From assembly GCA_003164035.1 (NCBI GenBank), contig PLRS01000074.1, positions 44,655 to 108,654 of the forward strand: a DNA stretch of 64,000 bases, in the 5' to 3' direction. Within the stretch, counting starts at the first letter, position 1. The number at the start of each line of letters is the position of its first letter. This DNA is from Bryobacterales bacterium (GTDB taxonomy: Bacteria; Acidobacteriota; Terriglobia; Bryobacterales; Bryobacteraceae). Below, piece after piece: positions 1 through 64,000 of the stretch. The translations under genes were made by a program, and so were the position numbers. The notes under the pieces were generated by a model. The model was not told the origin of the DNA and made no database searches. It saw only the letters and a list, made by a program, of their open reading frames with translations.

Positions 1-152
1 TTTGTGCATTTTTGTGCATTTTGCGGCAGTTTGTCGGCAAGCGCGGCGTTCCTCGACTTCGGACGGGGTGGGAGCGGTAGCTTGCTCGATGATGAATCGG
101 GCGGCTTTGAACTGGACGCTGGGGGAAGCTTTGTCGTCGCGGGATCGGTCAT
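1..152 (-). CDS. Partial hypothetical protein (N-terminus only)
   Basis: A reading frame begins at ATG 152 on the minus strand and runs off the window edge. A purine-rich GGAAGAG lies about 6 bases before the start. The visible 50 residues are rich in Pro, Ser and Lys (begins MTDPATTKLPPASSSKPPD) and resemble a disordered N-terminal tail. No domain is visible. The TTGTGCATTT tandem at 2-21 lies inside it and would encode Gln, Asn, Lys and Cys residues. It could also be chance in high-GC sequence. Confidence 0.35.
   Translation of the reverse strand, partial: MTDPATTKLPPASSSKPPDSSSSKLPLPPRPKSRNAALADKLPQNAQKCT
2..21. repeat. 10-bp tandem direct repeat TTGTGCATTT x2
   Basis: Two perfect tandem copies of TTGTGCATTT occupy 2-11 and 12-21. 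Closely related pairs (TTGTGCAATT followed by TTGTGCATTT) occur at 61732-61751 and 61939-61958. The 10-bp period would put both copies on the same helix face. Confidence 0.6.
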
Positions 153-395
153 GAGAAGCTCTTCCGGCCACCACGGTAACAGGCGAGCGGGTGCGGACGA
201 GGCGAGGGGGAAGAGGCGCGATGGGTGGGAGGCGTTGGAAAGAAAGAGGTAAGACCGGTCAGGAAAAAGTTCGAAAGACTGTGACTGGGGGGATAGGGAT
301 GGGGGAGAAGTGGGCGGATACGCGAAGGATAGAGCCGCCGGAGCGGTGCCGGCGGCTCGGGGAGAGTTGTTGTGTCGTGGCGCGGGGGGCGGCGG

Positions 396-3300
396 TTAGA
401 ACCGCAGATACCCGCCCACCTGCAAATACCGCTGGGTGGATGCGGTGCCGGTGATTACGCCGAAGCCATTGTAGTTAATGGCGCCGCTCGACAGGGTTGT
501 CGCGCAGCAGCTCCCACCGGGGTTGGAGAAGGTGACGGTGTTGGTCAGGTTGAACGCCTCACCGGTCAACTGGAACTTGAGCTTCTCTCCCTTCAACAGG
601 AAAATGCGGGAGACGCTCGCGTTCAGTTGGAACAAACCGGGCCCGATCAGCAGGTCTCGGCCGGTCGTACCCAGGACCCCACCCGGCGGATTGGCGAACG
701 CACTGTCGTCGAAGTACGGATCGGCTGAGTCGTGGCCGCCCAGGATCTTCACGCTGGGGTTGATCTGGGTGGCGCTGGTGCCCTGCCCGCCGGCGTTGAT
801 GGCGGAACTGGTGCCGACGGTGAATGGCAGGCCGCTGAACCGGCTGAGGATACCGCTGAGCTGCCAGTCGCCCACGACCCATCCAACCGGTCCATGATTC
901 AGCAGCGTATGCCCTTTGCCGAACGGCAGGTTGTAGACGTAATAAATCTGCAGGGTTTGCTGGCGGTTGATGCCGGAGATCGCCTTATCCAGCGTGAACG
1001 ACACCGGGTAGGCGCGCCACAACGTACCGTCGTTGTTGTCGCCATTGATGTCGTCGAGCGCTTTGGAGAAGGTGTAACTGGCGCCGATCAGCGACGCCCC
1101 GATGCGCTTTCTCACCGTCATCTGCAAGGCGTTATAGGTCATGAATCCGAACGGCTCATACATATTCATGTCCTGCTCGACGTAAGGAGCGAGCTGCCGG
1201 CTGATGCTGGTGCCGCTGCCGGGCGCCGAGCCGTTGATGTTCACGCCCATATCGATGTGGGTTCCGTGCTCGCCCACGTATCCCGCTTGCGCCACTAAAG
1301 TGGGTGAGAATTCGTGCTGCACGAAGACATTCCAACTCTGGTAGTAGCCCCGATTGAAATTGGCCGGGAAAGTAGACGTGCTGAGACTGGGCAAGTAGGT
1401 GGTCGGCGACGAGGCCGTCGACGGCTTGATGACGCCTTGCGTGATCGAGGGGAAGACGGCAACGGGAATCCCGTCCGACAACTGGGCCTGGGTGGCTCCA
1501 TCGGAACCTGGAACGCCGGCATAATCGATGAACTGATAGGTGTCGCTCATCGAGCCGTAGTAGTTGTTCACAACCGAGGGGTATTGGTTCCGCTGGTTGC
1601 GCATGTTATCGGGATCCACGCTAATGCCGTAACCGCCGCGGATTACGGTTTTCTCGTTCAACCGGTAAGCAAGACCCAGGCGGGGAGCGAAGTCGGTCTT
1701 TTTCGCGGTGGCGCCGGCATTCCAGGGCTCGCCGCCCTCCCCGCCGATGTAGATGTTATCGGTGGAGGGGTCGAACCGCGTGGCGCCATAATAATCGTGC
1801 GAATAGATCGGGTAGTATTCCCAGCGCAGACCGTAATCGATGGTTAGTTTAGGAGTTGCCTGCCACATATCCCGCAGGTATATGGCCCAGGTGGAAAAGC
1901 GCAGCGAGTTGGGATCGTTGAACTGGGTGACTTTGCCCGTCTCGGACGGATATCCAAGGAGGAACTGCGCCCAGGAGTTCGCAGGGCTGGCGGGCAGGGC
2001 CGCGCCGGCGGGATCCGAATTGACGTTGGCGGATCCGCCTTTGAGCGCGGTAATCGAGCCATCGAAGCCGAACGTGCCGCGCGCCGTGCCGAACGTGCCG
2101 CCCTGCGGCTGGAAGTGGTTCAGCGCGAACTTGTCGTATTCGAAGCCGAAACGAATATTGTGCGCGCCCTGGATCTTGGTCACATTCCAGGCGCCGGTAT
2201 ACTGGTTATCGCGGAACTTGAAGGGGCTGCCGGTATTGGTGTTGCCAATGTTGGCAATGCCGGTGATCTGGAAGCCGGGGATGCCTTCGTAGTTCGGACC
2301 GACGCCATTGGTGCCGGGAATGTGCAGCACGCTACTGCCATAATCGCCGTCCTGCGGGTCGCCGGTGGCGCCGATGTTCTGCCGCGTGTAGCCGGCGTTG
2401 CCATCCACCAGGAGGGTAGGCGTAATGGCATACGTCAAGCCGGAACCGACTACTTGCGCGCGGCCGCCGGCATGACCCGGGTTGCCGCCATTAAAGACGT
2501 CACCAGCAGCCGGGCCCAACACGAACGGGGCCACGATATCCATGGGCGAAAGGCTGTACCGGCCCCAAACCATGGCCTTCTCGGTGGGATTGTAATTGAC
2601 CTTCCAATCCCAGCGTCCGACTGTGTAGCTGGTGTCGCCGTAGGCGTCGTAGTTGTTGAGGAACTGATTCGGCCGGGTCAGATTGGCGGGCAGCAGGGCG
2701 GTCAACGTCTGCGCTTGCGAGACGATGCGGCTCGAGGGAATCGTGTTGTTCGGGAACTGCGCGCGGCCGGTGCCGTCGGCGTTGCCCGTCAGAGGATCGT
2801 AGACAGGCGTGCCAGTGGCGCTGAAACTGCCGGTGCGAAAAGCCGCGTTTGGCAGAGTTAGGTTGACGTCCGAGCCATATTGCACGTTCTTGGTGTTTTC
2901 CCAATCCATGAACCAGAACAGCTTGTTCTTGCCGTGCACGATCTTGGGAATCCAAATCGGGCCGCCGACCGCGAATCCGTATTGGTTGAAAATGTTCTTC
3001 GCCTCGCGGCCGGGGTGGCTGAAATAGTTGTTGACCGCGTAAAAGTCATTGTTGTAGTTGCGCTCGAAAGCCGAGCCATGCAACTCGTTGGTCCCCGATT
3101 TGGTGATGACGCTGATGGCCGCACCGGCGGCCGAGCCCTGTTCGGCATCGAACGAGTTGGTACTGACGTTCACCGTCTGGATGGCTTCGGGTGACGGTAC
3201 ATAAGCGACGTTCACGGGCAGCCACGGATAAGAATCGGTCACGCCATCGATTTTGGTCATGTTGGCTTGGGATGAAACGCCGTTCATGGAGACCGTGATG

Positions 3301-3866
3301 GCGCGTTGCGGATTGCCAGCTTGCGAATTGGCTTCGCCAGTGCCGGACGTGGTGTTCGAGCCCGGCTGAATCAGCAGCAACGCCTGGAAGTTCTTGCCTT
3401 CTGAACCCATGTACGGGAGTTCTTCCACTTCCTGCTGCGTCACTTCGGCGTGGATATCGGCTTTGTCGGTCTGCAGCGCCACCGCATCGGCCGCAACCTG
3501 CACGGTTGCAGTGGTTTGCGCGATCTGCAGGGAGACGTCCACGCGCCGCACTTCGTTCACTTGCACCTGCACACCCGTTTCGATAAAGGTGGAGAACGAT
3601 TTGGCGGTTACCGTCACCCTGTACAGTCCGACTTGCAGGTCGGTGAAGCGGAAAACGCCACGTTCATCGGTGTTCGCCTCGCTCTTGACGTTCGTGGCCT
3701 GATTGACCGCTTCCACATGAACTCCGGGCACGGCAGCGCCCGTCGGATCGATCACGTTTCCGGTGAGCGACCCGTAAAGAACCTGCGCCCGAGCCAAATT
3801 CGCCATACCGCCGATCGCGAGAACCAGCGCGGCGGCCGCAACCAAAAAACGACGTAGTCTTTTCAT
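396..3866 (-). CDS. TonB-dependent receptor, Oar-like, with N-terminal carboxypeptidase-regulatory domain
   Basis: Outer-membrane TonB-dependent receptor of 1156 residues. A Sec signal peptide (residues 1-27, cleavage after ANLARA) is followed by a CarboxypepD_reg/CNA-B-like beta-sandwich (about 30-115, with GSLTGNVIDPTGAAVPGV). A plug domain (about 130-260) and a large beta-barrel follow, ending in the aromatic C-terminus GGYLRF typical of outer-membrane barrels. This architecture is expanded in Acidobacteriota and is the functional counterpart of SusC. It lies divergent from the glucuronoxylan operon starting at 4117, separated by about 250 bases. I infer it imports xylan-derived or uronic-acid oligosaccharides; the substrate is not shown by the sequence. 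The start at 3866 places the signal peptide directly at the N-terminus. Confidence 0.9.
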   Translation of the reverse strand: MKRLRRFLVAAAALVLAIGGMANLARAQVLYGSLTGNVIDPTGAAVPGVHVEAVNQATNVKSEANTDERGVFRFTDLQVGLYRVTVTAKSFSTFIETGVQVQVNEVRRVDVSLQIAQTTATVQVAADAVALQTDKADIHAEVTQQEVEELPYMGSEGKNFQALLLIQPGSNTTSGTGEANSQAGNPQRAITVSMNGVSSQANMTKIDGVTDSYPWLPVNVAYVPSPEAIQTVNVSTNSFDAEQGSAAGAAISVITKSGTNELHGSAFERNYNNDFYAVNNYFSHPGREAKNIFNQYGFAVGGPIWIPKIVHGKNKLFWFMDWENTKNVQYGSDVNLTLPNAAFRTGSFSATGTPVYDPLTGNADGTGRAQFPNNTIPSSRIVSQAQTLTALLPANLTRPNQFLNNYDAYGDTSYTVGRWDWKVNYNPTEKAMVWGRYSLSPMDIVAPFVLGPAAGDVFNGGNPGHAGGRAQVVGSGLTYAITPTLLVDGNAGYTRQNIGATGDPQDGDYGSSVLHIPGTNGVGPNYEGIPGFQITGIANIGNTNTGSPFKFRDNQYTGAWNVTKIQGAHNIRFGFEYDKFALNHFQPQGGTFGTARGTFGFDGSITALKGGSANVNSDPAGAALPASPANSWAQFLLGYPSETGKVTQFNDPNSLRFSTWAIYLRDMWQATPKLTIDYGLRWEYYPIYSHDYYGATRFDPSTDNIYIGGEGGEPWNAGATAKKTDFAPRLGLAYRLNEKTVIRGGYGISVDPDNMRNQRNQYPSVVNNYYGSMSDTYQFIDYAGVPGSDGATQAQLSDGIPVAVFPSITQGVIKPSTASSPTTYLPSLSTSTFPANFNRGYYQSWNVFVQHEFSPTLVAQAGYVGEHGTHIDMGVNINGSAPGSGTSISRQLAPYVEQDMNMYEPFGFMTYNALQMTVRKRIGASLIGASYTFSKALDDINGDNNDGTLWRAYPVSFTLDKAISGINRQQTLQIYYVYNLPFGKGHTLLNHGPVGWVVGDWQLSGILSRFSGLPFTVGTSSAINAGGQGTSATQINPSVKILGGHDSADPYFDDSAFANPPGGVLGTTGRDLLIGPGLFQLNASVSRIFLLKGEKLKFQLTGEAFNLTNTVTFSNPGGSCCATTLSSGAINYNGFGVITGTASTQRYLQVGGYLRF

Positions 3867-3928
3867 TGTGCTTAGCCAACCTCCCCAGCGAGGCTACACA
3901 CGTGCCCCGATTCGTTGCAGTCTCAAAC

Positions 3929-3958
3929 TATATATACTCGACACAGCTCAAAAGTCAA
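3929..3958 (-). promoter_or_regulatory. Putative sigma70 promoter of the TonB receptor
   Basis: On the minus strand TTGACT (3958-3953) is followed after 16-18 bases by the AT-only stretch TATATATA (3936-3929). The predicted transcript would start about 55 bases before the receptor ATG at 3866. The AT-rich stretch stands out in this GC-rich sequence. Confidence 0.5.
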
Positions 3959-4116
3959 GCACATTTTTCACCCCGGGCTTTTGCCTGGCCGGAGCCGATC
4001 GAGCCGCACGCGTCATGAGGCGTTTTTCAACGCCGACGCCCACTTTTGTACCCGGGCTTTGACTCCACTAAAATTTTTCGGTCTCGCCGAGAAATTATTG
4101 TTGTAAGCTGAAACAA

Positions 4117-5361
4117 ATGCGTATTCAGGACGTCCGGGCGACGACCGTAACCGTGCCGCTGGAGGCCCCGTTGCGCCACGCCAACGGGTGCCATTGGGGG
4201 CGTTTCGTCCGCACCATCGTGGAAGTGGAGACCGACAACGGCCTGATCGGGCTGGGGGAAATGGGAGGAGGAGGCGAGTCGGCCGAGGCCGTTTTCCGCT
4301 CCATGAAGTCTTACCTGGTGGGGCACGATCCGGCCCGCCTGGAGGAGATGCGCTTCAAGATCGCCAATCCGACCGCTTCTCTTTATAACAACCGCACCCA
4401 GGTGGCGGCGGCCCTGGAGTTCGCCTGCCTGGACATTCTGGGCCAGGCGTGGGGTGTGCCGGTATCGGAAATCCTGGGCGGGCGCGTGCGCGACAGCGTG
4501 CGCTTTGCGACTTACTCCTTTTTCCGCTATCCCGACTCGCGATCGGGCCAGGGCGAAGTCCGCACTATCGACCAGGTGATCCGCTATATCGCCGACACGA
4601 AAGAGCGCTTCGGCTTTACCACCCACAAAATCAAGGGCGGCGTCTTTCCTCCCGATTACGAACTGGAGGTGTACCGCGCCGTGGCCGCGGCGTTCCCGCA
4701 GGATTCCCTGCGCTTCGACCCCAACGCTGTCTGGTCCACCGGCCAGGCCATTCGTTTCGGACAGGCCATCGAAGGGCTGCGCAACGATTACCTGGAGGAT
4801 CCCGTCTTCGGCCTGGACGGCATGCGCCGCACCCGCCAGATGGTGCGGGTGCCGCTGGCCACCAATACCGTGGTGGTGGATTTCGAACAGCTTGCCACCA
4901 ATGCGCTGGCCCCAGCCGTGGACGTCATTCTGCTCGATACCACTTTCTGGGGCGGCATCCGGCCCTGTATCAAGGCCGCCGGCATCTGCGAAACGTTTCG
5001 CCTGGACGTGGCCGTACACTCGTCCGGCGAGCTCGGCATCCAACTGGCGACCATGCTGCACCTGGGCGCCGTGCTCCCCTACCTGAGCTTCGCCGCCGAC
5101 GCTCACTATCATCATTTGAAAGACGACATCGTCGAAGGGGGGTTGTTACCATATCGGGGGGGCGCCATCCGGGTGCCGGAAGGCCCCGGCCTGGGCGTGC
5201 GCCTCAACCGCGACAAGCTGGCCGAATATCACGAACTGTATCTGCGCCTTGGAAATTACCCCTACGACCAGGACCCGGGCCGCCCCGGCTGGGTTCCGCT
5301 GGTTCCCAACGACCGCTGGGCCGATCCGGAGGACGACCATCCCGTGAAAATCCCCTGGTAG
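4117..5361 (+). CDS. Enolase-superfamily sugar-acid dehydratase (glucarate dehydratase-like)
   Basis: A 414-residue mandelate racemase/muconate lactonizing enzyme family member. The capping domain occupies about 1-125 and the TIM barrel the rest. The K-x-K acid/base pair is K171/K173 (HKIKGG), the Mg ligands are D201, E227 and N250, and H301 sits where the glucarate dehydratase subgroup has its catalytic His. Family knowledge therefore predicts syn/anti dehydration of a hexarate or uronate-derived acid to a 2-keto-3-deoxy acid. It is the first gene of the operon that ends with the ROK repressor at 12818, with an SDR starting 14 bases downstream. This context suggests it processes glucuronic acid released by the GH67 enzyme. 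The exact substrate cannot be read from sequence. Confidence 0.85.
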
Positions 5362-5375
5362 CGGCTGTGGACACG

Positions 5376-6149
5376 ATGCGAAACTGCCTGGACTTGACCG
5401 ATCGCGTGGCCGTGGTAATCGGCGCTACTTCCGGCATCGGCCGCGCCATCGCCCTCGGTTTCGCGCGCCATGGAGCCCACGTAGTGCCCACCGGCAGGCG
5501 CCCGGAATGGGTGGAATGCGTCTGCAACGACGTTCTCAGGCTCGATCGCCGCACCCTGATGCAGCTCACCGATGTCACCAGCCGCGTTTCCATCGATGAG
5601 CTTCGCGACGCCGTGCTGGAAGAGTTCGGCACCGTGGATATCCTGGTAAACGCCGCCGGGTTCACTTTCAAGCAGCCCACCGTGGAGGTCGGCGACGAAG
5701 CCTGGCAAAGCGTCATGGATACCAATGTCGGCGGCGTGCTGCGCGCCTCGGTGGCGTTTCACGACGCGCTGGCTGCCAGCGGGCGCGGGCGGGTCATTAA
5801 TATCGCTTCGCTGGGATCGTTCGTGGCGTTTCACGAAGTGGCGGCCTACTGCGCCTCCAAGGCCGCCGTGGTGTCGCTGACCCGCAACCTGGCTTGTGAA
5901 TGGGCCAAAGACGGGATTTCGGTGAACGCCATCGCCCCCGGCGTCTTTCCCACCGAGATGAACGGCCAGATTATTTCCGGAACGCCGCGCGGCGAGGAGA
6001 TCCTGCTGCGCACGCCCATGCGCCGCTTCGGCAACCCCGAGGAACTAGTGGGTACGGCCGTGCTGCTGGCCTCCGATGGCGCCAGCTTCCTGACCGGCCA
6101 ATCGATCGTGGTAGACGGGGGCTACCTGGCCAGCGGGGTGAATACGTGA
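5376..6149 (+). CDS. SDR-family oxidoreductase (gluconate/uronate-type dehydrogenase)
   Basis: A classical short-chain dehydrogenase of 257 residues. It has the nucleotide-binding GATSGIG (G16-G22), NAAG (92-95), the active-site triad S145, Y158 and K162 (YCASK) with N117, and a C-terminal SDG-x-FLTGQSIVVDGG. Such proteins near sugar-acid dehydratases often reduce or oxidise keto-sugar acids (KduD or gluconate 5-dehydrogenase-like), so a role in uronate catabolism is inferred. ATG 5376 is chosen; an in-frame GTG at 5367 is nearly as good. The stop overlaps the GTG start of the GH67 gene (GTGA), implying translational coupling. Confidence 0.85.
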   Translation: MRNCLDLTDRVAVVIGATSGIGRAIALGFARHGAHVVPTGRRPEWVECVCNDVLRLDRRTLMQLTDVTSRVSIDELRDAVLEEFGTVDILVNAAGFTFKQPTVEVGDEAWQSVMDTNVGGVLRASVAFHDALAASGRGRVINIASLGSFVAFHEVAAYCASKAAVVSLTRNLACEWAKDGISVNAIAPGVFPTEMNGQIISGTPRGEEILLRTPMRRFGNPEELVGTAVLLASDGASFLTGQSIVVDGGYLASGVNT

Positions 6150-8740
6150 AGAGCAAAGTGGGACAGGCCTCCTGGCCTGTCCATGGCAAGTGCAGATACT
6201 CCGGTGACAGGCCAGGAGGCCTGTCCCACCTTGCCCTCGCCCTTTTCCTCGCTTCCCTGCCCCTTCCCGCCGAAACCGGAGCCGATGCCTGGCTCCGCTA
6301 CGCGCCGCTCGATGGCACGGCGCTCGCCCACGCCCGCGCCGAGCTGCCCGCTACTGTCGTCATCTTCGAAGACGGTGGCCTGGAGGCTACCGCGCGGGCT
6401 GAGCTGGTGCGCGGAGTCCGCGGCATGCTGGGCCGGACTTTGCGCGAAGGGAGCAGTCTGGCCGGGGAGGACGCTATCGTGCTCGCCACCGCCGATCAGC
6501 TTCGCCGCGCCGCTCCTGGCTGGCGCCTGAACCCTCCTGCCAACGGGGAAGGCTTCGCCATCCGAACCGTGGCGGAGGGCGCGCGGTACCTGGTGGTCGG
6601 CTCAGGTTCTTCCCGCGGCGTGCTGTACGGAACCTTCGCCCTGTTGCGCGCGCTGGCGCTGGGAGAATCCATCGCCGGGTTGAACCTGTCCGAATCGCCC
6701 TACGCACCGGTCCGCTGGACCAACGAGTGGGACAACCTGGATAGCTCGATCGAGCGCGGCTATGGCGGCCGTTCGATCTTCTGGGAAAACAACCGCGCGC
6801 GCGCCGATCTGGCTCGCGTGGATGCCTACGGCCGCCTGCTGGCCTCGCTCGGCATCAATGCCTGCGCCCTCAATAACGTCAATGCCAACCCGCGCGTGCT
6901 GGCTCCGGAATTCGTGGCCGAAGTTGCCCGCATTGCCGGCCGCCTGCGCCCGTGGGGCGTCCGCGTGGCTCTCTCGGTGGATTTCGGCAGTCCGCAATCG
7001 GTGGGAGAGCTCGATACCTACGATCCGCTCGACGCGCGTGTGGCCGCCTGGTGGCAGGCCCGCGCCGGCGATCTATATCGCGCCATCCCGGATCTGGCCG
7101 GCTTCGTGCTCAAAGCCGATTCCGAAGGCCGGGTCGGTCCTTCCGCCTACCACCGCACCCATGCCGATGCCGCCAACGTGGTGGCCCGCGCCCTGGCTCC
7201 CCATGGCGGCCTGCTGTTCTATCGCGGTTTCGTCTACGACCACCACATGGATTGGCGCAACCCGAAAAACGACCGCGCCCGCGCCGCCTGGGATAACTTC
7301 CAACCTTTGGATGGCAGCTTCGACGACAACGTCGTGATCCAGATCAAGAACGGCCCCATCGATTTTCAGGTCCGCGAGCCCGCCTCGCCGCTGTTCGGCG
7401 CTCTCGAAAAAACCAACCAGGCGATCGAGCTGCAAGTCACCCAGGAGTACATGGGCCAGGCTCGCCATACCGTATTTCTGGCGCCCCAATGGAAGCGGAC
7501 GCTGGATTTCGATATGCACGCTTCCGGCGGTGTTCCGACTCCGGTTAAGGCGCTGGTCGCCGGCCGCGTCTTCCATCGGCCGACTGGCGGATTCGTAGGC
7601 GTGGTCAACGTGGGTCTCGACGACAACTGGTTCGGCAATCATCTCTCGCAGGCCAATCTCTACGCCTTTGGCCGTCTGGCCTGGAATCCGGATCTCGCCA
7701 GCGAGCGCATCGAGCGCGAGTGGAGCCAGCTCACCTTCGGCGCCGACCCCGCCGTGCTCGACACGGTCGATGCGATTCAGCTCACTTCCTGGCGAAATTA
7801 CGAGAACTATACCGGCCCGCTCGGCTTGCAGACCCTCACCGATATTACCGGCGACCATTTCGGCGTGAACGTGGAAGCCAGCGAGAGCAACGGCTGGGGG
7901 CAGTGGCACCGCGCCGATCATGACGGCGTCGGCATGGACCGCACAGTCGCCGCCGGCACGGGCTTTATCGGCCAATATCGCCCCGCCGTGGCGCGCGTCT
8001 TCGAATCCCTTGCCACCTGCCCGGACGACCTGCTGCTGTTTTTCCACCACGTTCCCTATACTTATCGCCTGCACGATGGCCGAACGGTGATTCAATATCT
8101 CTACGATTCGCATTACGCCGGCGCCGACGCCGTAGCCGACTACGCGCGCCGCTGGCAAACCTTGCGCGGCAAGCTCGACCCCGAGCGCTTCCACGGCATA
8201 TTGGCGCAGCTCGAATACCAGGCGGGACAGGCCGTGGTGTGGCGCGACGCGGTTACCAACTGGTTCCAGCGAGCCTCGGGAATTGCCGATGCGCACGGCC
8301 GCGTGGGTCGCTATCCCGGCCGGGTGGAAGCCGAGGCGATGCAACTGGAGGGCTACCTGGTGCGCGACGTCGAGCCGGCCGAAGACGCTTCCGGCGGCCA
8401 AGCTGTCGCCTGTCCCGAGGGCATCGCGGTCTGCTCGGCTTCCTACTCCTTCAAAGGGGCTGCCGGCTGGTATACCTTGAATGTGGAGTACTTCGACCAG
8501 AACAACGGTGTCTCGCATTATGCCCTGTTGGTGAACCGGCAGAAGATCGACGCGTGGGATGCCGCCCTCGATCTGCCCACCGCGCTTCTCGATTCCACCT
8601 CGTCCACGCGCCACACGATTGGCGGCATAGCGTTGCGGCCCGGCGATACCATTCGCATCGAGGGCCGTCCGGATGGTGGGGAAGCGGCCGCCTTGGACTA
8701 TATCGAAATTCATTCCGAAGCGGAAGGAAGGAAACCGTGA
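6146..8740 (+). CDS. GH67 alpha-glucuronidase
   Basis: Exported alpha-glucuronidase of 864 residues that removes (4-O-methyl)glucuronic acid from xylo-oligosaccharides. The three GH67 domains are recognisable: N-terminal domain to about 150, TIM barrel, and a helical C-terminal domain. An extra carbohydrate-binding-like beta domain follows from about residue 725. The general acid is E327 (ADSEGRVG). D406 (NGPIDFQ) and E434 (VTQEY) have the 28-residue spacing of the two catalytic carboxylates in characterised GH67 enzymes. GTG 6146 overlaps the SDR stop. Oddly, codons 5-28 consist exactly of a 72-bp palindromic repeat. Without it the N-terminus would read VKSK directly followed by LALALFLASLPLPA, a standard signal peptide. 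No usable start lies between the repeat and the hydrophobic core. Confidence 0.93.
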   Translation: MKSKVGQASWPVHGKCRYSGDRPGGLSHLALALFLASLPLPAETGADAWLRYAPLDGTALAHARAELPATVVIFEDGGLEATARAELVRGVRGMLGRTLREGSSLAGEDAIVLATADQLRRAAPGWRLNPPANGEGFAIRTVAEGARYLVVGSGSSRGVLYGTFALLRALALGESIAGLNLSESPYAPVRWTNEWDNLDSSIERGYGGRSIFWENNRARADLARVDAYGRLLASLGINACALNNVNANPRVLAPEFVAEVARIAGRLRPWGVRVALSVDFGSPQSVGELDTYDPLDARVAAWWQARAGDLYRAIPDLAGFVLKADSEGRVGPSAYHRTHADAANVVARALAPHGGLLFYRGFVYDHHMDWRNPKNDRARAAWDNFQPLDGSFDDNVVIQIKNGPIDFQVREPASPLFGALEKTNQAIELQVTQEYMGQARHTVFLAPQWKRTLDFDMHASGGVPTPVKALVAGRVFHRPTGGFVGVVNVGLDDNWFGNHLSQANLYAFGRLAWNPDLASERIEREWSQLTFGADPAVLDTVDAIQLTSWRNYENYTGPLGLQTLTDITGDHFGVNVEASESNGWGQWHRADHDGVGMDRTVAAGTGFIGQYRPAVARVFESLATCPDDLLLFFHHVPYTYRLHDGRTVIQYLYDSHYAGADAVADYARRWQTLRGKLDPERFHGILAQLEYQAGQAVVWRDAVTNWFQRASGIADAHGRVGRYPGRVEAEAMQLEGYLVRDVEPAEDASGGQAVACPEGIAVCSASYSFKGAAGWYTLNVEYFDQNNGVSHYALLVNRQKIDAWDAALDLPTALLDSTSSTRHTIGGIALRPGDTIRIEGRPDGGEAAALDYIEIHSEAEGRKP
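6158..6229. repeat. Palindromic repeat family A, inside the GH67 signal peptide
   Basis: 72 bp with arms that begin GTGGGACAGGCCTCC and end GGAGGCCTGTCCCAC. Each arm is itself a hairpin (GACAGGCC-TCCT-GGCCTGTC), giving a REP/BIME-like two-hairpin unit. Another full copy is at 40304-40380 and a half copy at 61463-61486. Here the element is 24 codons long and wholly in frame. Confidence 0.85.
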
Positions 8741-8784
8741 ATGTTAGTGACTCGCAGTTGCCAAGGGATGGCGCGACCCAGAGG

Positions 8785-8873
8785 GTGGGACAGACCATCG
8801 TTTTTCGTCGTCTGTCAGGCTGCTACGGTCCGGTCAGTGGCGACAGACCACAAAAAACGATGGTCTGTCCCAC
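8785..8873. repeat. Palindromic repeat family B between the GH67 and GH3 genes
   Basis: 89 bp with inverted arms of about 23 bp beginning GTGGGACAGACCATCG and ending CGATGGTCTGTCCCAC, around a spacer that holds a smaller inverted pair. The outer GTGGGACAG is shared with family A. A short hairpin at 43287-43310 and a half-site near 56370 are related. Confidence 0.8.
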
Positions 8874-8907
8874 CTCTACTCGGCGCCTGTACGCCTTGGG
8901 GCGGCAG

Positions 8908-11640
8908 GTGAGGCCCGGCCGTGGGCTCGCCGGGCTGGCCTCCGTCTTGCTGCTCGCCCTGATCGCCTGCACCCCCGCCTGCGCCCAGACCAAGCCGCTC
9001 TATCTCGATCCGGCGGCGCCCGTCGACCGCCGTGTCGACGACCTGGTTTCCCGCATGACGCCCGAAGAGAAAGTCGGCCAGCTCATGAACGATGCGCCAG
9101 CCATCGATCGGCTGGACGTGCCCGCCTATAACTGGTGGAACGAATGTCTGCACGGGGTGGCGCGCGCCGGCCGCGCCACCGTTTTCCCGGAGACCATCGG
9201 TCTGGCCGCCACCTGGGACACCGCTTTGCTCGGCCGCGTTTCCACCGCCATCTCCGACGAAGCCCGCGCCAAGTATCACGAGTTCCTCCGCCGGGGAAAA
9301 CGGAACATCTATCAGGGCCTCACCTTCTGGACGCCGAATATCAACCTATTCAGAGATCCGCGCTGGGGTCGCGGCATGGAAACCTACGGCGAAGACCCGT
9401 ACCTCACCGGCCGCATGGCGGTCACGTTTATCCACGGCTTACAGGGCGACGACCCGAAGTATTTCAAAACCATCGCCACCGCCAAACACTACGCCGTGCA
9501 TAGCGGTCCGGAATCGGAGCGACACACCTTCGACGCCTTGCCCGACGAGCGCGACCTTGTCGATTCCTACCTGCCGCATTTCGAAGCCGCCGTCACCGAA
9601 GGCGGGGCGTACTCGGTCATGTGCGCCTATAACAGCGTGGACGGCAAGCCCGCCTGCGCCAATCCGCGCCTGCTCGAAGACACGCTGCGCAAGCAATGGG
9701 GTTTCCAGGGTTACGTGGTTTCCGATTGCGGCGCCATCTCCGATATCTATCGCGGGCACAAATTCGTCGCCACCGTGGAAGAGGCCGCCGCCAAAGCCGT
9801 GCTGGCCGGCACCGATCTCGATTGCGGCACCGAGTACGCCGCGCTGGTGCCCGCCGTCCACGCCGGTCTCATCGCCGAATCCGATATCGACCGCTCCGTC
9901 AAGCGCCTGTTCACGGCGCGCTTCAAGCTGGGCATGTTCGATCCGCCCGAGATGGTGCCATACGCGAAAATTCCCTATAGCGTGAACGACAGTCCCGAGC
10001 ATCGCCAGTTGGCTCTCGACGCCGCGCGCAAATCCATCGTCCTGCTCAAGAACGACGCCCATACCCTGCCGCTTTCGAAGCATCTCAAAACCATCGCCGT
10101 GATCGGCCCCAATGCCGACGACCCGGACGTTCTGGTGGGCAACTACAACGGCGAACCCTCCGCCCCGGTCACGCCGCTCGCCGGCATTCGCCGCAAGCTG
10201 GCCGGCAGCGCCCGCGTGCTCTACGCCCGCGGCGGCGACCTGGCCGCCAATCTGCCGGGCTTCGAAACCATTCCCGCCTCCGCCCTCGCCGCCTCCGACG
10301 CTCCCAACGCGGCCCACGGCCTGCGCGGCGAGTATTTCGCCTCCGCCAACTTCGACGGCAAACAGCATCGCCCACGCGAGCTTACCTATCCGGGCTCGGG
10401 CAAAATGGCGGGCCAGCCCGCTCCCGACGCCAAACCCGTCTTCACTCGCGTCGACCCCGAAGTCAACTTCATGTGGCGGGATGGCGCGCCGCGCCCGGAT
10501 CTGAACGACGACGATTTCGGCGTCCGCTGGACCGGCTTCCTGCGCGTGCCCGCTTCCGGCAAGTATCAAATCGGCGCCACCGGCATGAACGCCTACGAGG
10601 TCTATATCGATGGCAAGCAGGTGGTCAACACCACCAACATCCACGAGCGCGCCTACGCCTACGCGACCCTCGACCTGGAAGCCGGCAAGCCCTACGCCAT
10701 TCGCCTGGACTATCACGAATTCGCCGGCGAAGCCGACATCCGCCTGGTCTGGGCCCATCCGTCCGGCGCGGACGACGTGGGAAAAGCCCTCGCCGCCGCC
10801 CGCCAGGCCGACGCCGTGGTGCTGGTCACCGGACTTTCGCCGCGCCTGGAGGGTGAAGAGATGAGCGTGCCGGTGGCCGGCTTCAAAGGCGGCGATCGCG
10901 TCGATCTGGGCATTCCCCGGGAGCAGGAGGAGTTGATGCAGCAGGTCGCCACCCTGGGCAAGCCGGTCGTGCTGGTGCTGCTCAACGGCAGCGCCTTGGC
11001 CGTCAACTGGGCGCGCGATCATGTGCCCGCCATCGTCGAAGCGTGGTATCCGGGCGAAGCCGGCGGCGACGCGCTGGCCGACGTTCTGTTCGGCGATTAC
11101 AACCCGGGCGGCCGTCTGCCCGTAACCTTCTATAAATCGGCCGATCAGTTGCCGCCCTTCACCGATTACAATATGGTCGGCCGCACCTACCGCTACTTCC
11201 GCGGCGAGCCCCTCTACCCCTTCGGCTACGGTCTCAGCTACACGACTTTTTCCTACGGGAATCTCACTGTACCGAAAGCGGCGGCCATAGGCGACCCTGT
11301 CAAAGTGTCGGTGGAAGTGCGGAACACCGGCAAGCTGCCCGGCGAAGAGGTGGTCGAGCTGTATCTGAAATCCGGCGCCGAGGGCGCTCCGCTGCGCTCG
11401 CTCGAGGGCTTCGGGCGGGTGGCGTTGGCGCCCGGACAGAGCCGGATCGTCGAGTTCACCATTGCCCCGCGCCAGTTTGCCCTGGCCGGCGCCGATGGCC
11501 GGCGCGCCATCGAGCCCGGGACGTTCGAGATCGCGGTGGGCGGCAAGCAGCCGGGCTTCACCGGTGCGGCCGATGCCTCGACCACCGGCGTGGTTTCCGC
11601 CGCCCTTACCCTGCAGGGAGCGGCCAGGCCAGTCGAATGA
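8908..11640 (+). CDS. GH3 beta-xylosidase/glucosidase with inserted PA14 domain
   Basis: Exported family 3 glycoside hydrolase, 910 residues from GTG 8908. A signal peptide precedes ACAQTKPLY. The N-terminal TIM barrel carries NWWNECLHGVARAG, KHYAVHSGPESERH and the nucleophile D273 in VVSDCGAI, a form common in beta-xylosidases. The second domain is interrupted by a PA14 domain (about 471-618, GLRGEYF), and a fibronectin-III-like domain ends the protein. With GH67 it would complete breakdown of glucuronoxylan oligomers. The frame stays open upstream to GTG 8737, which overlaps the GH67 stop, but that would translate repeat B; GTG 8908 gives a clean signal peptide after a G-rich site. Its stop overlaps the ROK start (ATGA). 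Confidence 0.9.
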   Translation: MRPGRGLAGLASVLLLALIACTPACAQTKPLYLDPAAPVDRRVDDLVSRMTPEEKVGQLMNDAPAIDRLDVPAYNWWNECLHGVARAGRATVFPETIGLAATWDTALLGRVSTAISDEARAKYHEFLRRGKRNIYQGLTFWTPNINLFRDPRWGRGMETYGEDPYLTGRMAVTFIHGLQGDDPKYFKTIATAKHYAVHSGPESERHTFDALPDERDLVDSYLPHFEAAVTEGGAYSVMCAYNSVDGKPACANPRLLEDTLRKQWGFQGYVVSDCGAISDIYRGHKFVATVEEAAAKAVLAGTDLDCGTEYAALVPAVHAGLIAESDIDRSVKRLFTARFKLGMFDPPEMVPYAKIPYSVNDSPEHRQLALDAARKSIVLLKNDAHTLPLSKHLKTIAVIGPNADDPDVLVGNYNGEPSAPVTPLAGIRRKLAGSARVLYARGGDLAANLPGFETIPASALAASDAPNAAHGLRGEYFASANFDGKQHRPRELTYPGSGKMAGQPAPDAKPVFTRVDPEVNFMWRDGAPRPDLNDDDFGVRWTGFLRVPASGKYQIGATGMNAYEVYIDGKQVVNTTNIHERAYAYATLDLEAGKPYAIRLDYHEFAGEADIRLVWAHPSGADDVGKALAAARQADAVVLVTGLSPRLEGEEMSVPVAGFKGGDRVDLGIPREQEELMQQVATLGKPVVLVLLNGSALAVNWARDHVPAIVEAWYPGEAGGDALADVLFGDYNPGGRLPVTFYKSADQLPPFTDYNMVGRTYRYFRGEPLYPFGYGLSYTTFSYGNLTVPKAAAIGDPVKVSVEVRNTGKLPGEEVVELYLKSGAEGAPLRSLEGFGRVALAPGQSRIVEFTIAPRQFALAGADGRRAIEPGTFEIAVGGKQPGFTGAADASTTGVVSAALTLQGAARPVE

Positions 11641-12818
11641 TGCAAGCGGCGAAGCGCAATCAGGGCGCCTCTAGCGAGGTGGCGCGCGACATCAACCGCC
11701 GCCTGGTGCTGAACCTGGTGCGTACCCGCCATCCCATCTCCCGCGCCGACCTGGCCCGCGTCTCCGGTCTGCAGCGGAGCACGGTTTCGCTCATCGTGGA
11801 GCAACTGATCGGCGAGCACTGGGTGGTGGAAGGCGCCACCGGCCGGTTGCCGCGCGGGCGCCGGCCCACCTTCCTGCGCCTCAACGACGAACGCGTGATC
11901 ATCGCCGTCGATCTGCGTCCCATCGAAACCACCGTGGCCTTGGCCGACGCCAACGGAAAATTCATTTCGCAGGAAGTCATCAATACGGCCGCCGATCCCA
12001 AATTGGCCATCGCGGCGCTCATCCAGTCCATCCAGCGAATCACCCACACCAGCCGCCGCAAGAAAATCGAAGGCGTCGGCATCAGCGTTCCCGGCCGCTA
12101 TCATCACGCTTTCGACCGGCTGGTTTTCGCTCCCAACCTGAAGTGGCGCGACGTGGATATCCGCGGCCCCATCGCCAAAGCCACCGGCCTCGAAGTGGCG
12201 GTCGAAAACGCGGCCAATGCCTGCGTGCTGGCGGCCGTCTGGTTCGGCCATCTGGAGGAGTGCGGCAGCCTGGTGGTGGTGACGGTTTCCGAAGGGATCG
12301 GCACCGGGATCTGGGCCAACGGCCAACTTGTCCGCGGCCTGAACGGAATGGCCGGCGAATTCGGCCACGTGCCGCTCAATCCCGAAGGCCCGCTATGCAG
12401 TTGCGGCGGACACGGCTGCTGGGAAGTCTACGGCTCCAATAGCGCCGCGCTTCGCTATTACCACGAGGCCGGCGCGACACCCGATAATCTCAACTTCCGC
12501 CAGTTGCTTTCCCGCGCCGACACTGGCGACGCCCGCGCCGTCGCCGCCCTCGAAACCATGGCGCGACACCTGGGCCGGGGCATGCGCATGCTCGCCGCCG
12601 GGCTGGCGCCGGAGCGCATCATTATCGTCGGCGACCTGACGCGCTCCTGGCAGCGCTTCGGTCCGGTGATCGAAGCCGAACTGCAACAGCAAGTGCTGCC
12701 CGGCGCCTCGATGCCGCACCTGGTGCCCGCCTACGAGGATGGCATGGCCCGCCTGCGCGGCACCGTCGCGCTGGTGCTGCAGAAGGATTTCGGGCTGCTG
12801 CGAGACCTGCCGGGGTGA
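11637..12818 (+). CDS. ROK-family transcriptional repressor (XylR/NagC-like)
   Basis: A 393-residue ROK regulator. A winged-helix DNA-binding domain (about 18-80, LARVSGLQRSTVSLIVEQL) precedes the sugar-kinase-like ROK domain with the zinc signature GEFGH and CSCGGHGCWE (C254, C256, C261). Family members bind a sugar or sugar phosphate and then release operator DNA. As last gene of the operon, overlapping the GH3 stop by four bases, it probably controls this locus in response to xylose, glucose or an oligomer. The effector is inferred only. Confidence 0.9.
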   Translation: MMQAAKRNQGASSEVARDINRRLVLNLVRTRHPISRADLARVSGLQRSTVSLIVEQLIGEHWVVEGATGRLPRGRRPTFLRLNDERVIIAVDLRPIETTVALADANGKFISQEVINTAADPKLAIAALIQSIQRITHTSRRKKIEGVGISVPGRYHHAFDRLVFAPNLKWRDVDIRGPIAKATGLEVAVENAANACVLAAVWFGHLEECGSLVVVTVSEGIGTGIWANGQLVRGLNGMAGEFGHVPLNPEGPLCSCGGHGCWEVYGSNSAALRYYHEAGATPDNLNFRQLLSRADTGDARAVAALETMARHLGRGMRMLAAGLAPERIIIVGDLTRSWQRFGPVIEAELQQQVLPGASMPHLVPAYEDGMARLRGTVALVLQKDFGLLRDLPG

Positions 12819-12835
12819 GAAGCTGTCAGCCATCG

Positions 12836-12892
12836 GCGGTCAGCTTTCAGCTACACCATGGGGCGACTGGGAGTTAGCTGAAAGCTGACCGC
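12836..12892. repeat. Perfect 18-bp inverted repeat (family E) between convergent genes
   Basis: Arms GCGGTCAGCTTTCAGCTA (12836-12853) and its exact complement at 12875-12892 flank a 21-bp spacer. It sits between the convergent ROK and MarR-GNAT genes, where it could act as a bidirectional terminator. Related AGCTTTCAGC/GCTGAAAGCT sequence occurs at 44116-44190, so it is also a dispersed repeat. Confidence 0.7.
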
Positions 12893-12905
12893 TGAACGCT
12901 TCCTC

Positions 12906-13814
12906 CTACAGCTCCAACTCCCACGTCTGCCCCATCACCTCCACGCCGAAATGCGAGTGCGGTTTTTCCCCGGCTAGCTTAAAGCCGTGCGCGCTATAAA
13001 TATGTTGCGCCGTCTTCAACTCCGCCTGTGTCCACAGACGCATTTTGCGATACCCGGCCTGGCGCGCGAACGCGATGCACTCCTCCACCAGGCGGCGGCC
13101 CACGCCGAGGCCCCGCGCTTCCGGCTCGACCAGCAGCATGCGCAGCAGGGCAATCCGCGGCGAGTGCTTCACCAGGAAAATCGAGCCGACCGGTAAGCCG
13201 CCCCGCTCGGCGATCCAGCAGCGTTCCCGCTCGGGGTCGAAATGGCGCAAAAACCGGATGCAAACGTCTCCCACCAGCGCCTCGAACAGCGAGCCCCATC
13301 CGTACTCCCGCGCGTACAACACGCCGTGGCGGTGAATCACCCAGCCGATATCACCGGCCCGGTGGGTACGAATCGTGAGATCCGGAGGACTTTCCGGCTT
13401 CCCGCCCAGCAGCGTTTCGATGTTCCGCATCGATTCCACCAGGCGCTCGCGGTCCGGCGGATGCAACCGCTCGAGCAGGCCCGCCGCCTGGCGATCCGAG
13501 TTCCGGTCGAGCTCCTCGAACGCTTTGCGGCCACGGGCGCTCAGTTTCAGGTGCACCTGCCGCTTGTCGGTGGCGCTGGCTTTACGGGTAATCAGCCCGC
13601 GCGCCCGAAAGCTGTCCAGCAGACGGCTCAGGTAGCCGGCGTCGAGCCCCAGGTCGCGGGCGATTTCGCTGGCGGTGGGGGTTTGCCGCGAGCCGAGCTC
13701 ATAAACGACGCGGGCTTCGGCGAGCGAAAGGTCGCTGTTCAGGTAGCTCTTGCGCAGCACTCCGATCTGGCCGGTATAGAAACGGTTGAAGCGGCGGACG
13801 GCGGCGGTGGACAT
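12906..13814 (-). CDS. MarR-family regulator fused to GNAT acetyltransferase
   Basis: A 302-residue fusion. The first half (about 1-145) is a MarR winged helix with TASEIARDLGLDAGYLSRLLDSF as recognition region and the TDKRQVHLKLSARG wing. The second half (about 155-302) is a GNAT fold with the acetyl-CoA loop LVEPEARGLGVGRRLVEE and a C-terminal YSAHGF. MarR-GNAT fusions are a known bacterial architecture, and the acetylated substrate is usually unknown. ATG 13814 is preferred because the MarR domain starts there; the open frame extends to 13889. An AGTTGA/TCAACT inverted repeat lies 20 bases upstream and overlaps a possible promoter, suggesting autoregulation. Confidence 0.88.
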   Translation of the reverse strand: MSTAAVRRFNRFYTGQIGVLRKSYLNSDLSLAEARVVYELGSRQTPTASEIARDLGLDAGYLSRLLDSFRARGLITRKASATDKRQVHLKLSARGRKAFEELDRNSDRQAAGLLERLHPPDRERLVESMRNIETLLGGKPESPPDLTIRTHRAGDIGWVIHRHGVLYAREYGWGSLFEALVGDVCIRFLRHFDPERERCWIAERGGLPVGSIFLVKHSPRIALLRMLLVEPEARGLGVGRRLVEECIAFARQAGYRKMRLWTQAELKTAQHIYSAHGFKLAGEKPHSHFGVEVMGQTWELEL

Positions 13815-13834
13815 GCTTCGATTCTGCCCGGAAT

Positions 13835-13851
13835 AGTTGATAAAGTCAACT
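13835..13851 (-). promoter_or_regulatory. Candidate MarR operator/promoter
   Basis: Inverted repeat AGTTGA-TAAAG-TCAACT. On the minus strand TTGACT within it can serve as a -35 element, with CAGAAT 17 bases downstream as a weak -10. Overlap of a palindrome and a promoter just upstream of a MarR gene is typical of autorepression. Confidence 0.5.
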
Positions 13852-13900
13852 ATATATTCACGCTTACGCCGCTGAAGATAAGGCGCCATCGGCTCGGAGC

Positions 13901-13947
13901 GGTCAATTTTGACCAGACGGCGATGCGGAAATCCGCTATTCTCGCTT
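13901..13947 (+). promoter_or_regulatory. GGTCA-N4-TGACC palindrome with conserved downstream block (copy 1)
   Basis: GGTCAATTTTGACC is followed by CAGACG and, 22 bases beyond TTGACC, by TATTCTCGCT. The same arrangement with identical spacing is found at 15554-15600. It may be a shared promoter/operator. Confidence 0.45.
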
Positions 13948-14391
13948 GATGACCGGAACCGGCGAACGAAATCCCCGCGGCAGGGCAGTTTTCACCGTCG
14001 AGCCGGTCACGCGACGTCCGCGGCAACGCTACGCGGGCTGGCGAGGCTCCCGCTGAAACACACCTGGTATGCCATAGCTCTTCCCATTCGGTATGAGGGC
14101 CCGTCGGCCGGTTCGGTGAAAGGTTGCGGCCGGACGCTCGCGATCAATACAAAAAAGGTTCGTTTTACCAGCGACCAGGATCTCCCGGTCGGTCTCGATA
14201 TCTGGTTGAGGATATCCTGGCCCGCCCAGTTATCGGACGGTACCGGCCTGAGTCTCTCGATCTTTGGGCGAGTCGAGCGATCCGTGTCTAACGAAGTCGA
14301 AGTTACGGTTTCCCGGCACGAGTTTCGGACACGGCGCAGCGGCGAGCCATCCGAAAGGTTGGGAGACGTCCGCGCAATGCATGCGAGCTAA
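13909..14391 (+). CDS. PilZ-like domain protein, start uncertain (possibly frameshifted)
   Basis: The C-terminal 110 residues (LPIRYEGPSAGSVKGCGRT onward to SRHEFRTR) match the small PilZ-like proteins frequent in Acidobacteriota, which relate to the c-di-GMP-binding PilZ fold. The RxxxR and D/NxSxxG ligand motifs are degenerate (AINTKKVRF), so c-di-GMP binding is doubtful. The only start codon in this frame is TTG 13909, which lies inside the palindrome at 13901. A more natural ATG at 13949 opens a different frame that stops after about 35 residues with RRPRQRYAG, reminiscent of a PilZ N-terminus. A one-base indel near 14040 may therefore have broken the gene. Confidence 0.5.
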   Translation: MTRRRCGNPLFSLDDRNRRTKSPRQGSFHRRAGHATSAATLRGLARLPLKHTWYAIALPIRYEGPSAGSVKGCGRTLAINTKKVRFTSDQDLPVGLDIWLRISWPAQLSDGTGLSLSIFGRVERSVSNEVEVTVSRHEFRTRRSGEPSERLGDVRAMHAS

Positions 14392-14425
14392 GTATTGGAT
14401 TTCGGAATTACGGTCACGTATCGTG

Positions 14426-14457
14426 CAACCGCTCCCTTAACGGTCGCGGCTCGGAAA
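14426..14457. repeat. Half copy of palindromic repeat family D
   Basis: CAACCGCTCCCTTAACGG followed by TCGCGGCTCGG. The same sequence forms one arm of the inverted pairs at 56416-56500 and, in a diverged form, 60046-60132. Confidence 0.6.
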
Positions 14458-14469
14458 CTTGCAGGCCGA

Positions 14470-15471
14470 TCATGCCTTCACGCCCAGACCCAGGACCTTG
14501 CGCGCGTACTCCACGCCGCGCTCCATGTGGTCGCGCTGTTGATAGGCAAGCGCGGCCGCAATCGGCTCCGCCATCTTGCCCGGCACATCTTCGATCACCA
14601 TGGTCTTTTCATACGGACGCCCCCGCTTGGCCAGGGCCAGAAAGCGCGCCAGGTCGGAGGCCCGCATGTCCTCCCACTGCTTCATAAACTCGGACGAGTA
14701 AATCGGCAGGATCTGCGGCGGACGGCCGGTAATCGGCTTATTATAAATGGCGATCGGCGGGCATACTTCCCGCGCTTTGGCCACGATTTGCCGGAAGTCC
14801 ACCACGCCCTCGCCGAGCGGCACCCACTCGACCGCCACGCCCTCCGGCGTCTCGTACACCACCGAATCCCGCAAGTGCAGCATGACCGCCACCGGGCCCA
14901 GGGTTTCCATGGTGGCGAGCGGGGCTTCCATCACAAAGACCGGATTGCCGGTATCGAGATACGATCCCACGAATTCCTTCCCGGCGGCGTCGATGACCTG
15001 CCGCGTCTGCCAGCAGAACAGGTCTTTGTGATTCTCGATCGCGAACTTCACACCGGCATCCATGGCCTCGGTGCGCATGGCGCGGAGCGTGGCGACCATG
15101 GTCTCCATGGCTTTTTCCACCGGACCGGGCGGCAGGCTGGCGCGGTCCCCGGCCACCCGGAAACGCACCAGCTTGGAGCCGATGCCCGTCGCGTGCCGGA
15201 TCCCCTGGCGCATCCGCGCGAAGGTGGCGTTCCTGCCGTCGGCATTGCGGGGAAGCGCGCCGGCGTCGCCCCCGTGTACTTCCAGCGCCAGCCGCGCCGC
15301 CGCTTCCTTGATTTCGGTCCAGTGGGCCGGATCGTCGTTGCCCGGATCGACCGAATCCTGCAGATAGACCGCATCCAGCTTGAGCTCGGCCGCATACTCC
15401 AGCAGGCGAAGGTCGTGCCAGCGCATGGCGCGAACCGAATAGGTGTTGAATCCGAGCGGGAAGCGGTCCAT
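14470..15471 (-). CDS. Sugar phosphate isomerase/epimerase-like TIM-barrel protein
   Basis: A 333-residue protein of the xylose isomerase-like TIM barrel family (AP endonuclease 2 fold). Metal-ligand motifs include FAIENHKD, YLDTGNP and MLHLRDS, each followed by the expected strand/helix pattern. Family members isomerise or epimerise ketoses or act on inositol derivatives. No signal peptide is present, so it is cytoplasmic, unlike the three exported relatives at 37159, 38328 and 55479. It stands alone, with no partner gene that would reveal a substrate. Confidence 0.8.
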   Translation of the reverse strand: MDRFPLGFNTYSVRAMRWHDLRLLEYAAELKLDAVYLQDSVDPGNDDPAHWTEIKEAAARLALEVHGGDAGALPRNADGRNATFARMRQGIRHATGIGSKLVRFRVAGDRASLPPGPVEKAMETMVATLRAMRTEAMDAGVKFAIENHKDLFCWQTRQVIDAAGKEFVGSYLDTGNPVFVMEAPLATMETLGPVAVMLHLRDSVVYETPEGVAVEWVPLGEGVVDFRQIVAKAREVCPPIAIYNKPITGRPPQILPIYSSEFMKQWEDMRASDLARFLALAKRGRPYEKTMVIEDVPGKMAEPIAAALAYQQRDHMERGVEYARKVLGLGVKA

Positions 15472-15553
15472 GGCACTATGCTACTCTCCTTTGGCCGGCC
15501 GGCGGTTTGTCGAGGGCAAGAACCACACAGAGCCTTACGGCCTGTCTCAGAGT

Positions 15554-15600
15554 GGTCAGTTTTGACCAGACGAACGTGGCGGATTTGGCTACACTCGCTA
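15554..15600 (+). promoter_or_regulatory. GGTCA-N4-TGACC palindrome with conserved downstream block (copy 2)
   Basis: GGTCAGTTTTGACCAGACG, then TACACTCGCT at the same distance as in the copy at 13901-13947. It lies about 95 bases upstream of the small gene at 15695. Confidence 0.45.
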
Positions 15601-15694
15601 CTATCGAGAGCGATAACCAGGCGAGGCAAACGGAGCCGCTCGAGATCCGCATTCGCGGGTGCCGGTCGCCAATCGTCGAGGAGCCCTAAGGCGG

Positions 15695-15982
15695 ATGCCG
15701 ATGGAACTGATTGAGGCGTTGCGGGAATTGTGGCTCCGCAAGAAAGCCGTGGAAAGAGCGATTGCGGAACTGGAACAATTGCAAAGTGCCGGCCGTGGCA
15801 TGGCGCGGCTAAGACGTCCTGGCCGGAAATCGATGGAGCCTCAAGAGCGCCGGGAGGTTTCCGACCGAATGAAGAGGTATTGGGCGAATCGCCGCGGACC
15901 GCGCGAGTGCCCTCCACCGGCCGAGACCGCACAGGCTTCTCCGAGCCGAGGCTATCAAGAGGGACGGCTTCGCAGCGCCTGA
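15695..15982 (+). CDS. Small conserved hypothetical protein
   Basis: 95 residues beginning MPMELIEALRELWLRKK. A predicted helical N-terminal half (ELIEALRELWLRKKAVERAIAELEQL) is followed by a basic segment with GRKSMEPQERREVSDRMKRYW, which resembles a short DNA- or RNA-binding tail, and a Pro-rich end. AAGGCGG precedes the start at a suitable distance; ATG 15701 is an alternative. No function can be assigned. Confidence 0.6.
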   Translation: MPMELIEALRELWLRKKAVERAIAELEQLQSAGRGMARLRRPGRKSMEPQERREVSDRMKRYWANRRGPRECPPPAETAQASPSRGYQEGRLRSA

Positions 15983-16156
15983 CCGCCGCCGGGCGGCTAA
16001 AGTTGGCCACAATCCTGCCGATACGGGAAATGAGCGGTGTGCGGCATCGCCCCATCGCAAGAACCTGCATCGCGTGCCGGATCGGCCGCGCGGGGCGCTT
16101 GGAGCTGCCAGCCTCTGCATCGGTCCCGCCTGGGATTCTTAAGATAAAGAGGATGA

Positions 16157-17641
16157 ATGACGATCGGAACGAAGGTTGGAATCCCCCTTGTGGGGACGGT
16201 TGCCCTGTGCGCCGCGATAACGGCTGTCGGCTGGTGGTCGGTCGCGCAACTCACCCGCCGGCTCGATGAATCCATCACCGTCACCACTCGAAAAATCGAG
16301 TTGGCGGGGCAACTGCGAGCCAACGTGCTCACCTTCCGCTTGCAGGAACGCGGCTTGCTGCTCTTCTCCTACATCAAGTCGGCCGAGCAGGTTAGCGATT
16401 GCCTGCGCAAATACGAAAAGGCCATCGACGCGTCGCTCGATGAGGTTGGTGCCGTCCGGCCTCTTCTCGCCACGGACCGCGGCCGCCGGACGATGGATCG
16501 AATTGAGGCGGCGATCCGGGAGTATCGGACGACGCAACTGGAAGTCCGAAGGCTGGTGGCGGCTGGTCAACTCGACCAGGCTACCGAGTGGGATAGTAAA
16601 GACGTGGTCCCGATCGGCGCCAGGATAGTGGCTGGTCTTGACGAGTTAAGCGAACAGCTGCACTCGCTGAACGCGCAGGCGGACGAGGAGGCTCTCCAAC
16701 TGAGAGCGACCACCAAGACTGTGTTCGCGTTCGGGCTGATGGGATTGGTGGTTTGCGCGGCGATGGGAGCCGTGGTGGCGTTCACCATGCGCCGCACCAC
16801 CCGCACGCTGCAGATAACCGCCGCCGAACTAAAGCGTGCGGCCCACCAGGTGGATAGCGCGGCTTCGCAGGTTTCTTCTTCCAGCCAGTCGTTGGCCAAG
16901 GGCTGCTCCGAGCAGGCGGCTTCGCTCGAGGAGACTTCGGCTGCCAGCGAAGAGATTAGCTCGCTGGCGCGAAACAACGCCGATCATGGCCGCGCGGCGG
17001 CGGAATTGATGGCACAGTCGCAAGCGAAGGTCGCTCAGACCAACCAATCCCTGGAGCAGGCGGTGGTGGCCATGGGCGAGATCAACGCGCAGAGCGGCAA
17101 GATCTCCGCCATTATCAAGGTCATCGACGGAATTGCCTTTCAGACCAACATTCTGGCGTTGAACGCGGCCGTGGAAGCGGCGCGGGCCGGCGAAGCGGGC
17201 ATGGGCTTCGCGGTGGTGGCCGACGAAGTCCGCAACCTGGCGCAGCGGGCCGCGCAGGCGGCAAAGGATACATCGGATCTGATCGAGGGCTCGATCGCCA
17301 GGTCCAACGACGGCAAGCTCAAAGTGGATCAGGTGGCCATGGCGATCCGAGCGATCACCGAGGATGGGGCCAAGGGCAAGACACTCGTCGACGAAGTGAA
17401 CCTCGGCAGCCAGGAACAGGCGCGAGGGGCTGAACAGATCGCCAAATCCATCGCGCAGATGGACCAGGTGACCCAGCAGACGGCGGCCAGCGCGGAGGAA
17501 ACCGCCGGGGCGACCGCGCAGCTCGACGAGCAGGCGAAGGTGCTTGAAAATATCGTGGAGCGCCTCTACGCCCTGGTCGGCGCCGATGGGGAAACCACCG
17601 CCAGGGCGGAATTGGCGGCATGGCCGGCGCGCCGGGCCTGA
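16157..17641 (+). CDS. Methyl-accepting chemotaxis protein
   Basis: Inner-membrane chemoreceptor of 494 residues. TM1 (about 8-30), a four-helix-bundle sensory domain, TM2 (about 190-212) and the long cytoplasmic coiled coil follow in order. The signalling tip is the invariant hairpin around [20 protein letters not shown] and [15 protein letters not shown]. Glu/Gln-rich heptads ([15 protein letters not shown]) look like methylation sites. No CheA/W/Y gene lies nearby, so it must work with a core encoded elsewhere. A second, clearly related receptor is at 20308. Confidence 0.93.
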
Positions 17642-17941
17642 CCTGTCTTTCGAGGCGCGCTTGCCGATCCATATGGTGAGACAACGGCTACGGGCGCGGC
17701 GAGCTGACTGACGAAGAATTCCAGCTCTTCCCGGGTTCACGCCTTGTCCCCTGGCCGGAGTCCTGGGACGGCGCAAGTCCGGATGAGTGGCCAGGAACCA
17801 GGCGCAGGGGTTGCCGTCCCGGCTCCGGCCTCCTGGGTACCAGTACTGTTTTCGCCATCGACTGGCGGAAATCGGGTGTATACTGACTGCCAACTAGCTA
17901 AAAGATCTACTCATCCTTGGGGACCTCAAGGGGAGGAATAA
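17642..17941. other. Intergenic stretch without a recognised gene
   Basis: No convincing frame or repeat was found. A strong ribosome binding site (AGGGGAGGAATAA) ends it, just before the ATG at 17942. Confidence 0.5.
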
Positions 17942-18829
17942 ATGCGACACAGATTGATTCGGTGGGTGATGGCTGGAGCGCTTCTTTGCCCGTCCGCGAC
18001 ATTCGCAAACACAATACTGGAGACCGCGCAGAGTTTCGCCGTCCTGGGCGGGGCCGGAGTCACTGTTGCCGGCGGCGGAATCACCACCATCAGCGGTAAC
18101 CTGGGCGACTATCCGTCGGCCCTTGCTTCGATTACCGGCTTTCCTCCGGGCGTGGTCGTAAATGGATCCACTTACGCCGCGGACCAAGGGGAAGCAACCG
18201 CGCAGCAGGCTCAGACCGATGAAATTGCGGCCTACAACTACCTGGTTGCCCTGCCCTCCACCGCCGACGAGAGCAACATCGTTCTTGGAACGGGCGGCAC
18301 CGTCGCTTCGCTTCTCCCTGGGGTCTATACGTTCTCGGGGGGGACGCCGTCCGCGCAGGTGGATGGAACGCTCACTCTCAATTTCAACGGCGAGTCCGAT
18401 GCAGTGTTCGTGTTCCAGATCGGAAGCACTCTGACAACTGGAGCCGACGCGTCCATTGATGTGATCAACGCCAATTCCACCGACGCCATCTATTGGGTGG
18501 TTGGCAGCTCCGCGACTCTGGGCTCCGGCACGACCTTCGCCGGGAACATCCTCGCATACGCCAGCATAGGGCTCGGCACCAGCGCCGAAATCGCGTGCGG
18601 CAGAGCATTGGCGCAGACGGGTTCGGTGACCATGGACGGCACGAACTTCATTTCCGACAATTGCAGTGTCGACAACACGCCGGGCGGCTACTCGCCGACC
18701 GGCCCCACCGATTTCGGCAGCAACGGATTTGCCGGCACCACCCCCGAGCCCGGGACCGTTGCGCTACTGAGTACCGGCCTCCTCGCCCTAATCTTATACC
18801 GGTGGCAATGGCGGAAGCGGTTGGCGTAA
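17942..18829 (+). CDS. DUF3494 ice-binding-like protein with PEP-CTERM anchor
   Basis: Exported protein of 295 residues. A signal peptide (1-22) is followed by a DUF3494 beta-helix (about 25-230) recognisable from FAVLGGAGVTVAGG, TTISGNLG, the paired PGVYTFSGG and VFVFQIGSTLTTG, and WVVGSSATLGSGTTFAGNILA. These features match type-1 ice-binding proteins. The C-terminus is a PEP-CTERM sorting signal: PEPGTVALLSTGLLALILY followed by a basic tail RWQWRKRLA. Family knowledge says such proteins are processed by an exosortase and anchored or released at the envelope. DUF3494 domains also occur in adhesins, so ice binding is not proven. Confidence 0.88.
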   Translation: MRHRLIRWVMAGALLCPSATFANTILETAQSFAVLGGAGVTVAGGGITTISGNLGDYPSALASITGFPPGVVVNGSTYAADQGEATAQQAQTDEIAAYNYLVALPSTADESNIVLGTGGTVASLLPGVYTFSGGTPSAQVDGTLTLNFNGESDAVFVFQIGSTLTTGADASIDVINANSTDAIYWVVGSSATLGSGTTFAGNILAYASIGLGTSAEIACGRALAQTGSVTMDGTNFISDNCSVDNTPGGYSPTGPTDFGSNGFAGTTPEPGTVALLSTGLLALILYRWQWRKRLA

Positions 18830-19243
18830 GGCCGCCGGCATATCGCTGCCGTGCTGGCGGAACGGAGTTGTCGAGGGCGCTGCCGCGGCCAGTGCGCGGT
18901 GCTGCACCAACTGCCTGAAGGTCTTCAATTTCCGCTTCGCTTCGGGGAGTCTCCTCCGGAATTCGCGGCCAGTCTTCGTGTTTGACAGGTTCGCGATTCT
19001 CACCGTGGGCTCGTTTTAGGCCCTCCCCTTCAGCCGACTGGTTGATAGTCGGCTGCTGCATCCCGCTTCGCTCGTTCCCATCTTCCTCACGGACCTACGT
19101 AACTCGACACCGTCTCGACCTATTTACCAAAGCTTTTGACCTGCCTGCCGATAAGACTGTGGAACGCGGTTGAGCGGTTTCCAACCGGGTTCTCACGCGG
19201 AAGTCGTCCGTAAGAAGTCTCATCTACACAGCAGGAGTTCACC
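18830..19243. other. 414-base intergenic region, no gene recognised
   Basis: Short frames exist on the minus strand but lack recognisable domains. The region holds the hairpin at 19031-19055. AGGAG before ATG 19244 marks the ribosome binding site of the next gene. Confidence 0.5.
19031..19055. terminator. Hairpin, possible terminator
   Basis: CAGCCGACT and its complement AGTCGGCTG form a perfect 9-bp stem with a 7-base loop. No T tract follows, so intrinsic termination is uncertain. Confidence 0.35.
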
Positions 19244-20194
19244 ATGTGCATGCAATCGAACGGTAGCAGGAAAGTTCTGAAACTGCGGACGGCCGGGCGC
19301 CGCTTTTCAATGTGTCTCGCCCTGGCGATGGCAGCGGCCGGTGTGGCCGGCGCCGTGGAAGGCGGCGGCAGCGTCTACCCCCTGGGAGCCGAGACGGTCC
19401 TGCCGGGCAACATGCCCGGTGCGGGGGGAACCGTGATCGCCGAATTCACTCTCTTTTACGATGCCAATGAGTTGGCAGGTTCGAGCGGGCGCGCCGCGCT
19501 TCCTGGCTTTCATCTGAGAGTAAGCGGGGCGGCCCTCAAGGTCACCCACAATTGGGGCGTCCACGTGCTCGGGGGCAGGCTGGTCAGCGCAGCGGCGGAA
19601 CCGCTCGAATACGTTCACCTGACCACGCCCGGCGGGCAGGCGCACAAAGTCGGTTTTTCCAACGCCGACCTGGAGACCGCGGTTGCCTACAACATGGGTG
19701 CGCTGCACTGGTGGTACGGGTTCGCGGTTTACACTCCCGGCTTCTCCTATAGCAAGACCGATGCGGTAAACATTGGACAGCATAACTACGGGACGGCTCC
19801 CGAGGGCGCCTTTTCGTATCTGCCCAATCATGGAAAAACCGAACTGAGCTCCAAGTTTCAGTACATCGTCAACTACTCCGACAGTGCCACGCACTACCGC
19901 TCCGGCAACGAATTCGTGTGGGAGTACGACGGCATGCAGAACGTGACCAGAAACCTCGCGATCGGTGGGAATGGCTACTTCTATAAACAGACCACCAACG
20001 ATCTGCAGAACGGGTCGATGTACCTGGATGGAAATCGGGGACGCAACCTGGCGGTCGGGCCGGAAATCCGCTATCACACCCACCATCTCGTCCTGATCAT
20101 GAAATATCAAAAGGATCTTCTGACGTTAAACAGGCCCGTCGGGAATGGGATCTGGTTCGAACTGGGCGTCCCGGTCGGCCGTTCCCGTGAATAG
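19244..20194 (+). CDS. MetA-pathway (SphA-like) outer-membrane transporter family protein
   Basis: A 316-residue exported beta-rich protein of the Phenol_MetA_deg/COG4313 type. A hydrophobic signal region (about 22-42) leads into an N-terminal [24 protein letters not shown], the family hallmark. Alternating aromatic strands ending in [20 protein letters not shown] suggest an outer-membrane barrel. Relatives are annotated as transporters of aromatic or hydrophobic compounds, but the substrate is open here. It lies between an ice-binding-like protein and a chemoreceptor, with no catabolic genes beside it. Confidence 0.75.
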
Positions 20195-20307
20195 CGAACG
20201 CGAAAGCGCGTCGGAGTGGGAGCCGGGGAGGGCGGGTCGAACTAAGGCGCAAGGCCCGGAGCCGGCCTATTTTGCAATCCAACAGGATGTTTCATCGGGA
20301 AACCCTA

Positions 20308-21789
20308 ATGAAACAAGCCAGTATTGACGATAAGAGGGTTATGGCACGTTTGTCCGTTCGCGGCAAGCTAATCGCCAGCTTCGCTGCGACAATCGCTTTG
20401 GCGGTCCTATCGTCCGGCCTATGTATCTGGGCCGTACGCGGCCTCAAGGACCTCACGACCGTGCGGCTCCATTCGGCCGCGCAGCAATCGGAATGGTCGT
20501 CCGACATGGCGGTTAGTAGCGCGCTGATGCGGTCCGAACTGCGGGGCCTGCTGCTTGCGGGGGAGGACCGGGAACTCCACACGGATTCGGGCCAGTTCGA
20601 TAAGAGCGAGGCGGCATTTCGGGCGCAGGCGGCGAACCTGTCCACGGCCTGCCGCCGCTTCGACGGCACGGCGAGCCGGGAGGAGCGGGCGCGCATCGAT
20701 ACGATCCAAGCCGGACTGCGCGACTGGCTGGCGGTGTTCGACGACGTGGTGGCGACGTGCAAACAGGGCAAATCGCTGGCCGCTCGAGCCATAGCCGCCA
20801 ATCGGCTGCGGCCGATCATGGTGTCGATGCAGGATGCGGAGCAACAGTTGGTCGAACTCCAGCGTCGTCGCTTTGCGGAGTGTATGGAACAGGCGGCGAC
20901 CGCCAGCGCGCGGACCACCGTGCTGAGCATGCTGTTCGGGTTGGCGACACTAGTGGCGGTTATCGTGGGATTAGGCGTTTCCTTGCGGATCGCGCGGCAA
21001 CTGCGGTCGGCGGCGGAACGCATCGCCGCCGGATCGTCGCACCTCAACTCGGCCGCGGGCCAGATTTCCAGCTCCAGTCAGACGCTGGCCCAGACCTCGT
21101 CGGAACAGGCGGCGTCTCTCCAAGAGACATCTGCCGCGACACACGAGATTAACGCGATGTCGCAACAAAACCGGCAGCGGTCCGAGGACGCCGCCAAACT
21201 GGTCCAGTCCAATTCGTCGATACTGTCTTCGGCAACCGCGTTGCTGGACAAGATGGCGCACTCGATGGCGGATACGGTACAGTCCAGCCACAAAGTATCC
21301 GGCATAATCAAGGTCATCGACGGCATTGCATTCCAAACGAACATTCTGGCCCTGAACGCGGCGGTGGAGGCGGCGAGGGCAGGCGAAGCGGGGATGGGTT
21401 TTGCGGTGGTGGCCGACGAGGTCCGAAACCTGGCGCAGCGATGCGCGACGGCCGCCCGGGAGACGGCGGAGCTGATCGATGTTTCCGTGGCTTCTTCGAA
21501 TCGCGGCCGTAGCGACGCCGACGACGTCGCCACCGCGGTGCGCACCATCGCCGACGGTTCGTCGCGCCTGGCGTCGCTGGTGGCGGAGGTTGCGGCCGGC
21601 AGTAACGAGCAGGCCGCCGGCCTGGAACAGATCACCCGCGGGATTGCGCAGATGGAGCAGACTACCCAGGGCATCGCGGCGCATGCCCAGCAGTCCGCCG
21701 CGGCTGGGGAGGAATTGGGCAGTCAGGCAGAAGCGCTGCACGAGATAGTAAACGAGCTGGGGGAAATGGCCGGCGTCGCCGGTAGCTAA
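20308..21789 (+). CDS. Methyl-accepting chemotaxis protein
   Basis: Chemoreceptor of 493 residues from ATG 20308. In-frame ATGs at 20272, 20287 and 20341 are alternatives; 20341 follows AAGAGGG but too closely. TM1 lies at about 22-44, a helical sensory domain follows, TM2 is near 215-232, and the methylation/signalling coiled coil carries [20 protein letters not shown] and [15 protein letters not shown]. The cytoplasmic half is very close to the receptor at 16157 while the sensor half is not, indicating duplication with divergence of the input domain. Confidence 0.92.
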
Positions 21790-21962
21790 CGACCCTGACT
21801 GATCTCAAGCGTATATCGGTCATCCCCGGAGCGGTGTCTAACCCAGGGCTAACAACGCTGGCTCCGGCTTCTGGCGTAAGCCAGACCGGCCCGGCCGCCC
21901 GCGTCTGAGAACCGGGAGGGGCCCCCGTTCCCAATCTCACACGAAAGGTCGATCGGTCGAAC

Positions 21963-22856
21963 TCAATTCCCGCCTCGCTTCATGGCTTCCAGCTCTTCCG
22001 GCGTACGCGGCCAGTCTTCGCGCAGCAGGCGGGAGAGGGCGCGGTCGGCCAGAAGGCGTCCGCCGGTCTGGCAGCCCGGGCAGTAGTTGGTTTCATTCGA
22101 GGCGTAGCGGATGCGCTGGACTTTTTGGCCGCAGCGCGGGCATGGCAGGCCGTAGCGTCCGTGGACGGCCATGCCTTCGCGAAACGCGGCGACCTTTTCG
22201 GGAAACTTTCCTCTCGCCTCCGTGCGGAGACGGGCGACCCAGTAGTCCAGGGTCTGCCGCGTGGCGTCGAACAGGCGCTCGGCCTCGCCCGGCTTCAAAC
22301 GCTGCGTCAGGGCCACCGGAGACAAGCCGGCGCGATGCAGAATTTCATCCGAATACGCATTGCCGATGCCGCTGAAGATGCGTGGGTCGCTAAGGGCGCG
22401 CTTGAGCGTGTGGTTGGCGGAGGCGAGCGCGGCGGTAAATTCCTGGGCGGTGGCCTCCAGCACTTCGAGGCCGCCGGGATCGAGCGCGCCCAGACCGTCC
22501 TCGCCGGCCGCCATGTGGAGAGCCGCGCGGTGACGACTGCCAGCTTCGGTGAGGGTGAGGATGCCGGAATCGAAGTGGAACTCGGCCAGAGCGCTCTTCG
22601 CGCCCGAAGAGCGCCAGTGCAGGCGGCCGGCGATCATGAGATGGAGCGCCAGCCACACGCCGTTATCGAAGCCGATGGCGACGCGCTTGCCCACGCGCCG
22701 GACCTGGGTGGCCGTTCGCCCGATGGCGGCCTCGACCGGAGGAGCCACCGAACGCAGCAGAAACGGCCCGCGGACGATGGTGCGCTCCAGACGATGGCCG
22801 GTGACGCGCTCGGCCAGCGCCTCTACGTAGACCACCACATCGGGTAGTTCGGGCAT
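21963..22856 (-). CDS. Fpg/Nei-family DNA glycosylase
   Basis: Base-excision repair glycosylase/AP lyase of 297 residues. It begins MPELPDV, with the catalytic Pro2 and Glu3. The H2TH region contains SGIGNAYSDEILHRAGLSP. The C-terminal zinc finger is CPRCGQ...NYCPGC (C-x2-C-x16-C-x2-C). The start PELPDVVVYVE differs from canonical MutM (PELPEVE), placing it in the less studied Fpg-like branch common in soil bacteria. It stands alone on the minus strand next to the insertion sequence. Confidence 0.88.
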   Translation of the reverse strand: MPELPDVVVYVEALAERVTGHRLERTIVRGPFLLRSVAPPVEAAIGRTATQVRRVGKRVAIGFDNGVWLALHLMIAGRLHWRSSGAKSALAEFHFDSGILTLTEAGSRHRAALHMAAGEDGLGALDPGGLEVLEATAQEFTAALASANHTLKRALSDPRIFSGIGNAYSDEILHRAGLSPVALTQRLKPGEAERLFDATRQTLDYWVARLRTEARGKFPEKVAAFREGMAVHGRYGLPCPRCGQKVQRIRYASNETNYCPGCQTGGRLLADRALSRLLREDWPRTPEELEAMKRGGN

Positions 22857-23065
22857 AGGATTATTATTCCCCGCCTGAGCCAGCGGGCGCCAGGGGATGT
22901 GAAGCCGCTCCTTAGTAGCCGCGCAATAATAAAAACATGATTATGGGCGTCACTCAATCAAGTGGCTGTGCGATCCCCGTATTGAGTCACGCGAGTCGAA
23001 TACCGTTCTGAGCCTGTAAATAAACCGTCCGATCCCTCTGGAGCAGCTGGACGAAGCATCCTCCA

Positions 23066-24800
23066 TTCTGCTATAGTTCCGCTTGACATCCCCATGAAAG
23101 GCGGAACTTTAGCATTATGAGAACTCCTTCTTTCCTCTCCGATCGCTTGCGCGAGTTCCTGCGCTCGCAGAGAATCGCCACCCTGCCTGAGTTGAAACAA
23201 GCCCTGGGAACCAGCGTCGACATCACCGTGTTTCGCAAGTTGAAAGAGCTTTCCTATCGCTCCAGCTACTCCCACCGCGGTCGCTTCTACACCCTCGACG
23301 AGATCCCACGGTTTGACGCTCATGGCCTTTGGTTCTTTCGCCAGGTCGGGTTCTCTCGGTGGGGCAATCTGGTTACCACCCTCGAAACCCTCGTCGGCGA
23401 CGCCCCCCAAGGCCGCCTCGCCAGCGAGTTGCAGCAGCTTCTGCACGTCGAGGTCAAAGACGCACTGCTGCAGTTGGTCCAGCAGGGTCGCATAGCCCGC
23501 CAGCAGGTCACCGGATTGTTTCTATACGGTTCCCCTGATCCGGCCGTGCGTCGGCGCCAATTGCTGGCACGACAGGCTCTCTCGGAGATCCCGGGGAGCG
23601 CTTCCGCCGAGGTCTCCGCGGAGGAGTTAAAGGCATCCCTGGTGCTATTCTCCAGCCTGCTGGACGAGCGCCAGCGCCGTTTGTATGCCGGCCTGGAATC
23701 GCTGAAGTTAGGCCGCGAGGGCGATCGGCGGTTGGCCCAGTTGCTGCAACTGGATCCAGGCACCGTGGCCCGCGGACGAAAGCAACTCCTGGCACAGGAC
23801 GTGGAGTGGGAGCGGGTGCGCAAACCCGGGGCGGGCTGCAGGCCCTTGGAAAAAAAACGCCCCAAGTAATCTTTCAAATTGAGAAGCTGCTCGAGCACCA
23901 TACGGCCGGCGATCCGATGAGCAGCCTGAGGTGGACGCACCAAACCACGGCCAAGATCGCCGGGCAATTACGACGGTTGGGCATCCGGGTTGGCGCACGC
24001 ACCGTCGCCCGATTGCTCGACAAGTTGCATTTCTCGCTCCGCGTCAACTGCAAGAAGATCACCGCCGGAGACCGTTCCTCACGCGACCGACAGTTCCGAC
24101 AGATTACCCGGCTGCGCCGTCGCTTTTGCCGTCACGGCAATCCCATCATCAGTGTCGATGCCAAGAAGCGGGAACTGGTGGGGAACTTCAAGAATCCCGG
24201 CCGCAAGTGGGAGCGTGTTCCCACCTCCGTCAACGACCACGACTTCCGCTCCCTCGCCACGGGCATCGCACTGCCTTTTGGCATTTACGATCCCCAAGCC
24301 AACCGGGGATCTGTGTTCGTCGGCGTCAGCCACGAGACCTCCGCTTTTGCCGTCACGTCCATTTCCCGGTGGTGGGCCCAGGAAGGGCACCGGCGCTATC
24401 CGAACGCCCGCCACTTGCTGATCCTGGCCGATACCGGCGGCAGTAATTCCGCTACCCGCGGCGCATGGAAAGACCAGCTCCAGCAGCACCTCTGCGATCG
24501 CTTGGGCCTCACGGTTACCGTGGCCCACTATCCCACCGGGGCCTCCAAGTACAACCCGATTGAACGCCGGCTATTCAGTCAGATCAGCAGGAACTGGGCC
24601 GCCGAGCCTCTTACCGACTACAACACGATCCTCAGCTTGATCCGCGGGACCACGACCACGACCGGGCTCAAAGTCCGAGCCTACCTGGACCCGAAGGAGT
24701 ATCCACTCAAAGTCAAACCGTCCGCGCAACGGTTACGCCAGCTCCGAATCACCCGACACACGATTCTCCCCAAGTGGAACTACACCATTGCTCCTTCAAA
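23066..24800 (+). mobile_element. ISAzo13-like insertion sequence
   Basis: An element of about 1.7 kb holding two overlapping transposase frames. Candidate inverted repeats are TAGTTCCGCTTG at 23074-23085 and its near complement CAAGTGGAACTA at 24771-24782 (one mismatch). The right one overlaps the codons for the conserved WNY near the transposase C-terminus. Exact ends and target duplication could not be fixed by eye. A separate AGTTCCGC/GCGGAACT hairpin (23075-23108) lies just before the first frame. Confidence 0.7.
23117..23869 (+). CDS. ISAzo13-like transposase, upstream frame
   Basis: 250 residues. A winged-helix-like N-terminal domain (LREFLRSQRIATLPELKQALGTS...FRKLKELSY, HRGRFYTLDEI) and a helix-turn-helix region (about 175-240, RLAQLLQLDPGTVARGRKQL) occupy this frame. 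It runs into a stop shortly after an A8 run at 23850-23857. Slipping back one base on A-AAA-AAA joins it to the downstream frame, producing a protein of about 564 residues with the usual ISAzo13 order of HTH then DDE domain. The N-terminal 170 residues are extra compared with the ISAzo13 transposases I know. Confidence 0.75.
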   Translation: MRTPSFLSDRLREFLRSQRIATLPELKQALGTSVDITVFRKLKELSYRSSYSHRGRFYTLDEIPRFDAHGLWFFRQVGFSRWGNLVTTLETLVGDAPQGRLASELQQLLHVEVKDALLQLVQQGRIARQQVTGLFLYGSPDPAVRRRQLLARQALSEIPGSASAEVSAEELKASLVLFSSLLDERQRRLYAGLESLKLGREGDRRLAQLLQLDPGTVARGRKQLLAQDVEWERVRKPGAGCRPLEKKRPK

Positions 24801-24810
24801 TGGGAAATAA
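23806..24810 (+). CDS. ISAzo13-like transposase, DDE catalytic frame
   Basis: Recognised from HTAGDPMSSLRWTHQTT, ISVDAKKRELVGNFKN (first Asp), ILADTGGSN (second Asp), HYPTGASKYNPIERRLFS (Glu) and the C-terminal WNYTI. The DDE residues look intact. The frame opens at 23806, but real coding probably begins at the frameshift site at 23850-23857, since residues before that are out-of-frame reading of the upstream gene. Whether the element is active depends on -1 frameshifting or transcriptional slippage on the A8 run. Confidence 0.8.
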   Translation: MGAGAQTRGGLQALGKKTPQVIFQIEKLLEHHTAGDPMSSLRWTHQTTAKIAGQLRRLGIRVGARTVARLLDKLHFSLRVNCKKITAGDRSSRDRQFRQITRLRRRFCRHGNPIISVDAKKRELVGNFKNPGRKWERVPTSVNDHDFRSLATGIALPFGIYDPQANRGSVFVGVSHETSAFAVTSISRWWAQEGHRRYPNARHLLILADTGGSNSATRGAWKDQLQQHLCDRLGLTVTVAHYPTGASKYNPIERRLFSQISRNWAAEPLTDYNTILSLIRGTTTTTGLKVRAYLDPKEYPLKVKPSAQRLRQLRITRHTILPKWNYTIAPSNGK

Positions 24811-24883
24811 TTCTCGCGCGGTCCCTTAGGGTACGTAATCGCGGAGGTGGCTCTGGTTGCCCTTTTCGATCTGTTTCCGGATA

Positions 24884-25975
24884 ATGACGTCTGAGATGCC
24901 CTGGTGCAAAAAGTCACTCGTCGGGGTCGCCCTGGCTGTGCTTGCAGGGTTCGTCGGGTCCGCCGCAGCCGAGTCGAACAGGGAATATGTCGTTTCGACG
25001 ATTGCCGGAGGCGTTGCGCCAGTCACGCCCGTAGCGGCTCGGAATGCGGCCATCGGCTCCATTTCCGGCATGACAGTCGACTCAGCCGGCAACGTCTACC
25101 TGAGCACCGATCTGCATTGCGTTTTCAAGATCGATCCGGCCGGCATCTTGACGCGCTTCGCGGGAACCTGCCGGCCGGGTTACACCGGCGATGGCGGACC
25201 GGCGGTGAACGCCCAGTTGCGCCGTCCGACTGGGATGGCGGTAGATGCGAACGGAGGCCTGTATATCGCGGACGCCGACGCGCAAGTGATTCGCAAGGTG
25301 CTTCCGGACGGCACCATCACCACGATTGCAGGGAACGGCTGGACGGGTACAACGGGCGACGGCGGTCCTGCGATCAAGGCCTCCATCACGAATCCGCACG
25401 GTGTTGCGGTCGATTCCGCCGGCAGTGTCTATATTGTCGAAAACAACGGCATACGGCGGGTCTCGGAAGACGGGACGATAACGAACCTGGTCGGGAATGG
25501 GGTGCCAGGCATCTCGGTTGATGGAGGTACCGCGATCAAAATTCAGTTCCCTGGCGCGAGCTCTATTGCCGTCGATAGTGGAGGAAATCTTTACTTCTCG
25601 AACTTGTTTAGTAGTGGTGTGGGCCGGATATCTCCCTCCGGCATGATCGGCGCGGTGACAGGCACCGGGAAGGTGGGCGATATCGTTCCCGCCCCCGGCC
25701 CGCCGTTGCCACCGCCTGCCGAACTTGCTACGGATCACGATGGAAATCTGTACATCACGGACCGGCGGGACTTCCATATCCTTAAGGTCTCCGCGAGCGG
25801 CGTGATCGCCGCAATCGCGGGCAATGGCAAGCAGGGCTCATCGGGCGATGGAGGACCGGCTATCAGTGCCTCGGTGAACCCAATGCTTCTGGCCGTGGAT
25901 GCCCACGGGACCGTTTACTTCGTGGAACCTAGGCCGGTCGGATGGAGCCTGCGCAAGATTTGCCGAACGGCCTGA
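24884..25975 (+). CDS. NHL-repeat protein, N-terminal open part
   Basis: Signal peptide (KKSLVGVALAVLAGFVGSAAA) followed by about six NHL repeats, each with the pattern DSAGNVYxAD...IRKVxxDGTITTIAGNG and the spacer GxTGDGGPAxxAxxxxPxG. It ends at TGA 25973 because of the first frameshift. ATG 24884 is preferred; ATG 24896 also fits. NHL propellers in secreted acidobacterial proteins probably bind proteins or glycans. Confidence 0.65.
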   Translation: MTSEMPWCKKSLVGVALAVLAGFVGSAAAESNREYVVSTIAGGVAPVTPVAARNAAIGSISGMTVDSAGNVYLSTDLHCVFKIDPAGILTRFAGTCRPGYTGDGGPAVNAQLRRPTGMAVDANGGLYIADADAQVIRKVLPDGTITTIAGNGWTGTTGDGGPAIKASITNPHGVAVDSAGSVYIVENNGIRRVSEDGTITNLVGNGVPGISVDGGTAIKIQFPGASSIAVDSGGNLYFSNLFSSGVGRISPSGMIGAVTGTGKVGDIVPAPGPPLPPPAELATDHDGNLYITDRRDFHILKVSASGVIAAIAGNGKQGSSGDGGPAISASVNPMLLAVDAHGTVYFVEPRPVGWSLRKICRTA

Positions 25976-26059
25976 TTTCGACCGTCACCGGGAGTGACTC
26001 CGCCTATTCCGACGATCCGAAGCGTCCCCAGCCCCATGGGCCCGGCGAGATAGCGCTCG

Positions 26060-29000
26060 ATGCCGCCGGTAACCTCTATATTGCGGAACCGTGGAATTCG
26101 CGGATCCGCAAGATGGATCGACGGGGACGCATCACAACCGTGGTTGGAGGTGGAGGCGGAACGTGCTGCGGCTTGGCCGTTGGACGCAAAGGGGAACCTG
26201 TATATCTCGGGTCTTGACCGTGTACGGAGGGTCTCGCGGAAAGGGATCATCACCACCATCGCCGGTAACGGGAAACCGGGTTTCACGGGTGACGGAGGCC
26301 CTGCGGCCAAGGCGGAGTTGAGTGGGCCCGGAGGGATGGCGCTGGATTCGGCCGGGAATCTCTACATTGCGGACGTCGGCAACCAGCGTGTCCGCAAGAT
26401 TGCGACCGACGGCACGATCAGCACCGTTGCCGGGAACGGAAACATTGGGCGTGGCGGCGATGGCCGCCCGGCCGTGCAGGCGCCGCTTACTTATCCCCGG
26501 AATCTGGCGGTGGATTCCGAAGGCAGCCTATATTTCCTCGATGGCCAATGGTCGCTGTCGGTGCGCAGGGTGTCGCCTGCGGGAATCATCTCGACCGTAG
26601 CGAGCGCCCCGGGCGCCGGCATGGCAATCGACGCGGCGGGCGTTCTTTACTTTGAGACCGGCTCGGCAATCGTCAGGCTCTCGCCTACGGGAGCCCCGGA
26701 GGCCATCGCAGGGACTGGCGAGTTTGGATCCTCCGGCGATGGCGGCTCGGCCTCGGACGCACGCTTCGCCAATATAGCGGGCATCGCCATCGACCGGGCG
26801 GGCCGAATCTACGTTTCGGACACCGCCGCCAACGCCGTGCGGATGCTGACGCCGGTCAAGACTGCTGAGGAGAATACGGCCGATTTGAAGGTGGAACTGC
26901 GGTCCGGGACCGGGTCCAACCGTTTCCAAATGGGCGCGGAGATTCCCTTGCAGGTGGTTCTCTCCAGCGCCACTCCGAAGCGCTACCTCGAACCCTGCAG
27001 TTTATTCAATGAGAGTCATTTCGGGTTCCCGCAGTGCCGATTCTTCAATCATTGGTCCTTCTCCATCAGGTCCGGCAGCGGCTGGATGGACCTGACACAG
27101 GAGTTTCCCTCCGGCCCCCTCATGGGCGGCGGGCCGATGTTCGAAGTGCCCAGTCGCGATCTTTCGGCGCAGCCAGTGACCTTTTCCTATCTCCTGACGC
27201 ATCGGTTCCGTTTCGATGCGCCTGGCGAATACCGTGTGCGCCTCGCGATGGACGTGGGATTCGATGACGAGACTACGCAGCGCAGACCGGTTCCAGACGC
27301 AAAGGTCCGGCCGCACACGGTCAGCGTGATACGCGAGATCTCGCTGGAGATTGTTCCGGCGGCTCCGGATTGGCAGGCGGAGATCATTCGCAAGGGCATT
27401 GAGGCATTCTCCGCACCCGTGCTGAGCGTTATCACCCCGTCCTCCCCGGACCCCAAGCTGAACCAGAACGCCAGGAAAGCGCTGTGCAATCTGGGTACGC
27501 CGGAAGCGGCGCGCGCACTGGCCAGGCTACTCCTGCGGAACGATGCAAATCACCAGGAGGAAGAAGGCTGTTTAGAACACACCGCCAGTCCCACGGCGGC
27601 GATCGAAGAGATGGAACGCCTGCTGGTCGACCCGGACTCCGCCATCAATGCCGGCTTCTTCAGAGTGCTGGTACTGTTGCTCAACATGGATGAATCCAGG
27701 AAGGGCGGCATTCCCATGCTCTCGCAGCAGTACATGGATACCGAGCGCGAAAAACTGTTTGCCGCAATACCGCGGAAGCGCGGCGACGCGCAGATTTCCT
27801 CTCTGTTGACGGTGCTTGCGTGCCCCGCGCACGCAAAGGGAAACGCCTTTGAATTTGGCTATACTCTCCCGTTCGCGCCACCCGTGATTTCAGCGGCCGT
27901 TGACAACTTCGAACTTTTCCCGCCGCAATCGCAAGAGTGGCTGCTGGACGAGGGCTGGGATCGGGTGCGCTCTCCACTGATGCTGCCGGTGGTGCGCGGG
28001 CACGCCGTGGCTGGCGATGGACAGGCTCTGCTGCGCTGGCTGGAACTGGATCCGCCGGCTGCCACGGCGTTCATTCGAGAAGAGGTGGTGCGTACCAGGC
28101 CGCGCTTCTCGTCCTATTACTTGCGCTTGCCGGACGAGTCGCTGCCGGACCTGGAGGCCCGAATCGCCACCAACTTCGTGGCGCTTCGCGAGTCAGAAGA
28201 ACTGGCGCGGGCCGCCACGCTCGTGCACCGCTATGCCTCGGGAGCTGTGCTGGGGACCGTCCTGCCTTTCATCGACGCGAAGCGCGCCGCATGGCCCTGT
28301 TCCATCCAGGTTCCGGTGCTCGCTTATTTGCTGAAGGTGTCGCCCGCGGACGCCGAACCTCGCCTGCGGCAGTCCCTCGGCGAGGCGAACCAGGGAGCGT
28401 GCCGAACGGGCACATTCTTCACCGATATGGGCTTGCTGGAACCCAGCCCGGTGCTGGAACGGCTGGCGCTGGATGAGATCGACAAGGGACCGAAGTCCCT
28501 TGCAATCGATGCGGCGGCGTATCTGCGGCAGCATGGCTCAACGGCGATGAAGCCTCTCCTGCGCCAGCGGCTGGTGAAGTGGCATCAAAGCTATGTGGAC
28601 AGCGGCGCGGAGCAACGGCGGAAAGATCGTGTAGCCACGAACGACGACAATGCGTTGCGCGGCCTGGCGCAGGTGTTGGCCGACACCTTCGGGAGAGCGC
28701 AGGCGTGGTTGCTTTCTCCGAAAGAATCCGCCGACTTGCAAGCTCTGCTGGGAAGCGAGACGACGGGGGGAATAAGCTGCATCTTCAATTGCGCCGCCTC
28801 GCTCGGAACCGACGGAGCGCCAGGCAACTATGGAATCTATGGCCGGGTCAATCAGCAGTCCGAACGAAGGCAGCCTCCGATGGAGTATCTGAACCCGCCC
28901 GAGCGGCTCCACTACACCATCAACCAATACCGCTGCAACGATATGAAGGCTCTCAAAGAGAAGATCCTACAATTCCCCGTTGGATCGACATTTGGTTTCG

Positions 29001-29125
29001 CCTGGGATTTCACGGCCGCAGACAGGGATGAAGTATTGGAAATTGGAGCCTTCCTGCATAGTCATGGATACAGAGTTGGCGGTACGCACGACTGGAGTTT
29101 CCTGCATCCCGATCCTGTGCAATAG
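26060..29125 (+). CDS. NHL/HEAT-like protein, C-terminal open part
   Basis: The first 43 or so codons are out of frame with the parent gene; real sequence resumes at LDAKGNLYISGLDRVRRVS. About four more NHL repeats follow. Then comes a beta-rich segment (about 270-430) and a long helical region with HEAT-like pairs such as ARKALCNLGTPEAARALARLLLR and SLAIDAAAYLRQHGSTAMKPLLRQRL. No catalytic motif is seen. It lacks its own signal peptide, so if expressed alone it would not be exported. Confidence 0.6.
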   Translation: MPPVTSILRNRGIRGSARWIDGDASQPWLEVEAERAAAWPLDAKGNLYISGLDRVRRVSRKGIITTIAGNGKPGFTGDGGPAAKAELSGPGGMALDSAGNLYIADVGNQRVRKIATDGTISTVAGNGNIGRGGDGRPAVQAPLTYPRNLAVDSEGSLYFLDGQWSLSVRRVSPAGIISTVASAPGAGMAIDAAGVLYFETGSAIVRLSPTGAPEAIAGTGEFGSSGDGGSASDARFANIAGIAIDRAGRIYVSDTAANAVRMLTPVKTAEENTADLKVELRSGTGSNRFQMGAEIPLQVVLSSATPKRYLEPCSLFNESHFGFPQCRFFNHWSFSIRSGSGWMDLTQEFPSGPLMGGGPMFEVPSRDLSAQPVTFSYLLTHRFRFDAPGEYRVRLAMDVGFDDETTQRRPVPDAKVRPHTVSVIREISLEIVPAAPDWQAEIIRKGIEAFSAPVLSVITPSSPDPKLNQNARKALCNLGTPEAARALARLLLRNDANHQEEEGCLEHTASPTAAIEEMERLLVDPDSAINAGFFRVLVLLLNMDESRKGGIPMLSQQYMDTEREKLFAAIPRKRGDAQISSLLTVLACPAHAKGNAFEFGYTLPFAPPVISAAVDNFELFPPQSQEWLLDEGWDRVRSPLMLPVVRGHAVAGDGQALLRWLELDPPAATAFIREEVVRTRPRFSSYYLRLPDESLPDLEARIATNFVALRESEELARAATLVHRYASGAVLGTVLPFIDAKRAAWPCSIQVPVLAYLLKVSPADAEPRLRQSLGEANQGACRTGTFFTDMGLLEPSPVLERLALDEIDKGPKSLAIDAAAYLRQHGSTAMKPLLRQRLVKWHQSYVDSGAEQRRKDRVATNDDNALRGLAQVLADTFGRAQAWLLSPKESADLQALLGSETTGGISCIFNCAASLGTDGAPGNYGIYGRVNQQSERRQPPMEYLNPPERLHYTINQYRCNDMKALKEKILQFPVGSTFGFAWDFTAADRDEVLEIGAFLHSHGYRVGGTHDWSFLHPDPVQ

Positions 29126-29341
29126 GGAGCCAACAGCGTCAGCCGGTTTGACGCGTCACGCCGAAGCTGCGGAGGTGGAGCCGAACGATCGCGCGTCGGG
29201 ATTCCCGACCGATCCGTCCGAATCCCCTACACGACTGCTGCCGAAACCTTCGTAAGCTGTTGATTTCGGATAATGGACTCCGATTTGCTAGTATATGGGC
29301 GTGAACGGCGGAAATTCCGCCGCCAGGAAGGAATCACTAAC

Positions 29342-29638
29342 ATGTTTGGAGCTAACTGGAACGATCCGCAAACGCTTTGGCTGAACCTGACGAACCTGGC
29401 TCTCGGATTGGTCACGTTGACGGCGCTTCTGGTAGTCGCCGGCGCGGTTGCCTGGGAACTGGTTCTGAAGCGGCGCAAAGCGCACGAATTCGGCCACATG
29501 GATGCGGACATGCGCACGATGCTTGCCGGCTCTCCCCACGTTCTGGGGGTGCCCGAGCTCGGATTGACGATGGCGGACGGCGGCGAGCCGATCGCGCCGT
29601 CTGAAAAAACAAACGGCAAGGACCAAACCGGAAAGTGA
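29342..29638 (+). CDS. Small single-pass membrane protein of the Qrc-like operon
   Basis: 98 residues beginning MFGANWNDPQTLWLNLTN. One transmembrane helix (about 17-41, LALGLVTLTALLVVAGAVAWELVL) is followed by a basic stop-transfer KRRK and a soluble cytoplasmic tail. AGGAAGGAA lies 10 bases upstream. It is the first gene of a run of seven closely spaced genes, four bases before the next, so it is probably an accessory or assembly subunit of the redox complex. No family was recognised. Confidence 0.7.
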   Translation: MFGANWNDPQTLWLNLTNLALGLVTLTALLVVAGAVAWELVLKRRKAHEFGHMDADMRTMLAGSPHVLGVPELGLTMADGGEPIAPSEKTNGKDQTGK

Positions 29639-29642
29639 CCCC

Positions 29643-30494
29643 ATGCCGTGCCCCTTTCTCAGAGAAGGCCGCGCGCGCTACTGCCACGCGGTTCCTGTCC
29701 GTAAGCTGATCCTGGAAGGACCGGGAGCGGCGGGGGGCGGGCTTTGCACCACGGCGGAGTATCGGCGGTGCGGCGTGGTCGAACAGGAGGAGGGAGCGGC
29801 CGACCGGTGCCCGCACCTGGAGGAAGTCCACGTGCAATACTGCGGCGCCTCCCCGGTCACCAAGCTGGTTCCGTTCAGCGAGTCGCAAACCTCCCCTTGC
29901 ACCGGTGGCGGGTACAAGTACTGCGATTCCTACCTGACCCGGGCGCGCCCTCACGGCGCTGGCCTTGCGCCGCGCGAGCTGCTCTACACTTCCAATCATT
30001 TGTGGCTCGAAGTGGACGAGCAGGGGCTTTGCCATATCGGGGTGGACGGGTTTCTGGCCGATCTGGCCGGGACGGTGGATCGAGTCACCTTCGCCACCGA
30101 ACGCGGCAGGCACCGCCCGGCGGTTTCGCTCAGCGTGAACGAGGTGGAGTGGCCGCTGCTGTTCCCGAATTCGCTGCTCATCCAGGCGGTGAACAGCCAC
30201 ATACGCAGCGATCCGGCGCGGCTGACGGCGGATCCCTACGGCTCCGGGTGGCTGTTCGAAGGCTGGGAGATCCCCGGCAAAACGCGCGCCGGGCTGATTG
30301 GGGGCGAACAGGCGAAGGCGTGGCAGGCCGAGGAACGCGAGCGGCTGGCGCGCGCCATCCACGCCGGCCAGGAAGAACTGTGCGCGGACGGCGGCGTTCC
30401 GGTACGGGGCGTGGCGCGGTTGCTGCCCCGCGCCGATGTGGTGCGGGTATTCCAACAATTCTTTTCGAATGCCGGCTGGCTGGCGGACGAATGA
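29643..30494 (+). CDS. Cys-rich protein with degenerate GcvH-like domain
   Basis: 283 residues, no signal peptide or membrane helix, so cytoplasmic. The N-terminal third has two copies of a four-Cys motif: C3, C14, C35, C43 and C56, C67, C86, C94 (CPxL...YC...C...C), suited to binding metal or an Fe-S cluster. Residues about 115-210 follow the glycine cleavage H-protein pattern (SNHLWLEVDEQGLCHIGVDGF...DPYGSGWLFEGW). Where GcvH has its lipoyl lysine (ESVKA), this protein reads SVNEVEW, with no lysine, so it cannot be lipoylated there. The rest is helical. Its place before the cytochrome subunit suggests a structural or assembly role in the complex. Confidence 0.7.
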   Translation: MPCPFLREGRARYCHAVPVRKLILEGPGAAGGGLCTTAEYRRCGVVEQEEGAADRCPHLEEVHVQYCGASPVTKLVPFSESQTSPCTGGGYKYCDSYLTRARPHGAGLAPRELLYTSNHLWLEVDEQGLCHIGVDGFLADLAGTVDRVTFATERGRHRPAVSLSVNEVEWPLLFPNSLLIQAVNSHIRSDPARLTADPYGSGWLFEGWEIPGKTRAGLIGGEQAKAWQAEERERLARAIHAGQEELCADGGVPVRGVARLLPRADVVRVFQQFFSNAGWLADE

Positions 30495-30504
30495 CGGCGG
30501 ACCG

Positions 30505-31095
30505 ATGAAGATGCCAAGAACCTCGATATTTTTCGGATTCGGAGTGCTGACGGCGCTGGCGGCGGGATGGCTGGTATTCCCGCGCGCGCTTTATGAGCGC
30601 CGTGAGCAGCCCTTTCGCTTCCCGCACAAGACGCATGCGGAGAAGTCCGGCACCTCCGCCTGCAACGATTGCCATACATTGGGCAAAGACGGTGAGTTCG
30701 CGGGAATTCCGAAAACCAAAGACTGTGCCACCTGTCACGCGGACCGCATGGGGTCGAGCCCGGCCGAAGCTCTGCTGGTGGATAACTACGTGAAGCGGGG
30801 ACGCGAAACCCCGTGGCTGGTCTATTCGCGCCAGCCGGCCAATGTCCGTTTTTCGCACGCCATTCACACCCGCCTGGCGGGCATGACGTGCCGCGACTGC
30901 CACGGCGCCGAGGGCGAATCCGACGCCGTGCCGGTTTACGAGCAGAATCGCATCAGCGGATATAGCCGGGACATCTGGGGCCACTCGATTTCGCGGCTGC
31001 GGCGCGCACCGGGCGACGGCATGAAGATGAGCGATTGCGAGAACTGCCATCGCCGGCACGGCGTCGATGCCGGATGCCTGGGCTGCCACGAATAG
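30505..31095 (+). CDS. Membrane-anchored pentaheme cytochrome c (QrcA-like)
   Basis: 196 residues. An uncleaved N-terminal helix (about 8-25, IFFGFGVLTALAAGWLVF) anchors a periplasmic domain with five CXXCH heme sites at C53-H57, C74-H78, C129-H133, C178-H182 and C191-H195. Additional His residues (HKTH near 41, FSHAIH near 117) can serve as distal ligands, as in class III and NrfH/Qrc-type cytochromes. In Qrc such a subunit passes electrons between periplasmic cytochromes and the Fe-S subunits. The next gene starts 12 bases downstream. Confidence 0.85.
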   Translation: MKMPRTSIFFGFGVLTALAAGWLVFPRALYERREQPFRFPHKTHAEKSGTSACNDCHTLGKDGEFAGIPKTKDCATCHADRMGSSPAEALLVDNYVKRGRETPWLVYSRQPANVRFSHAIHTRLAGMTCRDCHGAEGESDAVPVYEQNRISGYSRDIWGHSISRLRRAPGDGMKMSDCENCHRRHGVDAGCLGCHE

Positions 31096-31106
31096 GGAGA
31101 CGGAAG

Positions 31107-32774
31107 ATGATACCCACCAGACGTGATCTTTTTGCATGGGGCGGCGGCCTGGCTGGCGGCATGCTGTTCACGCCCGTGCCTTGGAAGGTGCTGGACGACG
31201 TTTCCATCTGGAGCCAGAACTGGCCGTGGATCCCCCAACCGGCGCGCGGTCCGGTGGAAGAGAAGCTTTCGTCATGCACGCTCTGCCCCAACGCCTGCGG
31301 TATGCGCGTCCGAATGGCGGCGGGCTCGCCGGTGGGTCTGTCCGGGATGGCCGGCCACCCGGTGAGCCGGGGCGCGCTATGCCCGCTGGGCTTCGGCGCG
31401 CATCAGTTGAATTGGCATCCCAGCCGGCTGCGCAACCCCCTTCATCGCGGGCGTAAGACAAGCTGGGAAGAGGCGACGGCGGCTTTCCGCAAGGCGCTTG
31501 GGGAGGGCCCGATTGCGATTATCGATGGGCGCACGGGACGCGCGGCGTCCACCGTGCTCGAGCGATTCGCGGCGGCGCACGGCGCCACTTACGCGGCCGC
31601 CCGCACGGCGGAAGAGAAGGCGCTGGGGCCGTATCAACGCTGGACCGGAGTTCCCACTTCTTCGCTGGGCTACGACCTGGAGAACGCGCGCACGATCGTC
31701 AGTTTCGGCGCTCCGCTGCTGGACGGGTGGGCGACGCCGGGGCGGTTCACGCGGCTGTGGAGCGAGCGAGCCGCCGGCTCGTCAAATCCCGCTCTGCGCT
31801 TGATCCAGGTGGAACCGGTGCAGTCGAGAACCGCGGCCTTCGCCTGGCGCTGGGTGAACGTGCGCATGGGAAGCGAATCGGCGCTGGCTTCGGCGCTGGC
31901 CCGGGTGTTGATGGAAGAACGCCTGGTGACCGCGCGCGGCCCGATGCCTTCAGAGAGCGTGAACGAGCTGGCGGGGAAGACGGGTCTCGCGGCGGAGACG
32001 ATTCAAAGCCTGGCGCGCGCGCTGGTGGAGCGGGGCCCGGTGGTTGCAATTTCGGCCGGCGACAATCCCTCGGTGGCGGCATTGAACGTGGTTCTCGGCG
32101 CGGTGGGCGCGCGAGGAGGAATCCTGCGGCGCGGCGGCGGCACCAAATCGCCGGTTCCGGTCGAGGCGCTCAGCGGCCGGATGCGCGCCGTCCTGATCGA
32201 CTCCACCGTGCCGTGGGAAGTGAGACCCAACGTCGATGCGGAAGTGTTCCGCTTCGCCGCCTGGCATGGCGGCACGACCACCGCCGACTGGCTGCTGCCC
32301 GCGCCCGGGTTCCTCGAAGCGCTGACGGATGTGCCCACGCCTCCGGCATCGGCCATCGAAACCTACGCCGTAGCCACACCCCTGATGGCGGCCGAAGGCA
32401 GCAAGGACGCCGCCCGCTTCCTGGCGGAAATCGATCCCGCCGCCGGGTCGCTGGAAGATGCCATCAAAGCGCGCTGTGAAGCCATTTATCACGCCGGCAA
32501 AGGGGGTCTCATTGGCCCCGAGCCGCAACCCGTGAAAGGTCTCGCGTCCGCCGACAAGCTCTACGAAGCGTTAGGAAATGGCGCGGTGTGGACCGGCGAG
32601 GCGGGAACGCCTGGCGGCCTGCGCTGCGACCTGAAAGAATGGCCCGGCCCCAGCGCCATGGAATCGCCGGCCGGTTGGACGGACGGTTGGACCGCGCCGG
32701 TGCTACCGCCGCTCGCGGCCAAGCTCTACCGCGAATCCGACCTGCGCCAGGCGCCGGCCAGGAGCGATGTATGA
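31107..32774 (+). CDS. Molybdopterin oxidoreductase-like subunit (QrcB-like)
   Basis: 555 residues. A Tat signal (RRDLF, residues 5-9, then a hydrophobic stretch) is followed by the motif SIWSQNWPWIP characteristic of QrcB. A [4Fe-4S] site has C57, C60, C64 and C92 (C-x2-C-x3-C-x27-C). The molybdopterin-domain fold follows, including VVAISAGDNPSVAALNVVLGAVGARGG. It is far shorter than typical Mo-bisMGD enzymes, and in characterised Qrc this subunit carries no molybdenum. I infer the same here: a structural electron-transfer subunit, not a catalytic one. Its stop overlaps the next start (ATGA). Confidence 0.85.
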   Translation: MIPTRRDLFAWGGGLAGGMLFTPVPWKVLDDVSIWSQNWPWIPQPARGPVEEKLSSCTLCPNACGMRVRMAAGSPVGLSGMAGHPVSRGALCPLGFGAHQLNWHPSRLRNPLHRGRKTSWEEATAAFRKALGEGPIAIIDGRTGRAASTVLERFAAAHGATYAAARTAEEKALGPYQRWTGVPTSSLGYDLENARTIVSFGAPLLDGWATPGRFTRLWSERAAGSSNPALRLIQVEPVQSRTAAFAWRWVNVRMGSESALASALARVLMEERLVTARGPMPSESVNELAGKTGLAAETIQSLARALVERGPVVAISAGDNPSVAALNVVLGAVGARGGILRRGGGTKSPVPVEALSGRMRAVLIDSTVPWEVRPNVDAEVFRFAAWHGGTTTADWLLPAPGFLEALTDVPTPPASAIETYAVATPLMAAEGSKDAARFLAEIDPAAGSLEDAIKARCEAIYHAGKGGLIGPEPQPVKGLASADKLYEALGNGAVWTGEAGTPGGLRCDLKEWPGPSAMESPAGWTDGWTAPVLPPLAAKLYRESDLRQAPARSDV

Positions 32775-33544
32775 AAGCCCGTTACGGAATGGCCATCGAC
32801 CTCGACCGCTGCACCGGTTGCGGCGCTTGCATGGTGGCGTGCGCGTCGGAGAACAACGTGCCGCGCCTGCCGAAGGCGACCGAGCGCACCGGCATCACCC
32901 CCATGCTGGTACACCCGGTGTCGGATGGCAAGACGGGGGTGGCGTTCATTCCCATGCCGTGCATGCAGTGCGAGGACGAGACGCCCTGCGTGAAGGTGTG
33001 CCCGCAGCAGGCGGTGGAACTGGACCGGGCCACCGGAATCGTCATGCAGATGCCGCAGCGCTGTCTGGGCTGCCGCTACTGCATGACGGCGTGCCCGTAT
33101 CACTCCCGCTACTTCAACTGGTGGGACCCGGCCTGGCCGGCCGGCATGGAAAGAACGCTGAATCCGGGGGTGGCCGTGCGCATGCGCGGCGTAGTGGAGA
33201 AGTGCAATATGTGCCATGCGCGGCTGCACGCCGCCGAAGATAAAGCCGCCGAGGCCGGAAAGCGGCAGATCGAGGCGGCCGATTACGTTCCGGCCTGCGT
33301 GGAGTCCTGCCCCACCGGTGCGATCCGGTTCGGAGATCTGAACGATGGCGCCAGCGAAGTTGCCAAAGCTTCGCGGACGCCGGAAGCCTTCCGGCTGCTG
33401 GCTCGGCTGGGCACGGAACCGAAGATCTACTACACGTCCAAGCGGGCCTGGGTGCGGGCGCTGGCGGAGCGCCATCCGGCGGGCGAACCCTCCCAACCGG
33501 CTGCTCCGGTGGCCGCCGGCGGCGGGGAGGTGAAACATGGCTAG
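32771..33544 (+). CDS. Four-cluster ferredoxin-like subunit (QrcC-like)
   Basis: 257 residues with the four Cys groups of the NrfC/DmsB/QrcC family: CTGCGACMVAC (from C14), CMQCEDETPCVKVCP, CLGCRYCMTACPY and CNMC...CVESCP. It would hold up to four cubane clusters in a wire between the QrcB-like and NrfD-like subunits. There is no Tat signal, consistent with co-export with the QrcB-like protein. Translationally coupled to the upstream gene. Confidence 0.9.
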   Translation: MKARYGMAIDLDRCTGCGACMVACASENNVPRLPKATERTGITPMLVHPVSDGKTGVAFIPMPCMQCEDETPCVKVCPQQAVELDRATGIVMQMPQRCLGCRYCMTACPYHSRYFNWWDPAWPAGMERTLNPGVAVRMRGVVEKCNMCHARLHAAEDKAAEAGKRQIEAADYVPACVESCPTGAIRFGDLNDGASEVAKASRTPEAFRLLARLGTEPKIYYTSKRAWVRALAERHPAGEPSQPAAPVAAGGGEVKHG

Positions 33545-33551
33545 CGTAAGT

Positions 33552-33600
33552 CGTGGCGCGGGCTGTCAAGCCTGCAGAGCCGAGAGTTATCTCGGCTTTT
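33552..33600. repeat. Dispersed repeat with small hairpin inside the Qrc-like operon
   Basis: GTGGCGCGGGCTGTCAAGCC recurs nearly unchanged at 51178. It is followed here by GCCGAG-AGTTAT-CTCGGC, a 6-bp hairpin followed by TTTTCTT. This lies in the only real gap (75 bases) of the operon and could attenuate transcription before the NrfD gene. Confidence 0.5.
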
Positions 33601-33619
33601 CTTCGCGGGGAGGCGCTAA

Positions 33620-34873
33620 GTGACCAGCGCTGCAACGGGCGTCGTAATGGCGGATCGGCGGCTGCAAGTGCGGGGCGAAGCGCGCAGCTCCACGGCCCGC
33701 TTCGCGCTCTGGCTGGCGCCCTGGGTGCTCCTGCTGGCGCTCGGAATCTACGCCGGCGGTCTGTGCCTTTATTACGGGCTGAACCAGACCAACATGAATA
33801 ACCGCTTTGCCTTCGGGTTGTGGATCTTTCTCGACCTGGGCATCATCGCGCTGGGAGCGGGAGCCTTTTTCACCGGCTTCCTGGTTTATATTCTGGGCCG
33901 CACGGAGTTGAAGCCGGTGTTGAACAGCGCCGTGGTGCTGGGGTTCATCTGTTACAGCGGTGCCATGGCGGTGCTGATGATCGACGTGGGCCAGCCGCTG
34001 CGCGCCTGGTTCACCTTCTGGCACCCCAACGTCCATTCCATGCTGACCGAGGTGACCTTCTGCATTACCTGTTATCTGCTGGTGCTGACGCTCGAATACA
34101 TCCCCGTGGTGCTGCGCAACCGGCAGTTGCGGAAGCTGCCGCCGTTTGTGGTGTTCGAGCACCGGATGCACTTGCTGATGCCGGTGCTGGCGGGAATCGG
34201 AACCCTGCTGTCCTTCTTTCACCAGGGTTCGCTGGGCGGCCTGTATGGCGTGCTGCGCGGCCGGCCCTTCGCCTTCCGCCAGGGTTTTGCCATCTGGCCT
34301 TCCACCTTCTTCCTCTTCATTCTCTCGGCGGTTGCGGTGGGGCCCAGCTTTCTGATGCTGGTCACCGCGGCGGCGCGGAAGTTGACCGGGCGCAAGCTGG
34401 TGCCGTCGAACGTGTTCCCGCGGCTGGGGTTCATCTCCGGAGTGCTGCTGGCGGCCTACGTGGCGCTCAAAGCCGTCGACACTCTCATCTGGCTGAACGT
34501 GACCTCGCCCGCGGTGGGCTTCGCTCCCTGGGAATACTATGCCTACAAACCGTTTGGCACCACGCTGCTGTTCGCCGAAATCGTGGTCTTCGGCTTGCTG
34601 CCGGCGGTGCTTTTGGTTCAGGGCAGATGGCTGCTGCCGGGCGCCGCACTGGCCTGTTGCGGCATTTTGTTGAACCGGTTCGTGCTCACGGTGCAGACCC
34701 TGGCGCTGCCCACCCTCTCGTTCGATCCGTTCCTCAGTTACACGCCGAGCTGGCAGGAGGTGGCGAGCTTCGGCGGCGTGGTGGCGTATGGCGTGATCCT
34801 GTATTCGCTGTCTTATCGATACCTGCCGTTGTTCCCACAATCAAAGGAGCAGACTCATGTTTCCGGGCGTTGA
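33620..34873 (+). CDS. NrfD/PsrC-family membrane quinone subunit (QrcD-like)
   Basis: 417 residues with about ten transmembrane helices, the NrfD-type quinone-interacting integral membrane protein. The conserved segments FGLWIFLDLGIIALGAGAFFTGF, GQPLRAWFTFWHPNVHSML and GTLLSFFHQGSLGG fit the long NrfD form found in Qrc and alternative complex III. It would exchange electrons with menaquinone. GTG 33620 follows GGGGAGG; ATG 33647 is an alternative. The 3' end overlaps the next gene by 17 bases. Confidence 0.9.
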   Translation: MTSAATGVVMADRRLQVRGEARSSTARFALWLAPWVLLLALGIYAGGLCLYYGLNQTNMNNRFAFGLWIFLDLGIIALGAGAFFTGFLVYILGRTELKPVLNSAVVLGFICYSGAMAVLMIDVGQPLRAWFTFWHPNVHSMLTEVTFCITCYLLVLTLEYIPVVLRNRQLRKLPPFVVFEHRMHLLMPVLAGIGTLLSFFHQGSLGGLYGVLRGRPFAFRQGFAIWPSTFFLFILSAVAVGPSFLMLVTAAARKLTGRKLVPSNVFPRLGFISGVLLAAYVALKAVDTLIWLNVTSPAVGFAPWEYYAYKPFGTTLLFAEIVVFGLLPAVLLVQGRWLLPGAALACCGILLNRFVLTVQTLALPTLSFDPFLSYTPSWQEVASFGGVVAYGVILYSLSYRYLPLFPQSKEQTHVSGR

Positions 34874-35669
34874 CGGATTTCACTGGACTTTCGGGCACAT
34901 TTTCTTCCTGTCGGTATTCGTCGCGGTGGCGCTGACCATCCTGGTTACGCTGGCACTGGCAACCCTCCGAACGGCCCGCGACCTGCGAACCGGCAAGGCG
35001 GCCGGCATCTGCTGGCACGCCGACTTCGGCGAATTGCCTGAGGCGGAGCGCCGCTGCCGGCACGAACTGGCGGGCCGGGTGGAGCACCGCACCTGTCCCA
35101 ATGCGTTCGATTGCCGAAGCTGCCCCGACTATGCCAGGTTCGCGGACCTGGCGCCTACTGTCGAGCCGCGCACCTATGGAATGAACTATCCCGGCGACCG
35201 CTTCTATCATCGCGGCCACACCTGGGTACGGCCGGAGACCGACGGCACCTTCGCCGTGGGCTTGGACGACATGGCGGAGCGCATTGTCGGCAAACCCGAC
35301 ACGGTCGAGTTGCCCGCCGCCGGCACCGAGATCGAGCTGCAGGGCCCGGCCTGGAAGATGTCGAAGAACCGCCAGACGATCCGCGTGCGGGCGCCGCTGG
35401 AAGGCACGGTGGTCGCTACTGGCGGCGCCGGGCAGGGATGGTATCTGAAGCTGCGCCCGCGCGGACAGGCCAACCTGCGCCACCTGCTTCGCGGCGCCGA
35501 AGTTCCCGGCTGGTTGGCCGGCGAGCTCGACCGCCTACAGCTCCAGTTGACGCAACCCGATTCGTCTCCGAGCCTGGCCGATGGCGGCATCCTGGTGAGC
35601 GGCCTGATGGACGCCATGCCCAAAGCGGATTGGGACGCGGCGCTGGCGGCTACGTTCCTGGAGCCGTAG
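34857..35669 (+). CDS. Membrane-anchored GcvH-like protein lacking the lipoyl lysine
   Basis: 270 residues. One transmembrane helix (about 13-40) is followed by a Cys-containing linker (CWHADF, RRCRHEL, RTCPNAFDCRSCPDY) and a GcvH-like barrel (about 110-200, FYHRGHTWVRPETDGTFAVGLDDMAERIVG ... RAPLEGTVVATGG). At the lipoyl position the sequence reads SKNRQTIRVRAP, with Arg in the aligned site, so lipoylation is not expected. It closes the operon and mirrors the soluble GcvH-like protein at its start. A scaffold or regulatory role in the redox complex is inferred. Confidence 0.72.
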   Translation: MFPGVDGFHWTFGHIFFLSVFVAVALTILVTLALATLRTARDLRTGKAAGICWHADFGELPEAERRCRHELAGRVEHRTCPNAFDCRSCPDYARFADLAPTVEPRTYGMNYPGDRFYHRGHTWVRPETDGTFAVGLDDMAERIVGKPDTVELPAAGTEIELQGPAWKMSKNRQTIRVRAPLEGTVVATGGAGQGWYLKLRPRGQANLRHLLRGAEVPGWLAGELDRLQLQLTQPDSSPSLADGGILVSGLMDAMPKADWDAALAATFLEP

Positions 35670-35709
35670 AGGGTGAATCGGTCAGCGAGGCCGATGTTAC
35701 ACTGAGCAC

Positions 35710-36075
35710 ATGGTGGATTCCACGATTGGCGCTAAGGCGGACGAATTGCAGAAGCTTTACCGGATGCCAGAAGGGGAGAAAATCAGCTCATGTTTGTCCG
35801 CCCGCCCGGAATTGATCGATATCCTACTGGAAGCGCGTCCACACATCGAGTTGCAGTTCGGCCCCGACGCCGTCGTGGAACTGCGCTTTCCGCGCGACTA
35901 CGACGGCGATCATGAGGGGGAACTGCTGGCGATGATCCAATCTCACCTCGATGCCGACGCGGCTCTTGACGGGTTTGACAGGTTCTGGGATGAGTGGTGG
36001 GGCGACGCATCCGGGCGCCGGGAATCCTGGCCCCTATACGTTGGGGTCGAATATGCCGGAGAGCCTGTGCGGTGA
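35710..36075 (+). CDS. Hypothetical protein, partner of the HEPN gene
   Basis: 121 residues, acidic, predicted alpha/beta with a strand-rich centre (HIELQFGPDAVVELRFPRDYDGDHEGELLAMIQSHL) and a Trp-rich end (FDRFWDEWWGD). It is not a recognisable MNT nucleotidyltransferase. GTGA overlap couples it to the HEPN gene. Short overlapping pairs of this kind are typical of toxin-antitoxin modules, in which this would be the antitoxin. That is inference. Confidence 0.6.
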   Translation: MVDSTIGAKADELQKLYRMPEGEKISSCLSARPELIDILLEARPHIELQFGPDAVVELRFPRDYDGDHEGELLAMIQSHLDADAALDGFDRFWDEWWGDASGRRESWPLYVGVEYAGEPVR

Positions 36076-36425
36076 GCTTCCAATCGGAAGAATATCTCGT
36101 CCTTGCCAAGGAACTCTCCCAAAGAGGCGGCGAAGCGGCATCGAGATCCAGCATCAGCCGCGCCTACTACGCGGCCTATCACGCCGCTAGGCGCCATCGG
36201 GGAGCGAAGGGGGCCATGGCGACGAAGAGCGGCTCCCACGGGGATGTCTGGAGGGAGCTGAGGGCAAGCGGGAATAAGAATTGGCGCAAGGCCGGAAACC
36301 AGGGAAAGGAAATCCTCGAATATCGCGCGGCCGCGGATTACGACGACGCCGTTCCCGAGTTGACTCGCAAGATGTATAGCACTGTTAGGATGGCGGAAGA
36401 GATTTTGCTGTTGCTCGGCCCCTGA
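36072..36425 (+). CDS. HEPN-domain protein
   Basis: 117 all-helical residues starting at GTG 36072. The signature ASRSSISRAYYAAYHAARRH matches HEPN proteins, with R30 and H37 in an R-x6-H arrangement. The later segment (KEILEYRAAADYDD followed by a long helix) also fits the family. HEPN proteins are often RNases or toxins paired with an antitoxin gene. RNase activity cannot be judged because the canonical R-phi-x3-4-H near the C-terminus is not clear. Confidence 0.65.
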   Translation: MSFQSEEYLVLAKELSQRGGEAASRSSISRAYYAAYHAARRHRGAKGAMATKSGSHGDVWRELRASGNKNWRKAGNQGKEILEYRAAADYDDAVPELTRKMYSTVRMAEEILLLLGP

Positions 36426-36634
36426 TTGCTGGCCGCACTTGAAGGTGGAAAAATTGCTGCAGTTCAGGCTGTCCCGTCTCCCCCGACGCCGTCAGTGCGA
36501 TGGTCGTAGGCGGAGATCCACGAACGCGCGATAACAGGCGACGGGCGTTGGCTTCGGCGCGCCCTGACGCTCTCCGTGGGAGCAAACGGGGCGGGCTAGG
36601 CAGCCCAAGCTGGCGAGTACCATTCGATTTCAAT

Positions 36635-37162
36635 TCAGCCGTTCCGGGCGGTGGTCGTCCGCCCGCGTGAGGACTTTACCGGCAAAGGCTCTCCCCAGCG
36701 TTCCAGGGCATTGGTGGCGGTGGCCCGCTCGTAATTTCGTACGTATGCGCCCATCATTCGGTCGGTGACGCAGATATGATCCTGCAGCCATCCGTCCAGG
36801 AACTCCAAAAGTAGTTCCGCGGCCTCGGATTCACCGCTTTCGACGAGAGGAGCGAATAGCTTCAGGCGCTTTCGGGCGGTATTGTGCTGCTGTTTGTGCC
36901 AACCATAGGCGGAGTACTTGACAGACTCCATCAGCCACTCCTCATGCAAAAAATGCTCCTCCGCGTGAGCGATTAAGGTGGACAGATGGTCCTTCACCTC
37001 CGCCGTAGCCTGGCTGGCAACCGCCTTCTCCAGTCCATCCGCAATCCGGAACAAGTCACGATGTTCCGCATCGATCTGCGTCAGGAAAACCTCGTGTTGC
37101 TTACCCCACTCGAAATTGCGCATACTCCAATCTACCGTATTCAAGGGAAACGCATCGATCAC
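36635..37162 (-). CDS. Bacteriohemerythrin-like protein
   Basis: 175 residues with the hemerythrin four-helix bundle and diiron ligands: DAEHRDLF, HAEEHFLHEEWLM, HKQQHN and LDGWLQDHICVTD. Such proteins bind O2 or sense it near chemotaxis and respiratory systems. The domain itself starts MRNFEWGKQHEV at ATG 37123; the frame opens earlier at GTG 37162, where it overlaps the stop of the upstream isomerase gene (GTGA). I list the longer form because four-base overlaps are common in this genome. Confidence 0.85.
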   Translation of the reverse strand: MIDAFPLNTVDWSMRNFEWGKQHEVFLTQIDAEHRDLFRIADGLEKAVASQATAEVKDHLSTLIAHAEEHFLHEEWLMESVKYSAYGWHKQQHNTARKRLKLFAPLVESGESEAAELLLEFLDGWLQDHICVTDRMMGAYVRNYERATATNALERWGEPLPVKSSRGRTTTARNG

Positions 37163-38082
37163 GCAAACGCGACCCCCGTCGCGTTGCCGACTGTGCGGAT
37201 GTACTGGCGGCCTTCGTCATATTCCTCAGCCGTTGTCAGGTGCTCCAGCATGAGCGGAGCGTCCTGGCTGAGATTCGAGAGACCTTTCAGATAAGCTTTG
37301 TAGTCGATCTGGCCGCGGCCCGGGATCACTTCGCGGAAATGTACGTTCAGCTCGACGACCCACTCGAGGTCCTTGGCGTGGCATGAGACGATCCACGGGC
37401 CGAGTTTCCGAAAGCACTCCTCGATATAAGCGGTGTTCTCGTAAAACCGGCGCGGGGAATTAATGCCGTTGCAAACGTCCAGATGGACGCCGAAGGCTTT
37501 GCGGTCGACGGCGCGAATCAGTTCCAGGTAGGAGTCCGGACCGTCGGGAATGTTCCAGCCCATCATCTCGATGGTGAAACGCGTCCGGGTGGGCTTTACC
37601 GAGTCGATCACGTGGCGGCAATTGGCCACGGTGGCGTCAAAGAACTCCTTTGACAGATTCCCGGGGTGCGGGCCATACCAGGAATCGGGATTGTAGGAAC
37701 CGGCAATATCCACGCAGCAGCGCGCACCGACAGCTTCGGCCAGGGCGCAGCGGTCGACCACATAATCCAGATTCCGCCGGCGCTTTTCCGCGCCCGGATC
37801 GAGCATGTTCTTCCAGGCGCCGACCTCGGCAATGCAAACGTTCTCCGCCGCGTAGGCTTTCCGGATGGCCCGGATGAGTTCCGGGGACTTTAGCGTGGCG
37901 ATCTCCGGACAGTAGGCGGCGCTGTAGTCCAGCCGGCGATGCTCGTGGGCCAAGGCGGCCGGATCGTCGGATTTAAGAAAGATGGGTCCGCCCAGGCGGA
38001 TCGGAGTTCCGGCGGCGCGTACGCTGGAAGCCGCTGCCGTCGCGGCAGCCGTGGCGAGGAAGGATCGTCGCGTCGTATTCAC
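37159..38082 (-). CDS. Tat-exported sugar isomerase/epimerase-like protein
   Basis: 307 residues of the xylose isomerase-like TIM-barrel family. The start GTG 38082 follows a strong AAGGAGA site and gives a Tat signal (TTRRSFLATAAATAAASSVRAAG). Ligand motifs are FTIEMMGWN, GVHLDVCNG and VSCHAKD. The frame stays open upstream through palindromic repeat C, which is not likely to be translated. An exported member of this fold is unusual for a metabolic isomerase, but the signal is clear and is shared with 38328 and 55479. Confidence 0.8.
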   Translation of the reverse strand: MNTTRRSFLATAAATAAASSVRAAGTPIRLGGPIFLKSDDPAALAHEHRRLDYSAAYCPEIATLKSPELIRAIRKAYAAENVCIAEVGAWKNMLDPGAEKRRRNLDYVVDRCALAEAVGARCCVDIAGSYNPDSWYGPHPGNLSKEFFDATVANCRHVIDSVKPTRTRFTIEMMGWNIPDGPDSYLELIRAVDRKAFGVHLDVCNGINSPRRFYENTAYIEECFRKLGPWIVSCHAKDLEWVVELNVHFREVIPGRGQIDYKAYLKGLSNLSQDAPLMLEHLTTAEEYDEGRQYIRTVGNATGVAFA

Positions 38083-38158
38083 TCGAATGTCTCCTTCGAG
38101 TGACAAGCTTATCACCGTGGGACACCAAGAAATAACCATGCCAACCCTGGCGGCCGGC

Positions 38159-38279
38159 GTGGGGCAGCCAATTCTGGCTGCAGCCGGCTTTTTAGCCGGC
38201 TCTCGCCGGGATGGTAGACTCGCCACGCCTCGAAAGAGCCGCCTAAAAAGGCGGCTGCGGGCAAACTTGCCCGCCCCAC
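38159..38279. repeat. Palindromic repeat family C (copy 1)
   Basis: 121 bp starting GTGGGGCAGCCAATTCTGGC and ending GCCCGCCCCAC, with nested inverted pairs (AGCCGGCTTTTTAGCCGGCT, AGCCGCCTAAAAAGGCGGCT). A second copy at 51241-51344 shares both ends, the central CGCCGGGATGG and the flank CTTGTGCAGG. Confidence 0.8.
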
Positions 38280-38327
38280 TTGTGCAGGTTCGTGCCGATG
38301 CGGCACCCACCCGCGTGCGCCACGCCT

Positions 38328-39221
38328 CTAAGCCACGCCCGCCGCCCGCATCACCGGCTCGGCTTTCTGGCGAATCCGCCTGGCCATTTCGTATGGGTCC
38401 GCGTTTTGATAGCGGGGGTAGAAAAGTTCGACCGACAGCGGGCCGGAATACCCTTTCCCGGCCAGGGCGCGCAGGATGCCGGGTAGCGGAGAGACGCCTT
38501 CTCCCGGCACTTCGCGCGTCGTGTTGTCCAGCATTTCGCGCGGGATGTCCGGCACGTCCTGAAAGTGAACGTGCCGGATTTCGCCGGGGCGAATCGACTC
38601 CAGATCCTCGAACTTGCTGAGGCCGGCCCAGAAGTGATAGCAATCGAACATCGGCCTCACGTTGGGGTGGGCGGCTTCACGGGTCAGGCGCAGAGAGGTA
38701 GGCAGGGTTCCGAGAAAGGTGGATCCGCGCATGAACTCGACCATGAGGGTGATGGGGATTTGCCTGGCGATCTCGCCCGCTTCGCGCATGTTGTCCACGC
38801 CGCGCTTGTAATCGTCCGGGGTATATTTCTCGGTAGCGGCGCTGGGGCAGATCAGGCGATCGATACCGAGTTCGGCGGCCACCGCGCCGGCCCGCTTCAT
38901 GGTTTCGATCGCTTTGGCACGGTCGGGGTTGGGCTCCCAAAGTCCGCGTGCTCCGCTGCCGAACGATACCGCGGTCAGCCCGAGATCGGATAGAAGCTTC
39001 CGCGCGGCGGGCATGCCGTCGGTCTTCACGAACGGTTCCAGTTGAGGGGAAATCAGTTCCACATACTTGATACCGGCGCGCGCGTACCCTTCCAGGGATT
39101 GGCGAAAGCTGGCGGCCGCGGAGGTGGTTTGGTGCATGCAAAGCTGCATCGAGCCCGGCGCCGCGGACACGGGAATGGCGGGGGCGAGCGCCGACAGAAG
39201 CAGGTGTCTGCGATTCAGCAT
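38328..39221 (-). CDS. Exported sugar isomerase/epimerase-like protein (hydroxypyruvate isomerase-like)
   Basis: 297 residues. A twin-arginine-like signal (MLNRRHLLLSALAPAIPVSAA) precedes a TIM barrel with TLMVEFMRG, PMFDCYHFWAG, HVHFQDVPD and PLSVELFYP, which place the four metal-ligand strands. The C-terminal VELFYPRYQNADPYEMARRI resembles hydroxypyruvate isomerase-like proteins. It neighbours a second exported isomerase on the same strand and an oxidoreductase on the opposite strand, suggesting a small carbohydrate-processing group. Confidence 0.8.
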   Translation of the reverse strand: MLNRRHLLLSALAPAIPVSAAPGSMQLCMHQTTSAAASFRQSLEGYARAGIKYVELISPQLEPFVKTDGMPAARKLLSDLGLTAVSFGSGARGLWEPNPDRAKAIETMKRAGAVAAELGIDRLICPSAATEKYTPDDYKRGVDNMREAGEIARQIPITLMVEFMRGSTFLGTLPTSLRLTREAAHPNVRPMFDCYHFWAGLSKFEDLESIRPGEIRHVHFQDVPDIPREMLDNTTREVPGEGVSPLPGILRALAGKGYSGPLSVELFYPRYQNADPYEMARRIRQKAEPVMRAAGVA

Positions 39222-39283
39222 GGGTTCATGATATCGCAGCCCGCAAAACGCCCTGTCGCCGTCCGGCTATGATGTTCTTAGCC

Positions 39284-40249
39284 ATGACAATGCGTGAAAT
39301 CAACCTGGTTGCGACTCTCGTTGTGGGCGCCTGCCTGCCGGCAGCCGGCGCCGAGCTAAGATTGGGCATTATCGGGACCGATACGTCCCATGCCACCGCG
39401 TTCACCCAGTTGCTCAACGATCCTGCGTCAGCCGATCGCGTTGCCGGCGCCCGGGTGGTGGCTGCCTACAAAGGCGGCAGCCCGGACATCGCTCAAAGCG
39501 CCACCCGCGTCGAAGGTTACGCCCGGGACCTACAGACCAAATGGGGTGTGGAGATCGTGCCCGACATTCCCAGCTTGTGCGGCAAGGTGGACGCCATCCT
39601 GCTGCTGAGCGTGGACGGCCGCGTCCACCTGGAGCAGGCGAAACTGGCCTTCGCCGCTCACAAGCCGATGTTCATCGACAAGCCGCTGGCTGCCACCCTC
39701 GAGGACGCGCGCGAGATCGATCGGCTGGCGGCCGCGGCCGGCGTGGCGTGGTTCACCAGTTCCAGTCTGCGCTTCAGCGATGTGGTCGCCGCCCTGAAAT
39801 CCCCGGACGCGCAGGCCGTATTCACCTGGGGGCCCGGCCCGCTTGAGGAACACCACCACCTGGACCTTTCCTGGTACGCCATCCATCCCATCGAGATGCT
39901 CTACGCATTGCTGGGAACCGGTTGCGAGGAGGTGACGCGCCTCTACACCGCCGATGGCGATGTCATCACCGGTAAGTGGAGCGGCGGCCGAACCGGCACG
40001 GTGCGGACTCTTCGGCCTTATGGCGGGTATGGCGGTGTGGTGTTTCGTCCCAATCAGGTATTCGTGCAGAGCCCTCCCTTGAAATCGGTGGGCTATCGCG
40101 AGCTGGTCGCCGAAATCGTCAAATTCTTTAGCACCGGAAAACCTCCCGTGCCGCACGAGGAAACACTCGAGATATTTGCATTCATGGACGCCGCCCTGCG
40201 CAGCATGCAGGATGGCGGCAAACCGGTCAAGTTGCCCGCGATTCGCTGA
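39284..40249 (+). CDS. Exported Gfo/Idh/MocA-family oxidoreductase
   Basis: 321 residues from ATG 39284 (in-frame ATGs at 39269, 39272 and 39290). A Sec-type signal (INLVATLVVGACLPAAGAE) precedes the Rossmann domain (LRLGIIGTDTSHA, VDAILLLSVDGRVHLEQAKLAF), EKP-like IDKPLA with the catalytic-site Lys, and the C-terminal substrate domain with YAIHPIEML. The family reduces or oxidises sugars with NAD(P). An exported member must obtain its cofactor before folding, as in glucose-fructose oxidoreductase. Divergent from the isomerase at 38328. Confidence 0.82.
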   Translation: MTMREINLVATLVVGACLPAAGAELRLGIIGTDTSHATAFTQLLNDPASADRVAGARVVAAYKGGSPDIAQSATRVEGYARDLQTKWGVEIVPDIPSLCGKVDAILLLSVDGRVHLEQAKLAFAAHKPMFIDKPLAATLEDAREIDRLAAAAGVAWFTSSSLRFSDVVAALKSPDAQAVFTWGPGPLEEHHHLDLSWYAIHPIEMLYALLGTGCEEVTRLYTADGDVITGKWSGGRTGTVRTLRPYGGYGGVVFRPNQVFVQSPPLKSVGYRELVAEIVKFFSTGKPPVPHEETLEIFAFMDAALRSMQDGGKPVKLPAIR

Positions 40250-40303
40250 GGCCTCGCTTTCAGCGTGGCGCACGCACTCGTGCGGCTGTCGAGAAGAGTT
40301 GTT

Positions 40304-40380
40304 GTGGGACAGGCCTCCCGGCCTGTCGTAGCCGCGAATCGGCTCTTCCAGCCAGCGACAGGCCAGGAGGCCTGTCCCAC
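40304..40380. repeat. Palindromic repeat family A (second full copy)
   Basis: 77 bp with the same nested hairpin arms as 6158-6229 and a different spacer. It lies between the convergent genes ending at 40249 and 40404. Confidence 0.85.
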
Positions 40381-40403
40381 TCGGCGCCCAGCCGTCCCTG
40401 CTC

Positions 40404-42431
40404 TTATGCTCCCGCCTTGATTGGGTTCTCGTCACTTGCGATCGGGAAGGTGACCCGCCGCAACCGGGCGCTCCTGGCACCCATTGGGACAAGCGTGACG
40501 GATGCGGGCGTGCCATCCTTGCGAAGCATTTTTCCGTCCAGGACATCGACCGGGTTGTCGAGCGGATAATCGAAGTTCGCATCCGCGGCGGTTCTCGGCG
40601 CAAAACCAAACCCGTCGTCGCGCGTGGCGGCGGCCAGGCCGAGGTCGGTCTCCACATGATCGGATTTGGTGACGAAGTAATCCTGCAGGTCCGACCCAGG
40701 GTAGGTCTTGACCGCTTCCACTTTGCCCTCCACCGGCAGGACATAAAGCAGGGGGCCGTATTGAAGCGCAAACTCATTGCCTAGCGCGGGAACTTCCCGG
40801 ACGGTCCGGTCGAAATGAATGGCGATCGAGTCGCCGTCTTTCCACTCTTTGCGTACCTGCCAGAAAGAACCCACCAGGCTGATGGTTGCGCCGGAGCAGG
40901 CAATCTTCGTTTCCCTGGACCATTCGGGATTGCGCAACCATAGGCAAAAAGAGAGCGGCTTCGCCGGGCGCAATATGATTTCGACATCTCCCGAATACGG
41001 GTAATTTGTCCTTTCTTCGATCCGCAGAGGAACTCCCGCCAACTTCGTCTTCACCTCGCATGGGCCGTAGAGCGTTGCGGCAAGGGCCGGCTCGGGACCT
41101 TCCGGGCGCATCCAGGCATTACTGATGAAATACGCCGCCACGCGGGTCGCATTGGGATTGCAACACACCGCGACGTGCTGGTGTGTGGGAGAGAAGCGCT
41201 GCCTTTTGTCCAACTCGTCATGGATGGACAATCGGTTTTCAAAGGAACAATAGACAATCGCCGACCCGTCGGGTTCACGCGAACCCTGGGCGGCGTTGAA
41301 CCAAAGATGCTCGGCCGCTTGAAAATATGCGGCATCGCCAACCTTCTGCCCCGCGTTGATGAGCGAAAACTGCCGCTCGAAAATGGTGCAATACTCATAG
41401 CCGATCCCCCATGGTTTCGGAGGAGCGTCCACGCTTTCCTCGCTCACCAATGCGCCGCTCGGCATGGTGAAGCCGTTCATGGCTGAAATGGCGCCCACTC
41501 CAAGTTTCAAGTATTCCTCGTTGCCGGTTGCCCCCCAGAACCAGAACGGCATGCGCAAGGATTCCGCCACGGTGGCGCCGTGCCCCGTTTCATAGCAATT
41601 CTGAAACTTCCCACCCGCCAGGGGCCTTTGATGGAACTCCATGAGATGGGGGCGTTCGTGATAAATCCGCAGGCCAAAGTCCAAATACTTCTTGTCGCCC
41701 GTCCTGGCGTACAGCGGTTCGAGAACGTCGGTGTAGAGGGCGTCATGCTGAGTGAAGTGAAAGTTTTTCCCCCCGGCACAACCCTCGATGGTGCGATCCA
41801 CGGCGCGATTGACTGCCTCGTACACCCTTAGGTCGGCCGCCGCGTCGGCGTACGCCAGTAAGCCGCGGAACAAGCAGGTTTGGGTCCACAATTCACCATT
41901 GCCGCCGTAACGAAGTTCCGGAGAAAAAATCCCGATGTAGCCATCCCGGTCCTGCGAAGCCAGAATATGGTCCACATAGGCCTTGGCCTTCGTCATAGAC
42001 GCAGGATCCTGCGTCAGGCACGAGAGCATGATGTGTCCCGAGCGCCAATTGCCTTCGGTTTCCCCGTTCCACCAGGCTTCACTGGCGGCGTTTCCCCTGT
42101 TCGGCTTCCCGGGACTGTTCCGCCCGGAAGCGAAGATATCGCTCGAAGCCTCCCGGCAAAGTTCATCGAGGTGTCCCGCGAAGCCCGTTCTAAGATCGCG
42201 GCGCATTTGCGCCAGAATCCAGCCCGTGGGCTTGATGTCACCGAACTTCAGTTGGCTGAAGGTGGGCTGGATTCGATAGAGTTCGGATGGCGCCGTGGGT
42301 TGTGATCCGGAGGACTCGGACTGTGCCGATGCAACCTCTCCGGCCGGGAGCAGGACGCCGCCCGCCGCCGCAACCATGAGCTTGATCGAGTCTCGTCTGT
42401 TCAATTTCCGGTCCTTTGATTGCAGCCTCAA
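40404..42431 (-). CDS. Tat-exported GH127/DUF1680-like glycoside hydrolase
   Basis: 675 residues with a Tat signal (LNRRDSIKLMVAAAGGVLLPAG). The (alpha/alpha)6-barrel region contains NCYETGHGATVAESLRMP and YEYCTIFERQFSLINAG, then HVAVCCNPNATRVAAYF. The last has the CC pair found where GH127 beta-L-arabinofuranosidases hold catalytic-site zinc/cysteines. A C-terminal beta domain follows. DUF1680 enzymes remove arabinofuranose or related sugars from plant glycans. The precise substrate is not deducible. Confidence 0.8.
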   Translation of the reverse strand: MRLQSKDRKLNRRDSIKLMVAAAGGVLLPAGEVASAQSESSGSQPTAPSELYRIQPTFSQLKFGDIKPTGWILAQMRRDLRTGFAGHLDELCREASSDIFASGRNSPGKPNRGNAASEAWWNGETEGNWRSGHIMLSCLTQDPASMTKAKAYVDHILASQDRDGYIGIFSPELRYGGNGELWTQTCLFRGLLAYADAAADLRVYEAVNRAVDRTIEGCAGGKNFHFTQHDALYTDVLEPLYARTGDKKYLDFGLRIYHERPHLMEFHQRPLAGGKFQNCYETGHGATVAESLRMPFWFWGATGNEEYLKLGVGAISAMNGFTMPSGALVSEESVDAPPKPWGIGYEYCTIFERQFSLINAGQKVGDAAYFQAAEHLWFNAAQGSREPDGSAIVYCSFENRLSIHDELDKRQRFSPTHQHVAVCCNPNATRVAAYFISNAWMRPEGPEPALAATLYGPCEVKTKLAGVPLRIEERTNYPYSGDVEIILRPAKPLSFCLWLRNPEWSRETKIACSGATISLVGSFWQVRKEWKDGDSIAIHFDRTVREVPALGNEFALQYGPLLYVLPVEGKVEAVKTYPGSDLQDYFVTKSDHVETDLGLAAATRDDGFGFAPRTAADANFDYPLDNPVDVLDGKMLRKDGTPASVTLVPMGARSARLRRVTFPIASDENPIKAGA

Positions 42432-42837
42432 CTTGTATTGTGCGGCGGCAGCCGAACTCAGTCAAACGCTTTCTGTGGCCGCTACTGGTATTGACAGATA
42501 CTGGGGCCCCACCAGACATCAGCGCACAATGAGCCCAATGTGCCGGTTTCCTATGCGCACTCGATTTCGGAATTACGGTCCCCACCGATTTCCCGGCCAC
42601 AACTCGCGCAACAATATTCTCCCAATCCCTGAAACCACTTACAGCCCTCACCTCTCCTCCACCCCCCGCCCGCATCGTACGAACCACGGAACTCCCGTGG
42701 AGCGGACTCTGAGTCTGCCACGCCGGGACTCCTTCCCGGCGCTCGTCTCGCATCGGCTGTTATGCAACGCGGTAACGCGACGCGCCTCGCCGCTATATTC
42801 CACCGCCTCGGGGGACGACCTGCAGCAGCGGCGCTAG

Positions 42838-43062
42838 GCCGCCCTCCAGCGTGCCGCCGAAGAGGTCGCCCTCCTCACCCAACTCGCTGCCAGCAAAGGA
42901 GAAGCCTACGACATCGAGCGCGACTACCGGCGCCAGGCCCTCCCCCCGCGATTTGATTTTTCAATCCCAGAAATCGCCCGCCTAGCCACCCACCTGACCC
43001 GCCTCGCCGAAGCCAAAAGGCTCCTCCAAGCCTCCCAAAAACCCCTCCGCAAGGCCGCTTAA
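42838..43062 (+). pseudogene. Remnant of a small helical protein gene
   Basis: Between TAG 42835 and TAA 43060 the frame reads as a coherent charged helix pair (ALQRAAEEVALLTQLAASKG, then IPEIARLATHLTRLAEAKR). There is no start codon in frame after the TAG. It looks like the tail of a gene whose 5' part has been lost or interrupted. Confidence 0.45.
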
Positions 43063-43286
43063 GGCCGCCGGACCGCAAAAAAGCCCTTCGTCTAGAGCGC
43101 CGTGGAGCGGACTCTGCCCTAAGTCTGTCTTCCCTCTGACGATAAGGAAAATGCCGCCGTGACGATCTTCGTGGCGCGGACTGTCTAGTCCGCAGCGTCG
43201 GCTTTCGAGCCGACGTTGGTTTTCCCCGTAGCGCCGGCGATCTTTGTCGCCGATGTCTTTATCTGCCTCCCGGCGCAAAATCGATT

Positions 43287-43310
43287 GTGGGACAGACGCG
43301 TCCGTCCCAC
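43287..43310. repeat. Short hairpin related to repeat family B
   Basis: GTGGGACAGACG directly followed by CGTCCGTCCCAC, an almost perfect 24-bp palindrome with the GTGGGACAG end shared by families A and B. Confidence 0.6.
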
Positions 43311-43444
43311 ACTCTGGGTCAGGTCATTTTCCCTTGGCCGCCCAAAATCTCGGGCTGACCTCAGGATCCTGGGACGTGAGAATGCGGCAGATCGTAATCA
43401 GCGCTGCTTTGCGGGCGGCGGGAACGAGGGAGAAATATCGCTCC

Positions 43445-44119
43445 CTACGGTCGCGGCTCGGTCCAGAAGAGCTCGGCGTCGGAGCGCCGGACGTAGTTGG
43501 CGTCCAGGGCCGCCGGGTCGGAAGCCGTGCCGGCCTCGAGACGGGCGAGAGCGAGCATGGCAATGGCGGCGGCCTGAGCGCGGGGCGCGGTCGCCACGGT
43601 GGCGTGCGGCGGCAGGGGAAGCGCCGGCTCCTGGCCTTCGATGCGAATAAACTGGACGCCAGTGGGAAGCGTGGGCAGCCAGGCTGCGAGCGCAATCACC
43701 ACCTCCTCCGCAATCAGGCGGCCGGAGGAATCGTAGACGGCGCCGTAGATCTGGCCGCGGCGGGCGTCGAGCACGGGAGCGCGCAGCGGGGCCTGACCAA
43801 ACGTGGCCAGGGCTGCCAAGCTGGAGACTCCCACGGCGGGCTTCGCCAGAGCCTCCGCCAGGCCCTTCACGCAGGCCAAACCGACGCGGACGCCGGTGAA
43901 CGAACCGGGCCCGGAAGCCGCCGCAAAACAATCCACGGCGGCGATACTCAATCCGTGGCGCGACAGAAGCGCACCGATGGCGTTGTGGATGACGTGGGCG
44001 AATCCGGCGGGAGAAGCGAGGCCGATCTCCTCCAGTATCCGGCCGCCGCGGGCCAACGCCATGCTGGCATCGTCGCGGGTGGTGTCGAGTGCGAGAATCA
44101 GGGGAGAAGCTTTCAGCAT
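43445..44119 (-). CDS. tsaB: tRNA threonylcarbamoyladenosine biosynthesis protein TsaB
   Basis: 224 residues. The ASKHA N-terminus LILALDTTRDDASMAL, the segment ASGPGSFTGVRVGLACVKGLA and VSSLAALA are diagnostic for TsaB, the non-catalytic partner of TsaD in forming t6A37 in tRNA. DARRGQIYGAVYD is also conserved. It lacks the TsaD metal motif HxxxH, as expected. No tsaD or tsaE is nearby. Confidence 0.92.
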   Translation of the reverse strand: MLKASPLILALDTTRDDASMALARGGRILEEIGLASPAGFAHVIHNAIGALLSRHGLSIAAVDCFAAASGPGSFTGVRVGLACVKGLAEALAKPAVGVSSLAALATFGQAPLRAPVLDARRGQIYGAVYDSSGRLIAEEVVIALAAWLPTLPTGVQFIRIEGQEPALPLPPHATVATAPRAQAAAIAMLALARLEAGTASDPAALDANYVRRSDAELFWTEPRP

Positions 44120-44190
44120 TCAGCGATCCGCTTTCAGCTCCCTCGCGCGCATACTCCACGGTCTTGGCTGAAAGCTGAGTGCTGATGGCG
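44116..44190. repeat. Imperfect inverted repeat related to family E
   Basis: TTCAGC...CCGCTTTCAGC and GGCTGAAAGCTGAGTGCTG face each other. The AGCTTTCAGC core is shared with the 12836-12892 element. It fills the gap between two minus-strand genes. Confidence 0.5.
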
Positions 44191-44202
44191 GACAGCTTGT
44201 TC

Positions 44203-46023
44203 TCATCGATTCAGTCCGAATCCCTTGGGTGACATATAGACCGTGCCGTAGCCGTTGATGCCGTAGACGCGGAGCAGCAGGTTGGCCGGGTATTCGAGGG
44301 CCAAGCCGACGGGCGGATAAAAGGTGCCCTGCTGGGTGGTACCGAGGACCCGATAGCCCTGGTGAGCTTCGGTCACTTCGCAGGTCCAGAGCCAAAGCAT
44401 GTTGCGGGTGCCGCGACTGGCGTGCTTCAGCTTAACGGAGAAGTAGGCGGGCTTGCCGAGGGTGAGGTCGCCGGCGGGCGCATCGATTTCGAAGGGCACC
44501 TTTTCCGGATTGATCTGGATTTCCTGCACCGGCACATCGCGGGATTCGAACTTGTAGGAACGGTTCATGCTTTCGAGCGTGCCTTCGCGCACCAGGTGGA
44601 GCACCCAATCGTGAAAGCGGTCGGGCGGCTCGCCGACGAAGTGTTCGCCGCTGTATTTGCGTTTCTGGGTACTGCCATCGGCGGGGTCCATCCAGACGAC
44701 ATCGTAAGAATGGTGGGCGACGGTGAGCTCCACCGGTCCGGGCTTATCCACATAGACGATATATTCGACGTCGGGCAACGCCAGCGCGCGGCCGCCGTCA
44801 AGCTCGAAGTACGGTTCCAGGTCCCAGTGGCGGGTGCCGAGCAGGAAATCGAACCAGACGGTCATGGCCCTGGCGCCGGGCGAGGCGGCGTAGTCCGGTC
44901 CTTCGCCGGAGTTCTGATATACCGGGTATTGGCCGTTCATGGCGGCGTTCCAAAGGCGATGGCGGAATTCGGCGGGGTCGGCGTCGGAGGGGGAGGACTT
45001 CCCCGCCCCGCTGTTCTCGCGCCCCAGGCGGGCCACGGCGGGCTGCTGGTAAAGTTGGTGCTCGATTGCGCCGATAGAAGAGTCGGCGGTGCCGTAGCTG
45101 AGGAAATCCATCCAGCCGCCGTCGAGTAGCGGACCGGAGGTAATCTCGGCGCCGGTGGTAAGGGGGTGATGATAGCTGTCGAGCTGTTTGAGGGTGTTGC
45201 CGGTATCGTCCAGGATGGCGCGAGAGAGTTTGTCGTTCTCGAAAGTCGCGGCCAGCTCCCAGGTGACATTCATGGTGGCGTAGCGGCCGGTGAGGAATAG
45301 CAGAAAACGTCGGCGCGCGTCGGCGGTAGGCAGGGCGCGGGCCAGCGCACCGGCGCTCGATGCCAGCACCAGGTCGACCATGCCGCCCTTTTGATTCCAG
45401 TAACGCACGCGGGCGTCCAGGCGGGCGAAATGGCGAAGATCGGGAAGGCCGGCGGAAGAGAGAGCCGCGTCCGGGCTGTCCCCCAGCACCAGGCCGCGCA
45501 GGTGGTTGAATTTCTGCGCCAGGCGGGCGTCGGCCACGAGGCGGAATTCTTCGTCGCTCCAGAAGGCGAAGCGCGGTTCGGTGACGGCCATCCACAGATG
45601 CGGCAGGTTGCGGGCCCGGTAGGCCCAGTGATGGACGTTGGCCGGCGTGACGAAGCCGGGGGAATCGGAAGCCGCGGCCATGAATGCGCCGGTCTGGCCA
45701 TTCCAGGCGGCAATATTGCTGGTCAGGCGATATTCCCAACGCCCGGCTTCGGTGGGCGCGAAGCGGAGCACCATGCGGCGCCCGCCGTCCCAAAATGCCG
45801 GGATCGCGTAGGTGCGCATATTGGGCGAGCGCAACTCGGCCTTGAGGTCGACCGAGGTATACGGATCGGGATGCGAGGCGGCATCGGGACCGGCAAGTTC
45901 CAGAACCACGTCGCAGGTGGAATAGGCCGGGATCTGGTCGCAGGGTGACGCGGCAGGAGGAGCGGTTTGCGGGTTGAGGGTCAGCGGCGCGACCACGAGG
46001 AGTATCGCCCACGCCAGGCGCAT
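44203..46023 (-). CDS. Exported DUF5060/DUF4038-like putative glycoside hydrolase
   Basis: 606 residues from ATG 46023. A signal peptide (MRLAWAILLVVAPLTLNPQT) precedes a beta-sandwich DUF5060 domain (about 30-120; LRSPNMRTYAIPAFWDGG, RFAPTEAGRWEYRLTSN), then a TIM-barrel-like region with FLTGRYATMNVTWELAATFEN and WMDFLSYGTADS, and a C-terminal domain with VEYIVYVDKPGPVELTV. This order is seen in putative glycosidases of the DUF4038/apiosidase type. The acid in TWELAATFE is a plausible catalytic Glu. The frame is open to 46134, but only 46023 gives a clean signal peptide. Confidence 0.75.
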   Translation of the reverse strand: MRLAWAILLVVAPLTLNPQTAPPAASPCDQIPAYSTCDVVLELAGPDAASHPDPYTSVDLKAELRSPNMRTYAIPAFWDGGRRMVLRFAPTEAGRWEYRLTSNIAAWNGQTGAFMAAASDSPGFVTPANVHHWAYRARNLPHLWMAVTEPRFAFWSDEEFRLVADARLAQKFNHLRGLVLGDSPDAALSSAGLPDLRHFARLDARVRYWNQKGGMVDLVLASSAGALARALPTADARRRFLLFLTGRYATMNVTWELAATFENDKLSRAILDDTGNTLKQLDSYHHPLTTGAEITSGPLLDGGWMDFLSYGTADSSIGAIEHQLYQQPAVARLGRENSGAGKSSPSDADPAEFRHRLWNAAMNGQYPVYQNSGEGPDYAASPGARAMTVWFDFLLGTRHWDLEPYFELDGGRALALPDVEYIVYVDKPGPVELTVAHHSYDVVWMDPADGSTQKRKYSGEHFVGEPPDRFHDWVLHLVREGTLESMNRSYKFESRDVPVQEIQINPEKVPFEIDAPAGDLTLGKPAYFSVKLKHASRGTRNMLWLWTCEVTEAHQGYRVLGTTQQGTFYPPVGLALEYPANLLLRVYGINGYGTVYMSPKGFGLNR

Positions 46024-46058
46024 AGAATTCCAGTGTGGCACAAGGGCGGAATCGCCCC

Positions 46059-46099
46059 AAAAAAAATCCGGCGGCCGCTCGGAGGATAACAGCCGCCGG
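46059..46099 (-). terminator. Rho-independent terminator downstream of glmM
   Basis: On the minus strand a perfect 8-bp GC stem (CCGGCGGC / GCCGCCGG, loop of 16) is followed after one A by eight T. It lies about 150 bases beyond the glmM stop and before the DUF5060 gene, separating the two transcripts. Confidence 0.75.
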
Positions 46100-46251
46100 T
46101 GGGCCCACGGAACATTACTGTTCCGGGAGGCCAATCGTCAGAAACGCTCTCAAGTATTAAGACGATGTGACAGGTACTAAGGTTTCTACCGAGGCCCCAA
46201 AAACTGTGTTCTGCCAAAGTCCGTGGAAAAAATATCCCAACGGCCGCTCGT

Positions 46252-47604
46252 TCAGGCTCCCATCTCTTGGCGGATGGCGGCTGCTATCGATTCCGTAAAC
46301 TGTTCCACCCGTTCGAGATCCGGTCCCTCTACCATGACTCTAGCGAGCGGTTCGGTGCCTGAAAAACGGACCAGCACGCGTCCCGCACCAGCAAATGCAG
46401 CCTCCACGGCACGGATCTCCCGCGCCACCGCGGGAAGTTCGGTCAATTCCTTCTTTTCCCTAACTCTAACGTTAATGAGCTTCTGTGGGTAGATTACCAG
46501 ATCCGCTGTCATTCGTTCCAAATCGTATTCAAACGATTGGGATATTTCTAACAGTTTCAGGGCCGTGAGAAGGCCATCCCCGGTGGTAGCGCAATCGCGA
46601 AAGATGATGTGGCCGGATTGCTCGCCGCCCAGGATGGCACCTATAACTACCATTTCTTCCAGGACGTATTTATCGCCGACCGGCGTGCGAAGCATGCGAA
46701 TGCCGTCGGCTGCCAGTGCCCGTTCCAAGCCGAGGTTGGACATCACGGTTGCCACCACCAGGTCGCCGGGCAGTTTTCCCTGCGCGCGCAGGGCGCGGGC
46801 GGCAGCCAGCAGCACGGTGTCGCCGTTCAGAATCTTGCCTCGGGAGGAAACGAAAATGGCGCGGTCGGCATCGCCGTCGAAAGCCACCCCGCAATCGGCG
46901 CCAGCTTCCAGCACCACCTGGCGGAGGGGCTCGACGCAGGTGGCGCCGCAATTCAGGTTTATGTTCCGGCCGTTGGGTTCGGCGGCGAAGGCCGTGACGC
47001 GGGCGCCCAGGCGGGTGAAAAGCTCCGGACCGAGCCGGTAAGCCGCGCCGTTGCCGCAGTCGAGCGCCACGTGAAGCCCCTCAAAACGAACCTTCGGGAT
47101 GGATTCCAGCCAGGCGAGATACTGGCCGTCGAGGGCGGGGTCGGCATCGAGCGCCGAGGACCGGGGGGAGAGGCTCCCGCGCAAGCGGAAGATCTCCTGT
47201 TCGATGCGGTGTTCCTCCGCATCGGGGAGCTTGAAACCACTATGGTCGAAAACCTTGATCCCGTTATCGCGGTAAGGGTTGTGCGAGGCGGAGATCATGA
47301 CGCCCGCGGCGAACGGTCCGCTGCGCGTCAGGTACGCCACGGCGGGCGTGGTGGTCACACCGGCAAAACGCGCGCCAACACCAGCAGCGGCAAGGCCGCC
47401 GGCGACCAACCCGGCCAGCCATGCGCCCGACTCCCGCGTGTCGGCGCCGATGACGATCTCCGGGGCCGGCCGGCCGGCCGCCGCTTCCCGGCCCAAAGCC
47501 ACTCCAAACGCGTAAACCGTCGCCTGGTCGAGCGGCGGCGAGCCGGCGACACCGCGGATCCCGTCGGTGCCGAAGAGTTCCTTTGCCAAACGCGTTTCCT
47601 CCAA
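46252..47604 (-). CDS. glmM: Phosphoglucosamine mutase
   Basis: 450 residues, the normal GlmM length. It interconverts glucosamine-6-phosphate and glucosamine-1-phosphate for UDP-GlcNAc synthesis. Signatures are LFGTDGIRG at the N-terminus, the phosphoserine loop ISASHNPYRDNGIK with S107, the metal loop FDGDADR, the sugar-binding GGEQSGH and the phosphate-binding RFSGTEP. GlmM has GEQSGH rather than the GEMSGH of phosphomannomutases, supporting the assignment. Confidence 0.94.
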   Translation of the reverse strand: MEETRLAKELFGTDGIRGVAGSPPLDQATVYAFGVALGREAAAGRPAPEIVIGADTRESGAWLAGLVAGGLAAAGVGARFAGVTTTPAVAYLTRSGPFAAGVMISASHNPYRDNGIKVFDHSGFKLPDAEEHRIEQEIFRLRGSLSPRSSALDADPALDGQYLAWLESIPKVRFEGLHVALDCGNGAAYRLGPELFTRLGARVTAFAAEPNGRNINLNCGATCVEPLRQVVLEAGADCGVAFDGDADRAIFVSSRGKILNGDTVLLAAARALRAQGKLPGDLVVATVMSNLGLERALAADGIRMLRTPVGDKYVLEEMVVIGAILGGEQSGHIIFRDCATTGDGLLTALKLLEISQSFEYDLERMTADLVIYPQKLINVRVREKKELTELPAVAREIRAVEAAFAGAGRVLVRFSGTEPLARVMVEGPDLERVEQFTESIAAAIRQEMGA

Positions 47605-47756
47605 ACGATTCGTTCTCAGTTCGCAGTTATCCGTTATCGGTTATTTGCGCACACGCAGCGAACCAACCTATTCACAAGCGTAACAGCTTTCAGCCAGAGG
47701 GCATGGTGGCGCGGCTCTTGCGGGTGCGCGACAGGAAAGTGGAGGCTAACACGCGC

Positions 47757-48221
47757 CTAATAACCGGTCCGGTCGGTCTTGCGAAGCCAGGCGGCGAATG
47801 GGGCGCCGGCGTCCGGTTCCTGCACGCAAAACATGGGGATGGTGCGGGATGCGGCCGGCATTTCGATCTGGCGGTAGATGAAAGTGTCGTCGAATCCGGC
47901 CTGGGACGCCTGCTCATGGGTAGCGGCGAAGAAGACGCGGGCCGGGCGCGCCCAATAAATTGCGCCAAGGCACATGGGGCACGGCTCGCAGGAGGAGTAC
48001 AGGTCGCAGCCGGAAAGCTGAAAACTCCCCAGCGCCTTGCAGGCCTCGCGAATGACGACGACCTCGGCATGGGCGGTGGGGTCGTTAGCGCTAGTCACCT
48101 GGTTAGCGCCGGTAGCGACGACGGCTCCGTCCTTCGCCACCAGCGCGCCGAAAGGGCCGCCGCCGCGGCCGACGCTCGCAATCGCGAGTTCGATGGCTTG
48201 TTTGAGGAAAGCTGGATTCAT
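47757..48221 (-). CDS. Guanine deaminase (cytidine deaminase fold)
   Basis: 154 residues from ATG 48221, the size of the small Bacillus-type guanine deaminase. Zinc ligands and proton shuttle are H51 and E53 (TAHAEV) and C81/C84 (SCEPCPMC). The N-terminal GGGPFGALVAKDG and the C-terminal domain-swap-like tail ending in WLRKTDRTGY also fit. TadA-like activity is less likely given this tail. It would convert guanine to xanthine in purine salvage. Confidence 0.82.
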   Translation of the reverse strand: MNPAFLKQAIELAIASVGRGGGPFGALVAKDGAVVATGANQVTSANDPTAHAEVVVIREACKALGSFQLSGCDLYSSCEPCPMCLGAIYWARPARVFFAATHEQASQAGFDDTFIYRQIEMPAASRTIPMFCVQEPDAGAPFAAWLRKTDRTGY

Positions 48222-48258
48222 GCAGGGTTTCGCCGGGCGATCCAGCCGCACCAGCCGG

Positions 48259-48969
48259 CTATGGTTCGATCAACCCCGCACGGATAGCATAGCGCACCAT
48301 ACTGGCGGTTTCGTGTACGCCCAGTTTTTCCAGAATCCGGCTGCGGTGCGAATCGGCGGTCTTATAGCTGATGCCGAGATCGGTGGCGGCCTGCTTGGTG
48401 GATTTGCCGCTGGCAATCAGCACCAGCACTTGACGTTCTCTTTCGGTGAGCGAGAACACCATGCGCACGGACTCCGCGTCGGGGGTGAAGAACTCCCGCT
48501 TCCGCTCGGAGACATCCACCGCGGCGCCCATGAAACCGGCAAACCGGCTGTCCCCGTCAAACCGTGGAATTCCGGTGTTTTCGACCCAGCAATAGCCGCC
48601 GGATGCGCCAAGGAGGCGGTGTTCCAGGCGGAAAGGCTGGCGGGCCGTGAAGGCCTTCAAATAGGTTTCCACGCACAGGTCGCGATCGTCGGGATGAAGC
48701 CCTTCGGTCCAACCCTTTCCCACTTCCAGACTGTGACCTCGGCCGCGAAAGTCGAGCCAGGCACGGCTCAAGTAGGTGAATAATGCATCCGTACCCGACA
48801 TCCAGATCATCACCGGGATGGCGTCCGCTAAAGTCCGGAACCGATTCTCGGCCACATCGGCTTCCTGTTGATAAAAGGAGAGTTGCGCCTCCAACTCGGA
48901 AACCTTCCGCTGCAGCGCCAGAGATTCCTCGAAACCGTAACTGTTCGCCGGTCCGAAAGCAGTCATCAC
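48259..48969 (-). CDS. PAS-domain LuxR-type transcriptional regulator
   Basis: 236 residues. A short N-terminal coiled coil (about 15-40) leads to a PAS domain (about 42-155) with PVMIWMSGTDALFTYLSRAWLDF, LHPDDRD and the PAC motif GFMGAAVDVSERK. The C-terminal LuxR helix-turn-helix follows (LTERERQVLVLIASGKSTKQAATDLGIS). There is no receiver domain, so input is probably a small molecule or redox cofactor bound by PAS. A 9-bp inverted repeat lies 17 bases upstream of the start, suggesting autoregulation. Confidence 0.88.
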   Translation of the reverse strand: MMTAFGPANSYGFEESLALQRKVSELEAQLSFYQQEADVAENRFRTLADAIPVMIWMSGTDALFTYLSRAWLDFRGRGHSLEVGKGWTEGLHPDDRDLCVETYLKAFTARQPFRLEHRLLGASGGYCWVENTGIPRFDGDSRFAGFMGAAVDVSERKREFFTPDAESVRMVFSLTERERQVLVLIASGKSTKQAATDLGISYKTADSHRSRILEKLGVHETASMVRYAIRAGLIEP

Positions 48970-48985
48970 TGTTAATCATAGAACC

Positions 48986-49011
48986 ATTGGTACTGGACGT
49001 AAAGTACCAAT
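48986..49011. promoter_or_regulatory. Perfect 9-bp inverted repeat, candidate LuxR operator
   Basis: ATTGGTACT (48986-48994) and its complement AGTACCAAT (49003-49011), 8 bp apart, lie in the AT-rich intergenic region between the divergent PAS-LuxR and sigma factor genes. Symmetry and size fit a dimeric HTH regulator. Confidence 0.6.
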
Positions 49012-49118
49012 TTCTAGTAATTTAGGGTAACGCTCTAGGGTGAAGACCGGGCCGGGGTGCGGATTGTGGAACTTTGTGGGATTCGGCCACAATAGAAGAT
49101 ATAGAAAGTTTAACGTCA

Positions 49119-49727
49119 ATGCGTCCACCGGACACGGACGATGTACTGTTGGAGCGTCTGCGAGCGGGTGACGACGACGCCTTCCAGGTGTTATATCGCC
49201 GGCGTCAAGGGGCAATTTATCGGTTTGCCATGCACGTCACCGGCTCCTCGGCGGCGGCGGAGGACATTACCCAAGAGGTTTTTCTGACCTTGATCCGCGC
49301 CGCTTGCCGTTACGACCCGGAGCGCGGCACGCTGAACGGGTATCTGTTTGGCATCGCGCGGAAGCTGGTATTGCGCCATCTGGAGCGGGCACGCATGGAC
49401 GTGGCGCTGGATGGCGCCGGCGATGAGGGCACCGCGCCGCAGTTGGCGATTCATGACGACCCGGCCATGGCGATGGCCGACCGCGAACGGCTGGAAGCTT
49501 TGCGCCTGGCCGTGCATCGGCTGCCGCGGCGCTATCGCGAAGTGGTGGTGTTGTGCGATTTGGAAGAAGTGGATTATGCGGATGCGGCCGCCATCTTGGG
49601 ATGTCCGATCGGAACGGTGCGGTCGCGGCTGCATCGAGCCCGGGCATTGTTGTTTGAAAAACTCAGCCAGGAGAGGGCCGCGAGGGGGGAAATTAAGGAT
49701 CTAGACCCAGCCAGGTGCTGGATTTAA
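49119..49727 (+). CDS. ECF-type RNA polymerase sigma factor
   Basis: 202 residues. Region 2 covers about 15-85 (DAFQVLYRRRQGAIYRFAMHVTG, AEDITQEVFLTLIR) and region 4 about 130-185 (RLPRRYREVVVLCDLEEVDYADAAAILGCPIGTVRSRLHRAR). ATG 49119 is preferred over the TTG at 49074. The next gene, 12 bases downstream, is a likely anti-sigma factor, the usual pairing for group IV sigma factors. Confidence 0.9.
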   Translation: MRPPDTDDVLLERLRAGDDDAFQVLYRRRQGAIYRFAMHVTGSSAAAEDITQEVFLTLIRAACRYDPERGTLNGYLFGIARKLVLRHLERARMDVALDGAGDEGTAPQLAIHDDPAMAMADRERLEALRLAVHRLPRRYREVVVLCDLEEVDYADAAAILGCPIGTVRSRLHRARALLFEKLSQERAARGEIKDLDPARCWI

Positions 49728-49739
49728 CCAGGTGCATCG

Positions 49740-50327
49740 ATGAATTGCCGGCAATTCTTGAAAAGCATGGCGGACCCGGCTGCGACCGGGCCCTTGAGTG
49801 GCGAGCGCCTCACGCATGGGAGCGAATGCCCGGCGTGCGCGAATCGTTGGAAGATGGCCGAAGACCTCCGTGCGCTGGCGGCTCAAGAGCGAAAACGCGA
49901 GGCGCCGTCGCGGGTGGAAGCGTTCCTGATGGCCGAGTTCCGGCGCCGGCCGGTTCCGCTATCCAAACCGGTCGCCACTTGGCGTATGCCCGCGCTTTGG
50001 GCGGCGGCCGCGGGCCTGGTGCTGATGGCATCGGCATTGTGGCAGATACCCGGCCGGAATTCGCGTTTCGTAACAGCAGTGACTGGGCCGGCTGTTCAGA
50101 CCGCCGACGTGGATGACGCGGAAGACGCCAACGGGTTCATTCCGCTGCCCAACGCCGAGGCTTTGGAGCCAAACGGCGACGTCAACGTGGTGAGCGTGGA
50201 AGTGCCGCGGTCGGCGGTAGTGGCGGCCGGGATCTTGCTGGCCGACGATCGCGCATCGGAAATGGTGAAGGCGGACGTGATGTTGGGATCCGATGGATTG
50301 GCGCGGGCGATTCGGCTGGCAAACTGA
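49740..50327 (+). CDS. Putative zinc-finger anti-sigma factor
   Basis: 195 residues. The N-terminal part has Cys3 and the motif HGSECPACANRW (H-x3-C-x2-C), the ZAS zinc-binding pattern of anti-sigma factors. One transmembrane helix lies at about 83-102 (PALWAAAAGLVLMASALW). The extracytoplasmic part has no recognised domain. Its position directly after the sigma gene supports the role. The target regulon is unknown, although the secreted protein at 50389 may be in it. Confidence 0.72.
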   Translation: MNCRQFLKSMADPAATGPLSGERLTHGSECPACANRWKMAEDLRALAAQERKREAPSRVEAFLMAEFRRRPVPLSKPVATWRMPALWAAAAGLVLMASALWQIPGRNSRFVTAVTGPAVQTADVDDAEDANGFIPLPNAEALEPNGDVNVVSVEVPRSAVVAAGILLADDRASEMVKADVMLGSDGLARAIRLAN

Positions 50328-50332
50328 AGGTG

Positions 50333-50353
50333 AAGTTAGAAGTTAGAAGTTAG
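50333..50353. repeat. 7-bp tandem repeat AAGTTAG x3
   Basis: Three perfect copies of AAGTTAG directly after the anti-sigma gene, followed by a diverged AAGTCGG. Confidence 0.6.
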
Positions 50354-50388
50354 AAGTCGGGAACGTCGGAGTGATTTAGAGGAAGACG

Positions 50389-51153
50389 ATGCGGAGTTGG
50401 TTGCCTATCACGATGCTGCTCGGAGCCACGGCTTTGGCGGCTGCGCAGAACGGCCCTGCGCCCGAAGGCGGGTTTCCGGGCGGGCGCGGCGTTCGCTTCC
50501 TCGGTGCCGAAGCGGGCGTGCCGGCACGGGTTGTCAAGAACGCGCCCTATTCCGCCGATCTGATCACCGAAACCACCCAAATGCTGGCGGACGGCAATCG
50601 CCTGCACCAGACCACCACCGCCCGGGTCTACCGCGATAGCCAGGGTCGCACCCGCCGCGAGCAATCGCTCAGCGGTCTGGGAGCGTTGACCGGCCGCGCG
50701 CGCCTGCCGAGGGTGGTCTTCATCAACGATCCGGTGGCCGGCGTCAATTACGCGCTGAATCCGGAGGACCACACCGCCAGCAGGTCAGCCTGGATGCACC
50801 CGGCTTACGGCCGCGGCCTCCCGCCTCGGTTGCCGCGCCATGGCGACGACAAAGTGGAATCGCTGGGCGCCGAAACCATGGAAGGCGTCGCCGTGCGGGG
50901 TACCCGAACCACCACCACCATTCCGGCCGGCAGGATCGGCAACGAGCTGCCCCTCGTGGTGGTGACCGAAACCTGGTATTCCGCCGACCTCGATACGGCG
51001 ATTCTCACCCGCCGCAGCGATCCGCGCAGCGGCGAAACGGTCTCGCGCATGAGCAACCTCGTGCGCGCGGAACCGCCCGCGTCGCTGTTCCAATTGCCCG
51101 CGGATTTCAAAGTCGTGGATGCGCCACGTCCCGGGCGCTGGTCTTCCCCATAA
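50389..51153 (+). CDS. Secreted conserved hypothetical protein
   Basis: 254 residues with a signal peptide (MRSWLPITMLLGATALAAAQ). The mature part contains TQMLADGNRLHQTTTARVYRDSQGRTRREQ, a pattern seen repeatedly in Acidobacteriota proteins located near sigma/anti-sigma pairs. It is beta-rich, with TTTTIPAGRIGNELPLVVVTETWYS and FQLPADFKV at the end. The arrangement suggests a lipocalin- or LolA-like sandwich, but no function is established. Confidence 0.7.
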   Translation: MRSWLPITMLLGATALAAAQNGPAPEGGFPGGRGVRFLGAEAGVPARVVKNAPYSADLITETTQMLADGNRLHQTTTARVYRDSQGRTRREQSLSGLGALTGRARLPRVVFINDPVAGVNYALNPEDHTASRSAWMHPAYGRGLPPRLPRHGDDKVESLGAETMEGVAVRGTRTTTTIPAGRIGNELPLVVVTETWYSADLDTAILTRRSDPRSGETVSRMSNLVRAEPPASLFQLPADFKVVDAPRPGRWSSP

Positions 51154-51240
51154 GGGTCAATGCTGTTCACTTAACCGGTGGCGCAGGCTGTCAAGCCTAA
51201 TGCAAGATAGTTTTCACTTTGGCGCCGTTCCGCACAAATC

Positions 51241-51344
51241 GTGGGGCAGCCAATTCTGGCTGCAGCCGGCTTCCAGCCGGCTCTCGCCGGGATGGAAGAC
51301 CCGCCACGCCTCGAAAGAGCCGCGGGCAGAATTGCCCGCCCCAC
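51241..51344. repeat. Palindromic repeat family C (copy 2)
   Basis: 104 bp, begins GTGGGGCAGCCAATTCTGGC and ends GCCCGCCCCAC as in 38159-38279. A partial GTGGCGCAGGCTGTCAAGCC repeat, shared with 33552, sits just upstream (51178). Confidence 0.8.
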
Positions 51345-51373
51345 TTGTGCAGGGTCCTTGCCCGCGGGGAAAA

Positions 51374-51916
51374 CTATGCGCCGGTGGCTTTGGCCAACCT
51401 GGCGGCCGCGATGGCCTGGCCGACGTGCCGTTGGGTGTGCTCGGCGATGTGGGTGAGAAGGCCGATCACGGTGGCGGGCAAATGCTTACGCCCGACCCCG
51501 CGCGGTTCCGCCAAAGTGGCCGGGTCGATGCCGCGCAACACCGCTTCGGCGTTTGAGAACGCGCTGTCCAGCGCCGCCAGCAATTCATCTCGCGTGGGGC
51601 CGTGGGATTCCTTTTCCACGGAGATGGCGGCGATCTGCGCGGCGCTGAGATCTCCGCCCATCACGTAGGTCATGAGCCGCTCCACGCTGCCGGCGATGTG
51701 GCGCAGATGAAAGGCCACCGAACCGAAGCCGTAAGGGGTGGCGTAGAGCTGGGAAGGCGACAGCGCGCGGGTATGCTCCGCCAGGTCCTCACGCGCCTGC
51801 TGGAAGGAATAAACCAGCGGGGCGAGCAGCGGGTTCAGCCCCGCAATGGGCCCGCGCAGCCAGGGTTCGGGCTGGTGCGTCTCCGGCGCTTTGGGAGTCA
51901 TGCCCTCCATCTCCAT
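51374..51916 (-). CDS. DinB-superfamily protein
   Basis: 180 residues from ATG 51916 (51910 and 51901 are alternatives). The four-helix DinB/YfiT fold is indicated by FHLRHIAGSVERLMTYV and THIAEHTQRHVGQAI, whose His residues form the usual metal triad. Related proteins are thiol-dependent S-transferases or of unknown function. It lies just downstream of the PQQ dehydrogenase gene on the same strand. Confidence 0.78.
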   Translation of the reverse strand: MEMEGMTPKAPETHQPEPWLRGPIAGLNPLLAPLVYSFQQAREDLAEHTRALSPSQLYATPYGFGSVAFHLRHIAGSVERLMTYVMGGDLSAAQIAAISVEKESHGPTRDELLAALDSAFSNAEAVLRGIDPATLAEPRGVGRKHLPATVIGLLTHIAEHTQRHVGQAIAAARLAKATGA

Positions 51917-51944
51917 GATACGGCTGGTCGCGGCTCTGACTTGC

Positions 51945-53927
51945 CTATTCGGTGACCGCCAGGGCGATGATGCCGCCTCCGGCAGCCACGGCGATATATT
52001 GCTTGCCATCGAACGAATACGTCATGGGGGACGCCTTCCAGCCGGTGTTAGCCTGGAATCTCCACAGCACCTCGCCCGTGGCGGCGTCGGCGGCCACTAA
52101 CTCGCCGGTTTCCGCACCGAAGATCACCAGGCCGGTCGCGGTGGAAAGCGTGCCGCCCCAGGATTGGTCGGGACCGGGCTGGGGAATTTCCCACTTCGTT
52201 TCGCCGGTCTCGAAATCGATGGCCTTCAGGATCCGCTGCGGCTTCGGATCGGGCGCGCCGCGCTCGGAACCTCCCAGGTACGATTTACCGGCTTCCCATT
52301 CCGGCTGGTCGCGCTTGCTATATACGCTGCATTTTTCATTGGTCTGGAAGTAATACATCCCGGTCAGCGGATTGAACGACGGCGAATACCAGTTGGTGGC
52401 GCCATCCTGCGAAGGGCACACGCGCGTGCCGGTCTCAGTCGGCACCTGGTTAGGCAGCTTGATGGGACGGCCGTCGGGTGCGATGCCGCTGGCCCAAGTG
52501 ACATTCCTCAGAAATTGCTTCGCCAGCAGCAGTTTTCCATCGCTGCGGTCGAAGACGTAATAAAAACCGTTGCGGTCGGCATGCAGCATCAGCTTACGCG
52601 GCTGCCCCTGCCAGGGTGCATCCACCAGGATGGAGGTTTCGGTGGAATCCCAATCCCAAAGATCGTGGGGGGTGAATTGGTAATACCACTTGAGTTTGCC
52701 GGTCTTGCGGTCGAGCGCCAGAATACAATCGGAATACAGATTGTCGCCGGGCCGCGCATCCCCGTTGTACTCCTGGCTGGGATTGCCGGTGGGCCAGTAG
52801 ACGGTGTCGAGCTCTGGGTCGTAGCTGCCGGTGAACCAGGTAGGGCCGCCTCCATGGTCGAGTTCGGTGCCCATCCAGGTTTCCGAGCCCGGCTCGCCGC
52901 GCCTGGGGATTACGTGGAAGCGCCAGGTTTCTTTGCCGGTAGCCTGGTCGAAGGCCACCACCAGGCCGTTGGCGCCGTGCTCGCCGCCGCCCACGCCGGT
53001 TACCACCAGGTTTCCCGCCGTCAGCGGCGCGGAGGTGGCAAAGTAATTCTGAGCTGTATCGGCGATCTGGGAATCCCACACCTGGCGGCCGGTGAAGCGG
53101 TTGAGCGCGATCACGTGGGCGTCGGCGGTTTCCATGAAGACTTTGTCGCCGGCCACGGCCACGCCGCGGTTCACGCCGGCGTCGCGGAGCGTGTGGGGCG
53201 AGCGCGGCCGGTTGAAACGCCACACCAGGCGGCCGGTGCCGGCATCGAGCGCGTAGCATTCGTTCACGTTGGTCACGTACATCAGGCCTTGCACCACCAC
53301 CGGCGTCACTTCCAGGCGGTTGGCATTGGGCAATGAGAAGACCCAGCGTGGCGCCAGCCGGGCCACGTTGCTCTTCGTGATTCCCGATAGCGTGGTGTAG
53401 CGATTGCCGCGCGGATCGCCATTATATTCCGGCCAGTCCGATTCGGAAGTGACTTCGCGGAACCGGCCGCCGGCGCGGCGCAGCAGGTGAATGCGATTGT
53501 CATCGGTACGCAATTGCAGATCGTCGAAGCCCTCGTTGAGAGCCAGGCCGTCGAGCTTTTTGCCGTCGGTGGTCTCGACCGTCATTCGCACCAGCGGACG
53601 GTCGCCGCGCCGCGACTGAATGGAACGCAGGAAGCGGACCAGCGCGGCCAGTTCCGGCCCTTCCACCTTATTGCCCGGCATGCCGCTGGCCGGTATGCCG
53701 GTGTGGATGAGCGCGGTCAACTGCGTATCGTCGCGCGAGACCAGACGCCCGGTGATAGCCGGGCCCATTTCTCCGCCGTTGCCGTCGCCTCCATGGCACG
53801 GGCCGCAGCGGGCTTCAAACGACTTACGTCCGGGATCGTTCGCCGGTAAAGGAGTCTGCGGCGGCGTTTGTGCCGCCAACCCGCCCGCGGCAATCCATCC
53901 CAGGAAAACCAGCATCCCAAAACGCAT
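51945..53927 (-). CDS. PQQ-dependent dehydrogenase with N-terminal cytochrome c domain
   Basis: 660 residues, exported (signal peptide 1-19). A cytochrome c domain (heme site C41-x2-C44-H45, about 33-110) comes first. An eight-bladed PQQ propeller follows (about 160-655), with SDWPEYNGDPRGNRYTTLSGIT, GNLVVTGVGGGEHGANG, TPHDLWDWDSTE and repeated W-docking motifs (ATGEVLWRFQANTGWKASPMTYSFDGKQYIAV). Known quinohemoprotein alcohol dehydrogenases carry the heme domain at the C-terminus, so this order is reversed. The substrate is probably an alcohol or sugar. It follows the TolB-like gene by 5 bases. Confidence 0.88.
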   Translation of the reverse strand: MRFGMLVFLGWIAAGGLAAQTPPQTPLPANDPGRKSFEARCGPCHGGDGNGGEMGPAITGRLVSRDDTQLTALIHTGIPASGMPGNKVEGPELAALVRFLRSIQSRRGDRPLVRMTVETTDGKKLDGLALNEGFDDLQLRTDDNRIHLLRRAGGRFREVTSESDWPEYNGDPRGNRYTTLSGITKSNVARLAPRWVFSLPNANRLEVTPVVVQGLMYVTNVNECYALDAGTGRLVWRFNRPRSPHTLRDAGVNRGVAVAGDKVFMETADAHVIALNRFTGRQVWDSQIADTAQNYFATSAPLTAGNLVVTGVGGGEHGANGLVVAFDQATGKETWRFHVIPRRGEPGSETWMGTELDHGGGPTWFTGSYDPELDTVYWPTGNPSQEYNGDARPGDNLYSDCILALDRKTGKLKWYYQFTPHDLWDWDSTETSILVDAPWQGQPRKLMLHADRNGFYYVFDRSDGKLLLAKQFLRNVTWASGIAPDGRPIKLPNQVPTETGTRVCPSQDGATNWYSPSFNPLTGMYYFQTNEKCSVYSKRDQPEWEAGKSYLGGSERGAPDPKPQRILKAIDFETGETKWEIPQPGPDQSWGGTLSTATGLVIFGAETGELVAADAATGEVLWRFQANTGWKASPMTYSFDGKQYIAVAAGGGIIALAVTE

Positions 53928-53932
53928 GGTCC

Positions 53933-55432
53933 TTATTGTACATATTGATAGCTCACAAACGCCAGCCTCCGGCTATCGGGCGCCCAGGAGTTCACGTTGA
54001 TGGTGCCCTGGCCGCCGAACAGTTTGGTCAGCACGGTGATCCGCTTGTTGTTGAGAGTCATCATGCGCAGCACCACTTCTTTGTCGGGCGGATGCTGACC
54101 GGCGGGAACGGTCTTGTCGAAGCTGATGAACGCAATGCGCTGCCCGTCCGGCGAAACGTGCGGGAACCAGTTGTTGTATTCGTCGTCGGTCAACTGCTCC
54201 GGCTCGCTGCCATCGGCCTTCATGCGCCAGATTTGCATGCTGCCGGAGCGCACCGAGTTGAAGTAGATATACTGGCCGTCGGGCGAATATTCCGGACCGT
54301 CGTCCAGCCCCTCAGCCGTGGTCAGGCGCGTCTCTTCGCCGCCGGCCGCGGGAACGGTATAGACGTCGAAATTGCCGTTGCGCGCACCGCAGAAGGCCAG
54401 CGTCTTGCCGTCGGGCGACCAGCCATGCAGGTAGGAAGGCGCCTGGCCGGTCATCTTCTTCGGCGTTCCCCCGGTGATGGGCACCAGGTAAATGAGAGAC
54501 TGCCGCGGCGGCGCGGATGAGTCGCTGAGGCCGATCATAGTGCCATCGGGCGAGACCACGTGGTCGTTGTTGATTCGGTTGATGGTGCCAGTATCTATAG
54601 TTACCGGCTTGCCGCCATCCACCGGGACTCTTAATAAGTGGCCGCCGCTGTTATAAAGCAGAGTATTGTCCTTGAGCCAATTGGGAGCTTCGAAACGCTC
54701 GGCGGCGGTGAAGACGACGCGCCGGTCGGTGGATGCCACGGGGATGGTTTCCATGGTGCTGTAGAGTGTCCCCTTACCGGTGGCGGGCCCGAGCGGCGTT
54801 ATCACCAGGTTCGAGAATGCCGCGGTTTCGATGGCATCCTTATTGTGCGCACTTACTCCGATGCCCACATAGAACGGTTCCTGCAAGACCACTTTCATGG
54901 CGGGCCCGGCGAAATGCAGTGTCTCGCCATCGCCGGCGAGAGACAGGTAAAAATACGCGCCCCGCTTGGTGATCTGGAGGTGCTTCGGGACTGCCGAAAC
55001 GTTGGCTTGCACTTCGTGGGTGGCGCCTCCCTTCTCGTCGCGCGATTGCAGCGAGGTCAACCCGACGGCATGGGCGGCGACGTCGGCATAAGCCGAATCC
55101 GCATCCAGGCTCTGGCGAATCATGAGCATGGCTTTCTTGTGCGCCTCGCCGCTGGCATTGGCGAAGGAGATATCGGCGCTGATCGACACGTCGCCGGACA
55201 CTTTCTTCCACACGAAGTAGAAAGCGTCCGAAGTGCCCCAGACGTTCTCGCCGCTGGCGGTGATTTTGTAACTCTTCCGGGTCGCGTCATAATCCACCGA
55301 CCCCTTATGCAGCACCGTACCGACGTCGCCGCTGCCTTCAAAAATCCCCGGCTGGGCGTGCATTGCCACCGGCATGGCCAGCCCCGCTACCAGCGCCAGC
55401 ACCGCGACCTGGCGGTTCGATCCGATTGCCAT
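53933..55432 (-). CDS. Exported TolB-like beta-propeller protein with N-terminal DUF1349-like domain
   Basis: 499 residues with a signal peptide (to about 26). Residues 35-215 form a concanavalin-like sandwich of the DUF1349 type ([38 protein letters not shown]). The rest is a six-bladed WD40/PD40 propeller with repeated SPDGxxIxFxS motifs ([41 protein letters not shown]). Such proteins bind sugars or proteins. Cotranscribed with the PQQ dehydrogenase, it may present or sense a carbohydrate substrate. Confidence 0.82.
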
Positions 55433-55478
55433 AAACTTCTCCTCACCTTTCCGGTTTCACTCTGTGATGGAAGCCGGG

Positions 55479-56336
55479 TCAGGCTCGCATCTTCTTCCAG
55501 TTATCCAGCGAGCGTTGCGCCGTTTCGAGCTCCGGGTACCGGCTGCCTTCCTGCTCGATCAGATAATACTCCACTCCGCCCACGCTTTCGGCGGCGGCGA
55601 ATATTTTCGCCCAAGGGCAAACGCCCTCGCCGAATACCACCCGGTAGCTCTTGTTGTCCTCCGGCGTTCCCGGAGCCCAATCCTTGCAGTGAATGCTGTT
55701 GATCCGTCCGGGATTGGATTCGATCCAGGCAACCGGGTCATATCCCACCTCGACCGCGGTTCCCACATCGAACTGCAGCATGAATTCTTTGGGCGTATGG
55801 GCCGCCAGAACTTCGATGGGCCGCTTGCCTTCCACCATCTGAAATTCCGCCTGGTGATTGTGATAGCCGGCGCGCAAACCCGCGGTCCGGAACTTATCCG
55901 AAGCCTGAGTGAGCGTATCGGCGAGGGTTTTCCAGCCATCGATCCCCTCCACCCGGCCGGCGCTGGCCATGACGATGAATTTGGTGCCGAGGATCTTATT
56001 CAGATCGATGGCCCTTTGCATACCGGAGGCGGAAAACGAGGCTGGACTGTTATGCGTGGAATTGCAGCGGACGCCCAGGTCGTCCATCAGCTTTCGGACC
56101 TGTTTGGCATAATCTTCGGTCCACTGATAGTAGGGCGCGAAGAACTCCACCACCTGGTAGCCCATTTTGGCGACTGCGGTGACGGTGGCCGGCAGGTCTT
56201 TGGCCAGTTCGCCACGGACGGAATAAAGCTCCAGGCCCACCGGAATTTTCTTACCGCCGGCGGCGGCGAAAGCCAGGGGCGCCATCGCGCTGGCGGCGAC
56301 GAACGACCTTCGGGAAATGCGTGGTAGCGGCGTCAT
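55479..56336 (-). CDS. Tat-exported sugar isomerase/epimerase-like protein
   Basis: 285 residues. Tat signal SRRSFVAASAMAPLAFAAAGG, then a xylose isomerase-like TIM barrel with YHNHQAEF, MLQFDVGTAVEVG and SIHCKDW placing the metal ligands. It resembles the IolE/IolI-like exported proteins of soil bacteria. It precedes the TolB-like/PQQ pair on the same strand by 46 bases and may belong to the same transcript. Confidence 0.82.
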   Translation of the reverse strand: MTPLPRISRRSFVAASAMAPLAFAAAGGKKIPVGLELYSVRGELAKDLPATVTAVAKMGYQVVEFFAPYYQWTEDYAKQVRKLMDDLGVRCNSTHNSPASFSASGMQRAIDLNKILGTKFIVMASAGRVEGIDGWKTLADTLTQASDKFRTAGLRAGYHNHQAEFQMVEGKRPIEVLAAHTPKEFMLQFDVGTAVEVGYDPVAWIESNPGRINSIHCKDWAPGTPEDNKSYRVVFGEGVCPWAKIFAAAESVGGVEYYLIEQEGSRYPELETAQRSLDNWKKMRA

Positions 56337-56415
56337 AAGTGGCGATTAACATTATCCTCCAAGTGGAGGGGTGGGACAGACGATCCTTAACCGATCTGGG
56401 GAAATCCGTTTCAGT

Positions 56416-56500
56416 CGACCGCTCCCTGACGGTCGCGGCTCGGTAAGTTACTGCAAACACGCGTGCCCGTAACCGAGCCGCGACCGTGAGGGAGCGGTTG
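56416..56500. repeat. Palindromic repeat family D (full copy)
   Basis: Arms GACCGCTCCCTGACGGTCGC and GACCGTGAGGGAGCGGTTG face each other around a spacer with CGGTAAGTTA/TAACCG. A GGGGAAATCCGTT block directly before it reappears inverted after the copy at 60046-60132. Confidence 0.75.
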
Positions 56501-56532
56501 CCGCGCCTAAACCACGAAATCCCCGGATCGCT

Positions 56533-59500
56533 TCATCGCGCCGCCAGCCGCAGCGACATCCGCAGTGTCACGATGCCGCTGGCGGGCAGCGCGACCTCAA
56601 CCCCATCCTTGGCGACGGGGATTTCGCGCCGGTCGTCCTCCACCGCGCTGGTCTCCCAGGCGCGCGAGATTTCGAACAGGCGCGAGGCGATGCGCACCGG
56701 GTGAGCCCGGCCGGAGGTCTCGATCAGCCGCAGGATGTAACCGCGGCCGTCCTCGGCGGGCTTGAGTGTTTCGACCTCGACAGCGTCGCCCGCTACGGTC
56801 AGGAAACTGGCTTCGGCGGCGGGCAAGGAACCGCGCGGGCCCACCTTGTCCGACGCCGTCAGTTGCCCGGTTTCAAGCGGCGTCAGCGCTTCCCGGCCCA
56901 GCCGGCTCAGCGCCGCCGGAGTCAGTTCGGCGCCGCTGGTCAGGACGTAGCGGAAGGTGAAGTCGCCGCTCTGGACGCGCGGGAAATTGGTGTGCCAATA
57001 GTTGTTCAAGGCATAGGCGAAGATGGTTGCCGATGGCGGCTCGAACTTCTGTGGCCAGCGGCCGCGGTCGATGTCGCCGAATGTGGCCAGCGGCCCATCC
57101 ACCGGAATCACCGCTGCGCTCAGCCCGCCGCCGCTCACGCGGGCCCAATGGCCGACCGTGAACCACTCGCGATTGGCTCCGGCCAGCGCGTCGCGGGCCG
57201 GGTTCACCGTGCCCACCTTCCCCTCGTACTCGAATTGCGGGTCCGGCGCGGCCAGCGGGAAAGCGAAGTAGATGGCCTCCTTGACGTTCACCGGATCCTT
57301 GCGCACGTGGTTCACAAACTCGATTTTCTTCTCCGCGTCGAACAGGCGAATCTCGGTCGAAATCTCGGGCGCGTTCGGTCCGGCAAGGGTGTAGCTTATG
57401 GACTGACCCCACGGGGTGGCGCGCACGGTGGCGCCGACGCCGCCGCTCGCCGGGCCGATCTTCAATTCGGCGTTGGGCAGATGGTCGCGCATATAAACCA
57501 GCCGCGTGCCGTCGCCGCCGGAGACGTACAGATACTGGCTCAAAAGGTACGGACTCGCGGTATCGACGATTTCTTTGCGGATCTGCTTGTCGAAAATGCT
57601 GGCGACCCCGCCGCGCGCCGGATCCACCGTGACCCGATAGAAATCGTTTTCGATGGTATTGCCGGCCTTGGAGCCCGGCTCCGCCGCCGAGGCCGCCGAC
57701 ACCATTCGGTAGATGCGATAGCCCAACGACGGCACATGTTCCGCCAGAAAGCGGACGCGCCGATAACCCTCGCCGATCCGCACCGGCTCGAACGCCACCG
57801 GCTTTCCACTCGCCGCCTCCACCAGCCCCGTTCCGTTATCCAGATCGGCTTCGACCAGAGCGTTGCGTTCCTCCGCGAGCGAATTGAAAACCACCAGCGT
57901 CGGCGGCTCGATGCCGATCCGGTCCAGCAAGCGGCTCATCGACTCCTTGGAAATCCAGTGGGCTTGTTCGCGCCCGTCGGTAACGTAGAAATGCTTGGTG
58001 CCGATCTGTTGAACGCTCTCCTCGCTATCCGGCCGCGAGTAGCCGCCCCAGGAGGTATAAGTATGTTCGGCATAGAGGACGAGGTCCTGCCACAGCCGCC
58101 GCAAGCGATCCCGCGGCGGGGCAAACCGCGGCTCCAGTGCCGCCGCGACCGATGCCAGGGTCTCCACCGCGGCGGCGCGGCTCTCGGTCTCGCGATACTC
58201 GGCGGCGAACCGCGCATCCGTGCCGATGCCGTCCTCCCAGTACGGCCCGAAGTCGCCGCGCACGGTTTCGAGCTTATCGCCGTACTCGCGCTCGATGGCC
58301 TGAAAGTAGTCGCGAAAGGTGGCGAGTTGCAGCTTCGGCCAAGCGTATTTCCCGTTCCAACGCGCGACGAACTCGCCCTCGCCGGGAACCACATCGGTGT
58401 TCTCGAGCTGGCTGCCGAACATCAGCAGCTTGTCCGGAAGGTTGCCCGGCGTGTCGTAGGTTTGAAACAGCGTCGGCAAACTCTCGCGGCATCCGGCCTC
58501 CTGCGGGGGTAGTCCGCAGACAAACCAGACCTGCGAATACTGCCGCGTGTACGCCATCAGCACCTTCTCGCCGTCGGGCCCCTGCCACCAGAACGGCGAA
58601 TGCGTCTGCCAGCGCCCGTGCAGCGGCTGCGGACCGCGATCGTCGTTCGCTCCGGCGGCAAAGTACTTCACGCCGGCGGCGTGCAGCACCGACGCATAGC
58701 CCCACGGGTACGCGGGCACATCGGTGATGTTGGCATAGTCGGCATCGCGCCCCGCCGCGCGGTTCAACGCCTTGCCGGCATAGAGAGAGCGCACCAGCGT
58801 CTCCAGGCCGGCCCCGCCCGCCATCAGGTTGGCATACTGCGCCGGAATGCCCATCCGCCCTTCGCGTACGCGGTCGAGGAACTCCTTTTGCGCCGCCGGG
58901 CTGCGCGTATTCAAGAACTGCTCCACCGGCCACACGCCATCGGCCGAGAACCGCAGCGAAGCGTCCGTGCGCATCTCCGCCAGCAGACGGTCGAAGTTGC
59001 GGTTCTGCAGTTCTTCGATCTTCGGCTGATAATCGGTAAAGCCGATATCCAGATGGTTGTGCGGCACGATGTAGACCGTGAACTTCCGTTTCGGCGTCAG
59101 AGGCACGGTGCGATCGATTTTGCTCCGCCCCACGGTCAGCGCCACCGTGGCTGGTGTTCCCGCGGCAAATTCCGCCACCGGAAAATCGAAGCGCTGCTGG
59201 CCGAAGCGGCCGGGTGCAAGCGTGGCGCGAGCGTCCGCGCCCGCCATGGTGAAGCGGAGTTCCCCGGGCGCCGAGACCTCGGCCAGCGAGACCGTGACAC
59301 TCACCAGTTCGCGCACGCCGTCTTTCGTCCGCGTATATAAGTACGATGGCTCGGCGTCGATGCCCACGGCCGGCGCCGTCAAATCCGCGTCGCGCGCCAG
59401 TTCGAGCGCGTCCCATTCAATCGACGAATCTCCGGTCGCGTCCGGCTCGTCGTCCACCGCCGTGATCTTCAGCTCGTTTGGCCCCAGCCGCAGCAGCGAG

Positions 59501-59961
59501 GCCGGCACCGCGACTCGCGCCCGCGCTTCGCCGTTGATGGGCGAATCCATCCTGCCCTCGGCGAAATACGAGATCCGCCGGTCGAGGTACACGGAGCCGG
59601 CCGTGCCATTCCACTCCAGTTCCAGCCGCGGTACGCGTGGATTGCCCGCCAGCACGCCCAAGATCAGCGTGTACGCTCCGGCCGGCGGCTCCTGCAAAGT
59701 GAAGCGCACAATCCGCGGGTGCGGCTTCGACCCCGCCTTTGCGTTGCGCGACCCGGCCTGGCTGGCGGGCCAGCGCTCCGCCGCATCCGGCGCGCCGGCT
59801 TCGATCACGGGCGGCGTATCTGCTTCGCGCCCATGGAACTCCGCCGAGGCGTGGTCGAAGGCGCCGATTCGCCAAACCGTGGTTTCCGCCGCCGGGAGAC
59901 GCGCGGCGGCCAGCAACGCCAACGGGATGAGAGTCGGGCTATAAATGCGCATACGATTCAT
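56533..59961 (-). CDS. Exported GH38-like alpha-mannosidase
   Basis: 1142 residues with a signal peptide. An N-terminal extension (about 28-290) holds a PL4-type fibronectin/carbohydrate-binding module (WRIGAFDHASAEFHG ... FTLQEPPAGAYTLILGVLAGNPR). The catalytic barrel begins at about 300 with the GH38 zinc motif VPHNHLDIGFTDY. A helical middle domain and the large C-terminal beta domain (IENDFYRVTVDPARGGVASIFDKQ) follow, as in alpha-mannosidases. The nucleophile Asp is probably in NITDVPAYPWGY, but this region diverges from characterised enzymes, so specificity is uncertain. AAAGG precedes the ATG at 59961. Confidence 0.82.
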   Translation of the reverse strand: MNRMRIYSPTLIPLALLAAARLPAAETTVWRIGAFDHASAEFHGREADTPPVIEAGAPDAAERWPASQAGSRNAKAGSKPHPRIVRFTLQEPPAGAYTLILGVLAGNPRVPRLELEWNGTAGSVYLDRRISYFAEGRMDSPINGEARARVAVPASLLRLGPNELKITAVDDEPDATGDSSIEWDALELARDADLTAPAVGIDAEPSYLYTRTKDGVRELVSVTVSLAEVSAPGELRFTMAGADARATLAPGRFGQQRFDFPVAEFAAGTPATVALTVGRSKIDRTVPLTPKRKFTVYIVPHNHLDIGFTDYQPKIEELQNRNFDRLLAEMRTDASLRFSADGVWPVEQFLNTRSPAAQKEFLDRVREGRMGIPAQYANLMAGGAGLETLVRSLYAGKALNRAAGRDADYANITDVPAYPWGYASVLHAAGVKYFAAGANDDRGPQPLHGRWQTHSPFWWQGPDGEKVLMAYTRQYSQVWFVCGLPPQEAGCRESLPTLFQTYDTPGNLPDKLLMFGSQLENTDVVPGEGEFVARWNGKYAWPKLQLATFRDYFQAIEREYGDKLETVRGDFGPYWEDGIGTDARFAAEYRETESRAAAVETLASVAAALEPRFAPPRDRLRRLWQDLVLYAEHTYTSWGGYSRPDSEESVQQIGTKHFYVTDGREQAHWISKESMSRLLDRIGIEPPTLVVFNSLAEERNALVEADLDNGTGLVEAASGKPVAFEPVRIGEGYRRVRFLAEHVPSLGYRIYRMVSAASAAEPGSKAGNTIENDFYRVTVDPARGGVASIFDKQIRKEIVDTASPYLLSQYLYVSGGDGTRLVYMRDHLPNAELKIGPASGGVGATVRATPWGQSISYTLAGPNAPEISTEIRLFDAEKKIEFVNHVRKDPVNVKEAIYFAFPLAAPDPQFEYEGKVGTVNPARDALAGANREWFTVGHWARVSGGGLSAAVIPVDGPLATFGDIDRGRWPQKFEPPSATIFAYALNNYWHTNFPRVQSGDFTFRYVLTSGAELTPAALSRLGREALTPLETGQLTASDKVGPRGSLPAAEASFLTVAGDAVEVETLKPAEDGRGYILRLIETSGRAHPVRIASRLFEISRAWETSAVEDDRREIPVAKDGVEVALPASGIVTLRMSLRLAAR

Positions 59962-60045
59962 TCGAAACCTTTATTTTGGACTCCTTGGTCTTGTTCAGTA
60001 TAAACCCGGCCGCGAATCTGCTTTGTGGAAGTCCGTTCCCCGGCA

Positions 60046-60132
60046 ACCGCTCCCTCGCGGTCTCCGGCTCGGTAAGCGAGGGCCGCGTGTCTTCAGTCAC
60101 TTACCGAGCCGCGCCAGCGACGGTCTCCGGAA
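60046..60132. repeat. Palindromic repeat family D (diverged copy)
   Basis: CAACCGCTCCCTCGCGGTCT, then CGGCTCGGTAAG, faces CTTACCGAGCCGCG and GACGGTCTCCGG. It lies between divergent genes and is followed by the inverted ACGGATTTCCCC block. Confidence 0.65.
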
Positions 60133-60223
60133 CGGATTTCCCCTGAAGCGGTTAAGCACCCGGAGCAGGGTGTCGCGCAACCGGTAACGACAGACTGCGC
60201 CACGATATGAGTTGCGATAGGAT

Positions 60224-61462
60224 ATGCAGGTGAACACGATGCGAATGGTCAGGTTGGCCGCGCTGATTCCGCTGCTGGCTTCGGCGGCGATAGCGCAGAG
60301 GCAGTGGGTGGTGACCTGGGGGGCCAGCCCCGCGCCGCAACTCGCCGGCGAGGCGGAGATGCGCGGCGCCGGTCTGGTATTCGAAAACCAGACGCTGCGG
60401 GAGATCGTACACACCAGCGTGGGGAGCGACACGGTTCGGGTACGGCTCTCGAACGCGTACGGCAAAACCACCGTCGAGATCGGCGGCGCGCACCTGGCGC
60501 GGCGGAGCCGGGAGGCGGAGATCGTGGGCGGCACGGACCGGAAGTTGACGTTCGGCGGCCGCGACTCGATCGCCATTCCGCCGGATGCCGAGGTGGTAAG
60601 CGACCCGGTGAAGCTACAGGTGCCGGCCGGGAGCGATTTGGCGATCAGCCTCTATCTGCCCAAAGCCACGACCGGCGCGGGGATTCACTACGGAGCGCAG
60701 CAGACTTCCTACGTCGGGCCGGGCGACGCTACCGGCGCGGCGGCTATCGGCGAGGCGGCGAAAATCTCTTCGTGGGTATTTCTGGCCGCGGTGGACGCGC
60801 AGGAACCGGCGGCGGCGGCGACGGTGGTAGCTTTCGGCGACTCGATCACCGACGGCGCCAATTCAACGGCGGACGCCAACCACCGCTGGCCGGATACGCT
60901 GGCGGCGCGCCTGGAAACGGCCGGAATGAAGCTAGGCGTGCTCAATGCCGGCATCGGCGGCAACCGCGTGCTGAACGGTCCGGCGGCCAACATTCGCTTC
61001 GGCGTGAACGCGCTGGCGCGTTTCGACCGCGACGTGCTGGCGCAGCCGAACGTGAAATTCGCCATCGTCATGGAGGGCATCAACGATCTGGGGCACGCCG
61101 GCAGCTCCGCGCCGGCATCGGAAGCAGTCAGCGCCGAGGACGTTATCGGAGGCTTGAAGCAATTGATCGAACGGGCCCACGAAAAAGGGATTCGGATTTT
61201 TGGCGCCACCCTGACGCCCTTCGAGGGGACGGTCTTCCCAGGCTACTTCACGCCGGAAAAAGAAATCCGGCGCAAGGCCATCAACGAATGGATCCGCAAC
61301 GGAAAAGCGTTTGACGGCGTGGTCGATTTCGACAAAGCGGTGCGCGACCCCCAGCATTCCGACCGGATCCTGCCGGCCTACGACAGCGGCGACCATCTTC
61401 ACCCCGGCGACGCCGGCTATAAAGCGATGGGCGAAGCGATCGACCTGAAGCTGTTCCGGTAA
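60224..61462 (+). CDS. Exported SGNH/GDSL esterase
   Basis: 412 residues. Signal peptide (LAALIPLLASAAIA), a beta-rich N-terminal domain (about 25-190) and an SGNH hydrolase domain. The catalytic Ser is S207 in FGDSITDG, the oxyanion residues lie in GIGGNRVL and EGINDLGH, and the Asp/His pair is in DHLHPGDAGY near the end. This type deacetylates plant polysaccharides or lipids; close relatives are annotated as rhamnogalacturonan acetylesterase-like. Divergent from the GH38-like gene, which supports a role in glycan degradation. Confidence 0.86.
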   Translation: MQVNTMRMVRLAALIPLLASAAIAQRQWVVTWGASPAPQLAGEAEMRGAGLVFENQTLREIVHTSVGSDTVRVRLSNAYGKTTVEIGGAHLARRSREAEIVGGTDRKLTFGGRDSIAIPPDAEVVSDPVKLQVPAGSDLAISLYLPKATTGAGIHYGAQQTSYVGPGDATGAAAIGEAAKISSWVFLAAVDAQEPAAAATVVAFGDSITDGANSTADANHRWPDTLAARLETAGMKLGVLNAGIGGNRVLNGPAANIRFGVNALARFDRDVLAQPNVKFAIVMEGINDLGHAGSSAPASEAVSAEDVIGGLKQLIERAHEKGIRIFGATLTPFEGTVFPGYFTPEKEIRRKAINEWIRNGKAFDGVVDFDKAVRDPQHSDRILPAYDSGDHLHPGDAGYKAMGEAIDLKLFR

Positions 61463-61486
61463 GTGGGACAGGCCTCCTGGCCTGTC
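61463..61486. repeat. Half copy of palindromic repeat family A
   Basis: One arm only, starting GTGGGACAGGCCTCCTGG on the first base after the TAA of the esterase gene. It forms a single 8-bp hairpin and could act in termination or mRNA end protection. Confidence 0.75.
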
Positions 61487-61731
61487 GTTCCTCGCCGTGG
61501 GCGGCCTCACAGACGACGAAAAGCGATCATCCCGGATTCCCGCATTGGAGAAATATGATAAATGTCCACGTCTGTCCCGGATTCCCCGGATTCCGACATG
61601 AGTAGGCGTGGGGTATTTGTGCGGCCGGCGGGTTGGGTTCGCGAATTGAAAAAACAAAATTTCGACATGGGTAAACATAGTGATTTCTGTTTGTTAGGAG
61701 CAGTGTCGGCCGATTGGCGGGGGGTGTGCTC

Positions 61732-61751
61732 TTGTGCAATTTTGTGCATTT
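61732..61751. repeat. 10-bp tandem repeat TTGTGCAATT-TTGTGCATTT (copy 2)
   Basis: Two 10-bp units differing at one base; same arrangement at 61939-61958 and at the window start. Confidence 0.6.
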
Positions 61752-61938
61752 TATGGTGAGATCCGGTCTGTCGCGATCCACCGCCACGTGTCAACCCCGC
61801 TCCACGCCGATCCGAGGCTAGGGATGCACAAGGACGGGCCGCGCGGCAGCATGGGGGCACGAATTACGGCAGTATCGATAAGACCAGTGGTATCTGTCGG
61901 CTAGGCCCCCTTTTAGGGGGAACCCGCCCCGATTTGGT

Positions 61939-61958
61939 TTGTGCAATTTTGTGCATTT
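61939..61958. repeat. 10-bp tandem repeat TTGTGCAATT-TTGTGCATTT (copy 3)
   Basis: Identical over 20 bp to 61732-61751, 207 bp away. Confidence 0.6.
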
Positions 61959-62337
61959 CCTGGCCTTTTTTGGGTTGGTGGCGCAACAAAGTTGCCGGGA
62001 TGGGTCCCGGAACCACCTTGTTCCCCTCTGACTGGCGAGTTCCTCCCTCCACCATGATAGAACGGCGGGAGGGGGCTGTTTCTGGCCGGTGTTTTGTTTT
62101 CAATTGGTTACGGGGATAAATGGGGCGTGACCGGGTTTTTGAGGGCGGTGAGCGGAGGGAGCGGACCCCGCTAACCGATTCAGGACAAAGCGCTTGGCTG
62201 GGGACGAGCCAACATTTATGTACACCGGCGGGTGCCCTGAGCCAAAACTTGGCCGCGGAGGTTTCCCAGCTCCGATCGACCGGCCGGCAGGAAAGGTGGA
62301 AACACATAGACCGGCGCTGATTTCCCGATCCGTGTTC

Positions 62338-62658
62338 CCGGGGAAAAGCATCGTCTGTCCCGGCTTTCCGTCCGTCCCGGCCTTCCTCCGAAAATTAGGA
62401 AAAGCGCCGTCTGTCCCGGCTTTCCCGTCCCGGCTTTCCCGTCCCGGCTTTCCCGAAAATTAGGAAAAGCGCCGTCTGTCCCGGCTTTCCCGTCCCGGCT
62501 TTCCCCCGTCCCGGCTTTCCCCCCGGCTTTCCCCGGCTTTCCCGTCCCGGCTTTCCCTCCTCCGAAAATTAGGAAAAGCGCCGTCTGTCCCGGCTTTCCC
62601 CGTCTGTCCCGGCTTTCCCCCGGCTTTCCCGTCCCGGCTTTCCCGTCCCGGCTTTCCC
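62338..62658. repeat. Complex GC-rich tandem array (CGTCCCGGCTTTCC units)
   Basis: About 320 bp made almost entirely of CGTCCCGGCTTTCC and shortened variants. Three copies of the longer unit CCGAAAATTAGGAAAAGCGC begin at 62388, 62453 and 62562. The irregular unit lengths suggest repeated slippage. The array stops a few bases before the truncated oxidoreductase at 62672. Confidence 0.85.
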
Positions 62659-62671
62659 CGCAAGGCGCTGC

Positions 62672-63358
62672 GTGGATATTCCTGATTCAGTGGATGACAT
62701 GACCGCCGCAGCCATCGCCAATCCGGGTATGTCCGCATGGGCGGCTCTTGTAGAACGCGCGCATGTGGCGCCCGGTGAAACCGTGCTTGTGAATGGAGCG
62801 ACGGGAACAGCCGGAAGGATCGCGGTGCAACTAGCGAAACATCTTGGGGCGGCGAAGGTCATTGCCACTGGCCGCAATTTGAAAGAGCTTGAGGAGATGA
62901 AGGCGCTTGGAGCCAACTGCGTCATCCCGTTCACCATCAACACAGACCATCCGTCAGGTGCCCACGATTATGAAGAGGCTCTAAAGCAGACGTTCACCGA
63001 GGGGATAGATATTGTTGTGGACTATCTTTGGGGCAAAACGGCAGAGACCGTCCTCGTCGCTCTCGCAAAGACAGTGGAAGATAATCCGGTACGCTTCGTG
63101 CAGGTCGGTGGCTCAAGCGGCGAAGTGAAAATCGAACTCCCCGGCGCTGTCCTTCGTTCTGCGGCGATCAACCTGATGGGCAGTGGCGTGGGAAGCGTCA
63201 GCCGAAAGGGACTTGTCCAGGCCATCGCACACGTCTTCCACGCCGTAGGACCGGCCGGATTGCAGATTGCCACCCGGGTCGAGCCGCTTGCAAACGTGGA
63301 GAAGGTCTGGGAAAAGGCGACCGGCAAGCCGCGTGTCGTCTTCACGATCGGCTACTAA
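62672..63358 (+). pseudogene. N-terminally truncated NADPH:quinone oxidoreductase-like gene
   Basis: 228 residues beginning VDIPDSVDDMTAAAIANPGMSAW, which aligns with the middle of zinc-independent MDR quinone oxidoreductases. The Rossmann motif VLVNGATGTAGRIAVQLAKHLGA and the C-terminal half are intact. The GroES-like N-terminal domain (about 90-100 residues) is missing; in its place is the GC-rich tandem array. GTG 62672 could still allow translation of the cofactor domain, but the enzyme would lack half its active site. Confidence 0.75.
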
Positions 63359-63432
63359 TGGTCATGAGTGCTCGAAGCTAGCCGTTTCCGTTAGGCCACC
63401 CTTGACGACAGATAGAAGGGAAAGAAAGAGCC

Positions 63433-63941
63433 TCATACTATTACAATTCGAGATACCCCACTGTTACTCAAAAATATTTCAAATGCAATTGCTGAAGCAA
63501 CCTTCCTGGCCGCCATTCCAACTGGTGTGATACGAAACGTCAGCGTAGTGTCAACTTTGGCGTGAACCCCATCTTCTACGATGCCGGTGACATCGAGATG
63601 GTCATACTGCGATAACGAGAATGTCACTTGCCATGAATCACAGTCAATGTCTTGTTTGTGGGCGTACTTTCCCATTGCCCCAAAGCGAGATACCCCGTAA
63701 CCGACAGCATGGCGTCATCGGTGTCAAATTGAACCGGGTCCCGGTCGGGCGTCCCGTAACAGGCGCCAGAAACCGTTCCCACACGAACAGACACAGAATG
63801 CGATCCGGTTGGATCTTGGTTTTGCCTCGCCAGCGCTTCCGCTTGGGCTTTCGCATTGGCACGGCTCAGGTGTCCGCTGTTGCAAGCGGCAAACGAGAGC
63901 ACCAGACCGATTGTGATGGGAAACGGGGCAGGCGTTTTCAT
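63433..63941 (-). pseudogene. Putative lipoprotein gene with frameshift
   Basis: From ATG 63941 a frame of 105 residues starts with a lipoprotein signal (ITIGLVLSFAAC, lipobox Cys). It continues to LTVIHGK, where TGA 63624 stops it. In the next frame the protein-like sequence goes on as WQVTFSLSQYDHLDVTGIVEDG to 63433, ending AFEIFLSNSGVSRIVIV. A one-base shift near 63635 would join them into about 169 residues. The two parts may be one broken gene, or the gene may truly end at 63624. No family was recognised. Confidence 0.5.
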
Positions 63942-64000
63942 TGCGTGGATTGTCCAAATCCAACGGTCGAGTGGTGTGCTAATTTCAGACCGTAACCTCC

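Follow-up and report, generated by a model that had tools for sequence, protein, structure and literature searches.

The closest described system is the QrcABCD complex of sulfate-reducing Desulfobacterota. The studied Qrc, that of Nitratidesulfovibrio vulgaris, consists of four subunits encoded by a four-gene operon, the layout for Desulfobacterota being taken here from published papers. A 2021 review (PMC8076601), in its accessible part, places QrcD only in Deltaproteobacteria, and the accessible portions of later papers note Qrc in an acidobacterium and in FCB phyla. In the available text on Blakebacterota (PMC9727166), a protein family without database homologues adjoins qrcABCD, in genomes largely lacking DsrABC. 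Alternative complex III has a related core made of a pentaheme cytochrome, Mo-like and Fe–S parts and an NrfD subunit. A GcvH-like protein tied to a redox system is found in LbpA of Hdr-like sulfur oxidation, which carries lipoate according to the accessible part of its description (PMC6067878).

The locus considered here lies on the forward strand at positions 29342-35669 of the window, i.e., the whole 64,000-nucleotide stretch of DNA that was analysed. Seven closely packed genes follow one another in the order A, B, QrcA, QrcB, QrcC, QrcD, G (Table 1). The intergenic gaps amount to 4 bases (A/B), 10 bases (B/QrcA), 11 bases (QrcA/QrcB) and 75 bases (QrcC/QrcD), with overlaps of 4 bases between QrcB and QrcC and of 17 bases between QrcD and G. 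The gene order of the core is shared with N. vulgaris QrcABCD, as are the top NCBIfam models and the quinone and proton-path residues, one difference being three extra genes. In alternative complex III, the Mo-like and Fe–S parts are fused in ActB and a second NrfD-type subunit, ActF, is present, whereas QrcB and QrcC are separate genes here and the cassette holds one NrfD gene. The operon had been described in an earlier note as bracketed by two GcvH-like proteins. These proteins, B and G, do flank QrcABCD, but not the entire operon, since A is the outermost 5' gene.

Table 1. Genes of the cassette, with window positions that include the stop codon.
Gene	Position	Strand	Features
A	29342..29638	+	98 aa, one membrane helix; no Pfam match over cut-off
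B	29643..30494	+	283 aa, soluble; two 4-Cys modules, GcvH fold (modelled)
QrcA	30505..31095	+	membrane-anchored pentaheme cytochrome c, 5 CXXCH; NF041781
QrcB	31107..32774	+	555 aa, short molybdopterin-oxidoreductase-like; NF041783
QrcC	32771..33544	+	four-cluster ferredoxin-like, 16 Cys; NF041782
QrcD	33620..34873	+	NrfD-type membrane subunit, GTG start; NF041784
G	34857..35669	+	270 aa, one membrane helix, 4-Cys motif, GcvH fold (modelled)

Judged from its sequences, the core is of the Qrc type, as had been proposed. The top NCBIfam match of each core protein is the corresponding Qrc model, the cut-off being passed by QrcA only (210 bits for a cut-off of 180); QrcB, QrcC and QrcD stay below theirs, with 230, 330 and 543 bits for cut-offs of 440, 400 and 570, respectively. 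The QrcD of relatives with the same cassette exceeds the NF041784 cut-off in 3/297 and 6/247 genomes of two phylum samples. Conservation within the families was counted on ORFs within set length ranges only (50 QrcA, 65 QrcB, 59 QrcC and 55 A sequences, window included). The ten heme cysteines of QrcA are kept in all 50 sequences, and each of the 16 QrcC cysteines in 58 or 59 of 59. QrcB, which contains the SIWSQNWPWIP segment, has all four cysteines of its CxxCxxxC...C motif in 64 of 65 sequences, whereas the studied QrcB is said to be without redox cofactor. A twin-arginine pattern is present in the QrcB leader of the window and in 55 of 66 QrcB ORFs. Another difference is that QrcA has five CXXCH motifs here, versus the six hemes given for the studied QrcA in the accessible part of its description. 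When QrcD is compared with the quinone and proton-path residues listed for DVU0692, 18 of 25 are identical at offset +2, versus 0 to 3 at 17 other offsets. D72, Y112, S140 and Y152 are retained; the corresponding residues of the N. vulgaris protein are essential. Plasmid records yielded only distant NrfD/HybB-type matches to QrcD (17 records, all below 60% identity), the best having 25% identity over 86%.

Domain matches and structural models agree in giving B and G a GcvH fold. Their PF01597 matches exceed the Pfam cut-off (E 5.2e-6 for B, 8.3e-9 for G). The AF2 models, computed from alignments of 55 rows for B and 77 rows for G, window included, reach a pLDDT of 89.5 and a pTM of 0.84 for B, and 90.1 and 0.83 for G, and GcvH is the best PDB match found by Foldseek for both (E 5.8e-8 and 1.0e-8, respectively). 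In contrast to GcvH, the window proteins have added cysteine modules and a DGG segment close to the C-terminus, G is membrane-anchored, and their neighbours are Qrc genes instead of gcvT or gcvP. The cysteine clusters noticed earlier are conserved sets: the four of G (C67, C80, C86 and C89) are present in 81/81 aligned sequences (80 complete ORFs of more than 200 aa, out of 82 found, plus the window), and each of the eight of B is kept in 56 to 58 of 59 (58 ORFs retained out of 60, plus the window). The distinction drawn in the earlier note between one soluble and one membrane-anchored GcvH-like protein also holds, B having no predicted membrane helix.

Two features go beyond that note, namely the third accessory protein, A, and the predicted cytoplasmic location of A, B and G. 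Lysine and arginine are more numerous after the helix than before it in 78/80 G and 57/57 A sequences, and such charge patterns place A, B and G, by prediction, on the cytoplasmic side, opposite to the periplasmic QrcABC. The predicted cytoplasmic tail of A ends in a LGLTMADGGE stretch, ADGG being found in 56/57 A ORFs. In both G and A, the helix carries conserved polar and aromatic residues, which points to a constant partner within the membrane. The Blakebacterota family adjoining qrcABCD may correspond to protein A, as far as the available part of PMC9727166 goes; its main text, in that part, refers to neither GcvH nor glycine cleavage. No paper combining "glycine cleavage" and "Qrc" was found in a literature search that left out most subscription papers and preprints. 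"Glycine cleavage" and "NrfD" occur together, unrelated to each other, in the accessible part of PMC9386147, and both terms are also present in that of PMC3686733.

The seven-gene cassette is a non-chance association. Among the 80 QrcD loci retained out of 157 relatives, G lies after QrcD in all 76 loci with enough DNA, and 48 of 50 have the seven genes in this order, relatives of A occupying the same place in all 48. Full-length G and Qrc-type QrcD are found in exactly the same genomes of the two phylum samples (5/297 and 9/247). The tree distances of the Qrc proteins are paralleled by those of G and B, with correlations of r 0.58 to 0.78 over the 31 loci having all five proteins at fitting length, no negative control being included. 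In the wider GcvH-like family, 39 of 65 second-tier matches have an NrfD match at a distance of 10 kb or less, a count made with no random-placement control, and the other 26 have no NrfD match on their contig; at least six of the latter adjoin QrcC-like or NrfD-like genes (on G228:C132, G245:C25, G000:C154 and G242:C748).

The seven-gene form was recovered in loci titled Acidobacteria, Ignavibacteriae/Bacteroidetes, Kryptoniota, KSB1 and Eisenbacteria; none of the 80 loci retained has a record titled Desulfobacterota. The aerobic-type surroundings pointed out beforehand agree with the gene content of the carriers tested. Out of 40 carrier genomes (five from the phylum samples, the window genome among them, and those that hold 35 of the 80 loci), 38 have a heme-copper oxidase. 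A dsrA match over the cut-off was obtained in five, so that most of the carriers tested (35/40) differ in this respect from the sulfate reducers possessing Qrc.

Several roles can be considered for the accessory proteins. B and G could be ordinary lipoylated H proteins or lipoate carriers resembling LbpA, as both are over the PF01597 cut-off and part of the G sequences have a lysine at the aligned site (7/81) or close to it (52/81). The lipoyl lysine is, however, absent from the two window copies, as had been stated: it is replaced by R172 in G, in an ungapped alignment with E. coli GcvH, and by E167 in B, where N166-E167 forms the tip of the same hairpin. Lysine occupies the aligned column in 7/81 G (column 172) and 1/59 B (column 167) sequences, and thus no conserved lysine exists at that site in either family, contrary to LbpA. 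A lysine two residues ahead is found in 52/81 G sequences, but in the G model the one at 170 sits on a strand, away from the hairpin tip. The gcvH equivalog model TIGR00527 gives 34 and 28 bits for the two window proteins, far below its cut-off of 116, and lipoylation appears highly improbable. The window genome has no canonical gcvH over the cut-off; a true absence was rejected, since the gcvP match starts at base 1 of contig C131 and gcvH may fall in an assembly gap. Alternatively, B and G could relay a redox or metal signal from the complex to gene control, through an often-adjoining NtrC/heme-kinase pair. Where 1.5 kb or more of downstream sequence is available, an NtrC-type regulator is indeed found in it in 35 of 63 loci; where 3.5 kb or more is available, a kinase is found in 29 of 54, and 31 of 38 kinases contain CXXCH. 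Moreover, a Cys/GcvH protein of genome G022 has an NtrC regulator and an archaemetzincin-like gene as neighbours but no NrfD in its vicinity. Yet the regulator is missing in 28/63 loci and, by eye, beside the window cassette, whereas A, B and G are almost always present, and such a relay is considered improbable.

A third role would be that of assembly factors, holding and maturing QrcB and QrcC in the cytoplasm before Tat export and then leaving the complex; maturation would here mean cluster insertion and quality control, the folded QrcB/QrcC pair being exported. Tat substrates with Fe–S clusters often have dedicated cytoplasmic helpers, and the predicted cytoplasmic side of A, B and G, the cysteine richness of B and G and the twin-arginine pattern of QrcB are consistent with this possibility. 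On the other hand, G and A are membrane-anchored through conserved helices, in N. vulgaris a Qrc deletion is complemented by the four-gene operon, which includes no such genes, and the similarity of G to HyaE (E 0.32 and 0.097) is within chance and was set aside. An assembly role is thus considered possible, if rather unlikely.

The reading preferred here, to which we give about an even chance, is that the cassette encodes a cytochrome c:menaquinone oxidoreductase of the Qrc type, to which a dedicated accessory module is added on the cytoplasmic side. Periplasmic electrons would enter at the QrcA hemes and reach menaquinone in QrcD by way of QrcB and QrcC, with protons drawn from the cytoplasm, by analogy with the Nitratidesulfovibrio Qrc. 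A and G would be embedded in the membrane next to QrcD, with their soluble parts exposed to the cytoplasm, and B would dock onto both. The GcvH folds would serve as non-lipoylated scaffolds, the cysteine sets of B and G would bind metal (Zn or Fe–S), and the DGG segments common to A, B and G may be docking elements. A, B and G are thereby favoured as stable subunits tuning or coupling the cytoplasmic face of QrcD, with assembly factors as a close second. Against such a module, four subunits suffice for the studied Qrc, so that A, B and G are dispensable for the basic reaction; genome G262 retains A and B without adjoining Qrc genes, and some GcvH-like proteins of the wider family lie away from NrfD. 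The earlier interpretation, with repurposed H-protein folds serving as subunits or assembly factors, is, as a whole, partly supported; neither of the two outcomes named beforehand as refuting it, a random placement of the GcvH-like genes relative to NrfD operons and models lacking a GcvH fold, was observed. A more tentative and somewhat doubtful extension is that non-lipoylated, cytoplasm-facing GcvH-fold proteins with DGG tails may constitute a general, as yet unnamed, class of partners of respiratory complexes of the NrfD type. Two of them and a one-helix DGG protein would, in the Qrc cassette, form a metal-bearing module through which the quinone site of QrcD is linked to the redox state or the protons of the cytoplasm.

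Descriptions of Qrc give it four subunits and place it in sulfate reducers; the form found here has seven genes, and an oxygen reductase without a dsrA match over the cut-off is the common situation among the 40 carriers tested. Should A, B and G be subunits, a respiratory complex would have gained a cytoplasmic module built on a fold that usually carries lipoate, and these genes would be testable candidates for the service or control of NrfD-type subunits from the cytoplasmic side.

The four-subunit Qrc, a menaquinone reductase, has been well studied in sulfate reducers. The best NCBIfam matches of the four core proteins of the window's cassette are the Qrc models, with the curated cut-off exceeded by QrcA only (see the table). 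The claim of a Qrc-like operon is borne out, and the core, as judged from its protein sequences, is of the Qrc type. Three further genes, called A, B and G, frame it. In the parts of the literature available, a 2021 review places QrcD in Deltaproteobacteria only (PMC8076601), and a 2022 paper describes an unknown family adjoining qrcABCD in Blakebacterota, where genomes with qrcABCD largely miss DsrABC (PMC9727166). The partial texts covered by our literature search gave no account linking GcvH-like proteins to Qrc or NrfD.

Genes and loci discussed, with their positions
Feature	Position	Strand	Description	Bits (NCBIfam cut-off)
Cassette (window)	29342-35669	+	seven tightly packed genes
A			98 aa, one membrane helix; first gene
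B			283 aa; second gene
QrcA			five CXXCH	210 (180)
QrcB			555 aa, twin-arginine leader	230 (440)
QrcC			16 Cys	330 (400)
QrcD			NrfD type	543 (570)
G			270 aa, one membrane helix; last gene
Hemerythrin-like protein (window, by-eye reading)	36635-37162	-	directly downstream of cassette
L090	12191-15959		regulator/kinase/archaemetzincin-like trio next to Qrc cassette
L123	4697-6310		tandem pair of G-type genes following QrcD
L126	2392-3993		tandem pair of G-type genes following QrcD
L157 (G262:C199)	8753-10085		A and B adjoining NtrC-like regulator, mid-contig
L159 (G022:C7)	7583-8734		383-aa protein, B-like Cys module and GcvH domain
L165	5203-5427		stand-alone 74-aa, 4-Cys protein directly ahead of QrcC-like gene
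L172	11406-11630		stand-alone 74-aa, 4-Cys protein directly ahead of QrcC-like gene
L173 (G000:C154, window's own genome)	1-2889		second set, cut by contig edge
G000:C131	1-1931		glycine dehydrogenase (GDC-P) matches, starting at contig edge

Both B and G match Pfam GCV_H, with E 5.2e-6 and 8.3e-9 respectively. AlphaFold models were obtained from alignments of 55 (B) and 77 (G) sequences, with pLDDT 89.5 and pTM 0.84 for B, 90.1 and 0.83 for G. For each model, all 22 PDB matches at E <= 0.001 are chains of GcvH or of GcvH-like proteins, and several of these chains come from complexes with lipoyl synthase or lipoate ligase. The earlier note had proposed this fold for both proteins and had named its absence from structural models as evidence against the proposal; both models match GcvH chains. 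Its view that the lipoyl lysine is lacking holds for the window copies, where the counterpart of the GcvH lipoyl-Lys hairpin has the tip N171-R172 in G (strands 164-170/173-178) and N166-E167 in B (strands 160-165/168-173). Among the aligned sequences, 7 of 81 G have Lys at column 172, and 1 of 59 B has it at column 167. In G it is commoner at column 170 (52/81), a position on the strand, where lipoylation is unlikely. The Cys clusters are real as well: four Cys are invariant in G (81/81), and B has eight in two tandem modules, each Cys being present in 56 to 58 of 59 sequences.

Five aligned QrcD proteins, used to scan the genome collection, yielded 157 relatives, of which 80 were retained as loci; the record titles of these name Acidobacteria groups, Ignavibacteriae/Bacteroidetes, Kryptoniota, KSB1 and Eisenbacteria. 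G follows QrcD wherever 900 bases or more lie past QrcD (76 of 76 loci), and 48 of the 50 loci with at least 5.6 kb ahead of it show the complete seven-gene order. The other two are L077, whose contig stops ahead of G, and L093, perhaps a misjoined contig, where A, B and QrcA were not found. In the window's phylum, five of 297 genomes have Qrc-type QrcD (at least 543 bits, next 176), the identical five have full-length G (at least 370, next 150), and these plus G262 have full-length B (at least 317, next 95). A second sample of 247 genomes came from the phylum of G318, which holds L097 (titled Ignavibacteria); it gave QrcD (at least 567 bits, next 178) in nine and G (at least 340, next 114) in the identical nine, adjoining QrcD; G318, G320, G327 and G331 of the phylum samples also contribute loci to the 80, and the counts ignore kinship. 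The co-occurrence check suggested in the earlier note therefore gives a non-random result, and the association of G and B with the core is not chance. The single counter-case is G262, where QrcA-D and G are absent from the 12 kb read around A and B and a genome search gave no Qrc-type QrcD (best E 1.2e-39). Deletion is the simplest reading; A and B are able to persist alone.

Other QrcC-like/NrfD operons in the window's phylum carry GcvH-likes of about 220-280 aa, with a residue other than Lys at the lipoyl position in 11 of 12 inspected, and 39 of 65 second-tier GcvH-like matches (raw count) have an NrfD match at most 10 kb away. The set at L173 comprises two tandem GcvH-likes with DGG and without lipoyl Lys, then a QrcC-like and a partial NrfD-like gene. 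The stand-alone proteins of L165 and L172, weak matches of the B model (28 and 31 bits), make B look like two 4-Cys modules fused to a GcvH-like protein; they resemble half of its N-terminal part. No NrfD match lies near the L159 protein, whose neighbours are NtrC-like, archaemetzincin-like and ferredoxin-like genes. No canonical gcvH exceeds the cut-off in the window's genome assembly, probably because of an assembly gap.

In 78 of 80 G sequences (means 3.8 vs 0.2) and in 57 of 57 A, the stretch after the helix is richer in K/R than the one preceding it, and B contains no stretch hydrophobic enough for a helix (top 19-residue mean hydropathy 1.70, 58 sequences). By the positive-inside rule, B is predicted to be cytoplasmic, as are the soluble regions of A and G. 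A twin-arginine pattern is present in 55 of 66 QrcB ORFs, and according to the accessible part of the 2021 review, the studied Qrc has its peripheral subunits on the periplasmic side (PMC8076601). That A, B and G are subunits on the cytoplasmic face is our first choice, held with moderate confidence; a role as assembly factors comes second and is rather doubtful. The observation of the earlier note is confirmed, and its interpretation as repurposed H-protein folds is right in kind, either of these two roles being a proposal. ADGG occurs in 56/57 A, 41/61 B and 77/82 G ORFs; among 8632 unlabelled ORFs 73 carry it, and NtrC regulators with their own ADGG make up many of these. DGG is invariant across 55 aligned B sequences, and eight GcvH-likes aligned from elsewhere have DGG (seven) or DGA (one); the segment may be a docking element.

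A signal relay, our third choice, appears improbable. The neighbours bearing on it are genes which we take to be an NtrC-type regulator, a histidine kinase and an archaemetzincin-like gene. Of 63 loci with at least 1.5 kb of downstream DNA, 35 have the regulator there, and of 54 with at least 3.5 kb, 29 have the kinase, mostly on the opposite strand; CXXCH is found in 31 of 38 kinases, and the archaemetzincin-like gene in 26 loci. By-eye reading of the window found none of the three adjoining the cassette. The trio recurs at L042, L043, L044 and L045 as at L090, and next to other NrfD/GcvH-like operons too.

As to lifestyle, most carriers are not sulfate reducers: dsrA exceeds the cut-off in 5 of 40 carrier genomes. 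Heme-copper oxidase subunit I is present in 38 of the 40, which fits the earlier remark on aerobic-type surroundings; the window's genome has it and lacks dsrA over the cut-off. The available text on MAG CO124 (L109, going by its record title) reports qrcABCD transcription under anoxic conditions (PMC10564751). In N. vulgaris QrcD, as described in the portion accessible, D70, Y110, S138 and Y150 variants no longer grow on formate/sulfate and have lost electron transfer (PMC13059093). The window QrcD is identical at 18 of 25 residues listed for the studied QrcD, DVU0692, at a single offset of +2 (0 to 3 at 17 other offsets), the counterparts of these four included. Given such conservation, menaquinone and periplasmic cytochromes most likely still exchange electrons, with protons drawn from the cytoplasm, the in vivo direction of flow aside.
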